A DNA stretch of 64,000 nucleotides, taken from NCBI RefSeq assembly GCF_016056375.1, contig NZ_JAEDAE010000001.1, forward strand, positions 62,001 to 126,000, written 5' to 3'. Of this stretch, positions 1 through 64,000 are shown piece by piece (positions within the stretch are counted from its first letter, which is position 1; each line of letters starts with the position of its first letter). The translations under genes were made by a program, and so were the position numbers. The notes under the pieces are model-generated. The model worked only from the letters and a program-made list of their open reading frames with translations. It made no database searches and was not told where the DNA came from. The DNA comes from Hymenobacter negativus (GTDB lineage Bacteria; Bacteroidota; Bacteroidia; Cytophagales; Hymenobacteraceae).

Positions 1-46
1 CAAGAGCTGGCTGGATAGGTAGCGTCAGGGTAAAAAAACGTCCTGC

Positions 47-859
47 TCACCCCTCCAGCCAGGCTTTCAGGGCGGGGGCTTTCTCGCGGCTCACTAGGAT
101 TTCTTCGGCCGGGGCAGGGTGCAATTCGACCATTAGCTTGCCGCCGAAATGTGGGTGCAGGCGGCGCACGGACGGCAATTGGGCGATGATTTGGCGGTTG
201 AGTCGGAAGAACCGGGCCGGGTCGAGCAGGCCTTCGAGCTGCTCTAAAGTGTAGTCGAGCACGAAGCGACGGCCGTCGGTGGCCACCAGCGTCACAGTTT
301 CGTTCCGGCTCAGAAACCAAGCCGCTTCGGCCACCGGCAGGGGCAGCATCTGCTCGCCCTGCCGCACCAGAAACCGCGTTTTGTAGGGCCGCAGGGTATC
401 GAGCATGCGCTCGATGGAATTAAGGGCTAAGAGTGAAGAATTAGGAGTTGAAACTGCAGAATCTGTCGCATCAACTTTCAACTCTTCACTTCTAACCCTT
501 AATGTTGACCACTGCTGCAGCTTGGCCAGGGCAGCTTGCAGCTCGGCCAGCTTCACCGGCTTCAGCAGATAGGCCACGCTGTGGGCCTGGAAGGCGCGGA
601 TGGCATACGCATCGAAGGCGGTGGTGAAGATGACCGGACTGGGCACTACGGCCTGCTCCCAGATTTCGAGGCTGAGCCCATCGGCCAGTTGGATATCGCT
701 CAGAACAAGGTCAGGCGCGGGGTGGGCGGCCAGCCAGGTCAGAGCGCCGGCCACGGTGTCAAGCACGGCCAGCACCTGCGCGTTGGGGGCGGCTTGCAGC
801 AGCAGGCGTTGCAGGCGCTCGGCGGCGGGGTACTCGTCTTCGAGGAGGAGAACGGTCAT
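47..859 (-). CDS. LytTR-family response regulator
   Basis: Response regulator of the LytR/AlgR type, 270 aa. Residues 1-115 form a CheY-like receiver with acidic pocket residues near E7/D8, phospho-acceptor D55 in LVLSDIQ and a conserved Lys in YLLKPVK. Residues about 150-270 form a LytTR DNA-binding domain (RFLVRQGEQMLPLPV start, RFFRLNRQIIAQL core). It lies 9 nt downstream of the histidine kinase gene, so the two are probably one transcription unit and a cognate pair. The linker at residues 119-147 is unusual: its DNA is an imperfect hairpin that looks like an inserted intergenic repeat. Length exceeds the usual 240-250 aa by about that amount. The regulated genes cannot be told from sequence. 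Confidence 0.93.
   Translation of the reverse strand: MTVLLLEDEYPAAERLQRLLLQAAPNAQVLAVLDTVAGALTWLAAHPAPDLVLSDIQLADGLSLEIWEQAVVPSPVIFTTAFDAYAIRAFQAHSVAYLLKPVKLAELQAALAKLQQWSTLRVRSEELKVDATDSAVSTPNSSLLALNSIERMLDTLRPYKTRFLVRQGEQMLPLPVAEAAWFLSRNETVTLVATDGRRFVLDYTLEQLEGLLDPARFFRLNRQIIAQLPSVRRLHPHFGGKLMVELHPAPAEEILVSREKAPALKAWLEG
419..503. repeat. Hairpin repeat inside the regulator coding region
   Basis: Left arm 419-453 and right arm 476-503 are imperfect inverted complements: ATTAAGGGCTA and the complement of TAACCCTTAAT pair, then GTGAAGA with TCTTCAC and GTTGAAA with TTTCAAC. The left arm has about 7 extra bases. AT content is above the surrounding gene. It resembles intergenic hairpins at 12737-12838 and 44962-45052. 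It sits exactly in the interdomain linker and keeps the frame open. Confidence 0.7.
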
Positions 860-868
860 GGTGGCGGG

Positions 869-1909
869 TTAGCTCTGGGCCGGTAGCAGGGGCAGTTTTA
901 CTACGAATTTGCCGTCGGTGGCGCCGGCCTCCACGGTTTGCGCTGCGCCCAGCAGCGTGTAGCGACGGCGCACGTTGGCCAGGCCGGTGCCCGTGCCGGG
1001 CGCAAAACCGGCTGTGCGCAGTCGCAAAGTGTTTTCAACCACCAAAACATCTGGCGCATCGACAGCCACGACTAGCCGCAGGTGCAGCGGGTGCTCGCGC
1101 GAGGCCACGTTGTGCTTCAGTGCATTCTCCACCAATAGCTGCACGCTGAGCGGGGCCACGTGCCGGGATTGGACGGCGGGCGCAATGTTCATTTCGACCC
1201 GTAGATTATCCCGAAAGCGGGCTTTGTGCAGTGCCAGGTAGGTTTCGACGAAGGCCAGCTCCTCGGCCAGGGGCACGGTGGCGCGGCCCTGAGCCAGCAG
1301 TACGTAGCGGTACACGTCGGCCAGTTGCTCCACGAAGTCCTGGGCCGGGGCGTTGTCGGGCTCGATGAGGGCCGAGAGTGTGTTGAGGTTGTTGAACAGA
1401 AAATGCGGGTCGAGCTGGTTTTGCAGAGCCTCCAGCTGGGCCTGGTTCTGGGCGCGGCCCAGCGCCTCGGCGCGGTCCAGGCTGGTCTTCCACTGCTCGA
1501 AGAAATACATGGTTTCGTAGAGCGTGAGCACCGCCACGGTGGGCACCAGGCTGAACCGGACCTGCACCAGCAGCGCCGGGAGCGTGAGGGGAAATTCCTT
1601 GGGAAGCAGCGCGTGCAACGGCAAAATCAGCAACACCGACGTGGCGGCGGTAATCAGCACCGCCAGGCCGGCCAACAGCCAGAGGCGGCGCGGCGTCTGC
1701 TCGGGGCGGGGGAGGCGGGCCAACAGCGCCATCCACAGCTGCCGGTTGGCCAGCCAGTAGCCCGTGGTGAAATACAGCGAAACCACCCAATGCATCAGCA
1801 CCAGTGGCCAGCGCCCATCCGGCTCGTTTGGCAGGCCAACGACAGTAATGGCCAAACTCAGCAGCGGAATGCCTCCCAGCAGAAACCGACGGTCATTGAG
1901 GGCAGGCAT
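869..1909 (-). CDS. LytS-type sensor histidine kinase
   Basis: Membrane sensor kinase, 346 aa. Four hydrophobic segments occupy about residues 10-140, followed by a short coiled stretch (SLDRAEALGRAQNQAQLEALQ). The His_kinase domain then starts with NQLDPHFLFNNLNTL, where H169 is the predicted phospho-acceptor. The C-terminal HATPase region has the N-box (VENALKHNV) and a glycine-rich GTGTGLANVRRR loop. It signals to the LytTR regulator encoded immediately downstream. No recognisable extracellular sensor domain is present, so the stimulus is unknown. Start ATG at 1909. Confidence 0.93.
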   Translation of the reverse strand: MPALNDRRFLLGGIPLLSLAITVVGLPNEPDGRWPLVLMHWVVSLYFTTGYWLANRQLWMALLARLPRPEQTPRRLWLLAGLAVLITAATSVLLILPLHALLPKEFPLTLPALLVQVRFSLVPTVAVLTLYETMYFFEQWKTSLDRAEALGRAQNQAQLEALQNQLDPHFLFNNLNTLSALIEPDNAPAQDFVEQLADVYRYVLLAQGRATVPLAEELAFVETYLALHKARFRDNLRVEMNIAPAVQSRHVAPLSVQLLVENALKHNVASREHPLHLRLVVAVDAPDVLVVENTLRLRTAGFAPGTGTGLANVRRRYTLLGAAQTVEAGATDGKFVVKLPLLPAQS

Positions 1910-1960
1910 GGGCGAGGCGGCGGGGCGTGAGGTGACAATCCGTCAAAAATAGCGGGCGAA

Positions 1961-2818
1961 TTACGGCATGGCCCACAGCGGCCGGCCCGCCATGGCCAGC
2001 GCAAACAGCCCGGCCACCGCGCCGGCATACAGCGCCGCCCCGGCCCAGGTGAGGCCGGTGGCTTGCTGCGGAGCCCAGCGGCTCAGGGCCCAGCCCAGCA
2101 GGGGCAGGGCTTGCAGAGCGTGCATGCCCAGGAAGTGCGCAATGCGCAGGTCGCCGGCGCGGGTGCTCCAGCCCAGGCCGGGCAGGCCGGGGCCGCCATC
2201 GGGCGCGCCCACGGTATGCTGCATATTATGAATCATGAAGCCGCCCAGCACGCTGCCCACCAGAAACACCAGCAGCCCCAGGCGCATGCCCCACACGTAG
2301 CTGGCCGGCCCGAACGGCTGATAGCGCCAGGCCAGGTACAGGGCCCACACCGTCATCAGCGTATTCACCAGAATGAACACGCCCATCAGCCCGAACAGAA
2401 TGGCGTTGAGCGCCGAGGCCGTGTTGTAGTGCGAGGTAGTACCCCGCGCCGCCTGCGTGAAAATCACGGCCTGCTCCACCATCATGCTCACGCCCACGCC
2501 CCAGCTCAGCAGCTGCACGCTGCGCTGGGCGGCAGCCGGGAGGTCGGCCAGCAGCCAGCCCAGCGTCCAGGCAAAGGCCGCGATGGACAGCGCAAACTTC
2601 AGCGGTTTCATCCACACCAGCGCCCCGGTTACGTGGCGCTGGTCGAAGGGCAGCAGCGCCAGGGCCAGCACGGCCAGGGCCACGTTCAGCCAGCCGGTGT
2701 AGGAGAGGACGGGGTTCACGCGATGCAGCAGGCGCAGGGCATCGCCCACGGTGCTGGCGGAAGGGGCAACGGCACTGAGCGGCGAAAAATCAGCCGCCGA
2801 AAGCAAGGTGGTTTTCAT
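1961..2818 (-). CDS. Polytopic membrane protein, function unknown
   Basis: 285 aa with seven or eight hydrophobic segments (for example residues about 42-60, 70-92, 105-125, 138-170, 180-205, 232-252 and 260-283) and an N-terminal soluble stretch of about 40 residues. A conserved-looking HFLGMHALQALP motif follows a Gly/Pro-rich loop. I do not recognise the family. It lies 42 nt downstream of the ABA4-like gene and 51 nt upstream of the kinase gene, all on the minus strand, so a four-gene unit is plausible. Start ATG at 2818. Confidence 0.8.
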   Translation of the reverse strand: MKTTLLSAADFSPLSAVAPSASTVGDALRLLHRVNPVLSYTGWLNVALAVLALALLPFDQRHVTGALVWMKPLKFALSIAAFAWTLGWLLADLPAAAQRSVQLLSWGVGVSMMVEQAVIFTQAARGTTSHYNTASALNAILFGLMGVFILVNTLMTVWALYLAWRYQPFGPASYVWGMRLGLLVFLVGSVLGGFMIHNMQHTVGAPDGGPGLPGLGWSTRAGDLRIAHFLGMHALQALPLLGWALSRWAPQQATGLTWAGAALYAGAVAGLFALAMAGRPLWAMP

Positions 2819-2860
2819 ATGGCGTAGCGTAGTAAGCGGGTTGATTTAAACGAGCAGTTA

Positions 2861-3301
2861 TCAGGCATCCCGGGCAGACTCCGGGTACCGGCTGCGCACC
2901 CCGAAATACAGCAGCAGCCCCACCGGCCCGAACATGAACGTGAGCAGCAGGCACGGCACCAGCAGCAAGTGCGGCACGCCGCGCCGGTGGGCATCGCGCA
3001 GCTCCCAGGCGCCGGTCCACATATCGAAGCAGAGGTAGTGAACCCAGCCGGCCAGCAGCGCCCACCGGTCGCGGAATAGCGCCGCCACGTCATCCAGGGA
3101 GCCAAAACCACCCTCGCCGCCGTGCGGCCCCAGGTAGTGCGTGGCAATGAGCACGGCGTAGGTTGCGGCCAGCAGCAAGGGCAGCGCGCCGCTGAGCACC
3201 ACGGCGCGGGTGCCGCGCCAGCGCGGGGCCAGCACCAGCAAGGCCCAGCCCAGCAGGGCCGCGGGGTTGGCGAGGGAAAACAGGAAATCGGGCGTGAGCA
3301 T
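2861..3301 (-). CDS. ABA4-like family membrane protein (DUF4281)
   Basis: 146 aa from ATG 3301 (MLTPDFLFSLANPAAL); a longer frame begins at TTG 3340 but the extension has no hydrophobic or conserved character. Four transmembrane segments. The motif WVHYLCFDMWTGAWELRDA and the C-terminal FMFGPVGLLLYFGVR match the ABA4-like family, named for the plant protein needed for neoxanthin synthesis. The bacterial role is undefined; a link to carotenoid or lipid metabolism is inference only. First gene of the probable unit running down to the LytTR regulator. Confidence 0.8.
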   Translation of the reverse strand: MLTPDFLFSLANPAALLGWALLVLAPRWRGTRAVVLSGALPLLLAATYAVLIATHYLGPHGGEGGFGSLDDVAALFRDRWALLAGWVHYLCFDMWTGAWELRDAHRRGVPHLLLVPCLLLTFMFGPVGLLLYFGVRSRYPESARDA

Positions 3302-3453
3302 GGGAGCAGGACGAAGAAGTTGGTCAAAGCTAGCGGCCAACCACAGGGGCGCGCCAGCCGTTTCGGGGCGAAGCGGCCAAACAACCGGGCGAAGCAGCGG
3401 TTGTGGCCGGGTGAAATTCCCGACCTTTGCCGTTGGTCGGTTTTTGGTTTGCT

Positions 3454-4152
3454 ATGTTCCGGTTGTTGCGTCTTGTGTGGTTGAGTATGGGCCTGCTGCC
3501 GGCGGGGGCGTGGGCACAGGGCGTTGGCCCGGCCCGGCCCGATTCGACGGTGCGCCGGCCCAACATCCTGCGCCTGCCGCACAACCGCTTCGTGGTGCAG
3601 TACGACTCGCGCTACTCCATCCTCAACCACCACCTCACCACCATCAACGGCCTCAAGCTGGGCATCGAGTTCAAGAGCCGCTTCCGGACCGGGGCGGCCA
3701 TCTACTTTCTCAGCACCGGCGTGCCCTCCCGCCAGGCCAAACCCGACAACGCCGCCGAAGACGCCGACGCCGAAATCCGTTTCCGTTACCTGGCCGCCTA
3801 CGCGGGCTACGTGCTGCTCGAAAACCGCCGCTGGGAGCTCAGCGCCAACCTGCAGGCGGGCCTGGGCTCGGCCTACGTGCTCTATGAGGCCGACGACGGC
3901 GACCTCGACAAAACCCCGCGCGAGTTTATGGGCATTGTGGAGCCCACGCTGGCCGCTCAGTACCGCGTGTTTCGCTGGGGCGGGGTGGGCACGGGCCTGG
4001 GCTGGCGGCAGCCGGTGTTCGTGCCCGTTGCCATTCAGAAAGAACTGAATGGCCCGGTGTTCTACCTGCGCGCCAACCTGTTTCTGGGCGAGCTATTCAA
4101 GGTGATGAAGGACAAGGAGCCGCTCTTCACCCAGACCAACATGCGCCCCTAA
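3454..4152 (+). CDS. Secreted or outer-membrane beta-rich protein, unknown
   Basis: 232 aa from ATG 3454 (MFRLLRLVWLSMG), which begins a signal peptide ending near GAWAQG; a TTG nine codons upstream would spoil the signal. The mature part alternates hydrophobic and aromatic residues (FVVQYDSRYSIL, RYLAAYAGYVLL, WELSANLQAGLGSAYVLYEA, GVGTGLGWRQPV), typical of a small beta-barrel or conjugal-transfer-like outer-membrane protein. No family assigned. It converges on the trypsin-like lipoprotein gene, with a hairpin between them. Confidence 0.7.
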   Translation: MFRLLRLVWLSMGLLPAGAWAQGVGPARPDSTVRRPNILRLPHNRFVVQYDSRYSILNHHLTTINGLKLGIEFKSRFRTGAAIYFLSTGVPSRQAKPDNAAEDADAEIRFRYLAAYAGYVLLENRRWELSANLQAGLGSAYVLYEADDGDLDKTPREFMGIVEPTLAAQYRVFRWGGVGTGLGWRQPVFVPVAIQKELNGPVFYLRANLFLGELFKVMKDKEPLFTQTNMRP

Positions 4153-4155
4153 CGC

Positions 4156-4209
4156 CACAACGCCCAACGACGGGCTGCTTCTACTGAGCAACCGGCCGTT
4201 GGGCGTGTG
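4156..4209. terminator. Hairpin between convergent genes
   Basis: CGCCCAACG near 4160 pairs with CGTTGGGCG near 4198, extended by CACA/TGTG, across a GC-rich loop. There is no T-run, so intrinsic termination is uncertain, but the position between two convergent stops fits. Confidence 0.45.
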
Positions 4210-4239
4210 AAGGTTCGGCCCGTGGGGCCGCCCCGGGAA

Positions 4240-5874
4240 TTAGTCAATAAACTTCAGCTGCAGCGCATCGGCCACCTGCTCGGCCGGAATGGCGAAGCCG
4301 ATGCCCTCGATGCCGCGGCCCACGAGCTTGGCATTCACAATGCCCAGCAGCTGGCCGCCGTGGCTCACCAGCGCCCCGCCGCTGTTGCCGCCGTTGATGC
4401 TCACGTCGGTTTGCAGCAGCGTGTGGCCTTCAATCTTGCGCCGGCCGCTGATGATGCCCTTCGTGATGCTCTGCCCCAGCTCCTTATCGGCAGGCGTGCC
4501 GATGGCAAACACGTCGGCCCCGATTTCGGCGCTACTCGTGGTGGGCAGTTGGAAGGCGGTGAGGCCGTCGGTGTTGATTTTGATGAGGGCGAGGTCCATC
4601 TCGGCGTTCACGCGTACCACGCGGCCTTTGGCTTCTAGGCCGTCGGCCATCAGCACTTTCACATCGGCTTCTTCGCCCACCACGTGGGCATTGGTCACGA
4701 TGTAGCCATCGTTGGAAATAATGCAGCCGCTGCCGTGACCGTCCGTGGTTTCCACAATGACCACGCTCTTGGCGGCCAGGCTCACGCTGGTAGTAGTTGT
4801 GGCCTTGGGCAGCACCGCGCGGTGCACCGCAATGGCGGCGGGCTTGTCGGCTTCGGCCGCAGCAGCGGGGCTGGTGCCGGCGGGTTTGGCCAGCGCGGTG
4901 GTCACTTCTTTATTGGAAAGGAAGGCGTAGAGCGAGTTTTCGAAAGCATCTTCGAAGGCTGCGCTGCCGCCTTTCTCAAACTTCACGCTCGAGCCGCCGT
5001 CCTTGTGCTCGAAAATGGTCTGGCGGTTCTGGTTCTGCAGCTTCCAGGTCACTTCCACGGCGCAGCGCGTTTCGTAGTGGGCCCGGTATTCGTAGATGTG
5101 GGAGGCGTAAATGTCGTACTTCACGTCGCGCATCTCGCCCTGCAGGGTGTAGCGCGAGTTGCTGCCCGTCGAGAATACGCTCTTGCCTTCCGACGAGGGC
5201 ACGGCGTATCCCAAGTCCTTTAGCAAGGAATTGACGTTGCCTTTCAGGTGGTCGGCGTCCACATCCAGCGTCTTGCCGAAGTAGAGAATATCAGTGTTGT
5301 CCTTACCCACGATGAAGTTACCCATCTTGTCGCCGCCCTTCAGGCGCACGTTCACCATGCCGCACTGAATGGTCTGGCTGCTGGCCATGGCCTTGGGCAG
5401 GGCCGGCATCACGGGCTTGATTTCGCTCTTCGTGAATTTTTTGCCCGAACCCAGAATCGCATCAACGCAGTAGCCGCCCAGGCCCACAGCCCAGCCGTAA
5501 ATCAGCGGATTGCTATTGACGTTGCCGTTTTCGTCGGTGCTCACGCCCTTGAAAGTGCCCAGCACCGGCACCCAGTTCAGGTAGGTCAGGCCATTGCTTT
5601 TTTCGGGATACAGCACTTCGGAATGGTCCTTGTAGCCGTCGTGCTTGATTTTGATTTCGGCGTTTTTCTTGCGCCGCACCCGCACCTTAAAGTCGTTGCT
5701 GCCCGCAATGGGCTTGGTTTTAACTTCCTTGTCGTTGATGTAAACCGTGCTGCCCGCGGGTGCACCCGTCACGCGCACGCTCTGGTAAGGGGTGGCGATG
5801 ATGGTAGCGCAGCTTTGCAGTAGCATCGCCCCCATGATGCTGCCATTCAAGATGATAGTAGAAGGTTTTTTCAT
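4240..5874 (-). CDS. PEGA-like lipoprotein with trypsin-like protease domain
   Basis: 544 aa. Signal peptide with lipobox LLQSC (lipidated C22). Residues about 30-85 resemble a PEGA-type surface repeat (SVRVTGAPAGSTVYIND), followed by a hydrophobic stretch with several glycines near residue 125. The middle is of unknown fold. Residues about 365-544 are an S1C/HtrA-like trypsin fold with a full triad: H397 in TNAHVV, D427 in MDLALIK and S498 in GNSGGAL. No PDZ domain follows, unlike DegP. Probably a membrane-anchored envelope protease. The combination of an N-terminal PEGA-like segment and a C-terminal protease in one lipoprotein is uncommon. An AT-rich 119-nt gap upstream probably holds its promoter. 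Confidence 0.85.
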   Translation of the reverse strand: MKKPSTIILNGSIMGAMLLQSCATIIATPYQSVRVTGAPAGSTVYINDKEVKTKPIAGSNDFKVRVRRKKNAEIKIKHDGYKDHSEVLYPEKSNGLTYLNWVPVLGTFKGVSTDENGNVNSNPLIYGWAVGLGGYCVDAILGSGKKFTKSEIKPVMPALPKAMASSQTIQCGMVNVRLKGGDKMGNFIVGKDNTDILYFGKTLDVDADHLKGNVNSLLKDLGYAVPSSEGKSVFSTGSNSRYTLQGEMRDVKYDIYASHIYEYRAHYETRCAVEVTWKLQNQNRQTIFEHKDGGSSVKFEKGGSAAFEDAFENSLYAFLSNKEVTTALAKPAGTSPAAAAEADKPAAIAVHRAVLPKATTTTSVSLAAKSVVIVETTDGHGSGCIISNDGYIVTNAHVVGEEADVKVLMADGLEAKGRVVRVNAEMDLALIKINTDGLTAFQLPTTSSAEIGADVFAIGTPADKELGQSITKGIISGRRKIEGHTLLQTDVSINGGNSGGALVSHGGQLLGIVNAKLVGRGIEGIGFAIPAEQVADALQLKFID

Positions 5875-5993
5875 TAAGTACCGGGTAAGCGTGTGGAGAA
5901 TTAGTTAAAAAGGACCAGAAAATGATTTGTGGAAAGTGCGCATTTGTGCAAATTCGGTCCAATACTACTACTAAAAGATTCCTATTCCTACTT

Positions 5994-6848
5994 TCACTTG
6001 CCGGTGCTGTAAGCGAAGCCCACCGAGAGCGTACCGTTGGCCCGGGCGCGGTTCTGCACCACCACGCTTTCGTAGGAAAACGAGTAGGCCAGGTTCAGCG
6101 CCAGGTGCTGGTAGAGCTTGAAGGCCAGCACGGTGGCGCTGTTCATGCGGTAGTCGCCGCCGGGGTTGCGCAGGCTGGGCTGGTAGAAAAATAGCTCCGA
6201 CGCGCTGACCACGCCCCGGTTCAGGCGCAGCTTGAGGCGGGTGGAGTTGCGTACCACGTGCCGCGAAAAATCGGGCTCGGTGTTGTAATCAGTACGCTCA
6301 TCCAATAGAAAGGTGCTTAGGGCCAGCTCGTTGTTGAGGGTGTCGGCATACAGCTGGTAGCCCACGCCGCCGCCGGTCACCACCCGCCGGTCGATGGCGC
6401 GCAGGTTGCTGGTTTCGAACTCGCCCAGCGCGTAGAATTTCCACCGGCGAATGCGGTAGTCGGGCGTGCTGAGCAGCAGCAGCTCCCGCTCGCGCAGGGC
6501 CCCGTCCTGCCGGCCGTAGCTGTAGCTCAGGGCCGCCGGAAACTGCCAGTGCCCCGCCGTGAAGCCGCCCGTGTGGCTGGTGCTGAAATACACCCGCTCC
6601 ACCGTGCCCGTGGTGTAAATGCCGGTGAGGGCCGCCGTGTAGCGCACCCCGGTGCCGTCCACGTTATAGGTTTCAAACTCGGCCGAGGGCAGCCCGGCCG
6701 GCGGCGGCGCAATGCTGCCCGCGCTGTTCACCACCGCCGAATCGGGCACGGCCGTGCCGGTCGAGTCCGGTTCCTGGGCATGGGCCGCCAGGCTGGCCAG
6801 TAGCCCCAGCCAACCAATCAGCAATCCGAAAATCTTCCAGATTTTCAT
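5994..6848 (-). CDS. DUF481-like outer membrane protein
   Basis: 284 aa with a signal peptide (cleavage near AAHAQE) and a low-complexity Pro/Ser linker to about residue 55. The rest is a series of amphipathic beta-strands ending with FAYSTGK. The strand pattern (WKFYALGEFETSNLRAIDRR, VGYQLYADTLNNELALSTFLL) fits the DUF481/YdiY family of salt-induced outer-membrane proteins. ATG 6848 lies 4 nt after the menE stop, so it is probably cotranscribed with menE, though no functional link to menaquinone is obvious. Confidence 0.75.
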   Translation of the reverse strand: MKIWKIFGLLIGWLGLLASLAAHAQEPDSTGTAVPDSAVVNSAGSIAPPPAGLPSAEFETYNVDGTGVRYTAALTGIYTTGTVERVYFSTSHTGGFTAGHWQFPAALSYSYGRQDGALRERELLLLSTPDYRIRRWKFYALGEFETSNLRAIDRRVVTGGGVGYQLYADTLNNELALSTFLLDERTDYNTEPDFSRHVVRNSTRLKLRLNRGVVSASELFFYQPSLRNPGGDYRMNSATVLAFKLYQHLALNLAYSFSYESVVVQNRARANGTLSVGFAYSTGK

Positions 6849-6852
6849 TCCG

Positions 6853-7953
6853 CTATAGCGTGCGCAACGTGGCCGCCCTGTTGAGCTTGCCCGTGGCCGT
6901 CATCTGAAATTCGGGCACGTAGGCGAACTGCCGGGGCTGCTCGTAGCGGCCCAGGCGCTCGGCCAGCAGAGCTTTGAGCAGGGTTTCCTGCTCGGCCGAT
7001 AATGCCGGCCCTTCGATAAAAGCCGTCACGGCCTGGCCCAGCCGCTCATCGGGCTGCCCGGCCACAAAGCAGCGCCGCGACTGCCCGATTTCGGCCAGTG
7101 CCACGTCCAGCACTAGCTCCACTTTCTCGGCCGGCACCTTCACGCCGCCGGAGTTTATCACGAAATCGGCCCGGCCCAGCCACTCAAACGTATGGGCGTC
7201 GAGCAGCTGCGCCACGTCGTTGGTAACGATGAGCTGGTCGTCGGTTACGTCGCCGCGCAGCGTGAGGCAGCCGCGCTCGTCCTGCCCCGCCGCAATGCCC
7301 GGCAGCACCCGGAACGTGGGCGCGGCCTGCGGGCCGTTGAGCCGCCGCAAGGCTACGTGCGAGCAGGTTTCGGTCATGCCATACGTCAGCCACGCCGCCG
7401 CTTTCAGCGGCTGCAGTTCCTGCGTCAGCGACGCATCGGCCGGCGCGCCGCCTATCAGAAAGGCCTTCATGTTATCGAGGCGCGCGGCGTGGCCGTCCGC
7501 TAACACGGCTTTTAGCTGCAACGGCACGAAGGCCGAAAAGTCAAATTCTGCGTCCGCCGCCACGTAGGCAAACGGGTCGGCGTGCGGCTCCACAATGGTG
7601 AGGTGCATATTGCGTTCCAGCCCGCGCACCAGCATCATCATGCCGCCGATATACTCGCAGTTGAGGCACACCAGCGCCCGGTCGCCGGGGCCAAGGTCGA
7701 AGAAATCGGCCGTGCGCCGGGCCGATGCTTCCAGTTGCCGCCGGCGCAGCACAATGGGCGAGGGCGGCCCCGTACTGCCCGACGTGGTGAGGGTGAACTC
7801 CTGCGTCCCGTTCAGCCACTGCCGGATAAAATCCAACACCTTGGCCTCGTAGCCGTTCACGGGCGCATCAAGCTGGGCGGGGTACTCACGAATGGCGGCG
7901 TAGGCGTATTCGCGGCCGTTGAGCAGGAGGGAGGTGGGCAGGGTAGCAGGCAT
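6853..7953 (-). CDS. menE: o-Succinylbenzoate-CoA ligase (MenE)
   Basis: AMP-forming ligase that activates o-succinylbenzoate with CoA in menaquinone synthesis. 366 aa from ATG 7953 (MPATLPTSLLLNG); an in-frame extension to 8211 overlaps another small gene and lacks family character. Motifs: phosphate-binding loop LTTSGSTGPPSPIVL, the YGMTET adenylation motif, and the hinge/C-terminal core GRADFVINSGGVKVPAEKVE with a late catalytic Lys in GKLNRA. It is shorter than E. coli MenE (about 450 aa), as in many Bacteroidota. The other men genes lie just upstream, separated by a small plus-strand ORF and a terminator. Confidence 0.9.
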   Translation of the reverse strand: MPATLPTSLLLNGREYAYAAIREYPAQLDAPVNGYEAKVLDFIRQWLNGTQEFTLTTSGSTGPPSPIVLRRRQLEASARRTADFFDLGPGDRALVCLNCEYIGGMMMLVRGLERNMHLTIVEPHADPFAYVAADAEFDFSAFVPLQLKAVLADGHAARLDNMKAFLIGGAPADASLTQELQPLKAAAWLTYGMTETCSHVALRRLNGPQAAPTFRVLPGIAAGQDERGCLTLRGDVTDDQLIVTNDVAQLLDAHTFEWLGRADFVINSGGVKVPAEKVELVLDVALAEIGQSRRCFVAGQPDERLGQAVTAFIEGPALSAEQETLLKALLAERLGRYEQPRQFAYVPEFQMTATGKLNRAATLRTL

Positions 7954-8034
7954 GGCGCGAAAGTACGGCGGCCGGCCGGGTTGCCTTTGCGAGAAAAATT
8001 CCGTATTATTACTATACACTATTCCCTCAGCGCC

Positions 8035-8232
8035 ATGCAATCCCACCCGCAATCCGCCGCTGCTGCTGTCGTGGCTCCCGCCGTTGGCAGCCCGCCCACC
8101 AAAGTCCGCAGCTTCGAGCTGTCCGAAATCAAGGCCCGCGCCAAAGCCATGAAAAAGGCTCGCAAACAGGAAGACCGGCGGTATTTTTTCAGCTGGTGCG
8201 CCTGCCTGCACGCCATCGGGTTCAGCTACTAG
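8035..8232 (+). CDS. Small protein of 65 aa, unknown
   Basis: ATG 8035 to TAG 8232, divergent from menE (82 nt between starts) and convergent with menB. Layout: an Ala/Pro/Val-rich N-terminal half, a basic helix (SEIKARAKAMKKARKQEDRR), then FFSWCACLHAIGFSY with two cysteines. A strong terminator follows 25 nt after the stop, which supports a real transcript. No family recognised. It overlaps only the unlikely N-terminal extension of menE. Confidence 0.5.
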   Translation: MQSHPQSAAAAVVAPAVGSPPTKVRSFELSEIKARAKAMKKARKQEDRRYFFSWCACLHAIGFSY

Positions 8233-8256
8233 CGTTTCCTCTGCTAATTCCTTATA

Positions 8257-8306
8257 GAAAAGCGCGTCTGCTTTCTGCCGGAAGGTAGAAAACAGACGCG
8301 CTTTTT
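8257..8306. terminator. Bidirectional intrinsic terminator
   Basis: AAAAGCGCGTCTG at 8258-8270 pairs with CAGACGCGCTTTTT at 8293-8306, with A-run and T-run on the two sides. It separates the 65-aa gene (+) from menB (-) and serves both. Confidence 0.9.
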
Positions 8307-8327
8307 AGCGAAGCTCCGGGGGTGAGC

Positions 8328-9152
8328 TTACGGGAATTTGGGGAATTTCGAGAAGTCCGGCTGACGCTTTTCCATGTAGGCGTTGCGGCCTTCTTTCGCC
8401 TCATCGGAGAGGTAGTACAGCAGCGTAGCATTGCCGGCCAGCTCCTGAATACCAGCCTGTCCGTCCAGCTCCGCGTTGAAGCTCGATTTGAGCATGCGCA
8501 GGGCCAGCGGGCTCTTTTGCAGAATTTTGTGGCACCAAGCTACGGTAGTTTCTTCCAGCTTATCGAGCGGCACCACTTTATTCACGAGGCCCATTTCGCG
8601 GGCTTCCTGCGCGTCGTACTGGTCGCAGAGGTACCATATTTCGCGGGCTTTTTTCTGGCCCACGATGCGCGCCAGATAAGAGGCGCCAAAGCCGCCGTCG
8701 AACGAGCCCACGTTCGGGCCGGTTTGGCCGAAACGGGCGTTTTCGGCCGCCACGGTCAGGTCGCACACCACGTGCAGCACGTGGCCGCCGCCAATGGCCC
8801 AGCCGGCCACCATGGCCACCACAGGCTTAGGAATCGAGCGGATGATTTTCTGCAGCTCCAGCACGTTGAGGCGGGGCACGGTGTCCTCGCCCACGTAGCC
8901 GCCGTGGCCGCGCACGCTCTGGTCGCCGCCCGAGCAGAAGGCCCGGCCGCCCTCGCCGGTGAGGATGATGACGCCGATGTCGGTGCGGTCCTGGCAGATG
9001 CGCATGGCATCAATCATTTCCTGCACCGTGAGCGGCGTGAAGGCGTTGTGCACCTGCGGCCGGTTAATGCTGATTTTGGCGATGCCGCCAAACTGCGAGA
9101 AGAGAATTTCTTTGAACTCCTTAATCGGGGTCCAGTTGATGGGTTCGGTCAT
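8328..9152 (-). CDS. menB: 1,4-Dihydroxy-2-naphthoyl-CoA synthase (MenB)
   Basis: Crotonase-fold enzyme, 274 aa, the usual MenB length. It cyclises o-succinylbenzoyl-CoA to DHNA-CoA. MenB hallmarks: [12 protein letters not shown] oxyanion-hole segment, [48 protein letters not shown], and a C-terminal [25 protein letters not shown] tail typical of MenB rather than general enoyl-CoA hydratases. It is last in the menaquinone run and ends at a strong terminator. A dispersed palindromic repeat lies between menD and this gene. Confidence 0.96.
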
Positions 9153-9158
9153 AGAACG

Positions 9159-9264
9159 TTGTCATTCTGAGCGCAGCGAAGAATCTTATCACGTCCGCGC
9201 CGCTGGGGTTACTAAATCCGACGAAAGCAGCCGTGATAAGATGCTTCCTTCGTCAGCATGACAA
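9159..9264. repeat. Dispersed palindromic element, copy A
   Basis: Ends TTGTCATTCTGAGC and GTCAGCATGACAA are inverted complements. Inside are GCAGCGAAGAATCTTATCACG and its counterpart CGTGATAAGATG. Same family as 40714-40819, 56228-56331, 59052-59129 and 59751-59815. It fills nearly the whole menD-menB gap. Confidence 0.85.
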
Positions 9265-11040
9265 TTACGAAAAGGCTTGTTTCACCGCACTACGGTATTC
9301 CTCGAAAAACGCCGCGTTGGTCTTCGAGTCGGTGAAGACTTCCAGAATGGCCGCGCCGGTTTCGGCTGCAAAGAAAACCGGTAGCGCGGCTTCAAGTTCG
9401 GCGAAGGATGAAACCGGGAAGTAGCGCAGGTTAAAATCCTTGGCCGTGTTCTCGGCTGTGAGCAGCTGGCGCGTCTCAAAAAACTCGTCCAGCTCCGGCT
9501 GCTGCCGCGGCCCGTCGATGATGCGGAAGATGCCGCCGCCGTGGTTATTGAACAGTACCACCCGCAGGTTGGGCAGCGGGTAATTGTGCCAGAAGGCGTT
9601 GCGGTCGTAGAAAAACGCCACATCGCCGGTGAGCAGAACTACCGGCCGCCCAGGTTGCGCCAAAGCCGCGCCTACGGCCGTTGAGTTGCAGCCGTCGATA
9701 CCGCTGGTGCCGCGGTTGGCGAAGACTTCGATTTGCCGGCCCTGCGGAATGCCGAGGATGTTGGCGTAGCGCACGGCCATGCTGTTGGCGAGGTGCAGGG
9801 CCACTTGCTCGGGTAGTGTCGCCAGGGTGTGGCGGAAGGCCGAGAATTCGTTGAATGGCTGCGTGTCGTCAACAAAAAAAAACTTCAGAAACTCAGCAGC
9901 TGCAGCGTCAGCTCGTTGCCAGGTTGCATATTCAGTGGAACCAACTGAACCCGAGCCGGAAGCAAGTTGATTATTAGCAAAGAAGGAGGGATTCGAACCT
10001 TCGGACCTTTCGCCCTCACTGGTTTTCAAGACCGAAAGCTGCTGAAAGAATACCGCCGGTGCTACCCGCACCACCCGGGTAAGCGAGCGGAAGGTATCGG
10101 CCGCTTCGCCAGCCGCTTGCAGGTGCCAGTGTTGAGCCGGGGCCGCGTCACGCAAAAACAGTTTCAGGCTTTTCGAAATCAGCGACTGGCCGAATGTGAT
10201 AAGCAAATCCGGCTTTAAAGCGGCCTTGTCGTCCTTGCCCAGCCCCGCCAGAAAAATATCCTGCCGCTGCACAGCCGCAACTTCGCCCACGTTGGCAATA
10301 ATGTCACCCACCACCGCCACCTTCCGGGCTTTCGCAAACTCGTAAAGCGCCGCCAGCAGCCCGGGGTTGTTGGGTTGCTGGCCGGCTACTACCAGCACAT
10401 GGCCGGCGGCCCGCAACTGCTGGTGCAGCTCCAGAATCTCGGCAGGCGAAAGCGTTGCGTTAGAAGCATATTCATGAACAATCTTCACATCCTTCTCATA
10501 CCCAATTCCCTCCCCCGCCTTCGGGTAGAACGGCTCCCGCAGCGGCACATTCACCTGCACCGGCCCAGCGGGCGCGGCCTGCGCCAGATTAATGGCCTCG
10601 TTCACAATACGCGCCGAATGCCACTTGGCATCAGCGTGTGAGGTATCGACGGGAAACTCAAACTCGCACTTGGCGTGCGCGCCGTACAAATTGCGCTGGC
10701 GGATGGTCTGCCCATCCAACTGGTCAATCCATTCGGGCGGACGGTCGGCGGTGAAAATCACCAGCGGAATCTGCTGGAAAAAAGCCTCTGCTACAGCGGG
10801 AGCGTAGTTCAACCCGGCCGTGCCGGAGGTGCATACCAGCGCCACCGCCCGCCGTTGTGCCTGCGCAATGCCGAGGCCGATGAAGGCTGCCGCCCGCTCA
10901 TCGGGCACCACGCGCACATTCAAATCGGGGTGGCGCGCAAACGCCAGCGTGAGCGGCGCCGAGCGCGAGCCCGGCGACAAAACGACATCGGTAATGCCAT
11001 GACGGGCGCAGATTTCGGCGATGTTATAAACAGCTTGCAT
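9265..11040 (-). CDS. menD: SEPHCHC synthase (MenD)
   Basis: ThDP-dependent synthase making 2-succinyl-5-enolpyruvyl-6-hydroxy-3-cyclohexene-1-carboxylate from isochorismate and 2-oxoglutarate. 591 aa, longer than the usual 550-575. N-terminal ThDP-fold domain (GITDVVLSPGSRSAPLTLAF, VCTSGTAGLNYAPAVAEA), central domain to about residue 335, C-terminal ThDP-binding domain with GDVAFFYDRNAF and FNNHGGGIF. The extra length sits at residues about 336-370 between the central and C-terminal domains, where the DNA is a piece of tRNA-Ser. The frame is intact and all catalytic regions are present, so it is probably functional. It lies 19 nt downstream of menF. Confidence 0.94.
   Translation of the reverse strand: MQAVYNIAEICARHGITDVVLSPGSRSAPLTLAFARHPDLNVRVVPDERAAAFIGLGIAQAQRRAVALVCTSGTAGLNYAPAVAEAFFQQIPLVIFTADRPPEWIDQLDGQTIRQRNLYGAHAKCEFEFPVDTSHADAKWHSARIVNEAINLAQAAPAGPVQVNVPLREPFYPKAGEGIGYEKDVKIVHEYASNATLSPAEILELHQQLRAAGHVLVVAGQQPNNPGLLAALYEFAKARKVAVVGDIIANVGEVAAVQRQDIFLAGLGKDDKAALKPDLLITFGQSLISKSLKLFLRDAAPAQHWHLQAAGEAADTFRSLTRVVRVAPAVFFQQLSVLKTSEGERSEGSNPSFFANNQLASGSGSVGSTEYATWQRADAAAAEFLKFFFVDDTQPFNEFSAFRHTLATLPEQVALHLANSMAVRYANILGIPQGRQIEVFANRGTSGIDGCNSTAVGAALAQPGRPVVLLTGDVAFFYDRNAFWHNYPLPNLRVVLFNNHGGGIFRIIDGPRQQPELDEFFETRQLLTAENTAKDFNLRYFPVSSFAELEAALPVFFAAETGAAILEVFTDSKTNAAFFEEYRSAVKQAFS
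9976..10034 (-). other. tRNA-Ser-derived fragment within menD
   Basis: On the minus strand the sequence runs CGGTCTTGAAAACC (anticodon arm of tRNA-Ser with anticodon TGA), a variable arm TGAGGGCGAAAGGTCC, then GGTTCGAATCC (T arm) and a degenerate acceptor 3' strand CTTCTTTGCT. Order and spacing match a class II tRNA. The 5' half (acceptor 5' strand and D arm) is absent, so it is not a working tRNA. It is read in frame as part of MenD (residues about 336-355, SVLKTSEGERSEGSNPSFFA). Confidence 0.82.
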
Positions 11041-11059
11041 CTTTTTTAATGAACAAGGA

Positions 11060-12295
11060 TTATTGAAGTACCGCGCCCACGGTTTGCAATTTCATTTCGG
11101 TTTCCTGCCACTCGCGAGCGGGGTCCGAGTCGACGGTGAGGCCGGTGCCGGCGTAGAGAATGGCCTCGGTGGGGCGCAGTTGCAGGCAGCGCAGGTTCAC
11201 GAAGAGGCGCGCGATGCCGGGCGCGGCCACGTTCACCGGCCCCAGGAAGCCGCTGTAGTAGGCGCGGTCGTAGCCCTCGTGGCGGCGCAGGAAGTCGAGC
11301 GCCGCCATTTTGGGCATGCCGCCCACGGCCGAGGTGGGGTGCAGCAAGCGTAGCATATCGGTGCCCAGCGAGGCGGCGTTGGGCACATTCTCCAGGTCCA
11401 CTTCAAAGTCGGTGCGCAGGTGCAGGAGCTGCCCGGCGGCCACGGTGCGCGGGCCGCTTTCGTGGTACTCGCGCAGGCGCAGCTGCTTGAAGCAGCTCAC
11501 GATGTAGCGGGCCACCAGCGCCTGCTCCTCAATCTCCTTCTGCCGCCAGATGGCATCCTGCGGGCGCGTATCCGGCAGCAGCGGCTGCGTGCCGGCCAGT
11601 GCCATGGTATGAAAGTGGCCGTCGGCCGTAACCTCGGCCAGTACTTCGGGCGAGGCCCCCAGCCAGGTGCCCACGCCCGGCACGCTCACCAGCGAGACAA
11701 AGGCACGCGGGTATTTCTCCCTCAACTCCGCAAACGCCGTCAGTGGGTCGAAGCCCGACGGCAGCGGGCGGCGGGCGGCGCGGGAGCTCACCACCTTCAC
11801 CACTTCCCGGGCCTCGATGGCGGCCACGCCGCGCCGCACTAGGGTCGTGTATTCGGCCTCGGTGGCAGCGGGTGGGGCGGGCTGCGGGCCGTAATGCCAG
11901 GCCAGCACGGGCGGTGTGGGCAGGCCCAGCCAGGCGGTGAGACCCGGCACCAGCTCGCGGGCGGCGGGGGCCACGGTCACGGTGTCGGGGTGGGCCAGGT
12001 CGTAGCCCACATCGGCAGGCAGGAACAGGGCGGGGTTATGGTCTGAATCGCGGAAGGGAAAAAAGGCGAAGCCGGCCGGTGCTTGGGCATCCAAGGCCGG
12101 CGGCAGGCCAGTGTAGGCGGCCTCGAGGGAACGGGCTACCAGCAGGCGCGGGTGCACAGCACCAGGCTCGCGCCACAGCGCCAGCGGGCGGTTGGTACGC
12201 AGCGCGCCGGCCACAAGGTGTCGCAGCCGGGCCGGGGCATCTAGCCCCGCTGCTGCCGCCGGCCAGGGCAGGTATCGAAGTTGACCCGCTGGCAT
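11060..12295 (-). CDS. menF: Isochorismate synthase (MenF/EntC family)
   Basis: Chorismate-binding enzyme, 411 aa, converting chorismate to isochorismate, the entry to menaquinone synthesis. The C-terminal catalytic half carries SRAARRPLPSGFDPLTAFAELREKYPRAFVSL, TWLGASPEVLAEV, TMALAGTQP, the LHPTSAVGGMPK signature and GYDRAYYSGFLGPV. The N-terminal third is diverged, as is usual. Its ATG at 12295 directly follows the TAA of the thioesterase gene, implying translational coupling. Menaquinone rather than siderophore function is inferred from menD and menB downstream. Confidence 0.93.
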   Translation of the reverse strand: MPAGQLRYLPWPAAAAGLDAPARLRHLVAGALRTNRPLALWREPGAVHPRLLVARSLEAAYTGLPPALDAQAPAGFAFFPFRDSDHNPALFLPADVGYDLAHPDTVTVAPAARELVPGLTAWLGLPTPPVLAWHYGPQPAPPAATEAEYTTLVRRGVAAIEAREVVKVVSSRAARRPLPSGFDPLTAFAELREKYPRAFVSLVSVPGVGTWLGASPEVLAEVTADGHFHTMALAGTQPLLPDTRPQDAIWRQKEIEEQALVARYIVSCFKQLRLREYHESGPRTVAAGQLLHLRTDFEVDLENVPNAASLGTDMLRLLHPTSAVGGMPKMAALDFLRRHEGYDRAYYSGFLGPVNVAAPGIARLFVNLRCLQLRPTEAILYAGTGLTVDSDPAREWQETEMKLQTVGAVLQ

Positions 12296-12730
12296 TTAAA
12301 CCGTCTTAGAGCCTGCGGCCGGCAAATCAATTACCGCCATGGTGATGCGGCTGATGCAGACCAGCGCCCCGGTTTCTTCGTGTGAAATGCGGATTTCCCA
12401 CACTTGCGTGCTCCGGCCGATGTGCACCGGCGTGGCACGGCCCCGCACCCAGCCATCGCGCACGCCTTTGAGGTGGTTGGCGTTGATTTCGAGGCCTACG
12501 CAGGCTTGCTTGGTGCGGTCCACGCGCAGGGCGGCGGCAATGCTGCCCAGAGTTTCGGCCAGGGCCACCGAAGCGCCGCCGTGCAGCAGGCCCATGGGCT
12601 GGTGGGTGCGGCCATCCACGGGCATCCGGCCTTCGAGGTACTCGTCGGTCACGGCGGTAATTTCCATGCCGAGGGCATCGGCCAGGGTGGGGCGGGAGGC
12701 CGTCCAGCTTTTTACTTCTTCCAGATTCAT
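12296..12730 (-). CDS. Hotdog-fold thioesterase, probable DHNA-CoA hydrolase
   Basis: 144 aa PaaI/YdiI-type hotdog protein. The motif HQPMGLLHGGASVALAETLGSIAA carries the active-site acidic residue and the glycine-rich turn, followed by GLEINANHLKGVRDGWVRG. First gene of the run thioesterase-menF-menD-menB. Position and family suggest it releases 1,4-dihydroxy-2-naphthoate from its CoA ester, the MenI step. Substrate assignment is by context. Confidence 0.85.
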   Translation of the reverse strand: MNLEEVKSWTASRPTLADALGMEITAVTDEYLEGRMPVDGRTHQPMGLLHGGASVALAETLGSIAAALRVDRTKQACVGLEINANHLKGVRDGWVRGRATPVHIGRSTQVWEIRISHEETGALVCISRITMAVIDLPAAGSKTV

Positions 12731-12736
12731 GCAGTA

Positions 12737-12838
12737 GTGATGAACGGTTAGCGGTTAGCAGTGAATGAGAGGATTTGACTCGAGCGTACTTTTCGTAAAT
12801 AACTAATCATTCATCGCTAGCCGTTAACCACTAAAAGT
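12737..12838. repeat. AT-rich intergenic hairpin element
   Basis: Left arm TGATGAACGGTTAGCGGTTA near 12748 pairs imperfectly with CATCGCTAGCCGTTAACC near 12813; GTGAATGA pairs with TCATTCAT. Same style as 419-503 and 44962-45052. It lies between the divergent men run and the histidine phosphatase. Confidence 0.6.
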
Positions 12839-12870
12839 CAAACCCCGTACTTTGAGGAATTGTTGACCGA

Positions 12871-13518
12871 TTGTTACGCAAAACTACCGCGAAAGTGAAG
12901 CCCCGGACCATCTTCCTTCTGCGCCACGGCCAGACCGATTTCAACGTGCGTGGCATCGTGCAGGGCAGCGGCGTCGATTCGAGCCTGAACGACACCGGCC
13001 GCCGCCAGGCGGCGCAGTTTTTCGCGACTTACGGTCACGTGCCCTTCGACAAGGTATATACTTCCACCCTGCGCCGCACCCACGAGTCGGTGCAGCAGTT
13101 CCTCGACCTCGGCCTGCCCCACGAAGCCCATCCCGGCCTCAACGAAATCAGCTGGGGTGTGCGCGAGGGCACGCGCATCACCATGGAAGAGGACGCTGAA
13201 TACCGCCGGGTGCTGGCCGGCTGGGTGGCCGGCGATACCCACGCCAGCCTCACCGGCGGCGAAAGCCCCGAGGAAGTAGCTGCCCGCCAGCGCCCGTTCA
13301 TCGAGCTGCTGAAGGCGCGGGAGGACGAAGCAATTGTCCTCGTCTGCATGCACGGCCGGGCCATGCGCATTATGCTCTGCCAATTGCTCAACTACCCGCT
13401 CAGCTGCATGGAGGGCTTCGAGCACAGCAACTTATGCTTATACAAGCTGGAGTACACCGGCTCGGTGTTCACCATCAAGAATTTTCTGGACGTCTCGCAT
13501 TTGCAAGCGGCGGGGTGA
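12871..13518 (+). CDS. Histidine phosphatase family protein
   Basis: 215 aa, phosphoglycerate-mutase-like. Catalytic motif IFLLRHGQTDFNVRGIVQG (phospho-His in RHG), second Arg in YTSTLRRTHES, acidic residue in LNEISWGVREG, and second His in VLVCMHGRAMRIM. The substrate is not determinable; many relatives dephosphorylate small phosphoesters. No ATG precedes the motif: candidates are TTG 12871 and GTG 12895, with GAGG at 12853-12856 upstream favouring the former. A TACTTTG sequence at 12848 may be a promoter -7 element. Confidence 0.87.
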   Translation: MLRKTTAKVKPRTIFLLRHGQTDFNVRGIVQGSGVDSSLNDTGRRQAAQFFATYGHVPFDKVYTSTLRRTHESVQQFLDLGLPHEAHPGLNEISWGVREGTRITMEEDAEYRRVLAGWVAGDTHASLTGGESPEEVAARQRPFIELLKAREDEAIVLVCMHGRAMRIMLCQLLNYPLSCMEGFEHSNLCLYKLEYTGSVFTIKNFLDVSHLQAAG

Positions 13519-13530
13519 GTTGAAACGTAC

Positions 13531-13582
13531 ATAACTGACCGCCATGCTTCGCTGCGCTCTGCATAACGTTCTTTTTCAACTA
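13531..13582. repeat. Degenerate copy of the dispersed palindromic element
   Basis: CCATGCTTCGCTGCGCTCTGCATAACG keeps the right-hand core of the family (TTCGCTGCGCTCAGcATGACG) with several changes. No left half is visible. Confidence 0.45.
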
Positions 13583-13617
13583 GCTGCACATGCCCTCATA
13601 TTCTCCCCATAATAACA

Positions 13618-13648
13618 TTGCCCCCGCCAACTTTTCGGGCTAATTTTG
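13618..13648 (+). promoter_or_regulatory. Bacteroidota-type promoter for the E2 gene
   Basis: TTG at 13618-13620, a 20-nt spacer, then TAATTTTG at 13641-13648, an exact match to TTG-N19-21-TAnnTTTG. It lies 29 nt before the ATG. Confidence 0.75.
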
Positions 13649-13677
13649 GCCTTCTCAATCCAAGCGCTACAAATCCG

Positions 13678-15387
13678 ATGGCCGAAATCATAAAAATGCC
13701 CAAAATGAGCGACACGATGACTGAAGGCGTCATCGCGGCCTGGCTCAAAAAAGTGGGTGATAAAGTTAAATCCGGGGACATCCTGGCCGAAGTCGAAACC
13801 GACAAAGCCACCATGGAGCTGGAGAATTACGAAGACGGCACGCTGCTCTACATTGGGCCGAAAGAGAAAGATTCTGTGCCGGTAGATGGCATTCTCGCCA
13901 TTGTGGGCAAGGAAGGCGAAGACATTTCGGGTCTGCTGAATGGCCAGAGCGGCGGTGCCGCCCCGGCGGCTGCGCCCGCACCGGCCCCCGCTGCCGAAGC
14001 TCCCAAAGCACCAGAAGCTGCACCTGCGCCCGCTCCGGCCCCTGCGCCAGCTGCCGCCGCTCCGGCCGCGCCCGCCAATGGCAAAAAGGCCACCGTGGTG
14101 CGCATGCCCAAAATGAGCGACACGATGACCGAAGGCACCATTGCCGCCTGGCTGAAAAACGTAGGCGACAAAGTGAAATCGGGTGACGTGCTGGCCGAAG
14201 TCGAAACCGACAAAGCCACCATGGAGCTGGAAAACTACGAAGACGGCACGCTGCTCTACACCGGCCCCAAAGCCGGCGAAGCCGTTGCCGTTGATGGCAT
14301 CCTGGCCATTATCGGTGAAGAAGGCGCCGACATCCAGGCCCTGCTCGGCGGTGGTTCGGCTCCGGCCGCTGCTCCTGCCGCCGCCCCGGCTGCTCCCGCT
14401 GCAGAGGCAGTTCCGGCTGCGGCCGCTGCTGCCCCGGCTCAGCCTGCTGCCGCGCCCGCCAACAACGGCCGCATCCTGGCCTCGCCCTTGGCCAAGAGCA
14501 TTGCCAAGGAAAAAGGCATCAACCTCTCGCAAGTGGTAGGCAGCGGCGACAACGGCCGCATTGTGCAGCGCGACGTGGAGAACTTCCAGCCCTCCGGTGC
14601 TGCTGCCGCGCCCGCACCGCAAGCTGCTCCGGCTGCGGCCCCCGCTGCACCGCAGGCGGCCTCGGCTCCGGCTCCGCAGGCTGCCCCCGCCGCCCCGGCT
14701 TCGACCGATACCTACACCGATACGCCCGTGTCGCAGATGCGCAAGGTGATTGCCAAGCGCCTCTCCGAGAGCCTGTTCACTGCTCCGCATTTCTATCTCA
14801 CGATGGAAATCAACATGGACAAGGCCATGGAGGCTCGCGTGAAGCTCAACGAGCTGTCGCCAGTTAAACTGAGCTTCAACGACCTGGTGCTGAAATCGGC
14901 GGCCATTGCGCTGCGCTCGCACCCGGCTGTGAATTCCTCGTGGCTCGGCGACCGCATTCGTCAGAACAAGGTTATCAACATCGGCGTGGCCGTGGCCGTA
15001 GACGAAGGGCTGCTGGTGCCCGTGATTCGCAATGCCGACGGCAAAGGCCTCGCCACCATCGCTACAGAGGTGAAAGAGCTGGCTGGCAAAGCCAAATCGA
15101 AGAAACTGCAGCCGTCCGAGTGGGAGGGCAGCACTTTCACCATCTCGAACCTGGGCATGTTCGGCATCGACGAGTTCACCGCCATTATCAACCCGCCGGA
15201 TGCTTGCATCCTGGCCGTGGGCGGCATCAAGCAGACTGCCATTGTGAAAGACGGCGCGCTCGCCATCGGCAACATCATGAAGGTGACGCTGAGCTGCGAC
15301 CACCGCGTGGTGGACGGCGCCACCGGCGCAGCCTTCCTGCAAACGCTGAAAAGCCTGCTGGAAGACCCCATGCGTTTGATGATTTGA
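13678..15387 (+). CDS. pdhC: Pyruvate dehydrogenase E2, dihydrolipoamide acetyltransferase
   Basis: 569 aa from ATG 13678. Two lipoyl domains (residues about 1-80 and 138-215) with lipoyl lysines K43 and K179 in ETDKATMELENYEDGTLLY; both have PKMSDTMTEG near their start. Ala/Pro-rich flexible linkers separate the domains. The E3/E1-binding domain is at about 262-305 (ILASPLAKSIAKEKGINLSQVVGSGDNGRI). The catalytic domain runs from about 340, with the active site DHRVVDGAT (H542, D546) and a C-terminal LLEDPMRLMI. It transfers acetyl to CoA in the pyruvate dehydrogenase complex. No E1 or E3 gene lies nearby, so the complex is encoded at several loci. A consensus promoter precedes it. Confidence 0.96.
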   Translation: MAEIIKMPKMSDTMTEGVIAAWLKKVGDKVKSGDILAEVETDKATMELENYEDGTLLYIGPKEKDSVPVDGILAIVGKEGEDISGLLNGQSGGAAPAAAPAPAPAAEAPKAPEAAPAPAPAPAPAAAAPAAPANGKKATVVRMPKMSDTMTEGTIAAWLKNVGDKVKSGDVLAEVETDKATMELENYEDGTLLYTGPKAGEAVAVDGILAIIGEEGADIQALLGGGSAPAAAPAAAPAAPAAEAVPAAAAAAPAQPAAAPANNGRILASPLAKSIAKEKGINLSQVVGSGDNGRIVQRDVENFQPSGAAAAPAPQAAPAAAPAAPQAASAPAPQAAPAAPASTDTYTDTPVSQMRKVIAKRLSESLFTAPHFYLTMEINMDKAMEARVKLNELSPVKLSFNDLVLKSAAIALRSHPAVNSSWLGDRIRQNKVINIGVAVAVDEGLLVPVIRNADGKGLATIATEVKELAGKAKSKKLQPSEWEGSTFTISNLGMFGIDEFTAIINPPDACILAVGGIKQTAIVKDGALAIGNIMKVTLSCDHRVVDGATGAAFLQTLKSLLEDPMRLMI

Positions 15388-15390
15388 TTT

Positions 15391-15510
15391 TTGGGGTCTT
15401 GGGGACTTGGGGACTTGGGGTCATGGTTATTCGTCAGATGATGATAACCGGACCCGAAGTCCCCAAACCTTTTACCGAGACCCCAAGTCCCTTAGACCCC
15501 AAGCCCCAAT
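15391..15510. repeat. Octamer-built inverted repeat
   Basis: Four tandem octamers (TTGGGGTC, TTGGGGAC twice, TTGGGGTC) from 15391, a centre with GGTTAT and ATAACC, then complementary octamers (GACCCGAA, GTCCCCAA, GACCCCAA, GTCCCTTA, GACCCCAA) to 15510. It fills the E2-hslV gap and could fold into a long hairpin. Confidence 0.7.
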
Positions 15511-15512
15511 TT

Positions 15513-16052
15513 ATGACCAGAATCCGCTCTACTACCGTCCTTGGCATCCGGCACAACGGCGAAATTGCCGTGGGTGCCGACGGCCAGGCCACCATGGACA
15601 AGCACGTAGCCAAAAACAACGTGCGCAAAATCCGCAAGCTGGGCGAGGGCAAGGTCGTGACTGGCTTTGCCGGCTCTACGGCCGATGCCTTTATGCTGCT
15701 CGACCGCTTCGAGGAGAAGCTGACCAGCTACGGCGGCAACCTCAAGCGCGCGGCCATCGAGCTGGCCAAGGACTGGCGCAAAGACCAGTACCTGCGCAAG
15801 CTGGAAGCCATGATGGTGGTGGCCGACAAGGATGAGCTGCTTATCGTGAGTGGCACCGGCGACGTGCTGGAGCCCGACTCTGACGTGGCCGCCATCGGCT
15901 CCGGTGCCATGTATGCCCAGGCCGCCGCGCTGGCCCTCAAGAAGCACGCGCCGCACCTCTCGGCCCGGCAGATGGTGGAGGAGGGCCTCCACATTGCGGC
16001 CGACATCTGCATCTACACCAATCATAATTTGATGATTGAGTCGCCGAGCTAA
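15513..16052 (+). CDS. hslV: ATP-dependent protease peptidase subunit HslV
   Basis: 179 aa from ATG 15513, the normal HslV size. N-terminal threonine protease: MTRIRS is removed to expose T7 of TTVLGIRHNGEIAVGADGQ. Further HslV motifs: ATMDKHVAKNNVRKIRKL, VVTGFAGSTADAFMLLDRFEEKL, and GTGDVLEPDSDVAAIGSGAMYAQAAALAL. It normally pairs with the HslU ATPase, which is not in this window. An in-frame upstream extension runs through the repeat and is not coding. Confidence 0.96.
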   Translation: MTRIRSTTVLGIRHNGEIAVGADGQATMDKHVAKNNVRKIRKLGEGKVVTGFAGSTADAFMLLDRFEEKLTSYGGNLKRAAIELAKDWRKDQYLRKLEAMMVVADKDELLIVSGTGDVLEPDSDVAAIGSGAMYAQAAALALKKHAPHLSARQMVEEGLHIAADICIYTNHNLMIESPS

Positions 16053-16072
16053 GCGAGCCGTATGAACAACCA

Positions 16073-16108
16073 GAACGTCATGCCTCAGCTGCGCTCGGCA
16101 TGACGTTC
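16073..16108. repeat. Short palindrome between hslV and the next gene
   Basis: GAACGTCATGCC at 16073-16084 and GGCATGACGTTC at 16097-16108 are perfect inverted complements around a 12-nt loop containing GCTGCGCTC. It looks like a deletion derivative of the dispersed element and may also act as a terminator-like structure. Confidence 0.6.
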
Positions 16109-16143
16109 AACTGAATTCAAACAGAAAACAACCCCATTTTTCC

Positions 16144-17115
16144 ATGCAAGTAACCAACTTCCTCCGCCACCACTTTCGCCACTTCAACGCCGCGGCCCTC
16201 ATCGATGCGGCCGATGGCTACAACAAGCACCTGGCCGATGGCGGCAAAATGATGATAACCCTGGCCGGCGCAATGAGCACCGCCGAAATGGGCATTCAGC
16301 TGGCCGAGCTCATTCGGCAAGACAAGGTGCAGATTATCAGCTGCACCGGCGCTAACCTGGAAGAGGACATCTTCAACCTCGTGGCCCACGATTTCTACGA
16401 GCGGGTGCCGCACTACCGCGACCTTACCGCCGCCGATGAGCACGAGCTGCTGAAGCGCCACATGAACCGCGTGACCGATACCTGCATCCCCGAGGAGGAG
16501 GCCATGCGTCGCATCGAGCACACCGTGCTCAAGCACTGGGAAAAGGCCGACCAGGCCGGCGAGAGCTACTTCCCCCACGAATTCTTCTACCAGATTCTGA
16601 AGTCGGGCGACCTGGAGCAGTACTACCAGATTGACCCCAAAAACTCCTGGATGCTGGCGGCGGCTGAGAAAAACCTGCCCATCATCTGCCCCGGCTGGGA
16701 AGACTCCACGCTTGGCAACATTTACGCCGGCCACGTGATTTCGGGCGACATCAAGAACGTGCACACCATGAAGACGGGCATCCAGTACATGATGTACCTA
16801 GCCGACTGGTACACCAACACCGCCACCGAGGAAAGCAAAGTGGGCTTTTTCCAGATTGGCGGTGGCATTGCCGGCGACTTCCCCATTTGCGTGGTGCCCA
16901 TGCTGCACCAGGACCTGCAGCGCCACGACGTGCCGCTGTGGGGCTATTTCTGCCAGATTTCGGACTCCACCACCAGCTACGGCAGCTACTCCGGCGCCGT
17001 GCCCAACGAGAAAATCACCTGGGGCAAGCTGGGCGAGAAAACCCCGAAATTCATCATCGAGTCGGACGCCACCATCGTGGCACCGCTGGTGTTCGCCATT
17101 GTGCTGGGGCAATAG
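16144..17115 (+). CDS. Deoxyhypusine synthase family enzyme
   Basis: 323 aa. NAD-dependent DHS-fold protein: MMITLAGAMSTAEMG at residues about 36-50, SCTGANLEEDIFNLVAHDFY, ICPGWEDSTLGNIY, FFQIGGGIAGDFPICVVPML, and SGAVPNEKITWGKLG in which K295 aligns with the lysine that forms the enzyme-aminobutyl intermediate. Eukaryotic DHS modifies eIF5A, which bacteria lack; characterised bacterial relatives include homospermidine synthases, so a polyamine role is more likely here. No polyamine genes flank it. It ends at a long near-perfect palindrome. Confidence 0.9.
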   Translation: MQVTNFLRHHFRHFNAAALIDAADGYNKHLADGGKMMITLAGAMSTAEMGIQLAELIRQDKVQIISCTGANLEEDIFNLVAHDFYERVPHYRDLTAADEHELLKRHMNRVTDTCIPEEEAMRRIEHTVLKHWEKADQAGESYFPHEFFYQILKSGDLEQYYQIDPKNSWMLAAAEKNLPIICPGWEDSTLGNIYAGHVISGDIKNVHTMKTGIQYMMYLADWYTNTATEESKVGFFQIGGGIAGDFPICVVPMLHQDLQRHDVPLWGYFCQISDSTTSYGSYSGAVPNEKITWGKLGEKTPKFIIESDATIVAPLVFAIVLGQ

Positions 17116-17119
17116 ATTC

Positions 17120-17192
17120 AGCGTTGGATTAAAGCAAAAAAAGCCCGCCGCTGAATTTCAGCGGCGGGCTTTTTTTGCTTTAATCCAACGCT
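17120..17192. terminator. 73-bp near-perfect palindrome, bidirectional terminator
   Basis: Two 36-nt arms are exact inverted complements around the single base 17156. The centre is GCCCGCCGCTGAA/TTCAGCGGCGGGC, flanked by A7/T7 runs, then GCTTTAATCCAACGCT and its complement. It separates the DHS-like gene (+) and the OmpA-domain gene (-), whose stop codon (17191-17193) lies at its edge. Confidence 0.93.
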
Positions 17193-18552
17193 ACTTTTTC
17201 GTCACGCGCACATCCACGCGGCGGTTTTGGGCGCGGCCTTCGGGGGTGTCATTGCTGGCGATGGGGTGGGCGTCGCCGTAGCCTTCGGCGGTGATGCGGC
17301 CGCCATCAATGCCATTGCCGACTACGGCGTTGCGGGCAGCATTGGCTCGGTCGGCGCTGAGCGACATATTCACGGCGGCCTTCCCTTTGTTGTCGGTGTA
17401 GCCGCCGAATTTCAGGGTGGCGTTGGGGAAGGCTTTGAGGATGGCGGCCACGTTCTTCAGCTGGGCCTGCGACTCGGAAGTGAGCGTCGATTTGCCGGTG
17501 TTGAAGTACACGCGGTCAAGGCTCATCCAGCCCTGGGTTTTGTCGTCGCTCACGGTCTGGCTGTTGTCGTTGAGGAAGTTGAACAGGCGCGACTCAAACG
17601 AGTTGCTGCCCACGTTCAGCACCGTGCCGTCGGGCAGTTTTACGTCGGTGTTGGCACCGGTATCGTAGATATAATTGCCACTGGCTTCGTCGTAGCGGCC
17701 GGTGGGCGCGGTAGGGGCGGGGGCAGGGGTGGGAGTGGTGGCCGTCATCGTCGTATCCGTGGTGGTCGTGGTGGCGGGCTCGGCGGTTTCCGGAGTTTTG
17801 TTGCAGCTGCGCATGAAGTAGAACAGCCCCGCCAGTACGGCCAGCGCGAGCAGCAGCAACGGCCAACGGCTGGGCGAACTAGCCACCGATTCCACGTCGC
17901 GCACGGCGCTACGGCCCGCGTTGCCGAACGTATTGGCCGCTGCGCTGGCCGTGTTGCCGATGCCAGCGGCAACTGAGCCGAGGCCCAGGCCGGAAAGCAT
18001 GGTGCCCAAGCTGCCCGGCAGGCCCCCCAGTGCCCCCATGATGCTGCTGCGCTGGCTGCTGAGGTAGCTGCCGAAGCTGTTGGCGTCCAGATTATTTTCG
18101 GCGGCCTGCTTGCCCAGCAGGCCCAGGGCCACGGGCACGGCCATGCCCAGCAGGCTATTGGTGGTCGATTCGCGCACGCCGGCTTGCTGGCTCACGCCTT
18201 CCACGGCGGCGGTGTAGTGAGTGCCGAGTATGGCGCGCAACAGCTCGGCTCCTCTGTTCAGCAGGCCGCCATCGGTGGCTGGCGCGGTGGTGTGCACGCT
18301 GCTGGTGCCGCCCAGCAGGCTACCCAGGTTGTTCAGAATGCCGTTGCTATGCGCTTGGTTTGCCAAGCCAAACAGTTCGGCGGTGCCGCCGGGCTGCTGC
18401 GAACGGGCAAACAGCCCACCCAGCGCCAGCGGCACGATGCTGCGCAGGGCAGTGCCAATGCTGCTTTCGCTCTCTCCCAACGCCGTACTCGCCTGGCGCA
18501 CGGTAGCGCCGCCGAAGTAATTCTGAACTAGTTCAAGCAGGTTCTGGCTCAT
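17191..18552 (-). CDS. DUF937 and OmpA-domain envelope protein
   Basis: 453 aa. Residues 1-200 are a DUF937-type region (MSQNLLELVQNYFGG, SIVPLALGGLFARS, GMAVPVALGLLGKQ). One transmembrane helix lies near residues 223-243 (WPLLLLALAVLAGLFYFM), followed by a Thr/Pro-rich linker. The C-terminal OmpA peptidoglycan-binding domain runs from about 345 (VYFNTGKSTLTSESQAQL, GGYTDNKG, NMSLSADRANAARN, AQNRRVDVRV). It therefore probably links a cytoplasmic-side DUF937 domain to the cell wall. No signal peptide; topology is set by the central helix. Confidence 0.88.
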   Translation of the reverse strand: MSQNLLELVQNYFGGATVRQASTALGESESSIGTALRSIVPLALGGLFARSQQPGGTAELFGLANQAHSNGILNNLGSLLGGTSSVHTTAPATDGGLLNRGAELLRAILGTHYTAAVEGVSQQAGVRESTTNSLLGMAVPVALGLLGKQAAENNLDANSFGSYLSSQRSSIMGALGGLPGSLGTMLSGLGLGSVAAGIGNTASAAANTFGNAGRSAVRDVESVASSPSRWPLLLLALAVLAGLFYFMRSCNKTPETAEPATTTTTDTTMTATTPTPAPAPTAPTGRYDEASGNYIYDTGANTDVKLPDGTVLNVGSNSFESRLFNFLNDNSQTVSDDKTQGWMSLDRVYFNTGKSTLTSESQAQLKNVAAILKAFPNATLKFGGYTDNKGKAAVNMSLSADRANAARNAVVGNGIDGGRITAEGYGDAHPIASNDTPEGRAQNRRVDVRVTKK

Positions 18553-18729
18553 GTGGATGGGGGCGAAAAGTGAAAAAATGGGTCCGGGGCCAGTTGTGAC
18601 ACCTCGCTTTCTTGAATTAAATATAGTTGTTTTTGTATAAATATAGGCAATGGGCTATATGCACGTTTAATGACTTGCTGGAAGAAGCGGTTTGCGGCCG
18701 TCAAGGCTTGGCCACGCGAGCGTCAAAAG

Positions 18730-18766
18730 CAAAAGAGCCGGCCGCTTCATCAGCGGCCGGCTCTTC
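18730..18766 (-). terminator. Intrinsic terminator
   Basis: AGAGCCGGCCGCT and AGCGGCCGGCTCT form a 13-bp stem. On the minus strand it is followed by TTTGCTTTTG, so it terminates transcripts from the 18806-19252 gene. Confidence 0.75.
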
Positions 18767-18805
18767 CTATCTATCAGCGTACGCAGCAATATTTACCAAC
18801 AGCCT

Positions 18806-19252
18806 CTATCGCACGGCCGATGGAAAATAATTGAGTTTAGCAGACTCTTCCAGTTCGTTATCAAGGTTGGAATCGAATTGAAAAGAATAAAGAAACCATT
18901 TGTCCTCGGCTTTGTAAAACTCAAAGGTGAACCGCAGGGGCTGGCGGTCATAGCGAACCAAATAGGAATGCAAAACGAAACTGGTCGCAACCTGTCGCTT
19001 GACGATGAGTTCGTAGCCGCGGTATTGGCCAACGTAGTCCGGGGTCAGCTTGTTGATTTCATTCTTTATCTGGTCAATCGCGTCTCTGTTTCGCAGAGCC
19101 CAGGGATTGGTGGTGTAAAGCGTTTCAACCGCCTTGGCCGGACCTCTGGTGTATTCCTTGAAAAATTTATCAACCAATAGCTCGGGGTTGTCCTGGCCGT
19201 AGGAATACTGCGCGAAAAAGCAGAGCAGGATTAGCAGAAAGATTCTGTGCAT
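18806..19252 (-). CDS. Small secreted protein, unknown
   Basis: 148 aa with a signal peptide (MHRIFLLILLCFFAQYSYGQ). The mature part has a helix with ELLVDKFFKEYTRGPAKAVETLY and later beta-strands (YRGYELIVKRQ, LRFTFEFYKAEDKWFLYSFQFD), a pattern like NTF2/SnoaL-type domains, but no family is assigned. The gene is clearly less GC-rich than its neighbours, suggesting later acquisition. It has its own terminator. Confidence 0.7.
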   Translation of the reverse strand: MHRIFLLILLCFFAQYSYGQDNPELLVDKFFKEYTRGPAKAVETLYTTNPWALRNRDAIDQIKNEINKLTPDYVGQYRGYELIVKRQVATSFVLHSYLVRYDRQPLRFTFEFYKAEDKWFLYSFQFDSNLDNELEESAKLNYFPSAVR

Positions 19253-19307
19253 AAAGAATGGTGCCGCGAAAATTTAGAGAAGGCAGAAAGTAACCACTTG
19301 TTAAAAC

Positions 19308-20615
19308 CTACGCCATTTCCATCTCTCGCGCCTTCACCATGCCCACGGCCTCAAAGGCCTGGCTCAAATCCAACATCAAATCCTGCGGGTCTTCGACGCC
19401 GATGCTCAGGCGAATCATTTGGGGGGTGATGCCCATTTCGGCTTGCTCGGGCACCGAAATGTCGGAGTGGGTCATGGTGGCAGGGTGCTCGGCGAGGCTT
19501 TCGGTGCCGCCCAGGCTCACGGCCAGCTTGATGAGGCGCAGGGCATTGAGGAAGCGGAAGGCTTCGGCCTGGCCGCCCTTGATGTCGAAGGAAATCATGG
19601 AGCCGGGCGAGAGGCAGTGGCGGCGGTAGATGTCCTGCTGGGCGAGGCAGTGCTCCAAGTGAGTGAGGTAGTAGGTGCGCGCCACCAGCGGGTGGGCACG
19701 GAGCCAGTCGGCAATGATTTGGGCGGACTGGGCGGCACGCTCCATGCGCAGCTTCAGGGTTTCGAGGGAGCGCATGAGCATCCAGCCGGTGTTGGGGTCG
19801 CACATGGTGCCCATGAAGGTGCGCATGGCCTTGATTTCCTTCATGAGTGGCTTGCTGGCCAGAGCCGCGCCCGCAATGAGGTCGGAATGCCCACCCAGGA
19901 ACTTGGTGGCCGAGTACAGCACCACGTCGGCCCCGTGCTTGAGCGGGTGCTGAAATACTGGCCCGAGGAAGGTGTTATCGACCACCAGCCGGATGGGGTT
20001 TTCGGGGGTGCTGTGCTGGCGGGCCAGGGCGGCGCAGGCCTCCAGGTCGACGAGGTGGTTGGTGGGGTTGGCGGGCGTTTCCACGAAAATCATGGCCAGG
20101 CGGCCCTGCTCGATGCCGGCCACCTGGGCCGTGAGTTCCTCTGGGGTGGAGGTGGGGCGGAAGCCCACGGCGGTGATGCCAAACTTGGGCAGCACGTTTT
20201 TGAGGAAGAAATCGGAGCCGCCGTACACGGGCTCGGAGTGCAGCACCACGTCGCCGGGCTTCAGCAAGGCCAGCAGCGTGGTGCTGATGGCGGCCATGCC
20301 GCTGGCGAAGCTGGCTGCTTCCTCAGCCCCGTCCCAGAGGGTGAGGCGGTGCTCCAGGATTTCCAGGCTGGGGTTGTTAAGGCGGGAGTAGATGAGGCCC
20401 ATTTCCTCGTCGGGATTGGCCTGGCGCAGGCCGTAAGCCAGCTCGAAGAAAGCCTTACCCTCTTCGGCACTGTTGAATACAAAGGTGGAGGTCTGGAAAA
20501 TAGGGGGCTTGATGGCGCCCTCGCTCCAGGCGGGGGTGTAGCCGTAGCTCATCATCAAACTTTCGGGGCGCAGTTGTTGGCCGCCGATGTGGGCGTGGTC
20601 GTGCAGGGTGGGCAT
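19308..20615 (-). CDS. Trans-sulfuration family PLP enzyme
   Basis: 435 aa from ATG 20615 (MPTLHDHAHIGGQQ); the longer frame upstream crosses repeats. Cys/Met metabolism PLP family: FASGMAAISTTLLALLKPGD, YSRLNNPSLEILE, substrate-side VETPANPTNHLVDL, VDNTFLGPVFQHPL, PLP lysine in YSATKFLGGHSD, and C-terminal LGGTESLAEHPATMTHSDI with IRLSIGVEDPQDLMLDL. Could be cystathionine gamma-synthase, gamma-lyase or methionine gamma-lyase; these cannot be separated by eye. A TACCTTCG sequence on the minus strand at 20652-20659 may be its -7 element. Confidence 0.9.
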   Translation of the reverse strand: MPTLHDHAHIGGQQLRPESLMMSYGYTPAWSEGAIKPPIFQTSTFVFNSAEEGKAFFELAYGLRQANPDEEMGLIYSRLNNPSLEILEHRLTLWDGAEEAASFASGMAAISTTLLALLKPGDVVLHSEPVYGGSDFFLKNVLPKFGITAVGFRPTSTPEELTAQVAGIEQGRLAMIFVETPANPTNHLVDLEACAALARQHSTPENPIRLVVDNTFLGPVFQHPLKHGADVVLYSATKFLGGHSDLIAGAALASKPLMKEIKAMRTFMGTMCDPNTGWMLMRSLETLKLRMERAAQSAQIIADWLRAHPLVARTYYLTHLEHCLAQQDIYRRHCLSPGSMISFDIKGGQAEAFRFLNALRLIKLAVSLGGTESLAEHPATMTHSDISVPEQAEMGITPQMIRLSIGVEDPQDLMLDLSQAFEAVGMVKAREMEMA

Positions 20616-20964
20616 GAACTGGGGGTTGGGTGGGAGGGGGGAAATGTGAGGCGAAGGTAGGATTTTGTTTTGAGGGCGGGCCACAAAAAAACCGCCGCGG
20701 GGGAGCGGCGGGGTGGGGCGGAGCTTGTCCCCGTCCGTCGGGGCACGTTTAGCGAAGTAGAGTAATTGCCCGGTCGGACGGGGACAAGCCACGCACATAT
20801 ATTCATGTTTTACAGTGGCTTGATTCGCGGGCTGCGTCAAAATCTTCGGTTCATGGTCTGTCCCAAAAAACGCCCATAATTTGGGGCAGTTTGCTTGAGT
20901 TTTAAATCAATAATCTGTCACACATAGTTTGGGCTGGTGTGTTGAATTTTGTTGGATATGCCTT
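20616..20964. other. 349-nt intergenic region with hairpins
   Basis: No credible gene. It holds a short CCGCCGC/GCGGCGG hairpin near 20691-20711 and a larger inverted repeat at 20733-20789, then AT-rich sequence. No riboswitch recognised despite the sulfur-metabolism gene downstream. Confidence 0.5.
20733..20789. repeat. Inverted repeat upstream of the PLP enzyme gene
   Basis: GCTTGTCCCCGTCCG at 20733-20747 and CGGACGGGGACAAGC at 20775-20789 are perfect 15-nt inverted complements around 27 nt. Confidence 0.75.
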
Positions 20965-21351
20965 TTATTGAATGGGGTAAATCTTTTGGCTTTTCAATAG
21001 ATTCAGGTCGACATAATCAACGAAATAAGCCCGCTGCAATAATTCGGCCTGCCCAAGTTGAACTATCCAATTATTCACCCTTTTATTCATTTCCCAATAA
21101 TCAAGAGAAGCCAATGCTTCCAATGATTCTTCATCTGGACAGTACACGCCAAAAACCGGGTAAGCTGGTTCTGAATCTTCGGGCACATAAGGGCCCTGAA
21201 TAAGAAATAAGTCATACTCGACCGTTGAAGGAAGCTCTCCAAAAATTTTTGGCAGCGCGAGCCGTACTGCTTCCAGCCAACGGATGTTCAGGTCCATGCT
21301 GGGAAACAGATACGGATTATCGGGCACTATTAGCGTATATCCTCTGGGCAT
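20965..21351 (-). CDS. Hypothetical protein, AT-rich orphan
   Basis: 128 aa from ATG 21351. Acidic, soluble, no signal peptide; motifs such as YDLFLIQGPYVPEDSEPAYPVFGVYCPDE and WIVQLGQAELL. Not recognised. Base composition is much more AT-rich than the surrounding genes and codon use differs, which suggests horizontal origin. Size, acidity and isolation resemble orphan immunity proteins of polymorphic toxins, but that is inference without a family match. A later in-frame ATG (MDLNIRWLEAV) is possible. Confidence 0.55.
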   Translation of the reverse strand: MPRGYTLIVPDNPYLFPSMDLNIRWLEAVRLALPKIFGELPSTVEYDLFLIQGPYVPEDSEPAYPVFGVYCPDEESLEALASLDYWEMNKRVNNWIVQLGQAELLQRAYFVDYVDLNLLKSQKIYPIQ

Positions 21352-21440
21352 CGCGCACTCACATTGAAAAGGCTAATAAACATTTAAGGTGCTTCAAATC
21401 TAGTAATTCACATAGCGGACAGTTTACATTAATACAACCT

Positions 21441-21857
21441 ATGCCCACCCCCATCCCCAAAAAACTCCTGGCCCGCCAGCACGAAATCACCGCCGATTTC
21501 CTGCGCGAAGTCGACCGGCACCTGGCCGACATCGTGGCCGGCCGGGCCACCGAGATGTTCGAAATCCGCGACCTGGCCGGCGTACTCTGCATCCACCCCA
21601 CGCACCTGAGCAACACCATCAAAATAGCCACCGGGCATGCCCCGTGCTACTTCTTCGAGGCCCGCATCATGGACGTGGCCCGCGAGCTGCTGCACGACCC
21701 CGGCCGCCCCGTGGCCGCCATCGCGGCCCAGCTCACCTACGACCCCTCCAACTTCACCAAGTTTTTCAAGCGCTTCCAGGGCTGCACCCCCAAGCAGTAC
21801 CGCGAGCAGGTGTGGGCCGCCCAGCGCGCCGAAATTCCGGAAGCTGTCACCATTTAA
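21441..21857 (+). CDS. AraC-type transcription regulator, DNA-binding domain only
   Basis: 138 aa from ATG 21441 (MPTPIPKKLLARQH). Two helix-turn-helix motifs of the AraC family: FEIRDLAGVLCIHPTHLSNTIKIATG and VAAIAAQLTYDPSNFTKFFKRFQGCTPKQYRE. No N-terminal sensing domain, so it may respond to level rather than ligand, or an unseen partner. It lies 76 nt before the SDR gene on the same strand and is the likely regulator of it. Confidence 0.88.
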   Translation: MPTPIPKKLLARQHEITADFLREVDRHLADIVAGRATEMFEIRDLAGVLCIHPTHLSNTIKIATGHAPCYFFEARIMDVARELLHDPGRPVAAIAAQLTYDPSNFTKFFKRFQGCTPKQYREQVWAAQRAEIPEAVTI

Positions 21858-21933
21858 ACGGAACTACTCACCATAAACCCCGCCGCCTTGGGCCGGACAT
21901 TTGCCTCATCATTCACCCCAACCAATTCGTAAG

Positions 21934-22695
21934 ATGAGCATCTCCAAAATCGCCCTCGTCACCGGCGGCAGCCGCGGCCTAGGCAAAAACATGGCCCTGA
22001 ACCTGGCTCAAAAAGGCCTCGACGTCATCCTGACCTATCACAGCCAGCGGGCCGAAGCCGAAAGCGTGGTGGCCGAAATTCAGGCCCAGGGCCGCAAGGC
22101 CGCCGCCTTGCAGCTCGATGCTTCTAATGTGAGCAGCTTCGCCGCCTTCTTCGAGCAAGTAAAAACGACGCTGAAGGAAACATTTGGGGCCGAGAAGTTC
22201 GATTTTCTCATCAATAACGCCGGTACGGGCCTCTACCAGGCGTTTGCCGAAACCACCGAGCAGCAGTTCGACGATATCCTGAACATCCACTTCAAAGGGC
22301 CGTTCTTCCTTACTCAGCAGGCCCTTTCGCTGATGAACGACGGCGGCGGCATCGTCAATATCTCGTCGGGCCTCACGCGCATTGTCATGCCCGGCTCGTC
22401 CACCTACGGCAGCGCCAAAACGGCCATCGAAAGCCTTACGCGCTACCAGGCCAAGGAGCTGGGTGCGCGCCGCATCCGTGTGAACGTGGTGGCCCCCGGC
22501 GCCATCGAAACCGACTTTGGCGGCGGCCGCACCCGCGACAACAAGGAAATCAACGCCCACATCGCCAGCCTCACCGCCCTGGGCCGCGTGGGCCTGCCCA
22601 CCGACGTGGGCCCTGTGGTGGCCTTCCTCTGCACCGACGAAGCTGGCTGGGTGAACGGCCAACGCCTCGAAGTATCGGGCGGGCAAGCCATCTAG
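21934..22695 (+). CDS. SDR-family oxidoreductase
   Basis: 253 aa short-chain dehydrogenase/reductase. NAD(P)-binding motif VTGGSRGLGKN, structural NNAG (LINNAGTGLY), catalytic Ser in IVNISSG, YxxxK in STYGSAKTAIES, and the PGAIETDFGG segment. The C-terminal EVSGGQAI tail is typical of 3-oxoacyl-ACP-reductase-like classical SDRs. Substrate unknown. Paired with the AraC regulator upstream; a strong terminator follows. Confidence 0.93.
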   Translation: MSISKIALVTGGSRGLGKNMALNLAQKGLDVILTYHSQRAEAESVVAEIQAQGRKAAALQLDASNVSSFAAFFEQVKTTLKETFGAEKFDFLINNAGTGLYQAFAETTEQQFDDILNIHFKGPFFLTQQALSLMNDGGGIVNISSGLTRIVMPGSSTYGSAKTAIESLTRYQAKELGARRIRVNVVAPGAIETDFGGGRTRDNKEINAHIASLTALGRVGLPTDVGPVVAFLCTDEAGWVNGQRLEVSGGQAI

Positions 22696-22714
22696 GGGTA
22701 GAACGCTGTTGAGC

Positions 22715-22762
22715 AACACAAAAAAGCCTTTCCGGTACGCTGCGGAAAGGCTTTTTTGTGTT
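22715..22762. terminator. Bidirectional terminator
   Basis: AACACAAAAAAGCCTTTCCG and CGGAAAGGCTTTTTTGTGTT form a 20-bp perfect stem with a 7-nt loop, between the SDR gene (+) and the small minus-strand gene ending at 22782. Confidence 0.92.
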
Positions 22763-22781
22763 TTGATGGTCTTGAGTCGCG

Positions 22782-22955
22782 CTATTTTTCGGCTCCTTTC
22801 CGCATCCGATAAGAGTCGACCTGCTGACGCAGCACGGCCAGCAGGGAGCCGTAACGCTGGCGGGCTTCCTCAATGTCTTCCAGTCGTTGCAGGCGGGAAT
22901 TAATCAACTCCGAGAAGTCTTCGACGGAGTACGAACGTTTCGGCGCGGTGGACAC
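22782..22955 (-). CDS. Small helical protein, unknown
   Basis: 57 aa from GTG 22955 (VSTAPKRSYSVEDFSEL); no ATG is available, and an in-frame TTG at 23021 would add a cysteine/proline-rich segment of doubtful value. The sequence is a charged amphipathic helix (LINSRLQRLEDIEEARQRYGSLLAVLRQQVDSYRMRKG) likely to form a coiled coil. It ends 20 nt before a strong shared terminator, and its start lies 76 nt after the stop of the upstream membrane protein gene. Confidence 0.5.
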   Translation of the reverse strand: MSTAPKRSYSVEDFSELINSRLQRLEDIEEARQRYGSLLAVLRQQVDSYRMRKGAEK

Positions 22956-23030
22956 GGACTGAAAACAAAAAGGAACCGGGCAGTATAGCGGAGGGGCTAC
23001 GGCATATACGTAGCCCCTCAAACTTAAGAC

Positions 23031-23489
23031 TTAAAACCGGAACAAAGGACGGGCCGGGTTCCAGATGCCCCACGGAATCATGAGTAGCACCAGCACCAGC
23101 GCCACGCCGAAATAGAGCAGGGCTTTGCGGTGCTTTTGCGTGCTGTCGCTGGTTTTCTTCACGGCGATGCGGCCCACCTGGGCCACAATGGCGGCCAGAA
23201 TCATCACTATCACGTGCTCCATGCCGAAGAAGCGGACGGTGGCATCCTTCATGGCGCCGGCTTGCTTCATGGCGTTCAGGCCCACGGGGCTGAGGCCGAA
23301 ATACAGGCCTAGGCCAATGATTACCTGCAACCACATAAAGCCGGAGAAGGCGGCGCTCATGCCGTTGTCGGCACTCACAAAGGGGCGGCGGCCGGAGTAG
23401 CCCGCGTAGGCGCGGAACACGGCAATGAGGCCAAAGATGAGCACAAACCAGCGGGACCAGGAGTGCAGAACGAGAAGCGTTTGGTACAT
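23031..23489 (-). CDS. Four-helix membrane protein, unknown
   Basis: 152 aa with four hydrophobic segments (about residues 10-30, 47-68, 88-108 and 123-142). Histidines lie in helices one (LLVLHSWSRWFVL) and three (FGMEHVIVMIL), an arrangement seen in small cytochrome-b-like proteins, so haem binding is possible but unproven. Same strand as the two tiny membrane protein genes upstream. Confidence 0.7.
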   Translation of the reverse strand: MYQTLLVLHSWSRWFVLIFGLIAVFRAYAGYSGRRPFVSADNGMSAAFSGFMWLQVIIGLGLYFGLSPVGLNAMKQAGAMKDATVRFFGMEHVIVMILAAIVAQVGRIAVKKTSDSTQKHRKALLYFGVALVLVLLMIPWGIWNPARPLFRF

Positions 23490-23534
23490 AAAAAGGGGAA
23501 GAGGTGAGCAGAGAATTTTGCTTGCAAAAGCGGC

Positions 23535-23729
23535 TTACGCTGTGGCCAGGGCCAGCTTTTTCTTGTAGCGGTGCACCACGAACATAACCACGAACAGCGA
23601 CACATAGGGCAGGGCGCACCCAATGCCAAACCACCGCCAGAACGAGCGGCCGTGACTGTACGCCATAAACGCCGTCATAATTGGCATGAAAAGCAGCGGC
23701 GTCAGAATAGCAATAAGAGCCTCAATCAT
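23535..23729 (-). CDS. Tiny membrane protein, member 1 of a tandem pair
   Basis: 64 aa from ATG 23729 (MIEALIAILTPLLFMP). Two transmembrane helices flank a conserved turn AYSHGRSFWRWFGIGCALPYVSLF; the C-terminus is basic (HRYKKKLALATA). Related to the 78-aa protein encoded next to it, which has YNYGRSFWRWFGLGLLLPFVSVF. A full consensus promoter precedes it at 23756-23785, so it can be expressed on its own. No function recognised. Confidence 0.75.
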   Translation of the reverse strand: MIEALIAILTPLLFMPIMTAFMAYSHGRSFWRWFGIGCALPYVSLFVVMFVVHRYKKKLALATA

Positions 23730-23755
23730 TGAATAAACGGAGCTGAATAATGCCG

Positions 23756-23785
23756 CAAAGGTAGGGCCGCCAGCCGTGCGGTCAA
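23756..23785 (-). promoter_or_regulatory. Bacteroidota-type promoter
   Basis: On the minus strand: TTG (23785-23783), 19-nt spacer, TACCTTTG (23763-23756). It lies 26 nt before ATG 23729. Confidence 0.7.
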
Positions 23786-23805
23786 CCCGGGTGTGGGTGG
23801 CGCGG

Positions 23806-24042
23806 CTAGAGCTGCTCGGGCCAGCGGTGCGGCGGCAGCTGTTGCCGGGCGGCTTTTTCTTCCCGGTATTTGTCGCGCATGGCCATAAAGAGTGCGATAA
23901 ATACCGACACAAACGGCAGCAGTAGCCCCAGCCCAAACCACCGCCAGAACGACCGGCCGTAGTTGTAAGCAATGTAGCCGGTGATGGGCGCGAAGACGAG
24001 CAGCGAAACCCCGAAAATGAGCAGCAGGCGAAGAAAGAACAC
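23806..24042 (-). CDS. Tiny membrane protein, member 2 of a tandem pair
   Basis: 78 aa; the start appears to be GTG 24042 (no ATG in frame before the first helix). Two transmembrane helices around the shared motif YGRSFWRWFGLGLLLPFVSVF, then a charged cytoplasmic tail (MRDKYREEKAARQQ). A paralogue of the 64-aa protein 76 nt downstream, with the tail longer and different. Probably a local duplication. Unknown function. Confidence 0.72.
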   Translation of the reverse strand: MFFLRLLLIFGVSLLVFAPITGYIAYNYGRSFWRWFGLGLLLPFVSVFIALFMAMRDKYREEKAARQQLPPHRWPEQL

Positions 24043-24128
24043 GGGAGTTGAAGGGAGAGGATATGGAATTGGTAATTGCTTATTCAGGACGTCGTGCTGA
24101 CCGTTCTATGCGACCGAGCAAAAGCGTG

Positions 24129-25046
24129 CTACCGCACCTTGCCGCGCTTCACCAAGTAGGCATACAGTACTTTCTCAAATGGCTCGCGCACGTCCACAGG
24201 TACGAAATCGATGCGCAGCTGGCCGCAGCGCTGAGCCAGCTCCTGCTCGTAGGCGGTCATAGTTGCCTGGTATTGCTCTTTCACCTGCGAAGGCTGGAGC
24301 TTGATTTCGAGGCCGGTTTCTACGTCTTCAAAAATATAAGGCCGTTCAGAAAACTCGAAATTGGCTTCCGTCGCGCGGTCGAGCACGTGGAATAACAGCA
24401 CTTCGTGGTGCTGGTGCTTGAGGTGCTGGAGGGCGGCCAGGGCGGCTTCCTGCTCGTCGGCCCCGCGCCCCAGCATGTCCGAAAACAGGATGACGAGGGA
24501 GCGTTTCGGTATCTGCTGGGCAATGGCGTGGATGGTGCCGGCCACATCAGTTCCCCGGCCAGTTTTGGGCGCGGGCGGACGCTCTAGTAGCTGTTGCAGG
24601 GCCAGCAGCAGCGTGTGGCGGTGGGTGCTGGTGGAGCGCACCGGCGTTTGCAGCTCAATGGTATCGGCAAAGGTGACGAGGCCCACGGCATCGCGCTGCC
24701 GGGTGAGTAGCGTGGTGAGCGCAGCCGCTGCCAAGATACTGAACTTGAGCTTGTCGAAGCCCGGCGCGGGGTAGTACATGCTGGGGCTCACGTCGAGCAG
24801 CAGGTGGGCGCGCAGGTTGGTTTCTTCCTCGTAGCGCTTCACGAAGAGCTTATCGGTGCGGGCGAATACCTTCCAGTCGATGTGGCGCGTGCTCTCGCCG
24901 GGATTATACAGGCGGTGCTCCGAAAACTCGACCGAAAAGCCGTGATAGGGCGACTGGTGCAGCCCGGTAATGAACCCGTCGACCAGCTGACGGGCCAGAA
25001 ACTCAATGTTCTCAAAGGAGCGGATAGCGGCGAGGTCGAGGGGCAT
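24129..25046 (-). CDS. DUF58 protein with vWA-like fold
   Basis: 305 aa. DUF58 signature: SVEFSEHRLYNPGESTRHIDWKVFARTDKLFVKRYEEE. A vWA-like region follows with a DxSxS-type metal site (LLLDVSPSMYY), VGLVTFAD, TDVAGTI and VILFSDML. DUF58 proteins are usually encoded with MoxR AAA ATPases and Bat proteins; here no such neighbour is present. A second DUF58 gene lies at 60639. TATCTTTG on the minus strand at 25112-25119 is a probable -7 element. Confidence 0.92.
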   Translation of the reverse strand: MPLDLAAIRSFENIEFLARQLVDGFITGLHQSPYHGFSVEFSEHRLYNPGESTRHIDWKVFARTDKLFVKRYEEETNLRAHLLLDVSPSMYYPAPGFDKLKFSILAAAALTTLLTRQRDAVGLVTFADTIELQTPVRSTSTHRHTLLLALQQLLERPPAPKTGRGTDVAGTIHAIAQQIPKRSLVILFSDMLGRGADEQEAALAALQHLKHQHHEVLLFHVLDRATEANFEFSERPYIFEDVETGLEIKLQPSQVKEQYQATMTAYEQELAQRCGQLRIDFVPVDVREPFEKVLYAYLVKRGKVR

Positions 25047-25075
25047 GGGCGGTGGGAGGGAGGAATTGATAACAT

Positions 25076-25106
25076 CTGTCGTCCTGCGCGCAGCGCAGGA
25101 CGACAG
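25076..25106. repeat. 31-bp palindrome
   Basis: CTGTCGTCCTGCGC and GCGCAGGACGACAG are perfect 14-nt inverted complements around 3 nt. It resembles the tip-to-tip fusion of the dispersed element's ends. It lies between two divergent genes. Confidence 0.65.
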
Positions 25107-25230
25107 GCGCTCAAAGATACCTTCAATACTAACGCTACCCCCGCCGTTTATCTTTGCCGCAACTTTCGTAAGTTAGTCCCTTCAACCAACCGACCGATTC
25201 TATTTCCCACTCATACCCCACCCAATTCCA

Positions 25231-25599
25231 GTGGACGACCGTCACGACCAGGAAGAGATTTATTCCCAACGCATTAAAGCCGGCAAGCGCACGTACTTTT
25301 TCGACGTGAAAGCCACCCGCGGCCAGGATTACTACCTGACCATTACCGAGAGCAAGCGCCGGCAAAACGGCGACGACTCCGTTTCGTACGAAAAACACAA
25401 GATTTTCCTCTATAAGGAAGATTTCCTCAAGTTTGTGGATGCCCTGCAGGACGCCGTGGACTACGTGCGCGAAGAACTGTTGAGCCCCGAAGAAGTGGCC
25501 GAGCTCGACCGTCCCCGCGACTACGACGACCGCGACCAACCCCGCCGCGAGTTCGAGCGCCCTGCCTTCGACCCCAACCGCAGCGACGACAGCTTCTAA
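25231..25599 (+). CDS. PUR-alpha-like nucleic-acid-binding protein (DUF3276)
   Basis: 122 aa from GTG 25231. A single PUR domain: EEIYSQRIKAGKRTYFFDVKATRGQDYYLTITESKRR and HKIFLYKEDFLKFVDALQDAVDYVREEL, followed by an acidic/basic disordered tail rich in D and R. Bacteroidota and spirochaete PUR proteins bind single-stranded nucleic acid. TATCTTTG at 25149-25156 is a likely promoter -7 element, though without a clear TTG. Confidence 0.9.
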   Translation: MDDRHDQEEIYSQRIKAGKRTYFFDVKATRGQDYYLTITESKRRQNGDDSVSYEKHKIFLYKEDFLKFVDALQDAVDYVREELLSPEEVAELDRPRDYDDRDQPRREFERPAFDPNRSDDSF

Positions 25600-25703
25600 A
25601 CAGGAGTGAGAGAGTCGTGATTAGTGGTTAACTTTTTTAGCCCGATTTCAACGGCGCGGCTGGACTTTGGTCCGGGCGCGCCGTTTTGCGTGGCGGCAAG
25701 CCG

Positions 25704-25711
25704 TACCTTTG
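25704..25711 (+). promoter_or_regulatory. Promoter -7 element upstream of ychF
   Basis: TACCTTTG matches TAnnTTTG. The nearest TTG (25686-25688) leaves only 15 nt, so the -33 part is weak. From 25733 to 25761 follow four octamers of the form TCACTCAn. Confidence 0.45.
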
Positions 25712-25765
25712 CGGCCGAATTGCCTGCAATTCACTCAATCACTCAGTCACTCATTCACTCCCACC

Positions 25766-26866
25766 ATGGGCCTCCGCTGCGGTATCGTCGGCTTGCCGAA
25801 CGTCGGTAAATCCACCCTTTTCAACGCGCTTTCAAACGCCAAGGCCGAATCGGCCAACTACCCGTTCTGTACCATCGAGCCCAACGTGGGCGTTATTACC
25901 GTGCCCGATGAGCGCCTCCAGATTCTGGAAGCCCTCGTGAACCCCAAGCGCGTGCTGCCGACCATCATCGAGTTTGTCGACATCGCCGGCCTTGTGAAAG
26001 GCGCCAGCAAAGGCGAGGGCCTCGGCAATAAATTCCTAGCCAACATCCGCGAAGTCGACGCCATCATCCACGTGGTGCGCTGCTTCGACGACCCCAACAT
26101 CGTGCACGTAGCCGGCGGCGTCGACCCCGTGTTCGATAAAGACGTTATCGACACCGAGCTGCAGCTCAAGGACCTGGAAAGCGTTGAGAAGAAGCTGCAG
26201 AAATCGGAGCGCAGCGCCAAGGCCGGCGACGCTGTGGCCAAGAAGGAAGTGGTATCGCTGCAGAAGTTCAAAGCTGCTCTCGAAGCTGGCCTCAACGCCC
26301 GCGCCGTGGAAGCATCGACCGACGACCTCGAAGCCATTGCCGACCTGCAGCTGCTCACCATTAAGCCCGTGATTTACGTGGCCAACGTGGACGAGGCCAG
26401 CATTGCCACCAACGGCAACAAGCACGTGGACGCCCTGCGCGAACATGTGAAAGCCGAAGGTGCCCAAGTGGTGCTGGTGTCGGCCGCCATCGAATCGCAG
26501 ATTGCCGAGATGGAAGACCCCGAGGAAAAAGCCATGTTCCTGGGCGAGTACGGCCTCACCGAGTCGGGCCTGAACAAGCTCATCCGGGCCAGCTACGAGC
26601 TACTGAACCTGATTACCTACTTCACCGCCGGCGTGCAGGAAGTGCGCGCCTGGACCATCCACAAGGGCGACAAAGCGCCCGCCGCGGCCGGTGTTATTCA
26701 CTCCGATTTCGAGAAAGGCTTTATCCGTGCCGAGGTTATCAAGCTGCCGGATTATCAGGAGTACAAGACGGAAGTAAAAATTAAAGAAGCCGGCAAAATG
26801 GCCGTGGAAGGCAAAGACTACGTGGTGCAGGACGGCGACATCATGCACTTCCGGTTTAACGTTTAA
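25766..26866 (+). CDS. ychF: Redox-regulated ATPase YchF
   Basis: 366 aa from ATG 25766, the standard length. Obg-family P-loop protein: G1 GLPNVGKSTLFNAL, switch regions including DIAGLVKGASKGEGLGNKFLANIREVDAI, G4-like VANVDEAS (YchF prefers ATP because NKxD is altered), a coiled-coil insertion (SVEKKLQKSERSAKAGD), and a C-terminal TGS domain ending YVVQDGDIMHFRFNV. Binds ribosomes and acts in translation and stress responses. A terminator follows. Confidence 0.97.
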   Translation: MGLRCGIVGLPNVGKSTLFNALSNAKAESANYPFCTIEPNVGVITVPDERLQILEALVNPKRVLPTIIEFVDIAGLVKGASKGEGLGNKFLANIREVDAIIHVVRCFDDPNIVHVAGGVDPVFDKDVIDTELQLKDLESVEKKLQKSERSAKAGDAVAKKEVVSLQKFKAALEAGLNARAVEASTDDLEAIADLQLLTIKPVIYVANVDEASIATNGNKHVDALREHVKAEGAQVVLVSAAIESQIAEMEDPEEKAMFLGEYGLTESGLNKLIRASYELLNLITYFTAGVQEVRAWTIHKGDKAPAAAGVIHSDFEKGFIRAEVIKLPDYQEYKTEVKIKEAGKMAVEGKDYVVQDGDIMHFRFNV

Positions 26867-26900
26867 TCTGGGAATTTACCCGTTTTTTCTGTGGAAAAAC

Positions 26901-26931
26901 AAAAAGGCTTGCCGTTCGGCAAGCCTTTTTT
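26901..26931. terminator. Bidirectional terminator
   Basis: AAAAAGGCTTGCCG and CGGCAAGCCTTTTT form a perfect stem with a small loop, between ychF (+) and the M48 protease gene (-). Confidence 0.92.
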
Positions 26932-26969
26932 AATGTTGATTTGTCTCGAAAATTCGAGCTAATCCGTGG

Positions 26970-28439
26970 CTACTTCCCAACTACTTTATATAGCATGCCC
27001 TTGGGCAGCTTGTCCGTGGTTTTCATCCCGTTTACAATAGCTAGCTCCTCATAGCGGCTCGACGGAATGCCGGCCGATGCTAGGGCTGAAGCTAGCGTCT
27101 GGGTGCCGGTGGCAGTGCGGATGTGAATGTGCTCGGGCTGGCGGTTCAGCTTGTTGGCATCGGTGAGGCGGGCGTAACCTTGGGCGGCCCGCTGAAACTG
27201 CGGCGCGTAGGTGCTGAACGAAGCCGGCGCGGCCAGGCCCACGAAAGCATAGATGCTCTTGCCGTCCTGAATGAGCTGGGCCAGTACGTGGGCGGGCGTG
27301 CTGCTTTGGTCGGTGGCCTGCTGGTCACCTTCAAACACGAGGGCCGGGAAGCCATTGATGGTGGTTTTGCTGGCATTGGCCGAGGCCAGGCCGATGGATT
27401 TGGCAAGGCTCTGTCCGGCCTCATCCAGTGAAGAACCGCTGGCTCCCAGGAACACCAGGAGGGCTTTGCCGTTGGGTTCGGCCATCTGGAATTTGTCGGG
27501 GGCGTTCTGCGACTTCCAGCCCGAGGGAATGGGGAAGCGGAACTTCAAATCGGGGTGGTAAAACACGCCGCTTTCCACGAAACCCTGGCGCGGGTCTTCA
27601 CCAAAGGTCAGGCCCTCGATGGAGCGCAGGTAGGCGTCGCGGTTCACGGCCAGCGTGCGGTTGCCCACGCTTTGCTTGGCCTGGGCGGCCAGCTGCTTCA
27701 CACGGGTGTATCGGTCGGCCGAGTTGGGGTGGGTGCTCAGGAAGGTGGGGATACTGCTGCCGCTCTGGGCCTCGGTGCGCTCCAGGGTCTGGAAGAAATC
27801 GGCCATGTGGCTGGCGTCATAGCCGATTTTGGTGGAGTATTTCACGCCCAGGCCGTCGGCCTCGTTCTCGTCGTCGCGGCCGTATTTGAGCATGCCCAGG
27901 CCCACTACCTGTTGCGCCACGCCTCCCACCGACTGCATGATGCGTGGGGCCAGCACCGAGCCCAGTATCATGCCGATGCCGGCAATGGTGCTGCGCGTCT
28001 GCTGCTTTTTGCCGTGCTGGGCGGTGATGTGGCCCAGCTCGTGCCCGAGCACGCCGGAGAATTGGGCTTCGTCATTAAAGTATGCCATGATGCCGCGCGT
28101 GAAGTACACGTGGCCGTCGGGCGTGGCGAAGGCGTTGATGATGGGCGAGTCGACGATGGTGAAACCATAGTCGCCGGGGCGGTCGGAGATGGCCGTCATG
28201 GCCTTGCCCCGCGCCGTGATGAGGCTTTGCAGCTTGGCATTATCGTACAGGCCAAACTGGGCGATAACGGCCGGGTCGGGCTTGGCGCCCTGCAGCGGGC
28301 GGGCAGTGGGAGCGGCCTTGGTGGCGGACGCAGCCGGGCGGCGGGCGGCCCAATCGGTGATGCTGGACGAGCTGGCCAACGGTAGCAGCAGCGACAGCAG
28401 CGCGCCGGTGCGCAGCGAAGGAAGAAGCGAAAGATTCAT
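26970..28439 (-). CDS. M48-family metalloprotease
   Basis: 489 aa with an N-terminal hydrophobic signal segment (residues about 8-25). Zinc protease core: HVYFTRGIMAYFNDEAQFSGVLGHELGHITAQHGKK (HExxH near residue 134) and the third ligand Glu in ENEADGLGVKY. The C-terminal half is an unrelated alpha/beta region, ending in a LysM-like stretch (IRTATGTQTLASALASAGIPSSRYEELAIVNGM). Likely periplasmic and involved in envelope protein quality control, similar to BepA/LoiP-type enzymes but without TPRs. Divergent from the next lipoprotein gene. Confidence 0.9.
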   Translation of the reverse strand: MNLSLLPSLRTGALLSLLLPLASSSSITDWAARRPAASATKAAPTARPLQGAKPDPAVIAQFGLYDNAKLQSLITARGKAMTAISDRPGDYGFTIVDSPIINAFATPDGHVYFTRGIMAYFNDEAQFSGVLGHELGHITAQHGKKQQTRSTIAGIGMILGSVLAPRIMQSVGGVAQQVVGLGMLKYGRDDENEADGLGVKYSTKIGYDASHMADFFQTLERTEAQSGSSIPTFLSTHPNSADRYTRVKQLAAQAKQSVGNRTLAVNRDAYLRSIEGLTFGEDPRQGFVESGVFYHPDLKFRFPIPSGWKSQNAPDKFQMAEPNGKALLVFLGASGSSLDEAGQSLAKSIGLASANASKTTINGFPALVFEGDQQATDQSSTPAHVLAQLIQDGKSIYAFVGLAAPASFSTYAPQFQRAAQGYARLTDANKLNRQPEHIHIRTATGTQTLASALASAGIPSSRYEELAIVNGMKTTDKLPKGMLYKVVGK

Positions 28440-28701
28440 GGGAATAAATAAAGCGGAATTACCGGTGAAGGGCTACGGATGGGCTTGCAACGGCGGCAGG
28501 GCAAATGCGGTTACGCCGCGCTACGGTTGGGCCGGACGGAGCCGGCAATCGGCCGGGCGTTGGGGACATTGGGGGCAAGCCCCGTCAGGGTTATGCCATT
28601 TCCCTGCCAGTTTGCGGCCAAACCAGTCACATTCACCCAAAACACACGCAATGCCCGGCAACATTGCGGCTGGTTTTGCCCGCTTGTTCTCAGTTTTTGC
28701 A

Positions 28702-29574
28702 ATGACTACGTCCCGTTTGTGGCCCGTGTGGCTGCCCGCAGCTTTTTTGTTTCTGGCGTGCAGCCGCCAGCCCACCGCCAGCAGCGCCAGCCGGTTTGTG
28801 CCCGCGCCGCCGGTGGTGGATGGGCTGGCCACGGAGTGGACCGACTCGCTGCACTACGACCCCAACAGCAAGCTGCAATACCAGGTTCTGAACGACGGCC
28901 GCGCGGTGTACCTGCGCCTTAAAGCCGCCGACCCGGCCACCCAGGCCAGAATCGTGCGGCTGGGCCTCACGGTCTGGCTCGACACCACGGGGCGCAACCA
29001 ACACCAATTTGGCGTGCATTTCCCGCTGGGCCAGCTGGGCGGGCGTGGTCCGGCCGAAAACCACGACCAGCAGCCGGATAACGCCACCAACTCACCGGCC
29101 GACCGCCAGGCTTCCCGGCGCGAGCGCATGACGCGCGTCATTGCCAACATGCGCGAGATGGAACTCTTCAACTACAAAGGCAGCAAAGAGCCCACCCTCA
29201 CCGATGCTCAGTCACAGCTCGGCGTGAAAGCCGCCCTGGCCCTGGATACCCAGGAGGACCTGATTTACGAGCTGGCCGTGCCGATGCGCCTGCTCTACCA
29301 TAAGCTGCCCGCGCTGGCCACCGGCCAAAAAGCCGTGGTCGGCATCACATTGGCTGGTGGCAAGCTCTCCATGCCCAGCCAGGGTGGGGGCGGAGGCGGC
29401 GGTATGCAGGGCGGCATGGGTGGCGGCATGCGCGGTGGGGGTGGAATGCGCGGCGGTGGCGGCATGCGTGGTGGCGGCTATGGCGGTGGGGGTATGCGAG
29501 GTGGCGGCGGATACGGCGGGGCACAAATGACCCCGCTTGCGCTGAAAACCAGCGTGCAGCTTAGCGCGAAGTAG
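28702..29574 (+). CDS. Lipoprotein with glycine-rich tail
   Basis: 290 aa from ATG 28702 (MTTSRLWPVWLPAAF), with lipobox FLAC giving C20; an earlier ATG at 28650 is possible. Residues about 35-190 resemble a CBM9/DOMON-like beta-sandwich (PVVDGLATEWTD, YQVLNDGRAVYLRLKAAD, LTVWLDTTG). The C-terminal region (about 226-272) is low complexity, with repeats of GGGMRGG and GGYGG, before a final strand. Function unknown. Confidence 0.75.
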   Translation: MTTSRLWPVWLPAAFLFLACSRQPTASSASRFVPAPPVVDGLATEWTDSLHYDPNSKLQYQVLNDGRAVYLRLKAADPATQARIVRLGLTVWLDTTGRNQHQFGVHFPLGQLGGRGPAENHDQQPDNATNSPADRQASRRERMTRVIANMREMELFNYKGSKEPTLTDAQSQLGVKAALALDTQEDLIYELAVPMRLLYHKLPALATGQKAVVGITLAGGKLSMPSQGGGGGGGMQGGMGGGMRGGGGMRGGGGMRGGGYGGGGMRGGGGYGGAQMTPLALKTSVQLSAK

Positions 29575-29583
29575 CTGCCAGTG

Positions 29584-30912
29584 CTACTGCCGGCTGTTCA
29601 TGTCCACGGTTTTGTAGCCGATGAGCAGGTCGGCGCGGGTGCCAGGCGGGCGGTAGTACACCAGCAGGTCGTACTGGTTTTCGGTTTCGTAGTGCGTGCC
29701 TTCGAAGTAAACTTCGTTCGGAGCCTTGCCAGTGGCGCCGGCCACGGCAAAATCGTAGTTGTAGTAGCCTTGCTTGAGCAGCGCGTGGCCGGTGTAGAGC
29801 TGCTGCGCCTCGTCGTATTTCAGCTTGAACTCATCCTTCAGCTGCCAGTCGGTGAGCGCGCCGAATACATAAACCGGACCGGGCGCGGGCTGCGGCGCCT
29901 TTAGCTGAAACTCCACGTCGGCGTAGTCGGCATTGGTGGCGCCGCTGCCGTATTCGCGGCTCTCGAACACGCGCTGGCCGTTGGAGTCCACGTATTGGTT
30001 ATAAGCAGTTTGGCTGCGCGGCACCTCGGGCTGGAGCTGCACCGTGGTAACGGGCGTGGCGCGCGGGTCCACGTGCAGCACTCCGATGCCCACCGTCTGG
30101 ATGGAGCGGGTGTCGAAATAGCGGTACTCGCTGAGGCCGGGGAATGCGTTTTCGAAGTTGAAATACTGGTACTCAAGCCGGCGCTCGGCGTCGCGCACGA
30201 AGGTGGGATGCAGGTTGTATTTGGCGTTGTCCCATCGGAAATTCTGGCGCAGCACCACCTTCACTTCCACGGCGGGATTCACCAAATCCACGGTGCCGTA
30301 GCCGATGCTGAAATCGAGCTGCTGCATGGTGAACCGCTCCTGCCCACCAATGACGATGCCTGGCGCCAGGCCCACATTCACCTGGTTCTCGTACACCAGC
30401 AGCCGGCGCGACAGCACCGGCACACCGCCCTGGCTCTGCACCACCAGCAGGTAGTTGCCGCTCAGCTTCACCTGCGGCGCGCGCAGCCGGTAGTGGTAAT
30501 ACGGCACTTTGGTGCCCGTGCCCACCCGGTAATCGGTGATGAGAAATTCGTTGATTTCGCTCAGAAACTGCATGTCCGTCAGCACCGAAGGTTGCCAGTC
30601 GGCATCGCAGTGAATGAGCTTGGCGGTGTAGCGCTGGCTTTGCTCGCCCAGCACGTCAAACTCCAGCACGATGCTCGGGCTCTGGCCCAGCGGCACCACC
30701 GGCGGCTGTAGCACCTCGTTGGGCTGGCCGGTGTTCACGTAGCACTGCACGCTGCGCACGTCGGGCGCGTAGGTGTAGTCCTGGTAGCGCAGGGTGCGGT
30801 CGGCGTAGTATTCCGGGGGCTTCTGGGTGCCGGGCGTGGTGCTGGTGATGGGGGTGCCCAGCGGCACGCAGGCGGTGGCGAGCAGGAGGGAGGCAAGGGG
30901 AAGGATACGCAT
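29584..30912 (-). CDS. Type IX secretion system plug-domain lipoprotein (DUF5103)
   Basis: 442 aa from ATG 30912 (MRILPLASLLLATAC), lipobox cysteine C15. The family is recognised from YYADRTLRYQDYTYAPDVRSVQCYVN, IVLEFDVLGEQSQRYTAKLIHCDADWQPS, FLITDYRVGTGTKVPYYHYRLRAPQVKLSGNYLLVV and the C-terminal VFGALTDWQL segment. In the Flavobacterium T9SS translocon a protein of this family plugs the SprA channel. This gene therefore indicates that the host has T9SS; no other T9SS gene is in the window. Confidence 0.88.
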   Translation of the reverse strand: MRILPLASLLLATACVPLGTPITSTTPGTQKPPEYYADRTLRYQDYTYAPDVRSVQCYVNTGQPNEVLQPPVVPLGQSPSIVLEFDVLGEQSQRYTAKLIHCDADWQPSVLTDMQFLSEINEFLITDYRVGTGTKVPYYHYRLRAPQVKLSGNYLLVVQSQGGVPVLSRRLLVYENQVNVGLAPGIVIGGQERFTMQQLDFSIGYGTVDLVNPAVEVKVVLRQNFRWDNAKYNLHPTFVRDAERRLEYQYFNFENAFPGLSEYRYFDTRSIQTVGIGVLHVDPRATPVTTVQLQPEVPRSQTAYNQYVDSNGQRVFESREYGSGATNADYADVEFQLKAPQPAPGPVYVFGALTDWQLKDEFKLKYDEAQQLYTGHALLKQGYYNYDFAVAGATGKAPNEVYFEGTHYETENQYDLLVYYRPPGTRADLLIGYKTVDMNSRQ

Positions 30913-31139
30913 GGGCCGAAAGTTACAGCAGCGGCGCGGGCTGGTCCGTATCCGGAACAGCGGAGCTGGTGCGCCAATGGCCACGCGTAAGTGGTGGGCT
31001 CATTCCCCCGGGCCGGCTTTGGCAGTACTCACGGTGCTTCCTATTGGTTCGGAGGCCATAAGTTTGCCGCTTAAACCAGGGCCTTGGCTCGTGGCTGAAT
31101 TCCTGGCATTGTAAGCAGGTCAATCAAATCAAATAGACT

Positions 31140-31706
31140 ATGACAAAGGGAAATGCCGCGTTGTCATCCGACCAACGCGAGGAGCTGCTCCGGACTCTAA
31201 GCGCCCGGTTTGAAAAAAACATGAGCCGCCACACAGGCCTCGAATGGGCCAGGGTGCAGGCAAGGCTGGATGCTCATCCCGAAAAGCTATGGGTTCTTGA
31301 TAGCATGGAAGCGACTGGTGGCGAGCCTGATGTAGTAGGCATGGATGCGAAGACGGGCGAATATATTTTCTATGACTGCGCCGCCGAAAGCCCCGCCGGC
31401 CGCCGCAGCGTCTGCTACGACCGCGCCGGGCTGGAATCCCGAAAAGAGCACCGGCCGGAAAATAATGCCGTGGATATGGCCGCCGATTTGGGCATTGAGC
31501 TTCTAACGGAAGAGCAGTACCGCAACCTGCAAAAGCTGGGAAAATTCGATGCAAAAACGTCCAGTTGGTTGAAAACCCCGCCGGAAATCCGCAAGCTCGG
31601 CGGGGCCATTTTTGCCGATTTTCGCTTCGGTACCGTCTTCGTGTACCACAACGGCGCGCAGTCGTACTACGGCGGCCGGGGCTTTCGGGGCTCGCTGCGG
31701 GTTTGA
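31140..31706 (+). CDS. DUF4256 family protein
   Basis: 188 aa, soluble. Family-like segments: LLRTLSARFEKNMSRHTGLEWARVQARLD, LDSMEATGGEPDVVGMD, YIFYDCAAESPAGRRSVCYDRAGLESRKEHRP, and DFRFGTVFVYHNGAQSYYGGRGFRG. Function unknown. TAAGTTTG at 31059-31066 is a possible promoter -7 element. Confidence 0.85.
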   Translation: MTKGNAALSSDQREELLRTLSARFEKNMSRHTGLEWARVQARLDAHPEKLWVLDSMEATGGEPDVVGMDAKTGEYIFYDCAAESPAGRRSVCYDRAGLESRKEHRPENNAVDMAADLGIELLTEEQYRNLQKLGKFDAKTSSWLKTPPEIRKLGGAIFADFRFGTVFVYHNGAQSYYGGRGFRGSLRV

Positions 31707-31751
31707 GATATAGTCAGCTGATTTCAAGAAGAATTCAGGCGGATTGCCTAT

Positions 31752-31798
31752 GAAAAAAGCCCCTTGCGCAGCTACTGCTGCGCAAGGGGCTTTCTGTT
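31752..31798. terminator. Bidirectional terminator
   Basis: AAAAAAGCCCCTTGCGCAGC and GCTGCGCAAGGGGCTTTCTG form a long stem with a 4-nt loop between the DUF4256 gene (+) and the ABC-F gene (-). Confidence 0.9.
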
Positions 31799-31813
31799 TT
31801 GAGCGGTTTTGGA

Positions 31814-33724
31814 TTACACCTCCGCCAGCATTTCCCAACGGTCATTCAACTGCGCCAATTCCTTTTTCACCTGCTCAAATTTCACCGTCGCATCTTTCAG
31901 CTGCGCGGCGTTTTCGTAGATTTTGGGGTCGGCGAGCTGCTTTTCGTAGCCGGCCAGTTCCTTTTCCAGCACGTCGATTTTGGCTTCCACTTCGGCTAGT
32001 TCCTTGAGGGCTTTTTTCTGGTCGGGCGACGAAGTTTTGGCCGGCATGGGGTCAGCTTTTTTCTCCTCCTTGGGCTGCGGCTTGTTGGCCGACGGTGAGG
32101 GCAGGCCGGCTTTTTTGGCGGCTTTCTCGCGGTCGTCCTGCCACCGCTCGTACTCCTCGTAGGTGCCGGGGTACTCCTTCAGCTGGTAGTCTTCGATAAA
32201 CCAGATTTTGGTGGCCACGTTTTCCACGAAGTACCGGTCGTGGCTGATGACGATGAACGTGCCCTCGTACTGCTCCAGCGCCTGGATGAGGATGTTCACC
32301 GACACCATGTCCAAGTGGTTGGTCGGTTCGTCGAGCAGCAGGAAGTTGGCTTCCGAAATCAGCGTTTTGGCCAGGGCCACGCGGCTTTTCTCGCCGCCGC
32401 TCAGCACCTTGATTTTCTTGAACACCTCGTCGCCCGTGAACAGAAACGAACCCAGCACCGAGCGCAATTCCATGTCGTTACGCTTCGAGCCGGCCTCGCT
32501 CATCTCCTGCAAAATCTCGTTGTCGAGCGTGAGGCTCTCGAGCTGGTGCTGGGCGTAGAACGACATAATCACGTTGTGGCCCAGCTGGTGCTTGCCTGCC
32601 GTGGGGGCCTCGGTGCCGGCCACCAGGCGCATCAGGGTCGATTTGCCCTTGCCGTTGGCCCCGATTAGCGCAATTTTATCGCCGCGCTCGATGTGCACGT
32701 TGGTGTCGCGGAAAATCAGCTTCTGGTCGTACTTCTTCGTCACGTGCTCCATGCGCAGGATGTGGCGGCCGGGCTCGACTTTGAAGGTGAACTTCATGTT
32801 GATTTTGGCCGCGTCCTGCGCCACGTCCTCAATGCGCTCCAGCTTGTCCAGGGCCTTCACGCGGCTCTGGGCCTGCTTGGCCTTGCTGGCCTTGGCCTTG
32901 AAACGCTCGATAAATCGCTCGGCCTGCCGAATCTGGGCCTGTTGGTTCTCAAAAGCGCCTTTCTGGATGAGGTTGCGCTCCTCTTTTTCTTCGAGGTAGT
33001 AGCTGTAGTTGCCGGCGTAGGGCACCAGCTTGCCGCCCAGTACTTCCACCGTGGTATTGGTAGTACGGTCGAGGAAGGCGCGGTCGTGGCTCACGATGAT
33101 GACGGCGCCCTCGTAGTCGGCCAGGTAGTTCTCAATCCACTTGATACTGGGCAAGTCCAGGTGGTTGGTAGGTTCGTCAAGCAGCAGGAGGGAAGGCTGC
33201 TGGAGCAGGATTTTGGCCAGCATCACGCGCATGCGCCAGCCGCCCGAGAAGCTTTTCAGCGGTTTTTGCAGGTCTTCGGTCGAGAAGCCCAAGCCTTCCA
33301 GAATTTCCTCGGCGCGGGCTTGCATGGTGTAGCCGCCCAGTGCCTCAAACCGCTCCTGCATGGTGGCCAGCTTGTCCACCAAATCATCGGAATAATCGGT
33401 TTCGAAGAGTACCAGAATTTCGTCGATTTTCTTCTGCAATTCCAGCGCTTCCTCAAAGGCCTGCATGGCCACGTGCAGAATGCTTTCGTGCGTGTCGTAG
33501 CTCAGCAAATCCTGGTTGAGGAAGCCCAACGTCACTTCCTTGCTCATCGAAATCGAGCCACCGTCGGCCTTGTATTCGCCTACGAGTAGGCGCAGCAGCG
33601 TCGATTTGCCGGTGCCGTTGAGGCCGATGAGGCCGATTTTATCCTTGGGCTTGATGTGCAGGCTGGCGTTGTCGTACAGCGTGCGGGAGCCGAAGTGGAA
33701 GTCGAGGTCGGAGATTGAAATCAT
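31814..33724 (-). CDS. ABC-F family ATPase
   Basis: 636 aa, cytoplasmic, no transmembrane segments. Two ABC modules: Walker A GLNGTGKST with signature FSGGWRMR and Walker B LLLLDEPTNHLD, then Walker A GANGKGKST with signature LSGGEKSR and a second LLLDEPTNHLD. The linker region (about 240-310) is basic and coiled. The C-terminal about 100 residues form a coiled-coil tail as in Uup/YheS-type members. ABC-F proteins act on the ribosome. TACCTTTG on the minus strand (33754-33747) is the likely -7 element. Confidence 0.95.
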   Translation of the reverse strand: MISISDLDFHFGSRTLYDNASLHIKPKDKIGLIGLNGTGKSTLLRLLVGEYKADGGSISMSKEVTLGFLNQDLLSYDTHESILHVAMQAFEEALELQKKIDEILVLFETDYSDDLVDKLATMQERFEALGGYTMQARAEEILEGLGFSTEDLQKPLKSFSGGWRMRVMLAKILLQQPSLLLLDEPTNHLDLPSIKWIENYLADYEGAVIIVSHDRAFLDRTTNTTVEVLGGKLVPYAGNYSYYLEEKEERNLIQKGAFENQQAQIRQAERFIERFKAKASKAKQAQSRVKALDKLERIEDVAQDAAKINMKFTFKVEPGRHILRMEHVTKKYDQKLIFRDTNVHIERGDKIALIGANGKGKSTLMRLVAGTEAPTAGKHQLGHNVIMSFYAQHQLESLTLDNEILQEMSEAGSKRNDMELRSVLGSFLFTGDEVFKKIKVLSGGEKSRVALAKTLISEANFLLLDEPTNHLDMVSVNILIQALEQYEGTFIVISHDRYFVENVATKIWFIEDYQLKEYPGTYEEYERWQDDREKAAKKAGLPSPSANKPQPKEEKKADPMPAKTSSPDQKKALKELAEVEAKIDVLEKELAGYEKQLADPKIYENAAQLKDATVKFEQVKKELAQLNDRWEMLAEV

Positions 33725-33881
33725 GGGGTCGCGGGGTATTCAGGCGCAAAGGTACGGCCGAGGAGGGGGCCGCCGGCTAAAAAACCGTGCTGCTGGAATA
33801 CGCAACCGCCAAACCGGACCGGAAAGTGCGAAACGGCACCGTCCGCTCGGGTTGGTTCGGCATAACCAATTAGTTGGAGCC

Positions 33882-36596
33882 CTATTTAGATGGACCCTTC
33901 GGCAGTGGGGCCTGGTCCTGCGCTTCGCTTAGCTTCTGGGCTATTTTCTGCGGCACGCCCGCGTTGTTGAACAGGCCGCTTACCACGCCCTGCCGCCAGA
34001 GCGCAAACACCGAAAAGCGCGGTTCGCGGGTGCTTTTCATTTCGCCGGTCACCAGCTCGCCGCGCTTGCGCGGGTTCTGGTCGCGAATCACGATGACGTT
34101 GACGGCCTTCGAAATAACTCGCTTAATGAGGGTTTTCTTGACTTCCTCGTGCTTGTAGCCCAGCAGTTCCATCTGCAAACCAGTGTATTCGGCCCACATG
34201 GTGCCGGTGGTGCCCTGGCGGTCCACCCGCATATCGAACCGGATGCGCTGAGCCTGGCCGCGCTTGAACTCCACCAGCTTGGTGGGCACAGTCATAGAAT
34301 TGAGCATAGCAAACGGACCGGGTCCAAACACGCCCCAGATATGGTGGCGGCCTTTAGGGTTGAGCAAATACACGGATAACTGCGCATCGAGCCGGCACTG
34401 GTTTTGGAGGTAGGTGGTGGCCCGGCCGGTGAGGGGCGTGGCGGGCGTCTGGTGCCGCCGGTCGTTGCTCAGGTTCAGGAACGTACCGTTGAATCGGTTG
34501 ATGTTCATGGTGCCGGTGATGGGCGTGAGCGGGCTGCGGTAGGTGGTGTAGAGGTTGCCGTTCACGAGGTCGAGGCGGGGCACGTCGACGATTACGGGCA
34601 GGTTGAGCATCTCCTCGGGCGAGATTTTGGACTTGTTCGGGTTGATGGGCCCGCGGCCGTCGGAGGCAATGGTGACGACCGGGCTTTGCACGGTGGCGCG
34701 CTTCATCCGAAAATCGCCGTGGTTCACCAGCCCCACAAAATCGAGCCCGGCCAGCGCCAGCCGCTTCACTTTAATGGTGACGGCCGGGGCCTGGTAGCCC
34801 TTGTGCAGGTTCATCCCGATAGGCGAGAAACGGGGGCGCAGTAGCATGTCGCTGAATGTCAGCTGATGGGCATCGGTGTCGAGGTGCACGTGCTGGCTGC
34901 TGGCCCGATAAAAAGGGCGGTCGAAGGGGGCAGAAAACCGGCCGGTATTCAGCACCCAAGCGCGGGCGTAGGCAATGCGGGCCGGGTCGATGTTCGCCAC
35001 CGAATCGATGCGGATGGATTTGCCGGTCGCGTTCAGGTCGCGCACGTGAGGAGCATGCCGCCAGCGGCCGAAGCGCACGTCGGCGTGGTTCACGCGCACC
35101 ACGGCCAGGTCGGAGCGGCGCAGCTGTTTCGAGAGTAGCTTCCAGAAGGGCGGAGGGGGCTGCACGGGCGGCGTGAAATCGAGGTCCGGCCGGTCCAGCA
35201 CCAGGCTCTGGGCCTTGAAATGGCGTTGTTGCAATGCCTTGGAATCGAGGCCAGCCAATGCCAGGCCGGGCAGCTTGAGGTCGACACGCACGCCGCCGGG
35301 CTTGCCCTGGCCCGGCGCGGGCGGCCGAATCCGCACCGAGCGCAGGTCAAACGTTCCTTTCGCGGTTGATAAATGCACACTGCCCAGCGCCAGCGCATGC
35401 GCCTCCACCGTGGCTTGGCTGCGGCCCAGCGCCACTTCCCAGGCATTGGCAAAGAAAATGCGCTGCGCATCGGGCGCATTCAATGAATCAAAATGAATGG
35501 CCGTGCCCGCCACTTGCAGGCCGTGGATGACGGGATTTGCCGCTGCGCCCTGCACCCGCACGTAGCCTTCCTGCACAGCCAGATGCGCCAAATCCAGGCT
35601 TTTTAGATATTCCAGAGGTGATGTTGCCTTTCCCGCTGAGCCTGTAGCGGGCAAACTGGCGGTGAGCTGCGGCTGCCGAATCAGCAGTGAATCGGCCCGA
35701 AACCGGTGCTGGTGCTGCAACTCCGCCGCCCGCAACCCGGTGAGGAGCAGGCGCGGCAGCGTCAAATCAATGCGGGGCTTACCGGCGGTGGCATTTCCCA
35801 GCGGTTGCACCCGCCCAGAGTCGAGTTGGATGCGCTGGTCAGCGGTCGAAACAGTGAGCCCGGCCACGGCTAGCTGGTGGCCGCCCGCGTGCCCCTGCGC
35901 GTGTTGCAGCCGCAAATTCCAGCCAATAGCATAGCCCAGACGCTGCGAATCGGCCGCGCCGGCCGCGCTGATGAGCAGGTTCTGGGCGCTCAGGTCGGCG
36001 CGGCGAAATTGAGCCGTGGGCTGATTTTGCGTGCCGCCGGGCTGGTAGTTGGCCTGAATATGTTGCAAGCCAAAATAGCCGATATCCAGGCCTTTGAGCT
36101 TGAGCGGTAGTTTTTCGTGCAGTGGCTTACCAGCGTTTTTGGTGGGTTTATGAGCCAATGCCAGTACTTCAACCCGGGCCGAATCCAGCACCACGCTATC
36201 AACTGGCACCACGCCCTTCCGCAACAGCGCCAGCAGGCCGATACCCGTGATATCGATTTGGGCCACGTCGAGCCGGATGCGGGGCAGGGTATCGGCCACG
36301 GTGGCGGCGGGGCGCAGGCGCAGGTCGCTGAGCCGAATGACGCGCTGCCACAGGCTGGTGTGCAGGGCGCCCACTTGCAGACGGTACTGGCCGTGGGTTT
36401 GGGTGCTTACTTGCTGCACCAGCTTTCGGCGCAGCCACGGGTCGAGCATGCGTTGGGCCACCAGGGTGAGCACGAGCAGCACCGCCGCCACGCCCAGCAG
36501 CCACCAAACCCAGCGACGGGGCCGGGGCGAAGGAGCTTCGGGCGCACGGGGTGCGGCAGGAGACGGAAGGGCGGTGGGTGCAGCTAGTTCGGACAC
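33882..36596 (-). CDS. Large AsmA-like envelope protein
   Basis: 904 aa from GTG 36596 (VSELAAPTALPSP); a TTG at 36677 would add 27 residues of low plausibility, and no ATG precedes the membrane helix. After a Pro-rich cytoplasmic start, one transmembrane helix (WVWWLLGVAAVLLVLTLVA), then a long periplasmic beta-rich region with repeated strands such as LDVAQIDITGIGLLALL, FRADSLLIRQPQL, QSLVLDRPDLDFTPP, and a C-terminal section resembling AsmA/DUF748-type proteins. These bridge-like proteins are linked to lipid transport or outer-membrane assembly. Assignment is by architecture. Confidence 0.7.
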   Translation of the reverse strand: MSELAAPTALPSPAAPRAPEAPSPRPRRWVWWLLGVAAVLLVLTLVAQRMLDPWLRRKLVQQVSTQTHGQYRLQVGALHTSLWQRVIRLSDLRLRPAATVADTLPRIRLDVAQIDITGIGLLALLRKGVVPVDSVVLDSARVEVLALAHKPTKNAGKPLHEKLPLKLKGLDIGYFGLQHIQANYQPGGTQNQPTAQFRRADLSAQNLLISAAGAADSQRLGYAIGWNLRLQHAQGHAGGHQLAVAGLTVSTADQRIQLDSGRVQPLGNATAGKPRIDLTLPRLLLTGLRAAELQHQHRFRADSLLIRQPQLTASLPATGSAGKATSPLEYLKSLDLAHLAVQEGYVRVQGAAANPVIHGLQVAGTAIHFDSLNAPDAQRIFFANAWEVALGRSQATVEAHALALGSVHLSTAKGTFDLRSVRIRPPAPGQGKPGGVRVDLKLPGLALAGLDSKALQQRHFKAQSLVLDRPDLDFTPPVQPPPPFWKLLSKQLRRSDLAVVRVNHADVRFGRWRHAPHVRDLNATGKSIRIDSVANIDPARIAYARAWVLNTGRFSAPFDRPFYRASSQHVHLDTDAHQLTFSDMLLRPRFSPIGMNLHKGYQAPAVTIKVKRLALAGLDFVGLVNHGDFRMKRATVQSPVVTIASDGRGPINPNKSKISPEEMLNLPVIVDVPRLDLVNGNLYTTYRSPLTPITGTMNINRFNGTFLNLSNDRRHQTPATPLTGRATTYLQNQCRLDAQLSVYLLNPKGRHHIWGVFGPGPFAMLNSMTVPTKLVEFKRGQAQRIRFDMRVDRQGTTGTMWAEYTGLQMELLGYKHEEVKKTLIKRVISKAVNVIVIRDQNPRKRGELVTGEMKSTREPRFSVFALWRQGVVSGLFNNAGVPQKIAQKLSEAQDQAPLPKGPSK

Positions 36597-36752
36597 GGTA
36601 TTTGGCGGAAAGTGGATAACGCAAACGGCCCTTGGTAGGGTTGTGCTCCAGCCCGCTGAGTCGATGAAAAGGCGCAATTCCCCGACCAGTCAGCTGGTTA
36701 AAAATGCCGGCCGGCTTACCGTAGCTTCGGCCGGATTCATTACTTTTAGGCC

Positions 36753-37310
36753 ATGCCTACCCCATCCGCCGCCGACGCCCTGGGCGCGGCCCTGCTGGCT
36801 TCTTTCCGCCACAGCTTTCAGCAATATAAAACCCTGGCCGACCGCGCCCTGGGCCAGCTCAGCGATGCCGAATGGCTGCACCGGCCCGCGCCGGGCAGCA
36901 ACAGCGCTGCCGTCATCGTGCAGCACATGGCCGGCAACCTGCGCTCGCGCTTCACCGATTTCCTGACCACCGACGGCGAGAAGCCCACCCGTCAGCGCGA
37001 CCAGGAATTTGAGGAGCCCCAGAGCGCGGCCGGCATTCCGGCGCTGCGGCAGGAGTGGGAAGCCGCCTGGCAAGTCTTGTTCGATTTGCTGAACGAGCTG
37101 CAACCGGCCGATTTGCTGCGCACCGTTACCATTCGGGGCGAGGCGCACTCGGTGCTGGAGGCCGTGCAGCGGCAGGTGGCGCATTATGCTTCACACGTAG
37201 GCCAACTGGTGCAGCTGGCTAAAATCATTCGGGGCGATGATTTTCAATCCTTAAGCATCCCGCGCGGCCAAAGCCAGCAGTTCAACCAAGCCATGCAGGA
37301 CCGAAAATAG
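36753..37310 (+). CDS. DUF1572 / DinB-like four-helix protein
   Basis: 185 aa. DinB superfamily bundle with metal-binding histidines in AVIVQHMAGNLRSRF and VQRQVAHYASHVGQLVQLAKII, and the WLHRPAPGSNS segment typical of DUF1572. Probably a thiol-dependent metal-binding enzyme of unknown substrate. TACTTTTA at 36741-36748 may be a weak -7 element. Confidence 0.88.
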   Translation: MPTPSAADALGAALLASFRHSFQQYKTLADRALGQLSDAEWLHRPAPGSNSAAVIVQHMAGNLRSRFTDFLTTDGEKPTRQRDQEFEEPQSAAGIPALRQEWEAAWQVLFDLLNELQPADLLRTVTIRGEAHSVLEAVQRQVAHYASHVGQLVQLAKIIRGDDFQSLSIPRGQSQQFNQAMQDRK

Positions 37311-37351
37311 GGACGCTCGTGCATCTACTTGGCCGTCCTCCCGTAAGCAAC

Positions 37352-37981
37352 ATGCCAATGATTCAGCCTGATTTTCTGCCCGGCTGCCCCGCCGAGAACA
37401 CCGATTGGCCCCCGCCCCATATGCTTGCCATCACCACCCTGCTCACGCCTCCTCACGCCGCGCACATCAACCGCATCATCAAGCGCTTAGAGAAAAAGTT
37501 CGGGCTCGACGACGTGCAGGCCACCCCCGACCCGCACCTGACCTACCAGCTGGCCGGCGTGCACAAGCTCTCGGCCCTGAAGGAAGTATTAGCCGATGTG
37601 GCCGCCACCACCGAGCCTTTTTCGGCCTTCACCACCGGCCTGGGCGTGTTTCCGGGCGAGCGGCCGGTTATCTACATCCCCGTGCTGCGCTCCGACGCCC
37701 TCAATGCCCTGCACCACCGCATCATCGAGGCCACCGCGCCACTGTGCCTGCGCACCGACAAGTTCAGCGGCCCTGATTGCTGGCTGCCGCACATTTCCCT
37801 GGCCCTGCACGACACCACCCCCGACCTGCTCGGTCCGGTGTTGAGCTACCTCAACGAAGAAACCTACAACCTGAAAATTGAGATAAATAACCTCGCCATC
37901 CTGCGTCAGCAAGGCGACTTGTTCCTGCAGGAAGAAACCTTCCAGCTGGGGGTGGAACAGGCAGTGCTAAAAGAAAAATAG
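37352..37981 (+). CDS. 2H phosphoesterase, 2'-5' RNA ligase-like
   Basis: 209 aa from ATG 37352 (MPMIQPDFLPG); ATG 37421 (MLAITTLLTPP) is the alternative and fits the domain start well. Two HxT/S motifs of the 2H superfamily: PHLTYQLAG and PHISLALHD, each followed by hydrophobic strands. Possible activities include cyclic phosphodiesterase or RNA 2'-5' ligase. It lies 41 nt after the DUF1572 gene and is probably cotranscribed with it. Confidence 0.82.
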   Translation: MPMIQPDFLPGCPAENTDWPPPHMLAITTLLTPPHAAHINRIIKRLEKKFGLDDVQATPDPHLTYQLAGVHKLSALKEVLADVAATTEPFSAFTTGLGVFPGERPVIYIPVLRSDALNALHHRIIEATAPLCLRTDKFSGPDCWLPHISLALHDTTPDLLGPVLSYLNEETYNLKIEINNLAILRQQGDLFLQEETFQLGVEQAVLKEK

Positions 37982-38025
37982 GCTAGCAGGACAGTGTAGC
38001 CGGTCCATTTAAGCATCAAACCCCA

Positions 38026-38658
38026 CTATACCGACGGCGGAATCTGGGTGCCGTTGTCAAGGCTCTGCCATAGGTACTTGCAGGCCAGCGAGCGGTAGGG
38101 CCGCCAGGACTCGGCAATCACAATCATGCGTTTTTGCAGAGCGCGGCCGGTTTCTTCCAGGCCGTAGTGCTTGCGCATGGCGTTTTGCACGCCCAGGTCG
38201 CCTTCGGCAAACACATCGGGCTGGTCGAGGGCGAATATCTGGAGCATCTGGGCCGTCCAGCGGCCCACGCCTTTGATGGCGGTAAGGTGCTGGGTAAAGG
38301 CCTCCTCCGAAAGGCTGGTGAGGTGTTCGTAGTCGAGCAGGCCCCGCTCGTTGTACTCGGCAATGGCTTTGAGGTAGCCGGCCTTCTGGCGCGAGAGGCC
38401 CACGGCGCGCAGCTCGTCCTCACTCAGCGCCAGCACTTCGCGCGGCTCGGGGTAGCCCTCGGGCGGAAACAATGCCTGGAAGCGCTTCCAGATGGCCGCC
38501 GCCGCTTTGGTCGAAATCTGCTGGCTTACGATGGCGCGCAGCAGGGCTAAGTACAGGTCTTCGTGGGGGCGCGGATGAATGTCGCGGCCGTTGGCAATGA
38601 CGGCCCCGAGAATCGGGTCGACGGCCGAAAGGTGTTCGATGGCGGCTTGGTTGAGCAT
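38026..38658 (-). CDS. DNA-3-methyladenine glycosylase, AlkA-like
   Basis: 210 aa HhH-GPD glycosylase. ALLRAIVSQQISTKAAAAIWKRFQALFP, the helix-hairpin-helix TAIKGVGRWTAQMLQIFALDQPDVF and catalytic Asp in EGDLGVQNAMRKHYGL. No AlkA N-terminal TBP-like domain, so closer to the compact MagI/AfAlkA-type enzymes that remove alkylated bases. ATG 38658 directly abuts the TAA of the phosphatase gene upstream, implying coupling. Confidence 0.9.
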   Translation of the reverse strand: MLNQAAIEHLSAVDPILGAVIANGRDIHPRPHEDLYLALLRAIVSQQISTKAAAAIWKRFQALFPPEGYPEPREVLALSEDELRAVGLSRQKAGYLKAIAEYNERGLLDYEHLTSLSEEAFTQHLTAIKGVGRWTAQMLQIFALDQPDVFAEGDLGVQNAMRKHYGLEETGRALQKRMIVIAESWRPYRSLACKYLWQSLDNGTQIPPSV

Positions 38659-39351
38659 TTAGCGGGGCGTAAGGTGGGAGTAGCGCGACTTGTCCGGTAA
38701 GTCGTCGGGGTTAACGGGCAGCATAATGATATCGAGCACGTCGCCGGTCGGGGAGAGGCGCAGGGCCGTGAGGTTGCGCCCGAATACCGCGCCCGTGTCG
38801 ATGTACATGGTGTGGGAATCGGGGTCGTGGATGGGTTCGCCGTCATCCATGGGGGTGTGGCCCACCACTTGCAGCTGCGGAAGGCGCCGCAGCGGCCCTC
38901 GCCGCCACAAGATGCCGTCGGAACTGTCGCGGTCCAGGGCCAGCTCCAGCGGGATGTCGGCCAGACCGGCGTGGCTTACCAGCACATGGTCATTTTGCCA
39001 CAGCAGCGGGCGTTGTTCGAGCCAAGGCAGGTGCCGGGCAAGTAGTTTGGGCTGCCGCTTATATTGGTCGGTGGTGCTGCGTCCGCCCCAGTTCAGCCAG
39101 CCGGGGTAGGGACCCTGAGGGCTGAAGTGGTGCAGCAGAGCATCCTCGTGGTTGCCCATCAGGAAGGTGGTCGACTCGGGGTACTGCTCGTTCAGCTGCC
39201 GGGCCAGCTCCACGGTTTCGGGAATATGGGCTCCCCGGTCCACCAAATCGCCCACCTGAATGAGGTAGTCGGTGGCCGGGTTCCAGCGCTTCAGCATTTC
39301 GCTGAAAGTATAAAAGCACCCGTGCACATCGCCAATGATGAATAGATTCAT
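38659..39351 (-). CDS. PPP-family metallophosphatase
   Basis: 230 aa from ATG 39351. Serine/threonine protein-phosphatase-like motifs: IIGDVHGCFYTF, VGDLVDRGAHIPE, FLMGNHEDALLHH, VLVSHAGL and VVGHTPMDDGEP. Similar to bacterial PrpA or ApaH-like enzymes; the substrate (phosphoprotein or nucleotide) cannot be decided. Immediately upstream of, and coupled to, the glycosylase gene. Confidence 0.9.
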   Translation of the reverse strand: MNLFIIGDVHGCFYTFSEMLKRWNPATDYLIQVGDLVDRGAHIPETVELARQLNEQYPESTTFLMGNHEDALLHHFSPQGPYPGWLNWGGRSTTDQYKRQPKLLARHLPWLEQRPLLWQNDHVLVSHAGLADIPLELALDRDSSDGILWRRGPLRRLPQLQVVGHTPMDDGEPIHDPDSHTMYIDTGAVFGRNLTALRLSPTGDVLDIIMLPVNPDDLPDKSRYSHLTPR

Positions 39352-39400
39352 GGCTTTGAAAACAGTGAAAAGAGGGCGGAAAGGTCCTGCCGGAAAGGTT

Positions 39401-40681
39401 TTAGCCGTGTTTTTTTGCCGCATCCGTATTTGGCTGCGCCACGCCCAGCCAGCGCACCAGTGGCCCGATAGTAAGGCCCTGGCCGATAATCGAAAACACC
39501 ACCACCACGTAGGTAATGCCCACTAGCAGCTCGCGCGGCATGGTGGCCGGCAGGCTCAGGGCCAGCGCCACCGACAGCCCCCCACGCAGCCCGCCCCAGG
39601 TGAGCACGGCCAGGCTGTGGTCGGAAGCCCGGAAGGTGTTGCGTACCCGCAGCAGCCCCAGCGGCAGGGCCACTGCCGCCAGCCGCGCCGCCAGCACCAC
39701 CGCAATGGCCGCCAGCCCCGCCAGCACTGTGCGCCCGGGAATGTGCAGCACCAGCACTTCCAAGCCCATCAGCACAAAGAGCAGCGCGTTCAACACCTCA
39801 TCAATCAGCTCCCAGAACTTGTCTACGTAGTCCTGCGACGCATCCGAAAGCATGCCGCCGCTGCGGCTGAAGTGGCCCACCAGCAGCCCGGCCATCACCA
39901 TAGCCAACGGTCCGGACGTGTGCAGGTACGTGGCCAGGGCCGTGCCGCCGGCCACCAGCGCCAGCGTAATAAGCACCTCTACCTGGTAGTTGTCGATGGT
40001 GCGCAGCAACCAGCCCGCGCCCAGCCCCAGGGCCGTGCCCAGGGCCAGCCCGCCCACCGTTTCGCGCAGAAATATGGCGAGGGCGTGGCTGAGCGTCACG
40101 TCGCCCGGCCCCAGCAGGGCCACTTCCAGCGTCACCACAAACAGCACCACGCCCACGCCGTCGTTGAACAGCGACTCGCCCACAATCTTCGTTTCCAGTG
40201 ATTTCGGAATGTTGGCTTTGGTCAGTATGCTCAGCACCGCCACTGGGTCGGTGGGTGAAATCAGCGCCCCAAACAGCAGGCAGTAGATGAATGGCGTGGG
40301 CAGCCCAAACCACGGCAGCAGCAGGTACATGGCCCCCGCCACCAGCGCCGTACTCAGGGGCGTGCCCACCAGTGCCAGCACGCTCACCGGCCAACGCAGC
40401 CGTCCCAGGCTGCGGGTATCAACGTGAATAGCGCCCGCAAACAGCAGAAACCCCAGCATCACCTGCATCACGATGGTGCTGAAGTCGAGCCGGTTCACCA
40501 GCCTTGCAAACTCCAGCACCGGCGTCACCTCAAACTGCGCCAGCCCCACCAGCGCCAGCGACGCCACCAGCCCCAGCACCATCAGCCCAATGGCGGTGGG
40601 CATTTTCAGAAAACGCAGATTGACGTAGGCAAAAGCCGCCGCAATGACGAGCAGGAGCGCAAGGGCAGTGTAGAGGTCCAC
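39401..40681 (-). CDS. Cation:proton antiporter, NhaP/CPA1 type
   Basis: 426 aa from GTG 40681, twelve or so hydrophobic helices. CPA1 motifs: FLLFAGAIHVDTRSLG, ISPTDPVAVLSIL, GESLFNDGVGVVLFVV (with the ND pair of the ion site) and TWGGLRGGLSVALALSLP. It exchanges Na+ or K+ for protons. No C-terminal regulatory domain. An intergenic palindromic element lies just upstream. Confidence 0.93.
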   Translation of the reverse strand: MDLYTALALLLVIAAAFAYVNLRFLKMPTAIGLMVLGLVASLALVGLAQFEVTPVLEFARLVNRLDFSTIVMQVMLGFLLFAGAIHVDTRSLGRLRWPVSVLALVGTPLSTALVAGAMYLLLPWFGLPTPFIYCLLFGALISPTDPVAVLSILTKANIPKSLETKIVGESLFNDGVGVVLFVVTLEVALLGPGDVTLSHALAIFLRETVGGLALGTALGLGAGWLLRTIDNYQVEVLITLALVAGGTALATYLHTSGPLAMVMAGLLVGHFSRSGGMLSDASQDYVDKFWELIDEVLNALLFVLMGLEVLVLHIPGRTVLAGLAAIAVVLAARLAAVALPLGLLRVRNTFRASDHSLAVLTWGGLRGGLSVALALSLPATMPRELLVGITYVVVVFSIIGQGLTIGPLVRWLGVAQPNTDAAKKHG

Positions 40682-40713
40682 GGTGGTTGAGGCAAATGAG
40701 TACGAAGAATACG

Positions 40714-40819
40714 TTTGTCATCCTGAGCGTAGCGAAGGACCTTATCACGTTTGCAACGGTTGGATTACTGCAAGCTATTCAGTTGTTATAAAGTCCTTCG
40801 CTGCGCTCAGGATGACAAA
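40714..40819. repeat. Dispersed palindromic element, copy B
   Basis: Ends TTTGTCATCCTGAGCG and CGCTCAGGATGACAAA are near-perfect inverted complements. Inside: AGCGAAGGACCTTATCACG and its diverged partner ATAAAGTCCTTCGCTG. 106 bp, almost the same length as copy A. Confidence 0.9.
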
Positions 40820-40828
40820 CCGAGTCAC

Positions 40829-41875
40829 TCATTCACTCATTGAACCCAGTGCCGCTTCAATGCGCGCCACCATCGCATCATCCACGTCCAGATGCGTTAC
40901 AAAGCGAATCCACTGCGGCCCGAAGCTGCTGGCCCGGATGCCCTGCGCCTCCAATGCGGCCAGGAAATCGGCGGCGGGTAGTGTATCATGCAAGCGGAAG
41001 ATGACGAGGTTGGTTTCCGGGTTCAGCACCTCGGCCACGTAGGGCTGCCGGCGCAGCGTGGCGGCCAGCTGGGCGGCGCGGCGGTGGTCGTCGGCCAGGC
41101 GGTCGACGTGGTTTTCCAGCGCGAAAAGTCCGGCGGCGGCCAGGTAGCCGGCCTGCCGCCACCCGCCGCCCATCACCTTGCGAATGCGCTTGCACTTCTT
41201 AATAAAATCGGCCGAGCCCAGCAGCACCGAGCCCACCGGCGCCCCCAGGCCCTTGCTCAAACACACCGAAATAGAGTCGAACAACTGCCCGTAATCTTCG
41301 CTGCGCTGGCCGGTAGCCACCAATGCGTTGAAAATGCGTGCGCCGTCGAGGTGCCGCGCCAGGCCGTGCTTTTTCGCCACTTCGCTGATGGCCTGCAAAT
41401 CTTCCAGCGAATAGCAGCTGCCGCCGCCGCGGTTGTGCGTGTTTTCCAGGCACACCAGGCGGGTGGTGGGGTAATGCACGTTTTCGGGCCGAATGGCGGC
41501 CTCCACCTGCGCGGCCGTGAGGCGGCCCCGCTCGCCCGGCAGCAGCGCCACCGACGCCCCCGAGTGAAACGCAATGCCGCCCACTTCCCACAAATACACG
41601 TGGGCCGTCTGCTCGCAAATCACCTCGCTCAGCGGCTCGGTATGGGCCTTGATGGCAATCTGATTGGTCATGGTGCCCGAGGGGCAAAACAGGCCGGCCT
41701 CCAACCCGAAACGGGCGGCGGCGGCTTCTTCGAGGCGGCGCACGGTGGGGTCTTCCTCGTACACATCGTCGCCCACGGGGGCGGCCCACATGGCGGCCAG
41801 CATGGCAGGGGTGGGGCGCGTCACGGTATCGGAGCGCAAATCAGCTAGGGGCAGTTCGGGTTTTTCAGTAGGCAT
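40829..41875 (-). CDS. Low-specificity L-threonine aldolase
   Basis: 348 aa from ATG 41875 ([22 protein letters not shown]). PLP fold-type I aldolase that splits threonine to glycine and acetaldehyde. Motifs: [66 protein letters not shown], and the PLP lysine region [19 protein letters not shown]. An upstream in-frame extension to 42052 is unlikely. TACTTTTG on the minus strand (42000-41993) is the probable -7 element. Confidence 0.94.
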
Positions 41876-42066
41876 AAGCGGTAATAGAGGGAAGCGGCTA
41901 ATCGAAAAAGAGCGCAGCACAAGCAGTCCGAAATTTCGGGAGTGCCGCAGATTGGCGCTACGGAAATTCGGAACCAGGCCGGGTGGCCGGGGCAAAAGTA
42001 GCGCCCGAAACCCGGCGACTGCCCCTTGCCCGAATGCGCAGTAATTCAGCAAAATGCCTCGCAGGC

Positions 42067-42097
42067 TTGCACTTTCAAAATGAAAGCCCTACTTTTG
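42067..42097 (+). promoter_or_regulatory. Bacteroidota-type promoter, exact consensus
   Basis: TTG at 42067-42069, 20-nt spacer, TACTTTTG at 42090-42097. It precedes the 101-aa basic protein gene by 42 nt. Confidence 0.75.
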
Positions 42098-42139
42098 CCC
42101 TCCGTTTCGTAAGCCCTAGACTCTAATCATTCCGGCACC

Positions 42140-42445
42140 ATGACCGTTACCCGCCTCAAGCGCAAGCACCGCAAGAACATTGCCCGCGCCAACAACAAGC
42201 AGCACATCATTAAGGAGTTGCTCCGCACGCCCGTCCTGAAAAACGTGGACCTGGAAGAGCTGAAATCGCGCTTCACCACCACCGCAACTGCTGCTCCCGC
42301 CGCCAAAGCTCCTGCCAAAAAGGCTGCTAAAACCACCGAAACGGCCGACAACGCCGCCGCTTTCGATGCTGCTGATGCCGTGACCAAGCCGGTGAACGCC
42401 GACGGTCAGGAAGGCGAGCACCCCAAGCCTGAAATTGCTCTGTAA
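42140..42445 (+). CDS. Small basic protein with Ala/Lys-rich middle
   Basis: 101 aa. The N-terminal 45 residues are strongly basic and helical (TRLKRKHRKNIARANNKQ, then IIKELLRTPVLKNVDLEELKSRF). A disordered AAPAAKAPAKKAAKTTETAD segment and an acidic end follow. Histone-H1-like composition in the middle suggests nucleic-acid binding; no family assigned. It has an exact-consensus promoter and a hairpin downstream, consistent with a well-expressed single gene. Confidence 0.72.
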   Translation: MTVTRLKRKHRKNIARANNKQHIIKELLRTPVLKNVDLEELKSRFTTTATAAPAAKAPAKKAAKTTETADNAAAFDAADAVTKPVNADGQEGEHPKPEIAL

Positions 42446-42517
42446 GTAATTTTCCGTTGGCCAGCGTGCCGGGCTAAAGCAATTTGGCCGGTTTCGTTGG
42501 CTAGGCCCAAAATTCGA

Positions 42518-42555
42518 CAAGCCCCGTTTCCTGTTTTGCAGGTTGCGGGGCTTGT
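42518..42555. terminator. Hairpin downstream of the basic protein gene
   Basis: CAAGCCCCG and CGGGGCTTG pair around about 19 nt containing CTGTTTTGCAG. A short T-rich stretch follows. It probably terminates the plus-strand gene. Confidence 0.6.
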
Positions 42556-42621
42556 TGGCTTTCTCATGGGCAGCGCGGATTGCTGTGCTCCGTTGCATTC
42601 TGCTTGCAATGACAGACGGCC

Positions 42622-43125
42622 TTAACTGCTGCGCTTACCCAATTCCACGGCCTGCAAATCCACCACCTTGCCGCCGTCGATACCAAAGCGCAGCAGCGTG
42701 CGCACCTGATGGAAGCCGTGGCGCCCGGCCGCGCCCGGGTTGAGGTGCAGCAGGTGGCGGCGCGGGTCGGGCATTACCCGCAAAATGTGCGAGTGCCCGG
42801 TGACGAACAGCCCCGGCCGCACCTGGTCGAGCAGGGGCCGGGCGGCGGGCGCATAGTGCCCAGGGTAGCCGCCAATGTGGGTAATCAAAACCCGCAGTCC
42901 CTCAATTTCAAAGTCTTGAACCAAGGGCTGGGTGCGGCGTACGTCCGTGCCGTCGATATTGCCGTACACGCCCCGAAAGCGCGGCGCTAAGGCCTGCAAT
43001 TCGTCCACCACACGGGCATCGCCGAAATCGCCGGCGTGCCAAATTTCGTCGCAGTCGCGCAGATGATGCGCAATTCGCTCGTCGAGGTAGCCGTGGGTGT
43101 CGGAAAGCAGGCCAATACGTGTCAT
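42622..43125 (-). CDS. YfcE/MJ0936-type metallophosphoesterase
   Basis: 167 aa from ATG 43125 (MTRIGLLSDTHGYLDE). Calcineurin-like fold: LLSDTHG, HAGDFGD, VYGNIDG, VLITHIGGYPGHY, and VTGHSHILRVM with LHLNPGAAG. Small MJ0936/YfcE-like phosphodiesterase; the in vivo substrate is unknown. Confidence 0.93.
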   Translation of the reverse strand: MTRIGLLSDTHGYLDERIAHHLRDCDEIWHAGDFGDARVVDELQALAPRFRGVYGNIDGTDVRRTQPLVQDFEIEGLRVLITHIGGYPGHYAPAARPLLDQVRPGLFVTGHSHILRVMPDPRRHLLHLNPGAAGRHGFHQVRTLLRFGIDGGKVVDLQAVELGKRSS

Positions 43126-43264
43126 GCCGTAAAGATGGGGGCGGCCGGCAAATCGGCCCATTCCCGTATCTTGCAGCCGCTACCACCGACCAGCCTCTTA
43201 ATTTTATTTCCTGACGTCGGCGGCCTTCTCTAGGCCGATGTCTTCCCTCAATTCGCTTTTCCCG

Positions 43265-43972
43265 ATGAACATTTTCATCAACGACATTCCGCTGGTTATC
43301 AAGAAGCTCAGCGAAAAAGTGTACAAGCACAAGTTCGACCTCATCCTGAGTCCCGACGATGACTTCACATCGAAAGACCTGGTAGGTGATGTGCTGGTGC
43401 GCGACGCCGGCCCGCTGTTCATCGACCGTCTGCTGCGCCTGATGGAAGTGAAGAAGCTGAAAAAGCTGAAGTCGCTGACCATGTTGGTCAAAAAGAAAAA
43501 ATTCATCACCCTGCACTTCAAAGACCAGTTCAAAATTGCCAAGGCCGGCGGCGGGCTGGTGGTGAAAGGCGACCAGGTGCTGATGATTTACCGCCTCGGC
43601 AAGTGGGACCTGCCCAAGGGCAAGCTCAAGAGCGATGAGGACCAGGCCGCTGGTGCCCTGCGCGAAGTGGAGGAAGAAACGAACATCAAGCTCGAACTCG
43701 GCGAAGAACTGCCGAGTACCTGGCACAGCTACGCCTACAAAGGCAACAAGATGCTGAAGAAAACCAGCTGGTTCCTCATGAAGTGCCTCGACGACAGCCT
43801 GATGAAGCCCCAAACCGAGGAGTATATTGAGGAAGTGCGTTGGATGTCGCCGCAGGAAGCCCTGGCCAAACTGGAAGATTCCTATGCCTCCATCGCGCTG
43901 GTGGTGCGCCACTACCTGAGCGAAATGGCCGGCAAGCCCAAGGCCACCAAAGAACCGGCGAGCGGGAAGTAA
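43265..43972 (+). CDS. Nudix hydrolase
   Basis: 235 aa from ATG 43265 (MNIFINDIPLVIKK); ATG 43238 is an alternative. An N-terminal lysine-rich domain of about 95 residues (LMEVKKLKKLKSLTMLVKKKKFITLHF) precedes the Nudix domain, whose box is GKLKSDEDQAAGALREVEEE followed by TNI, with Asn replacing the usual Gly late in the motif. Substrate unknown. The lipoprotein gene follows 17 nt later. Confidence 0.9.
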   Translation: MNIFINDIPLVIKKLSEKVYKHKFDLILSPDDDFTSKDLVGDVLVRDAGPLFIDRLLRLMEVKKLKKLKSLTMLVKKKKFITLHFKDQFKIAKAGGGLVVKGDQVLMIYRLGKWDLPKGKLKSDEDQAAGALREVEEETNIKLELGEELPSTWHSYAYKGNKMLKKTSWFLMKCLDDSLMKPQTEEYIEEVRWMSPQEALAKLEDSYASIALVVRHYLSEMAGKPKATKEPASGK

Positions 43973-43989
43973 CCGTACATTACCGGGCA

Positions 43990-44478
43990 ATGCAGTGGTT
44001 TCAGAAAACGGTGATTGGTATGCTCATGGTGGGCGTGGGGGCCTGTTCGGGCGCCCACGAGCCCAACCATGACCGCGCCGCGCCCTCCGCTGCCGCCCCG
44101 GCCCTGAAACTGCCGCAGCTGAATGTGTCGGCGCTGCTGCCGCTCACCATTGATGAGATAAGCCAGCAGCTAGGCCCGCGCCTGCCCGTGCCGGATTCCT
44201 TCACCGACCCCACGCGGGTGCCCTCCATCCACTCCGACGAGCGACTGGATTCGACGGTGCTATTTCAGCACCGGGGCCTGACCATGGTGGTGGGCTATGA
44301 TGCCCGCACACGCCGGGTGAATGAGTTGCTGTTGATGGGCAGCAACGAAAACGAGCTGATGACCCGCAGTGGCCTGCGGCTCAACTCGCCGGACTATCTG
44401 GTGCTGCCATTTTTTCAGCGGAACCGCCCCACCCAGCTCATGGGCCTGCGGGTGCTGGCACTGGCGCTCAGCCAGTAA
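43990..44478 (+). CDS. Small lipoprotein, unknown
   Basis: 162 aa from ATG 43990. Signal peptide with lipobox GVGAC (C19). The mature part has no recognised family; ISQQLGPRLPVPDSFTDPTRVPS and TMVVGYDARTRRVNELLLMGSNENELM suggest a compact alpha/beta domain. It follows the Nudix gene closely and converges on coaD with 8 nt between stops. Confidence 0.75.
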   Translation: MQWFQKTVIGMLMVGVGACSGAHEPNHDRAAPSAAAPALKLPQLNVSALLPLTIDEISQQLGPRLPVPDSFTDPTRVPSIHSDERLDSTVLFQHRGLTMVVGYDARTRRVNELLLMGSNENELMTRSGLRLNSPDYLVLPFFQRNRPTQLMGLRVLALALSQ

Positions 44479-44486
44479 CCACCGCG

Positions 44487-44954
44487 CTACTGCGCCAGAG
44501 GCGGCAGCGGAAATGGCAGAAAAGCATCGACATTGCCCCCAAAACGGTGAATGTCGCGGATGATGGTGCTGCTGATGGCGCCCAGCGTGGGCGAGGTCAG
44601 CAGAAATACTGTTTCCAGGCCGGCATTGAGGTGTTGGTTGCCGTAGGCAATGGGCTTTTCGTATTCGAAATCGGGGCTGTTGCGCAGGCCGCGCAACAAA
44701 AAGCCGGCGCCGGTTTCGCGGGCAAACTCGGCCGTGAGGCCTTTGAAGGTGCGCACCGAAACCCGGGGGTCCCGTTCGAATAGCCCGGCAATCAGCCCTT
44801 GCATCTGCTCAACCGGCAGGTAGCGCTGCTTGCTGCTGTTGGTGCCGATGGCAATGATGACGTGGTCGAACAGCGCCAGCCCGCGCTGCACAATATCGAG
44901 GTGGCCATTGGTAAACGGGTCGAAGGAACCGGGGAAAAGGGCAATGCGAGGCAT
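44487..44954 (-). CDS. coaD: Phosphopantetheine adenylyltransferase
   Basis: 155 aa, standard size. Nucleotidyltransferase that makes dephospho-CoA from 4'-phosphopantetheine and ATP. Motifs: ALFPGSFDPFTNGHLDIVQRG (with the T/HxGH signature), GTNSSKQRYLPVEQM, RETGAGFLLRGLRNSPDFEYE and a late SSTIIRDIHRFGG. A DUF3822 gene lies upstream, a common Bacteroidota arrangement. Confidence 0.97.
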   Translation of the reverse strand: MPRIALFPGSFDPFTNGHLDIVQRGLALFDHVIIAIGTNSSKQRYLPVEQMQGLIAGLFERDPRVSVRTFKGLTAEFARETGAGFLLRGLRNSPDFEYEKPIAYGNQHLNAGLETVFLLTSPTLGAISSTIIRDIHRFGGNVDAFLPFPLPPLAQ

Positions 44955-44961
44955 TGGGGAA

Positions 44962-45052
44962 AAGTTTTGAGTTAAAAGTTATGAATTATGAGTTAGGTGT
45001 TTCAACTGGCACGATGACAACGCATAACTTTTAACTCATAATTCATAACTCC
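44962..45052. repeat. AT-rich intergenic hairpin element
   Basis: GAGTTAAAAGTTATGAATTATGAGTT near 44969 and its inverted counterpart CATAACTTTTAACTCATAATTCATAACTC near 45021. Purine-rich left arm, pyrimidine-rich right arm. Same style as 419-503 and 12737-12838. Confidence 0.75.
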
Positions 45053-45053
45053 G

Positions 45054-45926
45054 CTACGCGAAGTGCAGGCTGAGCAGGTCGAAATAGCGGTACTCGTACA
45101 CGTCGTTGAGCCGGTAACTGTACTGCACATTGCCGGGCCGGGTGCCAAAATGCACGTTGCGCACGTAGGTGCGCAGCAGGCTGAACACGGCCGAATCGGG
45201 CGTGAGCTCGCCCCACACGGTCACGTCGTCTTGGTCGGGGTCGAGGGCCAGCTCCTGCATCACGAGGATGGTGTAGTACACCACGTCTTCGGCGGTAGTG
45301 CAGGGGAACACGTTGCAGTATTCGAGGTGCTGGCCCAGTACCACCAGCGTCAGCTCCTGTGGGCCGGGGTTAAGGTACAGCCGGCGCGGGGAGGCTGCCC
45401 CGCGCTGGTGCACCAGCCCGGCCAGCAGCGCGCTGGTGTGGTGCAGCAGGCGGCCGGTGGCGCCGTAGGTGGCGGTTAGCCACTCAGCCAGGGCCGCATC
45501 AGCAGCAAATACGTTCACCAGCTCCAGGCCGGGGTGGGTGGTGTGGCGCACCACCTCGCTGGGTGTAGGGGTATGGTGCAGGCGCAGGGCCGCGGCCTCG
45601 TCGCCGGCCCGGAACAGCGGGGCCGGCAGTAGCGTGAAGGCGCGCCCCGTGACGGCCAGCCGCACCGCATTCCAGCCCCGCAGGCCCAGGAAATCGTGTT
45701 GGGCAGCCAGGGCCGGCACGCCGCCAGTGGGCAGCTGGTAGTCCTCAAGCACTACAAACTTGCGCCGTTCCACGTCGGCCACGGCTACGTGCAGGCGGGC
45801 CGGGCTGGCCAGCAGATACAAGTTGTAGGCCCCCAGATTGGCGGGGTCGAACGTTTCATCGCGCAGGCGCAACAGGGGCGGCAACGCCGCCGACGCAAAA
45901 GAGGCTGAGGTAGTAGGAGCAGGCAC
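45054..45926 (-). CDS. DUF3822 family protein
   Basis: 290 aa from GTG 45926. ASKHA-like features of DUF3822: RLRDETFDPANLGAYNLYLLASPARLHVAVAD, HHTSALLAGLVHQRG, LYLNPGPQELTLVVLGQHLEYCNVFPCTTAEDVVYYTILVMQEL, DDVTVWGEL and the C-terminal YRLNDVYEYRYFDLLS. Function unknown. It neighbours coaD (hairpin repeat between), as in other Bacteroidota. Confidence 0.87.
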   Translation of the reverse strand: MPAPTTSASFASAALPPLLRLRDETFDPANLGAYNLYLLASPARLHVAVADVERRKFVVLEDYQLPTGGVPALAAQHDFLGLRGWNAVRLAVTGRAFTLLPAPLFRAGDEAAALRLHHTPTPSEVVRHTTHPGLELVNVFAADAALAEWLTATYGATGRLLHHTSALLAGLVHQRGAASPRRLYLNPGPQELTLVVLGQHLEYCNVFPCTTAEDVVYYTILVMQELALDPDQDDVTVWGELTPDSAVFSLLRTYVRNVHFGTRPGNVQYSYRLNDVYEYRYFDLLSLHFA

Positions 45927-46053
45927 GAATCGAAGCTAAGCAGGCCAACGGCCGGGGCTAAAGATAAGGCCGCGCTTGGGGAAGCCGCGAAAACCGGGAC
46001 GGGTGGAATCAGCCGACTGCCGCCATCCCCCGCTTAAGCAGCGCAGGATTAAT

Positions 46054-46557
46054 TTAGACGAAGCGGAACTGGGGCACGAACAGGTCGTCGGGGCTGAGCA
46101 TCATGCGCAGCAACGGATGCACCTGCGCTGGGGGCAGTTGCATCAGCTGCCGGGGTGTAAGCCACTGTAAATCTGTAAGTAGCTGGTGGTCGGCGGCGTG
46201 TTCGGGGTCGTGGCCCAGAATGGGTTGGGCGTCGGCGTCAGCTATTACTTCGAAGAAAAGCTCCAGGGCCTGGAGCTTATCGGTGCTGAATTCGTGCAGA
46301 TGCAGAAAGCGCCCCACACGAACCGTCAGGCCGGTTTCTTCCCGAAATTCCCGCACCAAAGCTTCTTTAATGCTCTCGCCAAACTGCCAGCCCCCGCCCG
46401 GCGGCGACCAGAACGGCGCTTCCGTGGGCAGCAGTCCCCGGTGGCCCGCCAGCAGCATGCCACCATCGCGCAGCAGCAGCCCCCCAACCCGCACCCTAAC
46501 TTTACCGGAATATGCCTGCAGGAGGGTGTCGGGGGAGGTATTCGGCGAAACAGGCAT
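46054..46557 (-). CDS. Nudix hydrolase
   Basis: 167 aa from ATG 46557 (MPVSPNTSPDTLLQAYSG). Nudix box GGGWQFGESIKEALVREFREETGL is complete. The strand pattern VRVRVGGLLLRDGGMLLAGHRG leads in and DLQWLTPRQL follows. Substrate unknown. The longer in-frame extension to 46650 is not supported. Confidence 0.9.
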   Translation of the reverse strand: MPVSPNTSPDTLLQAYSGKVRVRVGGLLLRDGGMLLAGHRGLLPTEAPFWSPPGGGWQFGESIKEALVREFREETGLTVRVGRFLHLHEFSTDKLQALELFFEVIADADAQPILGHDPEHAADHQLLTDLQWLTPRQLMQLPPAQVHPLLRMMLSPDDLFVPQFRFV

Positions 46558-46683
46558 AGCTAAGTTGGAAGGATGAAAGGCCGCCGGAGTATCAGGCGGC
46601 AGCCTTGTACGGCAAACGCCTTCAATACGACATTGTTTTACCGATAGCAACTGTCCTGATTCAATGGTTTAATAGTAAGCTGG

Positions 46684-47316
46684 TTAGTTGTCTGACCGAC
46701 GTTGTTTTTGCTCCAGCCGGCTCGTTGCTGCCGTGCGGCGACGCATTCGCCAGCGCCACAGCCGGCTAAGGATGAACACCAGCAGCAACACCACCAGCCC
46801 CGCCGCCACCAGCGGCAGCAGTAGCGTAATGGCCACGCCGCTCACGGCCAGCGTGTTTTCGGCGGTGGCCAGCACAGGGTTTGCCAAGCCACCAGTGGTT
46901 GCGGTGGAAGCGCCCCGCAGCAGCGCGGTGCCGGTTTGCACTAGGCCGGCCGTGCCACCGCCTACCAATATGCCCAGCGTCCAGCGCAGCGTGGGGTCGA
47001 GGTGGGGGAGGGCCGAGGTCATCAGAATGGTGCCGGCTATGAAGGAGGCCGGCGTGGTCATTGTATCCAGCGCGTGGTCGACCAGCGGAATATAGTAGCC
47101 CGCCACTTCTACCACCGTGGCCGTAGCCAGCATGAGCAGCGCCGCCCAAGTGCCCAGCCAGGCAAAGCCGGCCGCCGGGGCCAGGTAGCCGGTGTGGTAG
47201 GCGATGCTGGCTGCCAGCAGCGGCACGAATACCCGAAACCCGCTGCACGCCGCCAGCCCCAGGCCCAGCGCGCCCGCCACCAGAAACTGCATTGCCGGGA
47301 CCTGTTCCATGACCAT
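46684..47316 (-). CDS. DUF4126 membrane protein
   Basis: 210 aa from ATG 47316 (MVMEQVPAMQFLVAG); ATGs at 47310 and 47292 are also possible. Five or six transmembrane helices. DUF4126 features: AACSGFRVFVPLLAASIAYHTGYL, YYIPLVDHALDTMTTPASFIAGTILM, and GILVGGGTAGLVQTGTALLRGASTATTGGLANPVLATAEN. Basic C-terminal tail. Function unknown. Confidence 0.87.
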   Translation of the reverse strand: MVMEQVPAMQFLVAGALGLGLAACSGFRVFVPLLAASIAYHTGYLAPAAGFAWLGTWAALLMLATATVVEVAGYYIPLVDHALDTMTTPASFIAGTILMTSALPHLDPTLRWTLGILVGGGTAGLVQTGTALLRGASTATTGGLANPVLATAENTLAVSGVAITLLLPLVAAGLVVLLLVFILSRLWRWRMRRRTAATSRLEQKQRRSDN

Positions 47317-47368
47317 TGCGAAAGCTGAATTGTGCCCCCGAAAGATACGGGCGCGGGCCGTAGGCCAG

Positions 47369-47376
47369 TACCTTTG
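47369..47376 (+). promoter_or_regulatory. Promoter -7 element
   Basis: TACCTTTG matches TAnnTTTG and lies 4 nt before ATG 47381. No TTG at the right distance, so the start of transcription or of translation may be slightly different. Confidence 0.4.
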
Positions 47377-47380
47377 ATGA

Positions 47381-47824
47381 ATGTCTTCAGAAAACCACGC
47401 TCCCGCTTCCGCTACCACCGTCGACCTCGAAACCCGCATCCGCCGCAAGCTGCTGGGGCAGGGCTTCATGCACCTCATTGGGGCCGAAATGACGATTATT
47501 ACCCCCGGCCGCATTGAGGTCGAGCTTACCCTGGAAAACCAGCACTTGCAGCAGCGCGGCTTCGCGCACGGCGGCCTCATTGCCACGCTGGCCGATTTAG
47601 TGGCCGGCTTCGCGGCCGTGACACTGGTGCCGGACAATTTCGGCGTGGTCACATCGGACCTGAAAATCTCCTACTTGCACCCCGGCGTGGGCCGCCAGCT
47701 CCGCGCCATTGGTTGGGTGCTGAAACCCGGCCGGCGCCTGCACTTCTGCGAAGCCGAGGTGTGGTGCGACGACCTGATGATTGCCAAAGCCAGCGCCACG
47801 ATGGCCGTGATTGAGCCGGTTTAG
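47381..47824 (+). CDS. Hotdog-fold PaaI-type thioesterase
   Basis: 147 aa. LGQGFMHLIGAEMTIITPGRIEVELTL, QQRGFAHGGLIATLADLVAGFAAVTLV with the HGG turn and acidic active-site residue, then TSDLKISYLHPGVGRQLRAIGWVLKPGRRLHFCEAEVWC. Acyl-CoA thioesterase of unknown specificity. Distinct from the men-linked thioesterase at 12296. Confidence 0.9.
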   Translation: MSSENHAPASATTVDLETRIRRKLLGQGFMHLIGAEMTIITPGRIEVELTLENQHLQQRGFAHGGLIATLADLVAGFAAVTLVPDNFGVVTSDLKISYLHPGVGRQLRAIGWVLKPGRRLHFCEAEVWCDDLMIAKASATMAVIEPV

Positions 47825-47850
47825 ATTTGAGCTTTACGCCAAAAACAAGG

Positions 47851-48231
47851 ATGGGAGACACAACTGCCTTTCAAGCTGAAGTACAAGCTTGGCTGCATGG
47901 GATTTTGACGAGTGAAAAACCGCTTGATGGAATCTCTGCTTATCGTTTTGGGCTTGGTGAAGTAGAAGAGGGATATGTTCTCTATTTGGCCGGTTCGAAA
48001 ATCTATAATGAAGAACATGACGAATGGGCCGCTAATCTTCCAGAATTTCTTGCTGCGAAAGAACTTATCATCTCAGGGGATGACGGACGGGAATGGTACT
48101 GGATACTTCTGGATGTTATTTATGTGCTAGGTAGAGCGTTAAGAAAAATGCTAGTGCAAAGCTCCTTTTTAGGAGGCACTATTCCTGTTTATACCGGCTT
48201 TGAAAGTGGTGATTTGTATCGAATAAAATAA
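47851..48231 (+). CDS. Hypothetical protein, AT-rich orphan
   Basis: 126 aa from ATG 47851 (MGDTTAFQAEVQAWLHG). Soluble and acidic in the N-terminal two thirds, with IISGDDGREWYWILLDVIYVLGRALRKMLVQSS towards the end. Not recognised. Markedly lower GC than flanking genes, as at 18806 and 20965. Its TAA overlaps the ATG of the helicase gene by one base (TAATG), so translation is coupled. Confidence 0.6.
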   Translation: MGDTTAFQAEVQAWLHGILTSEKPLDGISAYRFGLGEVEEGYVLYLAGSKIYNEEHDEWAANLPEFLAAKELIISGDDGREWYWILLDVIYVLGRALRKMLVQSSFLGGTIPVYTGFESGDLYRIK

Positions 48232-49661
48232 TGCTCTCCCTCCGTACTCCCTCCGTCCGCGACTACTTTCCCTACGAGCCCACCGACGACCAGGCCCTGC
48301 TTTTCACGCAGCTCGACGCTTTTCTGAAGGACCAGTTGCCGGGGCGCAAGGTCTTTGTGCTGCGCGGCTACGCAGGCACCGGCAAAACCACCGTAGTGAG
48401 CGCCCTGGTGCAGTGGCTGCATAAGATGCAGCGCAAATACACCCTGTTGGCCCCCACCGGCCGCGCCGCTAAGGTGATGGCCGGCTACGCGGGCGTGGCC
48501 GCCAGCACCATCCACAAAAAGATTTACCGCCAAACCAGCGGCTCGCCCTCCGAGCGGCTCAACTTCCAGCGCCAGCCCAACCGCGCCGAGCAGACGCTCT
48601 ACATCGTGGACGAAGCCTCGATGATTTCGGACGAGAAAGCCTTCGGCGAGAACGGCTTGCTGGATGATTTGATGGGCTTCGTGTTCGAGAAAACCAGCAA
48701 TAAGCTCCTCGTTATCGGTGATACGGCGCAGCTGCCGCCGGTGGGCCAGCTCCTAAGCCCGGCCCTCGACCCGGAGCTGCTGGCCCACCGCTTCCGCGCC
48801 GACGTGGCCCACGTGGAGCTGCGCCAGGTGATGCGTCAGGCCCAGCAGTCGGGCATACTGGTGAATGCTACCGAGCTGCGCGAGGAGCTGCGCGAGGAAA
48901 CGCCCAATATTCAATTGCATACCAAGGGCTTCCGCGATATTTTCAAGATGGGCGGCGACAAGCTGGAGGACGGCCTGCGCTGGGCCTACCGCCAGTTCGG
49001 TCACGAAAACACCACCATCATCTGCCGCTCTAATCGCAACGCCAATCAATATAACCAGCTCATCCGGCGGGCGTTGTTCGATGCCGAGGAGGAGATTGAG
49101 GGCGGCGACTACCTCATGGTGGTGCGCAACAACTACTACTGGCTGCCGAAGGACTCCGAAATCGGCTTCCTGGCCAACGGCGACTTCCTGCAAATCACCA
49201 AAGTGGTGCGGCGCGAGGAGATGTACGGCTTCCATTTCGCGCAGGCCCAGGTGCGGCTGGTGGACTATCCTGACGAGCCCGAAATCGAAGTGAAGCTGCT
49301 GCTCGACACGCTGCACACCGAAAGCCCGGCCCTGCCTTCGGACCGCAACAATGCCCTGTATATGGCCGTGAGTGAGGATTACGCCCACCTCAAAACCAAG
49401 GCCGAGCGTTACAAGGAGATGCGCAAAGACCCGTACCTCAACGCCCTGCAAATAAAATTTGCCTACGCCCTGACGTGCCACAAGGCGCAGGGCGGGCAGT
49501 GGCAGGCCGTGTTCGTGGACCACGGCTTTCTAAAGCCCGACGAGCCGCTGGCGGGCGAGTTTGCGCGCTGGCTCTACACGGCCATCACGCGGGCCTCGGA
49601 GCGGCTGTTTCTGCTCAACTTTCAACAAAAGCTGATAAGCGACCCGGTGGAGGAGGACTAA
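48231..49661 (+). CDS. RecD-like / UvrD_C-type DNA helicase
   Basis: 476 aa SF1 helicase. Walker A VLRGYAGTGKTTVV, motif Ia LLAPTGRAAKVM, Walker B LYIVDEASMIS, motif III VIGDTAQLPPVG, R in VELRQVMR, and the C-terminal UvrD-like YALTCHKAQGGQW with LYTAITRASERLFLL. Shorter than RecD2, lacking its N-terminal region. A DNA repair role is likely; 5'-3' polarity is inferred from the family. Start ATG 48231 overlaps the previous stop. Confidence 0.93.
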   Translation: MLSLRTPSVRDYFPYEPTDDQALLFTQLDAFLKDQLPGRKVFVLRGYAGTGKTTVVSALVQWLHKMQRKYTLLAPTGRAAKVMAGYAGVAASTIHKKIYRQTSGSPSERLNFQRQPNRAEQTLYIVDEASMISDEKAFGENGLLDDLMGFVFEKTSNKLLVIGDTAQLPPVGQLLSPALDPELLAHRFRADVAHVELRQVMRQAQQSGILVNATELREELREETPNIQLHTKGFRDIFKMGGDKLEDGLRWAYRQFGHENTTIICRSNRNANQYNQLIRRALFDAEEEIEGGDYLMVVRNNYYWLPKDSEIGFLANGDFLQITKVVRREEMYGFHFAQAQVRLVDYPDEPEIEVKLLLDTLHTESPALPSDRNNALYMAVSEDYAHLKTKAERYKEMRKDPYLNALQIKFAYALTCHKAQGGQWQAVFVDHGFLKPDEPLAGEFARWLYTAITRASERLFLLNFQQKLISDPVEED

Positions 49662-49826
49662 GTCGCCCGAACAACACGGAATCATAACGCAAGCCGCTTC
49701 GTTGAGAAAGACTTCACCGTTTCTTCAGGCATGGCCGGCTAGTTTGGTCAGAAATTTGTGAGTGCGCCCGAAAGCACTAAATTTGTTCATCCCTCAGCTC
49801 ATCAACGTTTCTTCTTTTTGAATTTT

Positions 49827-50366
49827 ATGAAAAAAACCCTGCTTCTCGCCCTGAGCCTGACCGCTGCCGCCTACTCCGCCCAGGCCCAGGCTCCGGCTGC
49901 CAAAGCCGCCACCACGGCCGGCCCCGCCATCACGTTTGAAGAAGTGAAGTACGACTTCGGTTCGGTGGTGCAGGGTGGTACCGTTGACCACACGTTCAAG
50001 TTCAAGAACACGGGCACGGCTCCCCTCATCATCTCCAACATTGGCGTGAGCTGCGGCTGCACCACTCCGGAGTGGACCAAGGCTCCCGTAGCCCCTGGCA
50101 AAACCGGTACCATCGCCGCCCACTTCAACTCGGCCGGCAAAATGGGCATGCAGAACAAAGTGCTGACCATTGAGTCGAACGCCACTGCTGGCAGCACCAC
50201 CGTTTCGCTGGTTGGCGAAGTGAAAGAGGCCACCACGGCCGCTGCCAACGCTGCTCCCGGCATGAGCGTGACCGACACCACGCCGATGGCTCCGGCCGCG
50301 AAAGACAACGGTAAGAAAGTGAAAGAAAAAGTGGGCGACTCCAAGCTGAAAGCCAAAGTGAAATAA
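49827..50366 (+). CDS. DUF1573 secreted protein
   Basis: 179 aa from ATG 49827 (MKKTLLLALSLTAAAYSAQAQ), with a clear signal peptide. Ig-like DUF1573 domain: ITFEEVKYDFGSVVQGGTVDHTFKFKNTGTAPLIISNIGVSCGCTTPEWTKAPVAPGKTG. The cysteine pair CGC is typical of the family. The C-terminal tail is Ala- then Lys-rich. Periplasmic or exported; function unknown. A terminator follows. Confidence 0.92.
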   Translation: MKKTLLLALSLTAAAYSAQAQAPAAKAATTAGPAITFEEVKYDFGSVVQGGTVDHTFKFKNTGTAPLIISNIGVSCGCTTPEWTKAPVAPGKTGTIAAHFNSAGKMGMQNKVLTIESNATAGSTTVSLVGEVKEATTAAANAAPGMSVTDTTPMAPAAKDNGKKVKEKVGDSKLKAKVK

Positions 50367-50391
50367 GCTTTCGCCAAAGCTAAAACCCCAT

Positions 50392-50426
50392 AAAAAAGGC
50401 CGTCTGCACCAGCAGACGGCCTTTTT
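50392..50426. terminator. Bidirectional terminator
   Basis: AAAAAAGGCCGTCTGC and GCAGACGGCCTTTTT form a perfect stem, small loop, between the DUF1573 gene (+) and the DUF423 gene (-). Confidence 0.93.
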
Positions 50427-50442
50427 GCGTCCTGGCAAAGCC

Positions 50443-50820
50443 TTAGAGCTCGCGCACGGCCAAAATCAGGCTAACCCAGCCGGCCAGAAACAATAGTCCG
50501 CCGATGGGGGCCACCGCGCCCAGCTTGGTCACGCCCGTGAAGCACAAGGCGTAGAGCGAGCCGCTGAACACCACGATGCCGCCCAGCCAGAGTGCGCCCG
50601 TGGTGCCGAGGCTGCGCAGCTCGGGGCGAGCGGCCCAAAGCATGCCCGCGGCCAGGGCGGCCAGGGCGTGGTAAAACTGGTAGCGCACGGCGGTTTCGAA
50701 GGTATCGGCGCGGCCGGCTTTCACCAGCATGTCGTGCAAAGCGTGGGCTCCGAAGGCCCCGATGGCCACGCCCAGGCCGCCAAACACGGCAGCCAGCTGA
50801 ATCAAAAGTCGAGCAGTCAT
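50443..50820 (-). CDS. DUF423 membrane protein
   Basis: 125 aa from ATG 50820 (MTARLLIQLAAVFGGLGVAIGAFGAHAL). Four transmembrane helices. Family motif GAFGAHALHDML, TAVRYQFYHALAALAAG, FSGSLYALCFTGVTKLGAVAPIGGLLFLAGW. Similar to YgdD. Function unknown. TACCTTCG on the minus strand (50855-50848) may be its -7 element. Confidence 0.92.
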   Translation of the reverse strand: MTARLLIQLAAVFGGLGVAIGAFGAHALHDMLVKAGRADTFETAVRYQFYHALAALAAGMLWAARPELRSLGTTGALWLGGIVVFSGSLYALCFTGVTKLGAVAPIGGLLFLAGWVSLILAVREL

Positions 50821-50880
50821 AAAGAAGAATAGGGGAGAATGTAGGCACGAAGGTAGCCCGCCTACTCGCAAGCCCGGGCG

Positions 50881-52149
50881 TCAGATTTGCCGTTTGAGGC
50901 GCAGAGAGGCGGTGTGGAGGTTGCCGTCGGGCCGGCGTAGCACGAGCAGGAGCACGCGGCCGTCTTCGGAATGCAACATGCGGTCGAGCTGCGTCAGCGA
51001 GAACGTATTGACGGGTAAGAAATTGACGCTGACTAACTCTTCGTCGGCTTCGATGCCGGCGGTGGCGGCCGGCGAGTTGGGCATGACCCGGAGTATCAGA
51101 AACCGGTGGTAGTCGTCGCCGGTAGCCAGCAGGTCAATTCCGGACATGTCGTGCTCGAACGGCTCGCGAAACTTGGTGTTGGGGCGGAGCAGCAGGCGGC
51201 GGTGTGGATAGTCGATAACGAGGGAAAACCGTTTCAGCAGCTCGTAGCCAATGTTGCCGTTGCGCTGCACGTCGATGCGCCGGTGCACGTCGCCGGCATC
51301 GGGAAAGGAGGTGAGGACCGAACGCAAGGCGTAGCGGCCCAAATGCAGGGTAGGCACCCGCCCCAGAAAGCCGCGCACCGTGCCCGATAGCCCCCGCCCC
51401 AGGTCGGCGGGCAGGCGGTGGGCGGGGGGCGCCATACGCGGGTCCGAGTCGAGCTCCAACGAGAGGGCGTGGCTGGCTCCGGTGTCCAGCACCAGCTTTA
51501 GCGGCATCGTGAGCGAGTCGTTGAGCTGCACGGGCGCGGTGAAATAGGCCTTGTTATTTTCCAGCGAGAGCGGCACGCTCGACCAGCGCCGGCCCCGGGG
51601 AGGGTGATAGGTGGTCGGGTCGTTGAGCACCACCGTGGACATTTCCGAATGAATGGTGACCACGAAGCTGCGAAACAACTCGGAGCCCAGAATGCCGCTG
51701 ATGGGCACCCCCACGTAGCCCGACAGATTAAGCACATCCTCCGACATCACCAGCCAGCTCATGCGCGGGGCTACCGCGCCCGGCAGCTCTACGCGCACGC
51801 TGTCGGTTTGGTAGGCGAGCAGGCCGGTATCGGTCCCGCCCATGCCAATTACCCGGAAATACTGCCCGTGGTGCAGGCGCAGCGAGTCGGCCAATTGCGG
51901 CGAGGTGATGATGGACGTGCCTACACCGGAATCGAGCAGAAAATTATAGGGGCCGGCGCCGTTCAGACGCAGCTTCACCACCAGCAGGTTGCGCTGCACC
52001 TGAAAGCTTAGCGAGGTCTGGTGGTCATTGGCACGGGTGAACTCGAACGGGCCGGGCAGCAAGGGCCCCGTCTGGGCGCGAACGGGCGAATGCAGCCCCC
52101 CGCAAAGGGCCCAGGCAACCAGCAAAAACACCAAGTGCGGGCTACGCAT
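50881..52149 (-). CDS. Aspartyl protease with PDZ domain
   Basis: 422 aa with a signal peptide (cleavage near VRAQ). Two retropepsin-like halves in one chain: NFLLDSGVGTSIIT (D73) and LVLDTGASHAL near residue 223, each with a hydrophobic strand before it. A C-terminal PDZ-like domain includes LRVMPNSPAATAGIEADEELVSVN. Likely a periplasmic or secreted processing protease. The pairing of a single-chain aspartyl protease and PDZ is characteristic of Bacteroidota proteins of unknown substrate. Confidence 0.88.
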   Translation of the reverse strand: MRSPHLVFLLVAWALCGGLHSPVRAQTGPLLPGPFEFTRANDHQTSLSFQVQRNLLVVKLRLNGAGPYNFLLDSGVGTSIITSPQLADSLRLHHGQYFRVIGMGGTDTGLLAYQTDSVRVELPGAVAPRMSWLVMSEDVLNLSGYVGVPISGILGSELFRSFVVTIHSEMSTVVLNDPTTYHPPRGRRWSSVPLSLENNKAYFTAPVQLNDSLTMPLKLVLDTGASHALSLELDSDPRMAPPAHRLPADLGRGLSGTVRGFLGRVPTLHLGRYALRSVLTSFPDAGDVHRRIDVQRNGNIGYELLKRFSLVIDYPHRRLLLRPNTKFREPFEHDMSGIDLLATGDDYHRFLILRVMPNSPAATAGIEADEELVSVNFLPVNTFSLTQLDRMLHSEDGRVLLLVLRRPDGNLHTASLRLKRQI

Positions 52150-52255
52150 AATCGGGACAACTCAAGCAACCGGTAAATAAAGCGAAAAGACACGCCATTA
52201 TTCGCCTAGGGTACAAGTTGCCCCCGAGGTTGGGGCGTAGTCCGCGCTTTTAAGC

Positions 52256-53326
52256 TTACCCGAGCGCCTCCCAGGCTTCGGAAGGAGCGTAGCGCAACGC
52301 CCCGCCGCTGATGTGCAGCGGCGCCGCTACGTTGTTGTGATAGAGTTGTCCCGTGCCCAATCCCTGCGCAAAGCCGTGCACATTGTACTCGCCCGTGAGC
52401 TGCGCCACGGCGTTCAAGCCAATGTTGGATTCCAGGGCCGAAGTAATCCACCAGCCGATGCCACGCGCTTCGGCCAGCGCAATCCACTGGCGGGTGGCGG
52501 CGTGGCCCCCCAGGAGCGTGGGCTTGAGCACGACGTAGGCCGGACGAATTTCGTCGAGGAGGGCGGCTTGCCGGGCCGGGCTGGTCACGCCAATCAGCTC
52601 CTCATCGAGGGCAATGGGAATGGGGGAGGTGCGGCACAACTCGGCCAGGGCCGCCGGCTGGCCCGCCGCAATGGGCTGCTCGATGGAGTGGATATCAAAC
52701 ACGGCCAGCTGCGCCAGCTTAGCCGGCGCCTCGGCCGGCGCGAACGCCCCGTTGGCATCGACGCGCAGCGTAAGCTGCTCAGGCGGCGCTACGGCCCTGA
52801 TTTCGGCCAGCAACTCCAGCTCGGTGGCAAAGTCCAGCCCCCCGATTTTGAGTTTGAGGCAGGAGTAGCCCGCCGCCAGCTTTTGCCGGATTTGCTCCCG
52901 CATGAAGGCCGCGTCGCCCATCCACACCAGGCCGTTGATGGGCAAAGCCTCTTCGCCCCGGCTAAACGCATTGTCGTAAAGCTGGTGCCGTCCGCCCCGG
53001 GCCAGGTCCAGCGCGGCGGTCTCCAAGGCAAAGGTGAGCGCCGGCCACCCCGGACCCACAAAAGCCGGGGCATCGGCTGCCGAAAAAGCAGCCAATGCCC
53101 CGGCGTTGAACCGTTGGCATAAATCAGCAATGGCCTTGGCAAAGCCGGGGCCGTAATCGGGGCTGAGGCCCGCCAGCGGGGCGGCCTCTCCAACGCCTTC
53201 CACCATCGGGCGGGTGTCATCGGTCAGGTGCAGGTACCAGGCCACGTGCTCGGCCAGCGCGCCCCGCGAGGTGCGTGCCGAAAAGCTGAAGCGCAGCGTA
53301 CGCTGCGATAATCGGAGATGAAGCAT
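52256..53326 (-). CDS. menC: o-Succinylbenzoate synthase (MenC)
   Basis: 356 aa enolase-superfamily enzyme. EVAWYLHL/GEAAPLAG start, catalytic Lys pair in SCLKLKIGG (KxK), metal-binding Asp in LRVDANGAF, Glu in HSIEQPI and Asp-Glu in IALDEELIG, then VLKPTLLGG with the second Lys and SALESNIGLNA. It dehydrates SHCHC to o-succinylbenzoate. Dipeptide epimerases share the fold, but the host has menF, D, B and E and no other menC in view. It is far from the men run at 6.9-12.7 kb. Confidence 0.9.
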   Translation of the reverse strand: MLHLRLSQRTLRFSFSARTSRGALAEHVAWYLHLTDDTRPMVEGVGEAAPLAGLSPDYGPGFAKAIADLCQRFNAGALAAFSAADAPAFVGPGWPALTFALETAALDLARGGRHQLYDNAFSRGEEALPINGLVWMGDAAFMREQIRQKLAAGYSCLKLKIGGLDFATELELLAEIRAVAPPEQLTLRVDANGAFAPAEAPAKLAQLAVFDIHSIEQPIAAGQPAALAELCRTSPIPIALDEELIGVTSPARQAALLDEIRPAYVVLKPTLLGGHAATRQWIALAEARGIGWWITSALESNIGLNAVAQLTGEYNVHGFAQGLGTGQLYHNNVAAPLHISGGALRYAPSEAWEALG

Positions 53327-53371
53327 GGCGCAAAGATGCGCGCCTGGCCTTATCAGCGGTGGGTTGCAGCG

Positions 53372-53635
53372 CTATTTTACCTGGGCGCTTTTGCCGCGCC
53401 GGCTCACGAGGCCTCCCTTTCGGCCGGCATCCCGGGCCTCATCGGCCGAGAAGCGGTGGCCGCGGCCGCTGGCGTGCGATGCCTTGCCGCCTTCGCTGGC
53501 AATGCGGCGCTGGGTTTCGGGGCTCATGGCGGCGAACCCGCGCCGACTTTTAGTGCCCACGCGGTTAGCAGGACGAGTAGCGCTTTTCAGGGCTGGAGCA
53601 ACAGTTTCCTCGGCAGTGAGTGTGTTCGTTTTCAT
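53372..53635 (-). CDS. KGG-motif stress-type protein
   Basis: 87 aa from ATG 53635 (MKTNTLTAEETVAPALKS). Contains KGG/GsiB-like repeats: FAAMSPETQRRIASEGGKASHASGRGHRF then SADEARDAGRKGGLVSRRGK. Similar short hydrophilic proteins (KGG family, con-10) are induced in stress or desiccation in bacteria and fungi. No signal peptide. The 275-nt region upstream to egtB shows no further gene. Confidence 0.85.
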   Translation of the reverse strand: MKTNTLTAEETVAPALKSATRPANRVGTKSRRGFAAMSPETQRRIASEGGKASHASGRGHRFSADEARDAGRKGGLVSRRGKSAQVK

Positions 53636-53910
53636 ATGATTAAGGGGAGAAGGTTTTGTGTGTTGCAATGGTAGCGTCAATGGTCAACATTACCTACCCT
53701 TCCTACCTTGAAATGTTGCTTTTATAGCTGAAACTGGTCGTAAATACCGCTTTTTACCGAGGAGCTTCTACGTACTTTTCCCTGGCTATGCGTGTTTGAT
53801 TCGGACCGGGTTCGGCCGGTTTTCCCCGGAATATTTGCGCCCCCGTACAACCTCCGAACTGCTAATCCGGTTAGTGATGCAGGCGCTGCTATTTCCACTG
53901 CGTTTCAGCT

Positions 53911-55209
53911 ATGACTCACGTCTCCGTTTTACCCGCCGCTGCCCGTGTGGCACCCACCTGGCTGGCCCGCTACCGCGCCGTGCGTGCCCAAAGCCAGGCC
54001 CTGTGCGCGCCGCTGCTGCCCGAAGACACCGTGGTGCAGCCCATGCTCGACGTAAGCCCCCCCAAATGGCACCTGGCCCATACCACCTGGTTCTGGGAAA
54101 CCTTCCTGCTAAAGGAGTATGCTCATGACTACCAGCTGTTTCATCCGGATTACGCTTACCTGTTCAACTCCTACTATAATTCACTGGGCTCGCGCGTGAA
54201 CCGGGCCGACCGGGGCACGCTCTCGCGCCCGGCCCTGGCCGACGTGATGGCCTACCGCGCCCATGTCGATGCCGCGCTGGCCCAGCTCCTCACCGAGCGA
54301 CGCGACCTGCCCCCGTTGTTTTTCGAACTGCTGGAGCTGGGCCTCCAGCACGAGCAGCAGCACCAGGAGTTACTGGCCACTGACATCAAATACATCCTCA
54401 GCACCAGCCCACTGGCCCCCGAATACCTGCCTGCTGCCGGCCTGCCAGTCAACGAAGCCGCCGGCACGGTACCAGCCGCCTGGCTACCCGTGCCCGGCGG
54501 CGTGCACCGGGTGGGCTTTCAGGAAAATGGGTTTTGCTTTGATAATGAGTTGGCGGCGCACGACGTGCTGCTGGCTCCCTTCGAGCTGCAAAACCGCTTG
54601 GTGACCAATGCCGAATACCAGGCCTTCATCGAGGCCGGCGGCTACCGCGATTTCCGCTACTGGATGGGCGAGGGATGGGACTTAGCGCAGGCCCAGGGCT
54701 GGGAAGCGCCGCTCTACTGGGTGCGGCACGCCGATGGCTGGCACCGCTTCACGCACCACGGCATGCAAGCGGTGGTGGCCGAAGCGCCGGTCACCCACAT
54801 CAGCTTTTACGAGGCCGATGCCTACGCCAACTGGGCCGGCGCACGCCTGCTCACCGAGTTCGAATGGGAGGCCGCCGCCCGGCACTTTGGGGCCACCACC
54901 AGCGCTGGTACCTGGCTCGAAAGCAACCTGTTCGACCCGCAGCCCCTGCCCGCCGACGCCGAACCCGACCAGTGCCACCAATTGCTGGGCGACTGCTGGG
55001 AGTGGACCTACTCGGCCTACCACGCCTACCCTGGCTACGCCCGCGCCGCCGGCGCGCTGGGTGAATACAACGGCAAGTTTATGGTGAACCAGCTGGTGCT
55101 GCGCGGCGGCTCCTGCGCCACGCCCGAAAACCACATTCGCGTGAGCTACCGCAATTTTTTCCACGCTGATAAGCGCTGGCAGTTCACAGGTATTCGCCTG
55201 GCGCGCTAG
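53911..55209 (+). CDS. egtB: Ergothioneine biosynthesis sulfoxide synthase EgtB
   Basis: 432 aa. N-terminal DinB domain with iron ligands H57 (LAHTTWFW), H147 and H151 in LQHEQQHQELL; C-terminal FGE/sulfatase-modifying fold (VPGGVHRVGFQENGFCFDNE, FELQNRLVTNAEYQAFIEAGGY, LTEFEWEAAAR, LGDCWEWTYSAYHAYPGY, LRGGSCATPENHIRVSYRNFF). It joins a thiol to trimethylhistidine as a sulfoxide using O2. No egtA or egtC in view, so the thiol donor is probably free cysteine rather than gamma-glutamylcysteine (inference). egtD follows 35 nt later. Confidence 0.94.
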   Translation: MTHVSVLPAAARVAPTWLARYRAVRAQSQALCAPLLPEDTVVQPMLDVSPPKWHLAHTTWFWETFLLKEYAHDYQLFHPDYAYLFNSYYNSLGSRVNRADRGTLSRPALADVMAYRAHVDAALAQLLTERRDLPPLFFELLELGLQHEQQHQELLATDIKYILSTSPLAPEYLPAAGLPVNEAAGTVPAAWLPVPGGVHRVGFQENGFCFDNELAAHDVLLAPFELQNRLVTNAEYQAFIEAGGYRDFRYWMGEGWDLAQAQGWEAPLYWVRHADGWHRFTHHGMQAVVAEAPVTHISFYEADAYANWAGARLLTEFEWEAAARHFGATTSAGTWLESNLFDPQPLPADAEPDQCHQLLGDCWEWTYSAYHAYPGYARAAGALGEYNGKFMVNQLVLRGGSCATPENHIRVSYRNFFHADKRWQFTGIRLAR

Positions 55210-55244
55210 GCGTGCGGCGTTTCTTCGTTTCTTCAGTTTCCTCT

Positions 55245-56219
55245 ATGCCCATTTCTTCTATCCTGAGCCCCTCCGCAACCGAGCTGGCGCGGCACGTGGC
55301 CGAGGGCCTGCACCGCGCACCTAAAGCCCTGTCGTCGATGTATTTCTATGACGACGCGGGCAGCCGCCTGTTTCAGCAAATCATGGATTTGCCGGAGTAT
55401 TACCCCACGCGGGCTGAATTCGCCATTTTTCGGGAACACGGCCCGGCCATTGCGGCGGCCCTGAGCCCAGCGGGCGGCGGCGACTTCGCGCTGGTGGAGC
55501 TAGGAGCCGGCGACGGAGCCAAAACCAAGCTGCTGCTGCGCGAATTGCTGGCTGCCGGCACCCCGTTTACCTATGCTCCGGTAGACATCTCGGCCGGGGC
55601 CATGACGGGGCTGGTAGCCACCCTGAAAGAAGAGCTGCCGGCGCTGAACGTGGCCCCGGTGGTGGAGGACTACGCCACGGCCCTCACGCAGCTGCGCACC
55701 TGGCCGGGCAGCAAAGCGGTGCTGTTTCTGGGCTCGAACATCGGCAATTTCGGTCCGGCCGAACGGCTTGATTTTCTGCGGCAACTGGCCGCGCCCCTGG
55801 CCCCAGCCGACCGCCTGCTCATCGGCTTCGATTTGCAGAAGGACCCGCGCCGCATCCGGGCCGCCTACGACGACGCTCAGGGCGTAACGGCGGCCTTCAA
55901 CCTCAACCTGCTCACCCGCCTCAACCGGGAACTAGGGGCTGATTTCAACCTTGCCTACTGGCAGCACTACACCGACTACAACCCCCTGAATGGGGCCGTG
56001 CGCTCCTTTCTGGTGAGTAACCGCGCGCAGCAGGTACACGTGGCGGCCCTTGATGAAACCTTTGAGTTTGCGGCTTGGGAGGTGATTCATACCGAAAACT
56101 CCTACAAATTCACCCTGCCCCAGATTAAAGCCCTGGCTGCCGACGCCGGCCTGCGGGTGGTGGAGTATTTCACCGATGCGGCCACCGATTTTGCCGACGT
56201 AGTGCTGGCTGCTAGGTAG
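55245..56219 (+). CDS. egtD: L-Histidine N-alpha-methyltransferase EgtD
   Basis: 324 aa from ATG 55245 (MPISSILSPSATELARHV). SAM-dependent methyltransferase making hercynine. EgtD signatures: APKALSSMYFYDDAGSRLFQQIMDLPEYYPTRAE, LVELGAGDGAKTKLLLREL, YAPVDISAGAM, LFLGSNIGNFGP, LIGFDLQKDPRRIRAAYDDAQGVTAAFNLNLL, and late HTENSYKFT. Pairs with egtB to give the core of ergothioneine synthesis. A repeat element follows. Confidence 0.96.
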   Translation: MPISSILSPSATELARHVAEGLHRAPKALSSMYFYDDAGSRLFQQIMDLPEYYPTRAEFAIFREHGPAIAAALSPAGGGDFALVELGAGDGAKTKLLLRELLAAGTPFTYAPVDISAGAMTGLVATLKEELPALNVAPVVEDYATALTQLRTWPGSKAVLFLGSNIGNFGPAERLDFLRQLAAPLAPADRLLIGFDLQKDPRRIRAAYDDAQGVTAAFNLNLLTRLNRELGADFNLAYWQHYTDYNPLNGAVRSFLVSNRAQQVHVAALDETFEFAAWEVIHTENSYKFTLPQIKALAADAGLRVVEYFTDAATDFADVVLAAR

Positions 56220-56227
56220 CGTGGCGC

Positions 56228-56331
56228 CTGTCATCCTGAGCACAGCAAAGGACCTTGTCACAGTTGAATATTTTGCAGTGATTCCGCTAAAGCAGCCGCG
56301 ATAAGGTCATTCGCTGCGCTCAGGATGACAG
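56228..56331. repeat. Dispersed palindromic element, copy C
   Basis: Ends CTGTCATCCTGAGC and GCTCAGGATGACAG are exact inverted complements. Internal AAAGGACCTTGTCAC and GATAAGGTCATTCGC. Located between egtD and the aminotransferase gene. Confidence 0.9.
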
Positions 56332-56365
56332 ACGATTCTTGTCTTCACCCCGATAAAAATCTCCT

Positions 56366-57469
56366 ATGCTCACCCTTGCCTCCGGCTACGGAAATTTTGC
56401 AGTGCCCGCAGTTGCTCTGGCCGCGGCCGATGCAGCCATGCGTCCCGCCCGGCAATATGGCCTGCCGCTGCCCGTGAGCCCCGTGGCCGGCCTGTCCGAG
56501 CTGCGCGAAGCCTTGGCCCACCGCTACCGCCAGCGCGGCGCTGCTGGTGTTACGGCCGAACAGGCGGTAGTGACGGCCGGAACCAAAGCCGGCCTGTTTG
56601 CCCTGCTCAGCGAAATGCTGCGGCCCGGCAATGAGGTGCTGCTGCCCACGCCCAATTGGTTTGGTTTCTACGACCTAGTGCGGCGCACCGGTGGCATCCT
56701 GCGCCCCCTGCCGCTCCGTGCGGCCGATAATTACGCCCTCACGCCTGAAATGCTGCGGGCGGCCCTCACGCCGGCCACGCGGCTGCTCATCATCAGCAAC
56801 CCTAACAACCCCACCGGCCGCGTGTATTCGCAGCCCGAGTGGGCCGCCCTGCTGGCCGTGACGGCCGAATTCCCGGACCTTTGGGTGCTCAGCGATGAGA
56901 TTTACGAAGGCATCAGCTTCGGGCCGGAGCCGGTGCCTACGCTGCTGGCGCTGCCCGGCCCGCACGAGCGGCACGTGGTGGTGAGCGGCTTCTCGAAGTC
57001 GCTGGCGCTGGCGGGCTGGGGCGTGGGCTGCCTGGTGGCCCCGCCCGCTATGGCGCAGGCCGTGGCGGCGCGCATATTCAGCACTGGCCTGGCGGTGCCG
57101 GTGCCGGCTCAAATGGCCGCACTAGCCGCCACGCAGCACGCCGAAGCCATTGGGGCGGCGTTGTGTGCGCAATTAAAGCCCACCCGCCAGCTGTTGCTCG
57201 ATGCATTGGCAGACCTGCCCGGCGCACCCGGCGCGGCTGCGCCCGAAGGCACCTACTACGTTTTTGCTGATTTCACGCGCTTTCTTGCGCCCGGTTTGCT
57301 GGCTCAGGAAGCCTCCGCCGCGCTGGTGCGGCAGCTGGCCGCCGCAGGTGTAGAAGTGGTAGATGGGGCTACCTGCGGCGCGCCGGGTTTTCTGCGCCTG
57401 TCCTACGCCGTGGCGGAGGCCGATTTGCGGCGCGCGCTGGCCATCATCGGGAGCGTGGTAGGAATGTAG
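56366..57469 (+). CDS. Class I/II PLP aminotransferase
   Basis: 367 aa. Fold-type I: VTAGTKAGLFALLSEMLRPGNEVLLP, ISNPNNPTGRVYS, VLSDEIYEGISFG, and PLP lysine in VVSGFSKSLALAGWGVG. Typical of aspartate/aromatic-type aminotransferases; MalY-like beta C-S lyases share this fold. It follows egtBD on the same strand. A C-S lyase is needed to finish ergothioneine, so it is a candidate for that step, but the repeat between them and the plain aminotransferase motifs make this only a hypothesis. Confidence 0.88.
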   Translation: MLTLASGYGNFAVPAVALAAADAAMRPARQYGLPLPVSPVAGLSELREALAHRYRQRGAAGVTAEQAVVTAGTKAGLFALLSEMLRPGNEVLLPTPNWFGFYDLVRRTGGILRPLPLRAADNYALTPEMLRAALTPATRLLIISNPNNPTGRVYSQPEWAALLAVTAEFPDLWVLSDEIYEGISFGPEPVPTLLALPGPHERHVVVSGFSKSLALAGWGVGCLVAPPAMAQAVAARIFSTGLAVPVPAQMAALAATQHAEAIGAALCAQLKPTRQLLLDALADLPGAPGAAAPEGTYYVFADFTRFLAPGLLAQEASAALVRQLAAAGVEVVDGATCGAPGFLRLSYAVAEADLRRALAIIGSVVGM

Positions 57470-57545
57470 AGACACGACCCTTCGCGTCTCGGCGCATGTG
57501 CCGTTTGGGAATCATTCAATGGCAAGACGCGAAGGGTCGCGTCTC
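57469..57545. repeat. Inverted repeat with GAGACACGACCCTTCGCGTC core
   Basis: Left arm GAGACACGACCCTTCGCGTC at 57469-57488 and right arm GACGCGAAGGGTCGCGTCTC at 57526-57545 are near-perfect inverted complements. It starts at the stop codon of the aminotransferase gene. A different family from the TTGTCATCC elements. Confidence 0.75.
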
Positions 57546-57617
57546 GGCATCGGCCTTGCAAGGGCGATTCAACGCCCTGCGATTTCGATTTGACCGCCCT
57601 TGCGAGTGGCCTGTCCG

Positions 57618-57625
57618 TACCTTTG
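57618..57625 (+). promoter_or_regulatory. Promoter -7 element upstream of the MATE gene
   Basis: TACCTTTG matches TAnnTTTG, 21 nt before ATG 57647. TTG at 57590-57592 leaves a 25-nt spacer, outside the usual range. Confidence 0.5.
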
Positions 57626-57646
57626 TCGGGCTTTTTATAGGGAATT

Positions 57647-59005
57647 ATGCTGAATAATATTCGTCCTCATTTGCGGCCCACGCTGCTGCTGGCGTATCCG
57701 GTAGTGCTGTCGCAGCTGGGGCACATCATGGTGAGTTTTGTCGATTCGGTGCTGGTGGGGCGCACGGGCACCGTGCCGCTGGCCGCCGTGAGCCTGGGCG
57801 TGAACAGCACCAACGTCATCATGATTCTGGGCATTGGCCTGAGCATGGGCAGCGTGCCCCTGGTGGCTGCCGCCGATGGCCGCCGCGACCTGCCCGACCT
57901 GGCCCGCCTCCTGGTTTCGTCCGTTTGGCTGAGTGTGCTGGCTGGGCTGGCGCTGGCCGGAATAGGCCAACTGGTGCCGCCACTCATGCACTACCTGGGT
58001 CAGGCCCCGGCCGTGGAAGCGCTGGCCGCGCCCTGGGTGCGGGTCATCAGCTGGTCGTTTTTGCCGCTGATGATTTTTCAGGGCTTCCGCGAGTTTGCCG
58101 AAGGGCTGGGACTCACGCGGCAGGCCATGTGGCTTTCGGTGCTGGCCAACGTGGTGAACGCCGCCCTATGCTACGCGCTGGTATTCGGCCATTGGGGGGC
58201 ACCCCAGATGGGCCTGATGGGCTCGGCCTGGGCCACGCTTATTGCCCGCACGCTCATGGCCGGGCTCATGGGGGCGTATGTGCTGCTGGCCCAGCGCCTG
58301 CACTCGTACCGCGCCGCCGTGCATAGCTGGCTGCCCGATTGGGCCACGCTGGCCCGGCTGTTCGATGTGGGCGCGCCCATTGGCGTGCAGATGGCCTTTG
58401 AAGTCGGAGCCTTCGCCACGGCGGCCATCATGATTGGCTGGCTGGGCGCGGTGCCGCTGGCCGCGCACCAGGTGGCCATCAACCTCGCTTCGATAACCTA
58501 CATGGCGGCGAGCGGCATTGCAGCGGCGGCCACTATCCGGGTGGGCAAGCTGATGGGCAGCGGTGACATGCCGGCGGCCCGGCAGGCTGGCTTCGCGGCC
58601 TACGTGCTGGGCTTTGGGTTTATGGCCACGATGGGGGCGCTGTTTATCGTGCTGCGGCACCAGGCCCCGCTGCTCTACAGCCACGATGCGGCGGTGGTGG
58701 CGCAGGCCGGTACGCTGCTGCTTATTGCGGCTCTGTTCCAGATATCCGACGGCTTGCAGGTGATGGGCCTGGGCGCACTGCGTGGGCTGGAGGATGTGAA
58801 AGTGCCTTCTGTGGTGGCCTTGCTGGCGTACTGGGCAGTGGCGTTGCCGCTGGGCTATTTTCTGGGGTTTCGGTTGCATTTTGGCGCGCCGGGCGTGTGG
58901 ACGGGGCTGCTGCTGGGACTTACTATTGTGGCGGGCGTGCTCATCGTGCGCTTCCGGCGCGAAACTGCGCCGGGCTTCGTGCCCACGCCGGTGGCCGTGC
59001 CGTAG
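57647..59005 (+). CDS. MATE family efflux transporter
   Basis: 452 aa, twelve transmembrane helices in two halves. MATE features: LLAYPVVLSQLGHIMVSFVDSVLVGRTGTVPLAAVSLG, PLMIFQGFREFAEGLGLTRQAM, FDVGAPIGVQMAFEVGAFATAAIMIGWLGAVPLAAHQVAINLAS, and a late HLFGAPGVWTG-like stretch. Na+- or H+-coupled drug/metabolite export. Position after the egt region does not by itself imply ergothioneine export. Confidence 0.95.
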   Translation: MLNNIRPHLRPTLLLAYPVVLSQLGHIMVSFVDSVLVGRTGTVPLAAVSLGVNSTNVIMILGIGLSMGSVPLVAAADGRRDLPDLARLLVSSVWLSVLAGLALAGIGQLVPPLMHYLGQAPAVEALAAPWVRVISWSFLPLMIFQGFREFAEGLGLTRQAMWLSVLANVVNAALCYALVFGHWGAPQMGLMGSAWATLIARTLMAGLMGAYVLLAQRLHSYRAAVHSWLPDWATLARLFDVGAPIGVQMAFEVGAFATAAIMIGWLGAVPLAAHQVAINLASITYMAASGIAAAATIRVGKLMGSGDMPAARQAGFAAYVLGFGFMATMGALFIVLRHQAPLLYSHDAAVVAQAGTLLLIAALFQISDGLQVMGLGALRGLEDVKVPSVVALLAYWAVALPLGYFLGFRLHFGAPGVWTGLLLGLTIVAGVLIVRFRRETAPGFVPTPVAVP

Positions 59006-59051
59006 CACATTTTATTAAATCCGGCTAATTATTCGAGGCTGTCAGGCGTTG

Positions 59052-59129
59052 GTCATCCTGAGCGGAACGAAGCACCTTATTGCGGCGGCAACAAGTCGTG
59101 ATGAGGTCTTTCGCTCCGCTCAGGATGAC
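59052..59129. repeat. Dispersed palindromic element, copy D
   Basis: GTCATCCTGAGCGGAACGAA and TTCGCTCCGCTCAGGATGAC are inverted complements; internal CACCTTATTGC and GATGAGGTC. About 78 bp, a shortened copy between the MATE and DUF922 genes. Confidence 0.88.
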
Positions 59130-59161
59130 AGACTTTTTATCCAGCTTCTTATTTTGCCCTC

Positions 59162-59740
59162 ATGCTCTCTCTTCTGACTTCGTTCTTAACGGCCGCCGCG
59201 CTGCTGCAAGGCCCGGCCGTGAAACCCCAGCCAGCCACCATCGCCAAGCCCGCCCCTGCGCCGCCCATTCCGTGGTCGGCCACGCGGCGGCTCACGGTGG
59301 CCGACTTCCAGGGACACCCCGGGCCGTCGGACCGGCTGGCAGCCCTCACTTCGGCCGATATCAAGTCGAACGCGGCCTGCCGCGATTTCGTGTTCAGCGC
59401 CACCGTGCAGGCTACGTTCGACCCCAATACCTCGTGGTTTCAAAACCCCAAGCTGGCCTCCGATGCTCTACTGCGCCACGAGCAGCTGCACTTCGACATT
59501 ACTGAAGCCTACGCCCGCCTCATGCGCCAGAAGCTGGCTGCCTTTGCGGCCAAAGCCGATTGCAACAAGCTCCAGCCGGCTTTCAACAACGTGACCAAAG
59601 CCGTGTACGCCGAATGGGACAAGGAGCAGAACCGCTACGACCAGGAAACCGGCCACGGCCTCAACGCCGCCCGCCAGGCCTACTGGGAAAAGCAGACGCA
59701 GCTGAAACTGGAGCAGCTGAAGCCGTTTGCGGTGCAATAA
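59162..59740 (+). CDS. DUF922 secreted metallopeptidase-like protein
   Basis: 192 aa with a weak signal peptide (MLSLLTSFLTAAALLQG). DUF922 features: IPWSATRRLTVADFQGHPGPSDRLAALTSADIKSN and the putative zinc motif LRHEQLHFDITEAYARLMRQKL (HEQLH). The helical C-terminus is charged. Likely periplasmic protease; activity unproven. Confidence 0.85.
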   Translation: MLSLLTSFLTAAALLQGPAVKPQPATIAKPAPAPPIPWSATRRLTVADFQGHPGPSDRLAALTSADIKSNAACRDFVFSATVQATFDPNTSWFQNPKLASDALLRHEQLHFDITEAYARLMRQKLAAFAAKADCNKLQPAFNNVTKAVYAEWDKEQNRYDQETGHGLNAARQAYWEKQTQLKLEQLKPFAVQ

Positions 59741-59750
59741 TTAATTAGGA

Positions 59751-59815
59751 ATCGTCTGTTATCCTGAGCTTGCGAAGGACCTTATCACGTTCGCAAGCTC
59801 AGGATGACAGACGAT
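59751..59815. repeat. Dispersed palindromic element, copy E
   Basis: ATCGTCTGTTATCCTGAGCTTGCGAA and TTCGCAAGCTCAGGATGACAGACGAT are almost perfect inverted complements around GGACCTTATCACG. 65 bp, the most compact copy. It lies just upstream of csaA. Confidence 0.9.
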
Positions 59816-59829
59816 TTCAAACCCACCCC

Positions 59830-60189
59830 ATGACATCCACACCAACTCCCCTCGTTCCCATCTCCTGGGCCGATTTCGAGCGCGTCGACCTGCGCGTGGG
59901 CACCGTGCTGGAGGCGCGGGCTTTTCCGGAGGCACGCCGGCCGGCGTATCAATTGCTGATTGATTTCGGGCCGGAAATCGGCCTCAAAAAGTCCAGCGCC
60001 CAAATCACGCACCACTATACGCCAGAGGCGTTGGTGGGCCGGCAGGTGCTGGCCGTGGTCAACTTCCCGCCCAAGCAAATTGGGAAATTCCGCTCCGAAG
60101 TGCTGGTAACCGGCTTTGCCGATGCCGACGGGCACATTGTGCTGGCCGCCGTGGCCGGGCCGGTCCCCAACGGGCAGCGGCTGGTTTAG
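59830..60189 (+). CDS. csaA: tRNA-binding protein CsaA
   Basis: 119 aa from ATG 59830 ([26 protein letters not shown]). OB-fold tRNA-binding domain: [78 protein letters not shown]. CsaA-type chaperone-like tRNA binder. Its end overlaps the convergent DUF4296 gene by 4 nt. Confidence 0.94.
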
Positions 60190-60602
60190 TTGGTTTTGGG
60201 GGGCGGGCCCCACTGGTCGGCGGGCTGGTTGGCTTTGGCGGGGTTTAGCCGGGCTTCGCGCTTATTGAGCGTATCGATAACGCCGGCGTAGATTTCGTTC
60301 AAATCCTTGTTGTGAATGCCGTAGTAGCGGTAGCTGCGTTGGAAAGTGGAGTCGGACACTTCGTGTTTCCAAAGCAGATTTTTCTGCTGGGCCAGAAACA
60401 GCGCCCGGGATGAATCGGGCGAAAGATGGCTGCTTTCTATCTGGGCTTCGAGCTGGTGCAGGTCGGCCAGCATCTGGGCCATTTTTTCCCGGGGGACCAA
60501 ATCGGCGGGCAAGGGCGCTTCTTCGGGGCGCTGGCAGGCGGGCAAAACCAGCAGGAGAGGGGCCAGCACCAGGCCCAGGCAGCGGCGGCGGAATGAGTTC
60601 AC
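60186..60602 (-). CDS. DUF4296 lipoprotein
   Basis: 138 aa. Lipobox LVLPAC (C23). DUF4296 features: [59 protein letters not shown] then [17 protein letters not shown]. Likely outer-membrane or periplasmic lipoprotein of unknown role. TAACTTTG on the minus strand (60614-60607) lies very close to the start. Divergent from the DUF58 gene. Confidence 0.9.
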
Positions 60603-60638
60603 ACCACAAAGTTAGTCCCGCGCCGTAGCTTCGCCGCC

Positions 60639-61541
60639 ATGAACCCCTCCGTGCCCTCGGCCCTCACCGACCTGGTGCGCCGCCTGCGCCACCTCGAAAT
60701 CCGCATTCGCAAGGCGGTGGAGGCCCAGCTCCAGGGTGATTTTCACTCCGTATTCAAAGGCACGGGCCTCGAATTCGACGATGTGCGGCTTTACCAGTAC
60801 GGCGACGAAGTGCGCGCCATCGACTGGAACGTGAGCAGCAAGGGCCACGGCACCTTCGTGAAAACCTATAAGGAGGAGAAAGAGCAGCAGGTGCTGGTGC
60901 TGCTGGACGTGAGCGGCTCGCTGGACGTAGGTGACGGCCAGCGCCGCAAGCTGGATGTGGCCCGCGACATCGCGGGGCTGCTGGCGCTGTCGGCCGCACG
61001 GCAGGGCTCGGCGCTGGGCCTGCTGGCGTTCAGCGACCAGAAGGAGCTGTATTTACCGCCCGGCAAAGGGCCGCGGGCGGCATATGCGCTCATCAACCGG
61101 CTGTACTCGCTGGTGCCGGTTTCGGCCCGCACGGGGGTGGGGGCGGGCATCCGGCAGGCGCTGGGGCTGCTCAAGCGCCGCAGCCTGGTGGTGCTGGTGT
61201 CCGATTTTATTGACGGCAACTACGAGCGGGAGCTTACCATGCTGGCCCAGCGCCACGACCTGATTGTGGTGCAGCTGCAGGCCCCGCGCGAGCGCACGTT
61301 TCCGGCCCTGGGCATCCTGCCCCTGCGCGACGCTGAAACCGGCCAGGTGCGCTGGGTAAACACCTCCAGCCCCGATTTTCGGGCCCGTATGGAGGCCCAG
61401 GCCGAGCGCCAGGAGGCCGAGCTGGTGAACATCTGCCGCCGCCACCGCACCGGCTTTCTGGCCCTGAGCACGGAGGGCGATTTCGTGCCGCAGCTCGTGA
61501 ACCTGTTTCGGCACCGGCGACAGTCGGGACGGGCGGGGTAG
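60639..61541 (+). CDS. DUF58 protein with vWA-like fold
   Basis: 300 aa. DUF58 signature FHSVFKGTGLEFDDVRLYQYGDEVRAIDWNVSSKGHGTFVKTYKEEKEQQ, then DxSxS metal-site (LLLDVSGSLD), LGLLAFSD, SARTGVGAGIRQAL and VVLVSDFID. This family is normally encoded with MoxR ATPases and Bat (aerotolerance) proteins. Start ATG 60639, with a degenerate TAGCTTCG upstream. The next gene of similar theme may be the one at 63696. Confidence 0.94.
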   Translation: MNPSVPSALTDLVRRLRHLEIRIRKAVEAQLQGDFHSVFKGTGLEFDDVRLYQYGDEVRAIDWNVSSKGHGTFVKTYKEEKEQQVLVLLDVSGSLDVGDGQRRKLDVARDIAGLLALSAARQGSALGLLAFSDQKELYLPPGKGPRAAYALINRLYSLVPVSARTGVGAGIRQALGLLKRRSLVVLVSDFIDGNYERELTMLAQRHDLIVVQLQAPRERTFPALGILPLRDAETGQVRWVNTSSPDFRARMEAQAERQEAELVNICRRHRTGFLALSTEGDFVPQLVNLFRHRRQSGRAG

Positions 61542-61647
61542 GAGGTGGCAGCCAGTCGTTTTGGCTAAGACAAAAGGCATTTTGGTTAAGCCTGCTGTTT
61601 GGGCAGGCGGGACCTTTGTATCGTCAACAAACCGAAATCAACGACTC

Positions 61648-62622
61648 ATGAAAGCAGTAAGAATTCAGGCCTTTGGCGGACCGGAGGTGCTCAACGTAGA
61701 AGACGTGGCGCGGCCGGTGCCGGCGCCAGATGAAATTCTCATCAAGGTGTACGCCAGCGGCGTAAACCCCGTGGACTGGGTGGTGCGGGAGGGCGGTAAC
61801 GACGCGCTGCGAGCCTATCTGACCCTACCCATGACCCTGGGCTGGGACGCGGCCGGCGTGGTGGAGGAGGTGGGCAGCGCCGTCACCGGCTTTCAAAAAG
61901 GCGATGCCGTGTACGGCGAGCCCAATTTCCCCGGCGATGGCAGCTACGCCGAGTACTGCGCGGCCAAAGCCAGCCAGTTTGCCCTGAAACCGAAGATGCT
62001 CAGCTTCACCGAAGCATCCGGGGTGCCGCTGGCCGGCCTCACGGCCTGGACGGGCCTCTTCGAACACGGCCAGTTGCAGGCCGGCCAGCGCGTTCTCATT
62101 CAGGGCGCATCGGGCGGAGTGGGCGGTTTCGCCGTGCAGTTTGCCAAAGCCAAAGGAGCCTACGTCATCGGCACCGCCTCGGCCGGCAACCTCGACTACG
62201 TGCGGCAGCTCGGGGCCGATGAGGTGATTGACTACCGCAGCCAGAAGTTTGAAGACTTGGTGCACGACCTCGACCTCGTGCTGGAAGCCTCGCCGCTGCG
62301 CGACAACGCCGAGCGGGTGAAGGCCATATCGGTGCTGAAAACCGGTGGCACTTTCGTCACCGTCAACCTCGACCATCCCTTCGACGACGCGGTGCATGCG
62401 GCCCTGGCAGCCAAGCAGGCCAGGGGCGAGCTTTCGAACAACCAGCCCCGGCAGGAATGGCTCCAGGAAATTGCCCGACTCATTGACGCGGGCCAGGTGA
62501 AAGTGTTTATCAGCAAGGTATTTCCGCTGGCTGAGGTGGCTGAGGCTCACCGCGAAAGCCAGACCTGGCACGTGCACGGCAAGCTGGTGCTGCAAATCCG
62601 CCCCAACAACGAGCCGGCATGA
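61648..62622 (+). CDS. NADP-dependent quinone oxidoreductase-like MDR protein
   Basis: 324 aa from ATG 61648 (MKAVRIQAFGGPEVLNVEDV). Medium-chain dehydrogenase/reductase without structural zinc cysteines: YASGVNPVDWVVREG, MTLGWDAAGVVEEVGSAVTGFQKGDAVYG, Rossmann loop IQGASGGVGGFAVQFAKAKGAYVIGTAS, and C-terminal VFPLAEVAEAHRESQTWHVHGKLVL. Reduces quinones or alkenals. Its TGA overlaps the ATG of the AraC gene (ATGA). Confidence 0.93.
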   Translation: MKAVRIQAFGGPEVLNVEDVARPVPAPDEILIKVYASGVNPVDWVVREGGNDALRAYLTLPMTLGWDAAGVVEEVGSAVTGFQKGDAVYGEPNFPGDGSYAEYCAAKASQFALKPKMLSFTEASGVPLAGLTAWTGLFEHGQLQAGQRVLIQGASGGVGGFAVQFAKAKGAYVIGTASAGNLDYVRQLGADEVIDYRSQKFEDLVHDLDLVLEASPLRDNAERVKAISVLKTGGTFVTVNLDHPFDDAVHAALAAKQARGELSNNQPRQEWLQEIARLIDAGQVKVFISKVFPLAEVAEAHRESQTWHVHGKLVLQIRPNNEPA

Positions 62623-63527
62623 GGCGCTTCACTACCATCAGCGAGTTTCACGAATTCGTGCAGCTGCCCAAGCCCCAGCACCCGCTCCTGAGCGTGGTAG
62701 ACGTGAGCACCGTGACCCACCGCTACGGCCCGGAGCCCACGAGCATGGTGTTCGAATTCTACTCCATCTCCCTGAAGCGAATGCACAATGTTAACCTCAA
62801 ATACGGGCAGCATTCGTTTGACTTCAACGAAGGCATTATGTCCTTTATGGCCCCCAATCAGGTGTTTAGCATGGCGGTGGCCAACCCGGCTGAAGAGGTG
62901 GAAAAATCGGGGTGGGTTATCTACCTACACCCTGATTTTCTGTGGAACACGCCGCTAGCCAAAACCATACAGCAGCACGATTTCTGGGATTATTCGCTCC
63001 GGGAGGGCCTGTTTCTGTCGGCTCGGGAGGAAGCGGCCATGCTGGCCGTCATCCTCGCCATCCAGCAGGAGTATAACTCGGCCATCGACCGGTTCAGCAA
63101 GCCGATTATCGTTTCGCACATCGAAAGCCTGCTGCAGTACGCCGACCGGTTTTACCACCGCCAGTTCCTTACCCGCGAAAAGGCCAACCACGAAGTGCTC
63201 GAACGGCTGGAAACCCTGCTGCGCACCTACTTCGACGGCAATAATGTCGCCGAACGGGGCCTGCCCACCGTGCAGCACGTGGCCGACGGCCTGCAGCTCT
63301 CGCCCAAATACCTCACCAACCTGCTGCGCGTGCTCACCGGCCAAAACACCCAGCAGCACATTCACGCCCAGCTGATAGCCAAAGCCAAGGAAAAACTATC
63401 GACCACTACGCTCACGGTGAGCGAAATTGCCTACGCGCTGGGCTTCGAGCACGCGCCCTCGTTCAGCAAGCTATTCAAGGCCAAGACCAGCCTGTCGCCG
63501 TTGGAGTTCCGCGCTTCTTTTACTTAA
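62619..63527 (+). CDS. AraC-family transcription regulator
   Basis: 302 aa. N-terminal cupin-like sensing domain (residues 1-150, MFSEFYSISLKRMHN-type strands, GIMSFMAPNQVFS). C-terminal two-helix-turn-helix region: VQHVADGLQLSPKYLTNLLRVLTGQN and LTVSEIAYALGFEHAPSFSKLFKAKTSLSPLEFRA. Overlaps the oxidoreductase gene by 4 nt, so it is probably cotranscribed with it and controls it. Confidence 0.94.
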   Translation: MRRFTTISEFHEFVQLPKPQHPLLSVVDVSTVTHRYGPEPTSMVFEFYSISLKRMHNVNLKYGQHSFDFNEGIMSFMAPNQVFSMAVANPAEEVEKSGWVIYLHPDFLWNTPLAKTIQQHDFWDYSLREGLFLSAREEAAMLAVILAIQQEYNSAIDRFSKPIIVSHIESLLQYADRFYHRQFLTREKANHEVLERLETLLRTYFDGNNVAERGLPTVQHVADGLQLSPKYLTNLLRVLTGQNTQQHIHAQLIAKAKEKLSTTTLTVSEIAYALGFEHAPSFSKLFKAKTSLSPLEFRASFT

Positions 63528-63654
63528 CCCGATTTGCTCCAAACCGGTCGCGGCGCCGCGACAGCTCCGCACCTGAAGTAGAGCAAGGCGTTTGTGGAGC
63601 CAGGAGAAACGCGGCCCAAACCACAACCCGCGTCCCAAAACCGGACGGCGCCGC

Positions 63655-63662
63655 TACATTTG
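63655..63662 (+). promoter_or_regulatory. Promoter -7 element
   Basis: TACATTTG matches TAnnTTTG, 33 nt before ATG 63696. No TTG at the expected distance. Confidence 0.45.
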
Positions 63663-63695
63663 GGCCATTGCCGCCCGTTGGCCGCCCTGCCCGTT

Positions 63696-64000
63696 ATGTC
63701 CTTTTGCTTTCTTCCGCGTTTGTGCCGGCTGCTCCCGCTGCTGCTGCTGCTGCTGCCGGGGCTGGCACTGGCCCAAACCACTCCGCCGCCCATTCCGCAG
63801 GGCCGCTTTCTGAAGCAGACCGTGTTGGTGGGCGAGCCGCTCGACTACGAACTGCGCTACGAGCACGCGCCCGATTTGGAAGTGGTGTTTCCCGATTCGC
63901 TGGCCAGGTTTGCGCCGTTTGAGTACGCGGGCAAGACCTTTTACCCCACCCGCACCCGGCGCGGCATCAGCCTCGACCGCGCTGTGTACCACCTGCGCAC
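63696..64000 (+). CDS. Secreted protein, BatD-like start (partial, cut by window end)
   Basis: 101 complete codons from ATG 63696, open to the last base. Signal peptide with a run of leucines (LLPLLLLLLPGLALAQ). The mature part begins QTTPPPIPQGRF, then LVGEPLDYELRYEHAPDLEVVFPDSLARFAPFEYAG, a beta-sandwich style seen at the start of BatD-like and related envelope proteins encoded beside DUF58 genes. The assignment rests on that resemblance and the DUF58 gene at 60639; the missing C-terminus would decide it. Confidence 0.6.
   Translation, partial: MSFCFLPRLCRLLPLLLLLLPGLALAQTTPPPIPQGRFLKQTVLVGEPLDYELRYEHAPDLEVVFPDSLARFAPFEYAGKTFYPTRTRRGISLDRAVYHLR

Follow-up and report, generated by a model that had tools for sequence, protein, structure and literature searches.

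Sequence evidence for repeated capture of tRNA and tmRNA segments in one MenD linker across the genus Hymenobacter

In Rickettsia and Wolbachia, palindromic elements are described as short DNA inserts lying in frame within housekeeping genes; orthologues carry inserted DNA too, and in one gene both kinds share a region (PMC3767692, PMC10969869). For tRNA pieces in MenD, no earlier report was among the matches listed in open-access PMC full text, which leaves most subscription papers outside. The locus analyzed here is the menD gene within a 64,000-nucleotide stretch of Hymenobacter negativus DNA (the window). Its product met the TIGR00173 menD test with 373.9 bits against a cut-off of 244.2, covering model positions 3-434 of 435, and its best PDB relatives are MenD proteins (e.g., 2x7j, E 3.3e-65). 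The flanking genes belong to the Pfam families ECH_1, Chorismate_bind, 4HBT, AMP-binding, and His_Phos_1, from which we infer an ordinary menaquinone gene neighborhood. The features of the gene are collected in Table 1.

Table 1. Features of menD in the window, in window positions
Feature	Positions	Strand	Basis
menD, 591 aa, 2-succinyl-5-enolpyruvyl-6-hydroxy-3-cyclohexene-1-carboxylate synthase	9265..11040	-	ORF; TIGR00173; PDB relatives
Hypervariable MenD linker, residues 319-406	9823..10086	-	orthologue comparison
tRNA-Ser(TGA)-derived segment, nt 29-86 (anticodon arm to 3' end), in frame as residues 336-355	9977..10034	-	
Anticodon-arm part GGTCTTGAAAACC, coding for VLKT	10021..10033	-	
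T-arm GGTTCGAATCC, coding for GSNP; phase as in 65/67 linker T-arms (at most one mismatch)	9989..9999	-	

The first-pass annotation had placed a tRNA-Ser fragment lacking its 5' half at 9976-10034, translated in frame in the linker before the C-terminal domain of MenD. The coordinates were correct to one base, the alignment to the tRNA is ungapped, the acceptor and D arms (the 5' part of tRNA-Ser) are indeed absent, and the menD reading frame is open throughout the segment at the proposed residues. The donor, tRNA-Ser(TGA), is an intact gene elsewhere in the assembly (G000:C12, locus L002 1473-1558), and the match from anticodon arm to 3' end is collinear over 58 nt with approximately 81% identity. 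The Smith-Waterman score of this pair was 33, compared to a maximum of 13 among 30 codon shuffles of the window linker, and a search of the whole genome (5.14 Mb) with the segment recovered the tRNA-Ser match at 82% over 61 nt (E 2.1e-10). The same search, at E values up to 0.001, returned menD and the tRNA-Ser gene and nothing else. The segment does not qualify as a functional tRNA gene: ARAGORN detected no tRNA anywhere in the window, and at the segment no Rfam family reached its gathering score and RF00005 was not reported; half of the molecule is gone and the remainder has diverged. The Rfam candidates obtained at a lax threshold, including a weak tRNA-Sec alignment at 9982-10069 (13.6 bits, E 7.7), were at chance level and were discarded. 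The tRNA origin of the segment is well supported.

MenD was found in 119 of 120 Hymenobacter genomes and in 57 of 59 mixed relatives. The linker was compared in 116 of the 119; those excluded were G017 (menD cut by contig ends), G110 (frameshift), and G061, which has a short linker with no insert. Its length is 62-160 aa in Hymenobacter, with a median of 108, versus 59-74 aa in 13 genomes from other genera of the order. The closest insert-free relatives of the window sequence, L005 and L006, lack the segment residues, as the predicted orthologue gap required, and have linkers of 65 aa versus 88 in the window; the segment explains most of these 23 extra residues. L005 is also the nearest row to the window sequence, with 94% core identity, in a quick tree of MenD from 115 genus rows, with the linker omitted (L044 was too short), in which 42 of 115 inner branches are weak. 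L115 (H. cyanobacteriorum), a member of the same five-row clade as the window, has a tRNA-Ser(TGA) piece in the corresponding position, so that the insert-free state of L005 and L006 may reflect either a piece never gained or one lost. At least 20 presence/absence changes are needed on this tree, a figure in which missed decayed copies count as absence. The linker is read through in 117 of the 119 genomes with MenD, the exceptions being G017 with its contig ends and G110, which has a REP-like insert and a frameshift. The menD pieces satisfy the palindromic-element criterion of in-frame insertion at a fixed place in orthologues.

The window segment is not the single oddity that it had appeared to be, for which small repeats or integration sites had been proposed, but one among many tRNA and tmRNA pieces in the same linker across the genus. 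When the linkers were compared with the 41 different tRNAs of the window genome, 42 of 116 contained tRNA segments scoring at least 15. At the same threshold, matches were found in 1 of 232 codon-shuffled strands, in none of 13 linkers from other genera, and in 3 of 240 pieces of menD upstream of the linker (40 genomes), the last all antisense, at one place, and in three related genomes. About ten tRNAs served as donors (Ser-TGA, Ser-GGA, Ser-GCT, Arg-TCT, Arg-CCG, Arg-ACG, Met, Lys, Phe, and Cys, plus two weaker labels), and tmRNA is a further donor in one clade. The labels derive from the tRNA set of the window genome (41 sequences, with an ARAGORN prediction from the RtcB spacer removed), so they may be wrong for donors in other species. 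Most matches run to the tRNA 3' end; some Arg-CCG matches stop earlier, and that of L187 is almost the whole tRNA (nt 2-73). Four different tRNA pieces stand in tandem in L023 (H. setariae). In H. sediminis (G107), the menD segment reached 28.4 bits with the Rfam tRNA model, for which the gathering score is 29, and outranks every other tRNA-like place that falls short of the Rfam cut-off in that genome. The remaining 74 of 116 linkers gave no tRNA match; many of them are long and stem from sources that are unknown, decayed, or REP-like. On these sequence comparisons, we conclude that tRNA and tmRNA pieces have been captured repeatedly in one MenD linker across the genus. Individual fragments are short, as chance similarity or an assembly artifact would have them, and yet their scores lie far above those of the shuffles, such an origin is contradicted by the counts of 42 positive linkers in 116 and of 67 T-arms (below), and such pieces are present in assemblies made independently, one of them the complete chromosome of Hymenobacter sp. 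BRD67 (L292, G005); we regard this explanation as practically negligible.

T-arms with at most one mismatch numbered 67 in the linkers, versus a mean of 1.4 and a maximum of 6 in 100 shuffles, and the rest of menD (183,360 bases) contained none. A single phase, GGT-TCG, is used by 65 of the 67. Sense tRNA matches were in that phase in 60 of 63 cases, the other three being Arg-TCT, a count obtained by position arithmetic in which a gap in L038 was ignored. All 42 positive linkers contain sense matches, and the three antisense matches among them overlap sense ones; eight antisense T-arms had at most one mismatch, for which no antisense shuffle baseline is available. The notion that antisense insertion is absent was rejected because tmRNA 3' ends sit antisense in one clade. 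Stop-codon bias was likewise rejected as the cause of the sense orientation, since the 3' parts of tRNAs offer open frames in 79 of 123 sense and 72 of 123 antisense cases. If donors had entered independently in any open frame, the joint chance of the observed phase and orientation would be approximately 1e-6; this figure presumes donor independence and is a guide only. Selection for a G-S-x-P loop could alternatively give rise to the single phase and orientation.

In hybrid pieces, the switch from one donor to another sits at the T-arm. The L004 piece is Ser-TGA-like as in the window, continues as Ser-GGA (23/23), and is followed by an Arg-TCT piece, while an L023 piece passes from Ser-TGA to Ser-GCT with 24/24 positions identical to the gene of its own genome. 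In one clade, a tmRNA 3' end lying antisense meets a sense Arg-TCT 3' end head-to-head, the two being fused at the palindrome TTCGAA. The tmRNA donor places were confirmed by ARAGORN, and menD of H. sediminis agrees with its own tmRNA at 21 of 22 positions. With up to three mismatches allowed, a menD tmRNA match was found in two of the four genomes searched (G002 and G107); the menD copy of G093 lies beyond that limit, and G033 belongs to another clade. Donor changes at the T-arm are the product that would be expected of exchange through a shared T-arm or of deletion between T-arm direct repeats.

Taking these observations together, we consider it probable, though well short of established, that a permissive linker caught tRNA 3' ends, which were then exchanged and multiplied by way of the shared T-arm while selection on MenD kept the frame. 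On this reading, the loop between the middle and C-terminal MenD domains tolerates insertion and has been the site of repeated uptake from tRNA and tmRNA 3' ends. An ordinary tRNA 3' fragment, like those found beside integrases in Hymenobacter genomes, may have served as the first seed. Once seeded, the T-arm GGTTCGANTCC, common to most tRNAs and to tmRNA, would provide a short homology through which other tRNA genes might be copied in by template switching or ectopic recombination; T-arm direct repeats could then expand or contract the array, and MenD selection would retain in-frame products and discard the rest. The DNA mechanism, including the copying step, is inferred, and no intermediate has been seen. 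Counting against T-arm-guided copying, the insert-free linkers of L005 and L006 contain no TTCGA and therefore no T-arm seed, and integrase-adjoining tRNA 3' fragments in Hymenobacter have the same shape as the menD pieces. The 74 linkers without a tRNA match and the eight antisense T-arms weigh on the same side. A stronger version holds that T-arm-directed capture is still going on, with the linker as a landing platform where tRNA and tmRNA genes are sampled and become new protein sequence, perhaps through a dedicated recombinase or polymerase activity; we consider this version doubtful.

The main rival to the permissive-linker reading is that tyrosine recombinases using tRNA or tmRNA 3' ends inserted integrative elements at or near menD, the loss of which left attachment-site fragments in frame. 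The pieces start at the anticodon arm or T-arm and extend to the 3' end of the tRNA, in the manner of two fragments found near phage-integrase-family genes, nt 50-83 of tRNA-Leu(CAA) (L102/L307) and nt 29-75 of tRNA-Ala (L203/L309), and tmRNA, a classic integration site, is among the donors. The window segment satisfies the first criterion of an attachment footprint, in that it derives from the 3' part of a tRNA and stops at the 3' end of the gene; the second, an adjoining integrase or element, is not fulfilled, as judged from the Pfam families flanking menD and from the read-through in 117 of 119 genomes. About ten donors would, moreover, require as many integrases acting on one protein gene, L187 retains a nearly complete tRNA-Arg, and the Leu(CAA) fragment lies in inverted orientation to its tRNA and hence does not form a plain att pair. 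The integrase explanation is weakened because no such element was observed in menD and the donors outnumber what one enzyme could account for, and we hold it to be possible but unlikely. At the Leu(CAA) locus itself (L307, G000:C19:113800-127300), tRNA-Leu(CAA) and an inverted, exact 34-nt copy of its 3' end flank two phage-integrase-family genes.

Reverse transcription of tRNA 3' fragments followed by insertion of the cDNA would favor 3' ends and allow many donors, as observed, and L034 and L041 read CCCACCA where the tRNA-Met gene of the window genome has no encoded CCA. The freshest copy (L014/L016, 55/57 nt) nevertheless stops at C74 and continues with GG, not CA, and random insertion predicts both orientations and all phases; we think this route very improbable. 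As a separate observation, CCA is encoded in only 6 of the 41 different tRNA sequences of the window genome, and nearly all others end at C74.

Constraint on the linker bears on a further possibility, that the segments act in the menD mRNA by binding a tRNA-handling factor or steering mRNA processing. In 19 chosen pairs, nucleotide divergence in the middle of the linker was 0.6-1.7 times that at fourfold sites of the remaining gene, and linker amino acid divergence was 3-12 times that of the core. In an AlphaFold2 model (27 sequences, mean pLDDT 83), residues 339-366 have pLDDT below 50 and lie between two helices. Given the near-neutral divergence and the low pLDDT, the insert looks like a tolerated disordered loop in a linker that is about neutral, an interpretation that depends in part on the predicted structure. 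For the Arg-CCG pieces, identity to the tRNA was 83% in the D-arm, 83% in the T-arm, and 63% in the anticodon arm (13 sequences, a small set picked by similarity), and the better-kept D-arm and T-arm are not predicted by neutrality alone. This pattern, together with the sense orientation of nearly all pieces, would suit an RNA-level function; set against it, the linker diverges about as fast as fourfold sites, the window has a segment that its closest row, L005, is without, and many T-arms are mismatched (29 of 96 with two mismatches). We judge an RNA role to be quite unlikely, and this and cDNA insertion are both less likely than integrase footprints.

We surveyed tRNA-like sequence outside tRNA genes with the T-arm pattern, which occurs 86 times in the window genome versus 31 for the reversed pattern. 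The 21 GGTTCG-type regions were taken and the 23 GGTTCA-type places left out; the convincing tRNA-like places were the TROVE/RtcB spacer, the tmRNA gene, an array amid phage-like genes, and the Leu(CAA) fragment near phage-integrase-family genes. Leaving aside tRNA genes, menD, and the RtcB spacer, three further genomes yielded 12 places: two tmRNA, one (L205) with the same matched letters as one of these tmRNA places, one Ala fragment near a phage-integrase-family gene, a short Pro-like match (score 18) antisense to an open frame, and others scoring at most 15. Two weak G033 places (C8:289799 and C10:513581) were left out of this survey, and a Val-like fragment in G005 (L210) has no open frame across it. 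The four-genome T-arm survey thus detected no second coding gene with tRNA pieces, and MenD is therefore a hot spot, not part of a genome-wide spread, as far as pattern-fitting T-arms are concerned. The Rickettsia-type criterion of a repeat family dispersed over many genes is not met, no such family having been found by the own-genome segment search or the four-genome survey.

Several of the other loci have features of their own. In L083 (G000:C12:536500-543000), a spacer at about 2535-3744 between TROVE-domain and RtcB genes holds five T-arm matches and weak tRNA-like elements, which are perhaps Y-RNA-like; T-arm clusters also occur at single places in G033 and G107, where the neighboring genes were not determined. 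At L097/L226 (G000:C15, about 186681-186743), three truncated tRNA 3' ends stand in tandem without spacers, Met, Leu-like, and Ser-like, the latter two recognized by eye. This array was rejected as a second coding case: it lies among phage-like genes, and its open frame has no Pfam match. Within MenD linkers themselves, a REP-like repeat (SPPxPLS...ERGxGGE or similar, by eye) was seen in L031, L147, L175, L180, L188, L190, and L186, in the last of which (G110) the frame is broken inside the repeat.

The findings indicate that structural-RNA genes were repeatedly turned into protein-coding sequence at one spot of a central vitamin K2 pathway enzyme, genus-wide. They account for a hypervariable MenD loop, which would pass for lineage-specific sequence if protein annotation were the only guide, and the fresh, hybrid, and decayed copies form a natural series for working out the DNA mechanism that moves tRNA 3' ends. 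The REP-like inverted repeats occupy the same linker in other Hymenobacter (e.g., L031 and L175) as the tRNA pieces do, but they are not tRNA-derived. Prophage arrays of truncated tRNAs resemble menD in their tandem tRNA 3' ends (compare L097/L226), whereas that array belongs to no known protein. Attachment sites of integrative elements involve the same tRNA and tmRNA 3' segments; the menD pieces differ in lying within a reading frame, in having many donors and tandem and hybrid forms, and in the absence of any visible element. The nearest known case is that of the Rickettsia palindromic elements, which menD resembles in having in-frame inserts in a housekeeping gene; those elements are repeat families scattered through numerous genes, whereas in menD a single gene receives material from tmRNA and from many unrelated tRNA genes.
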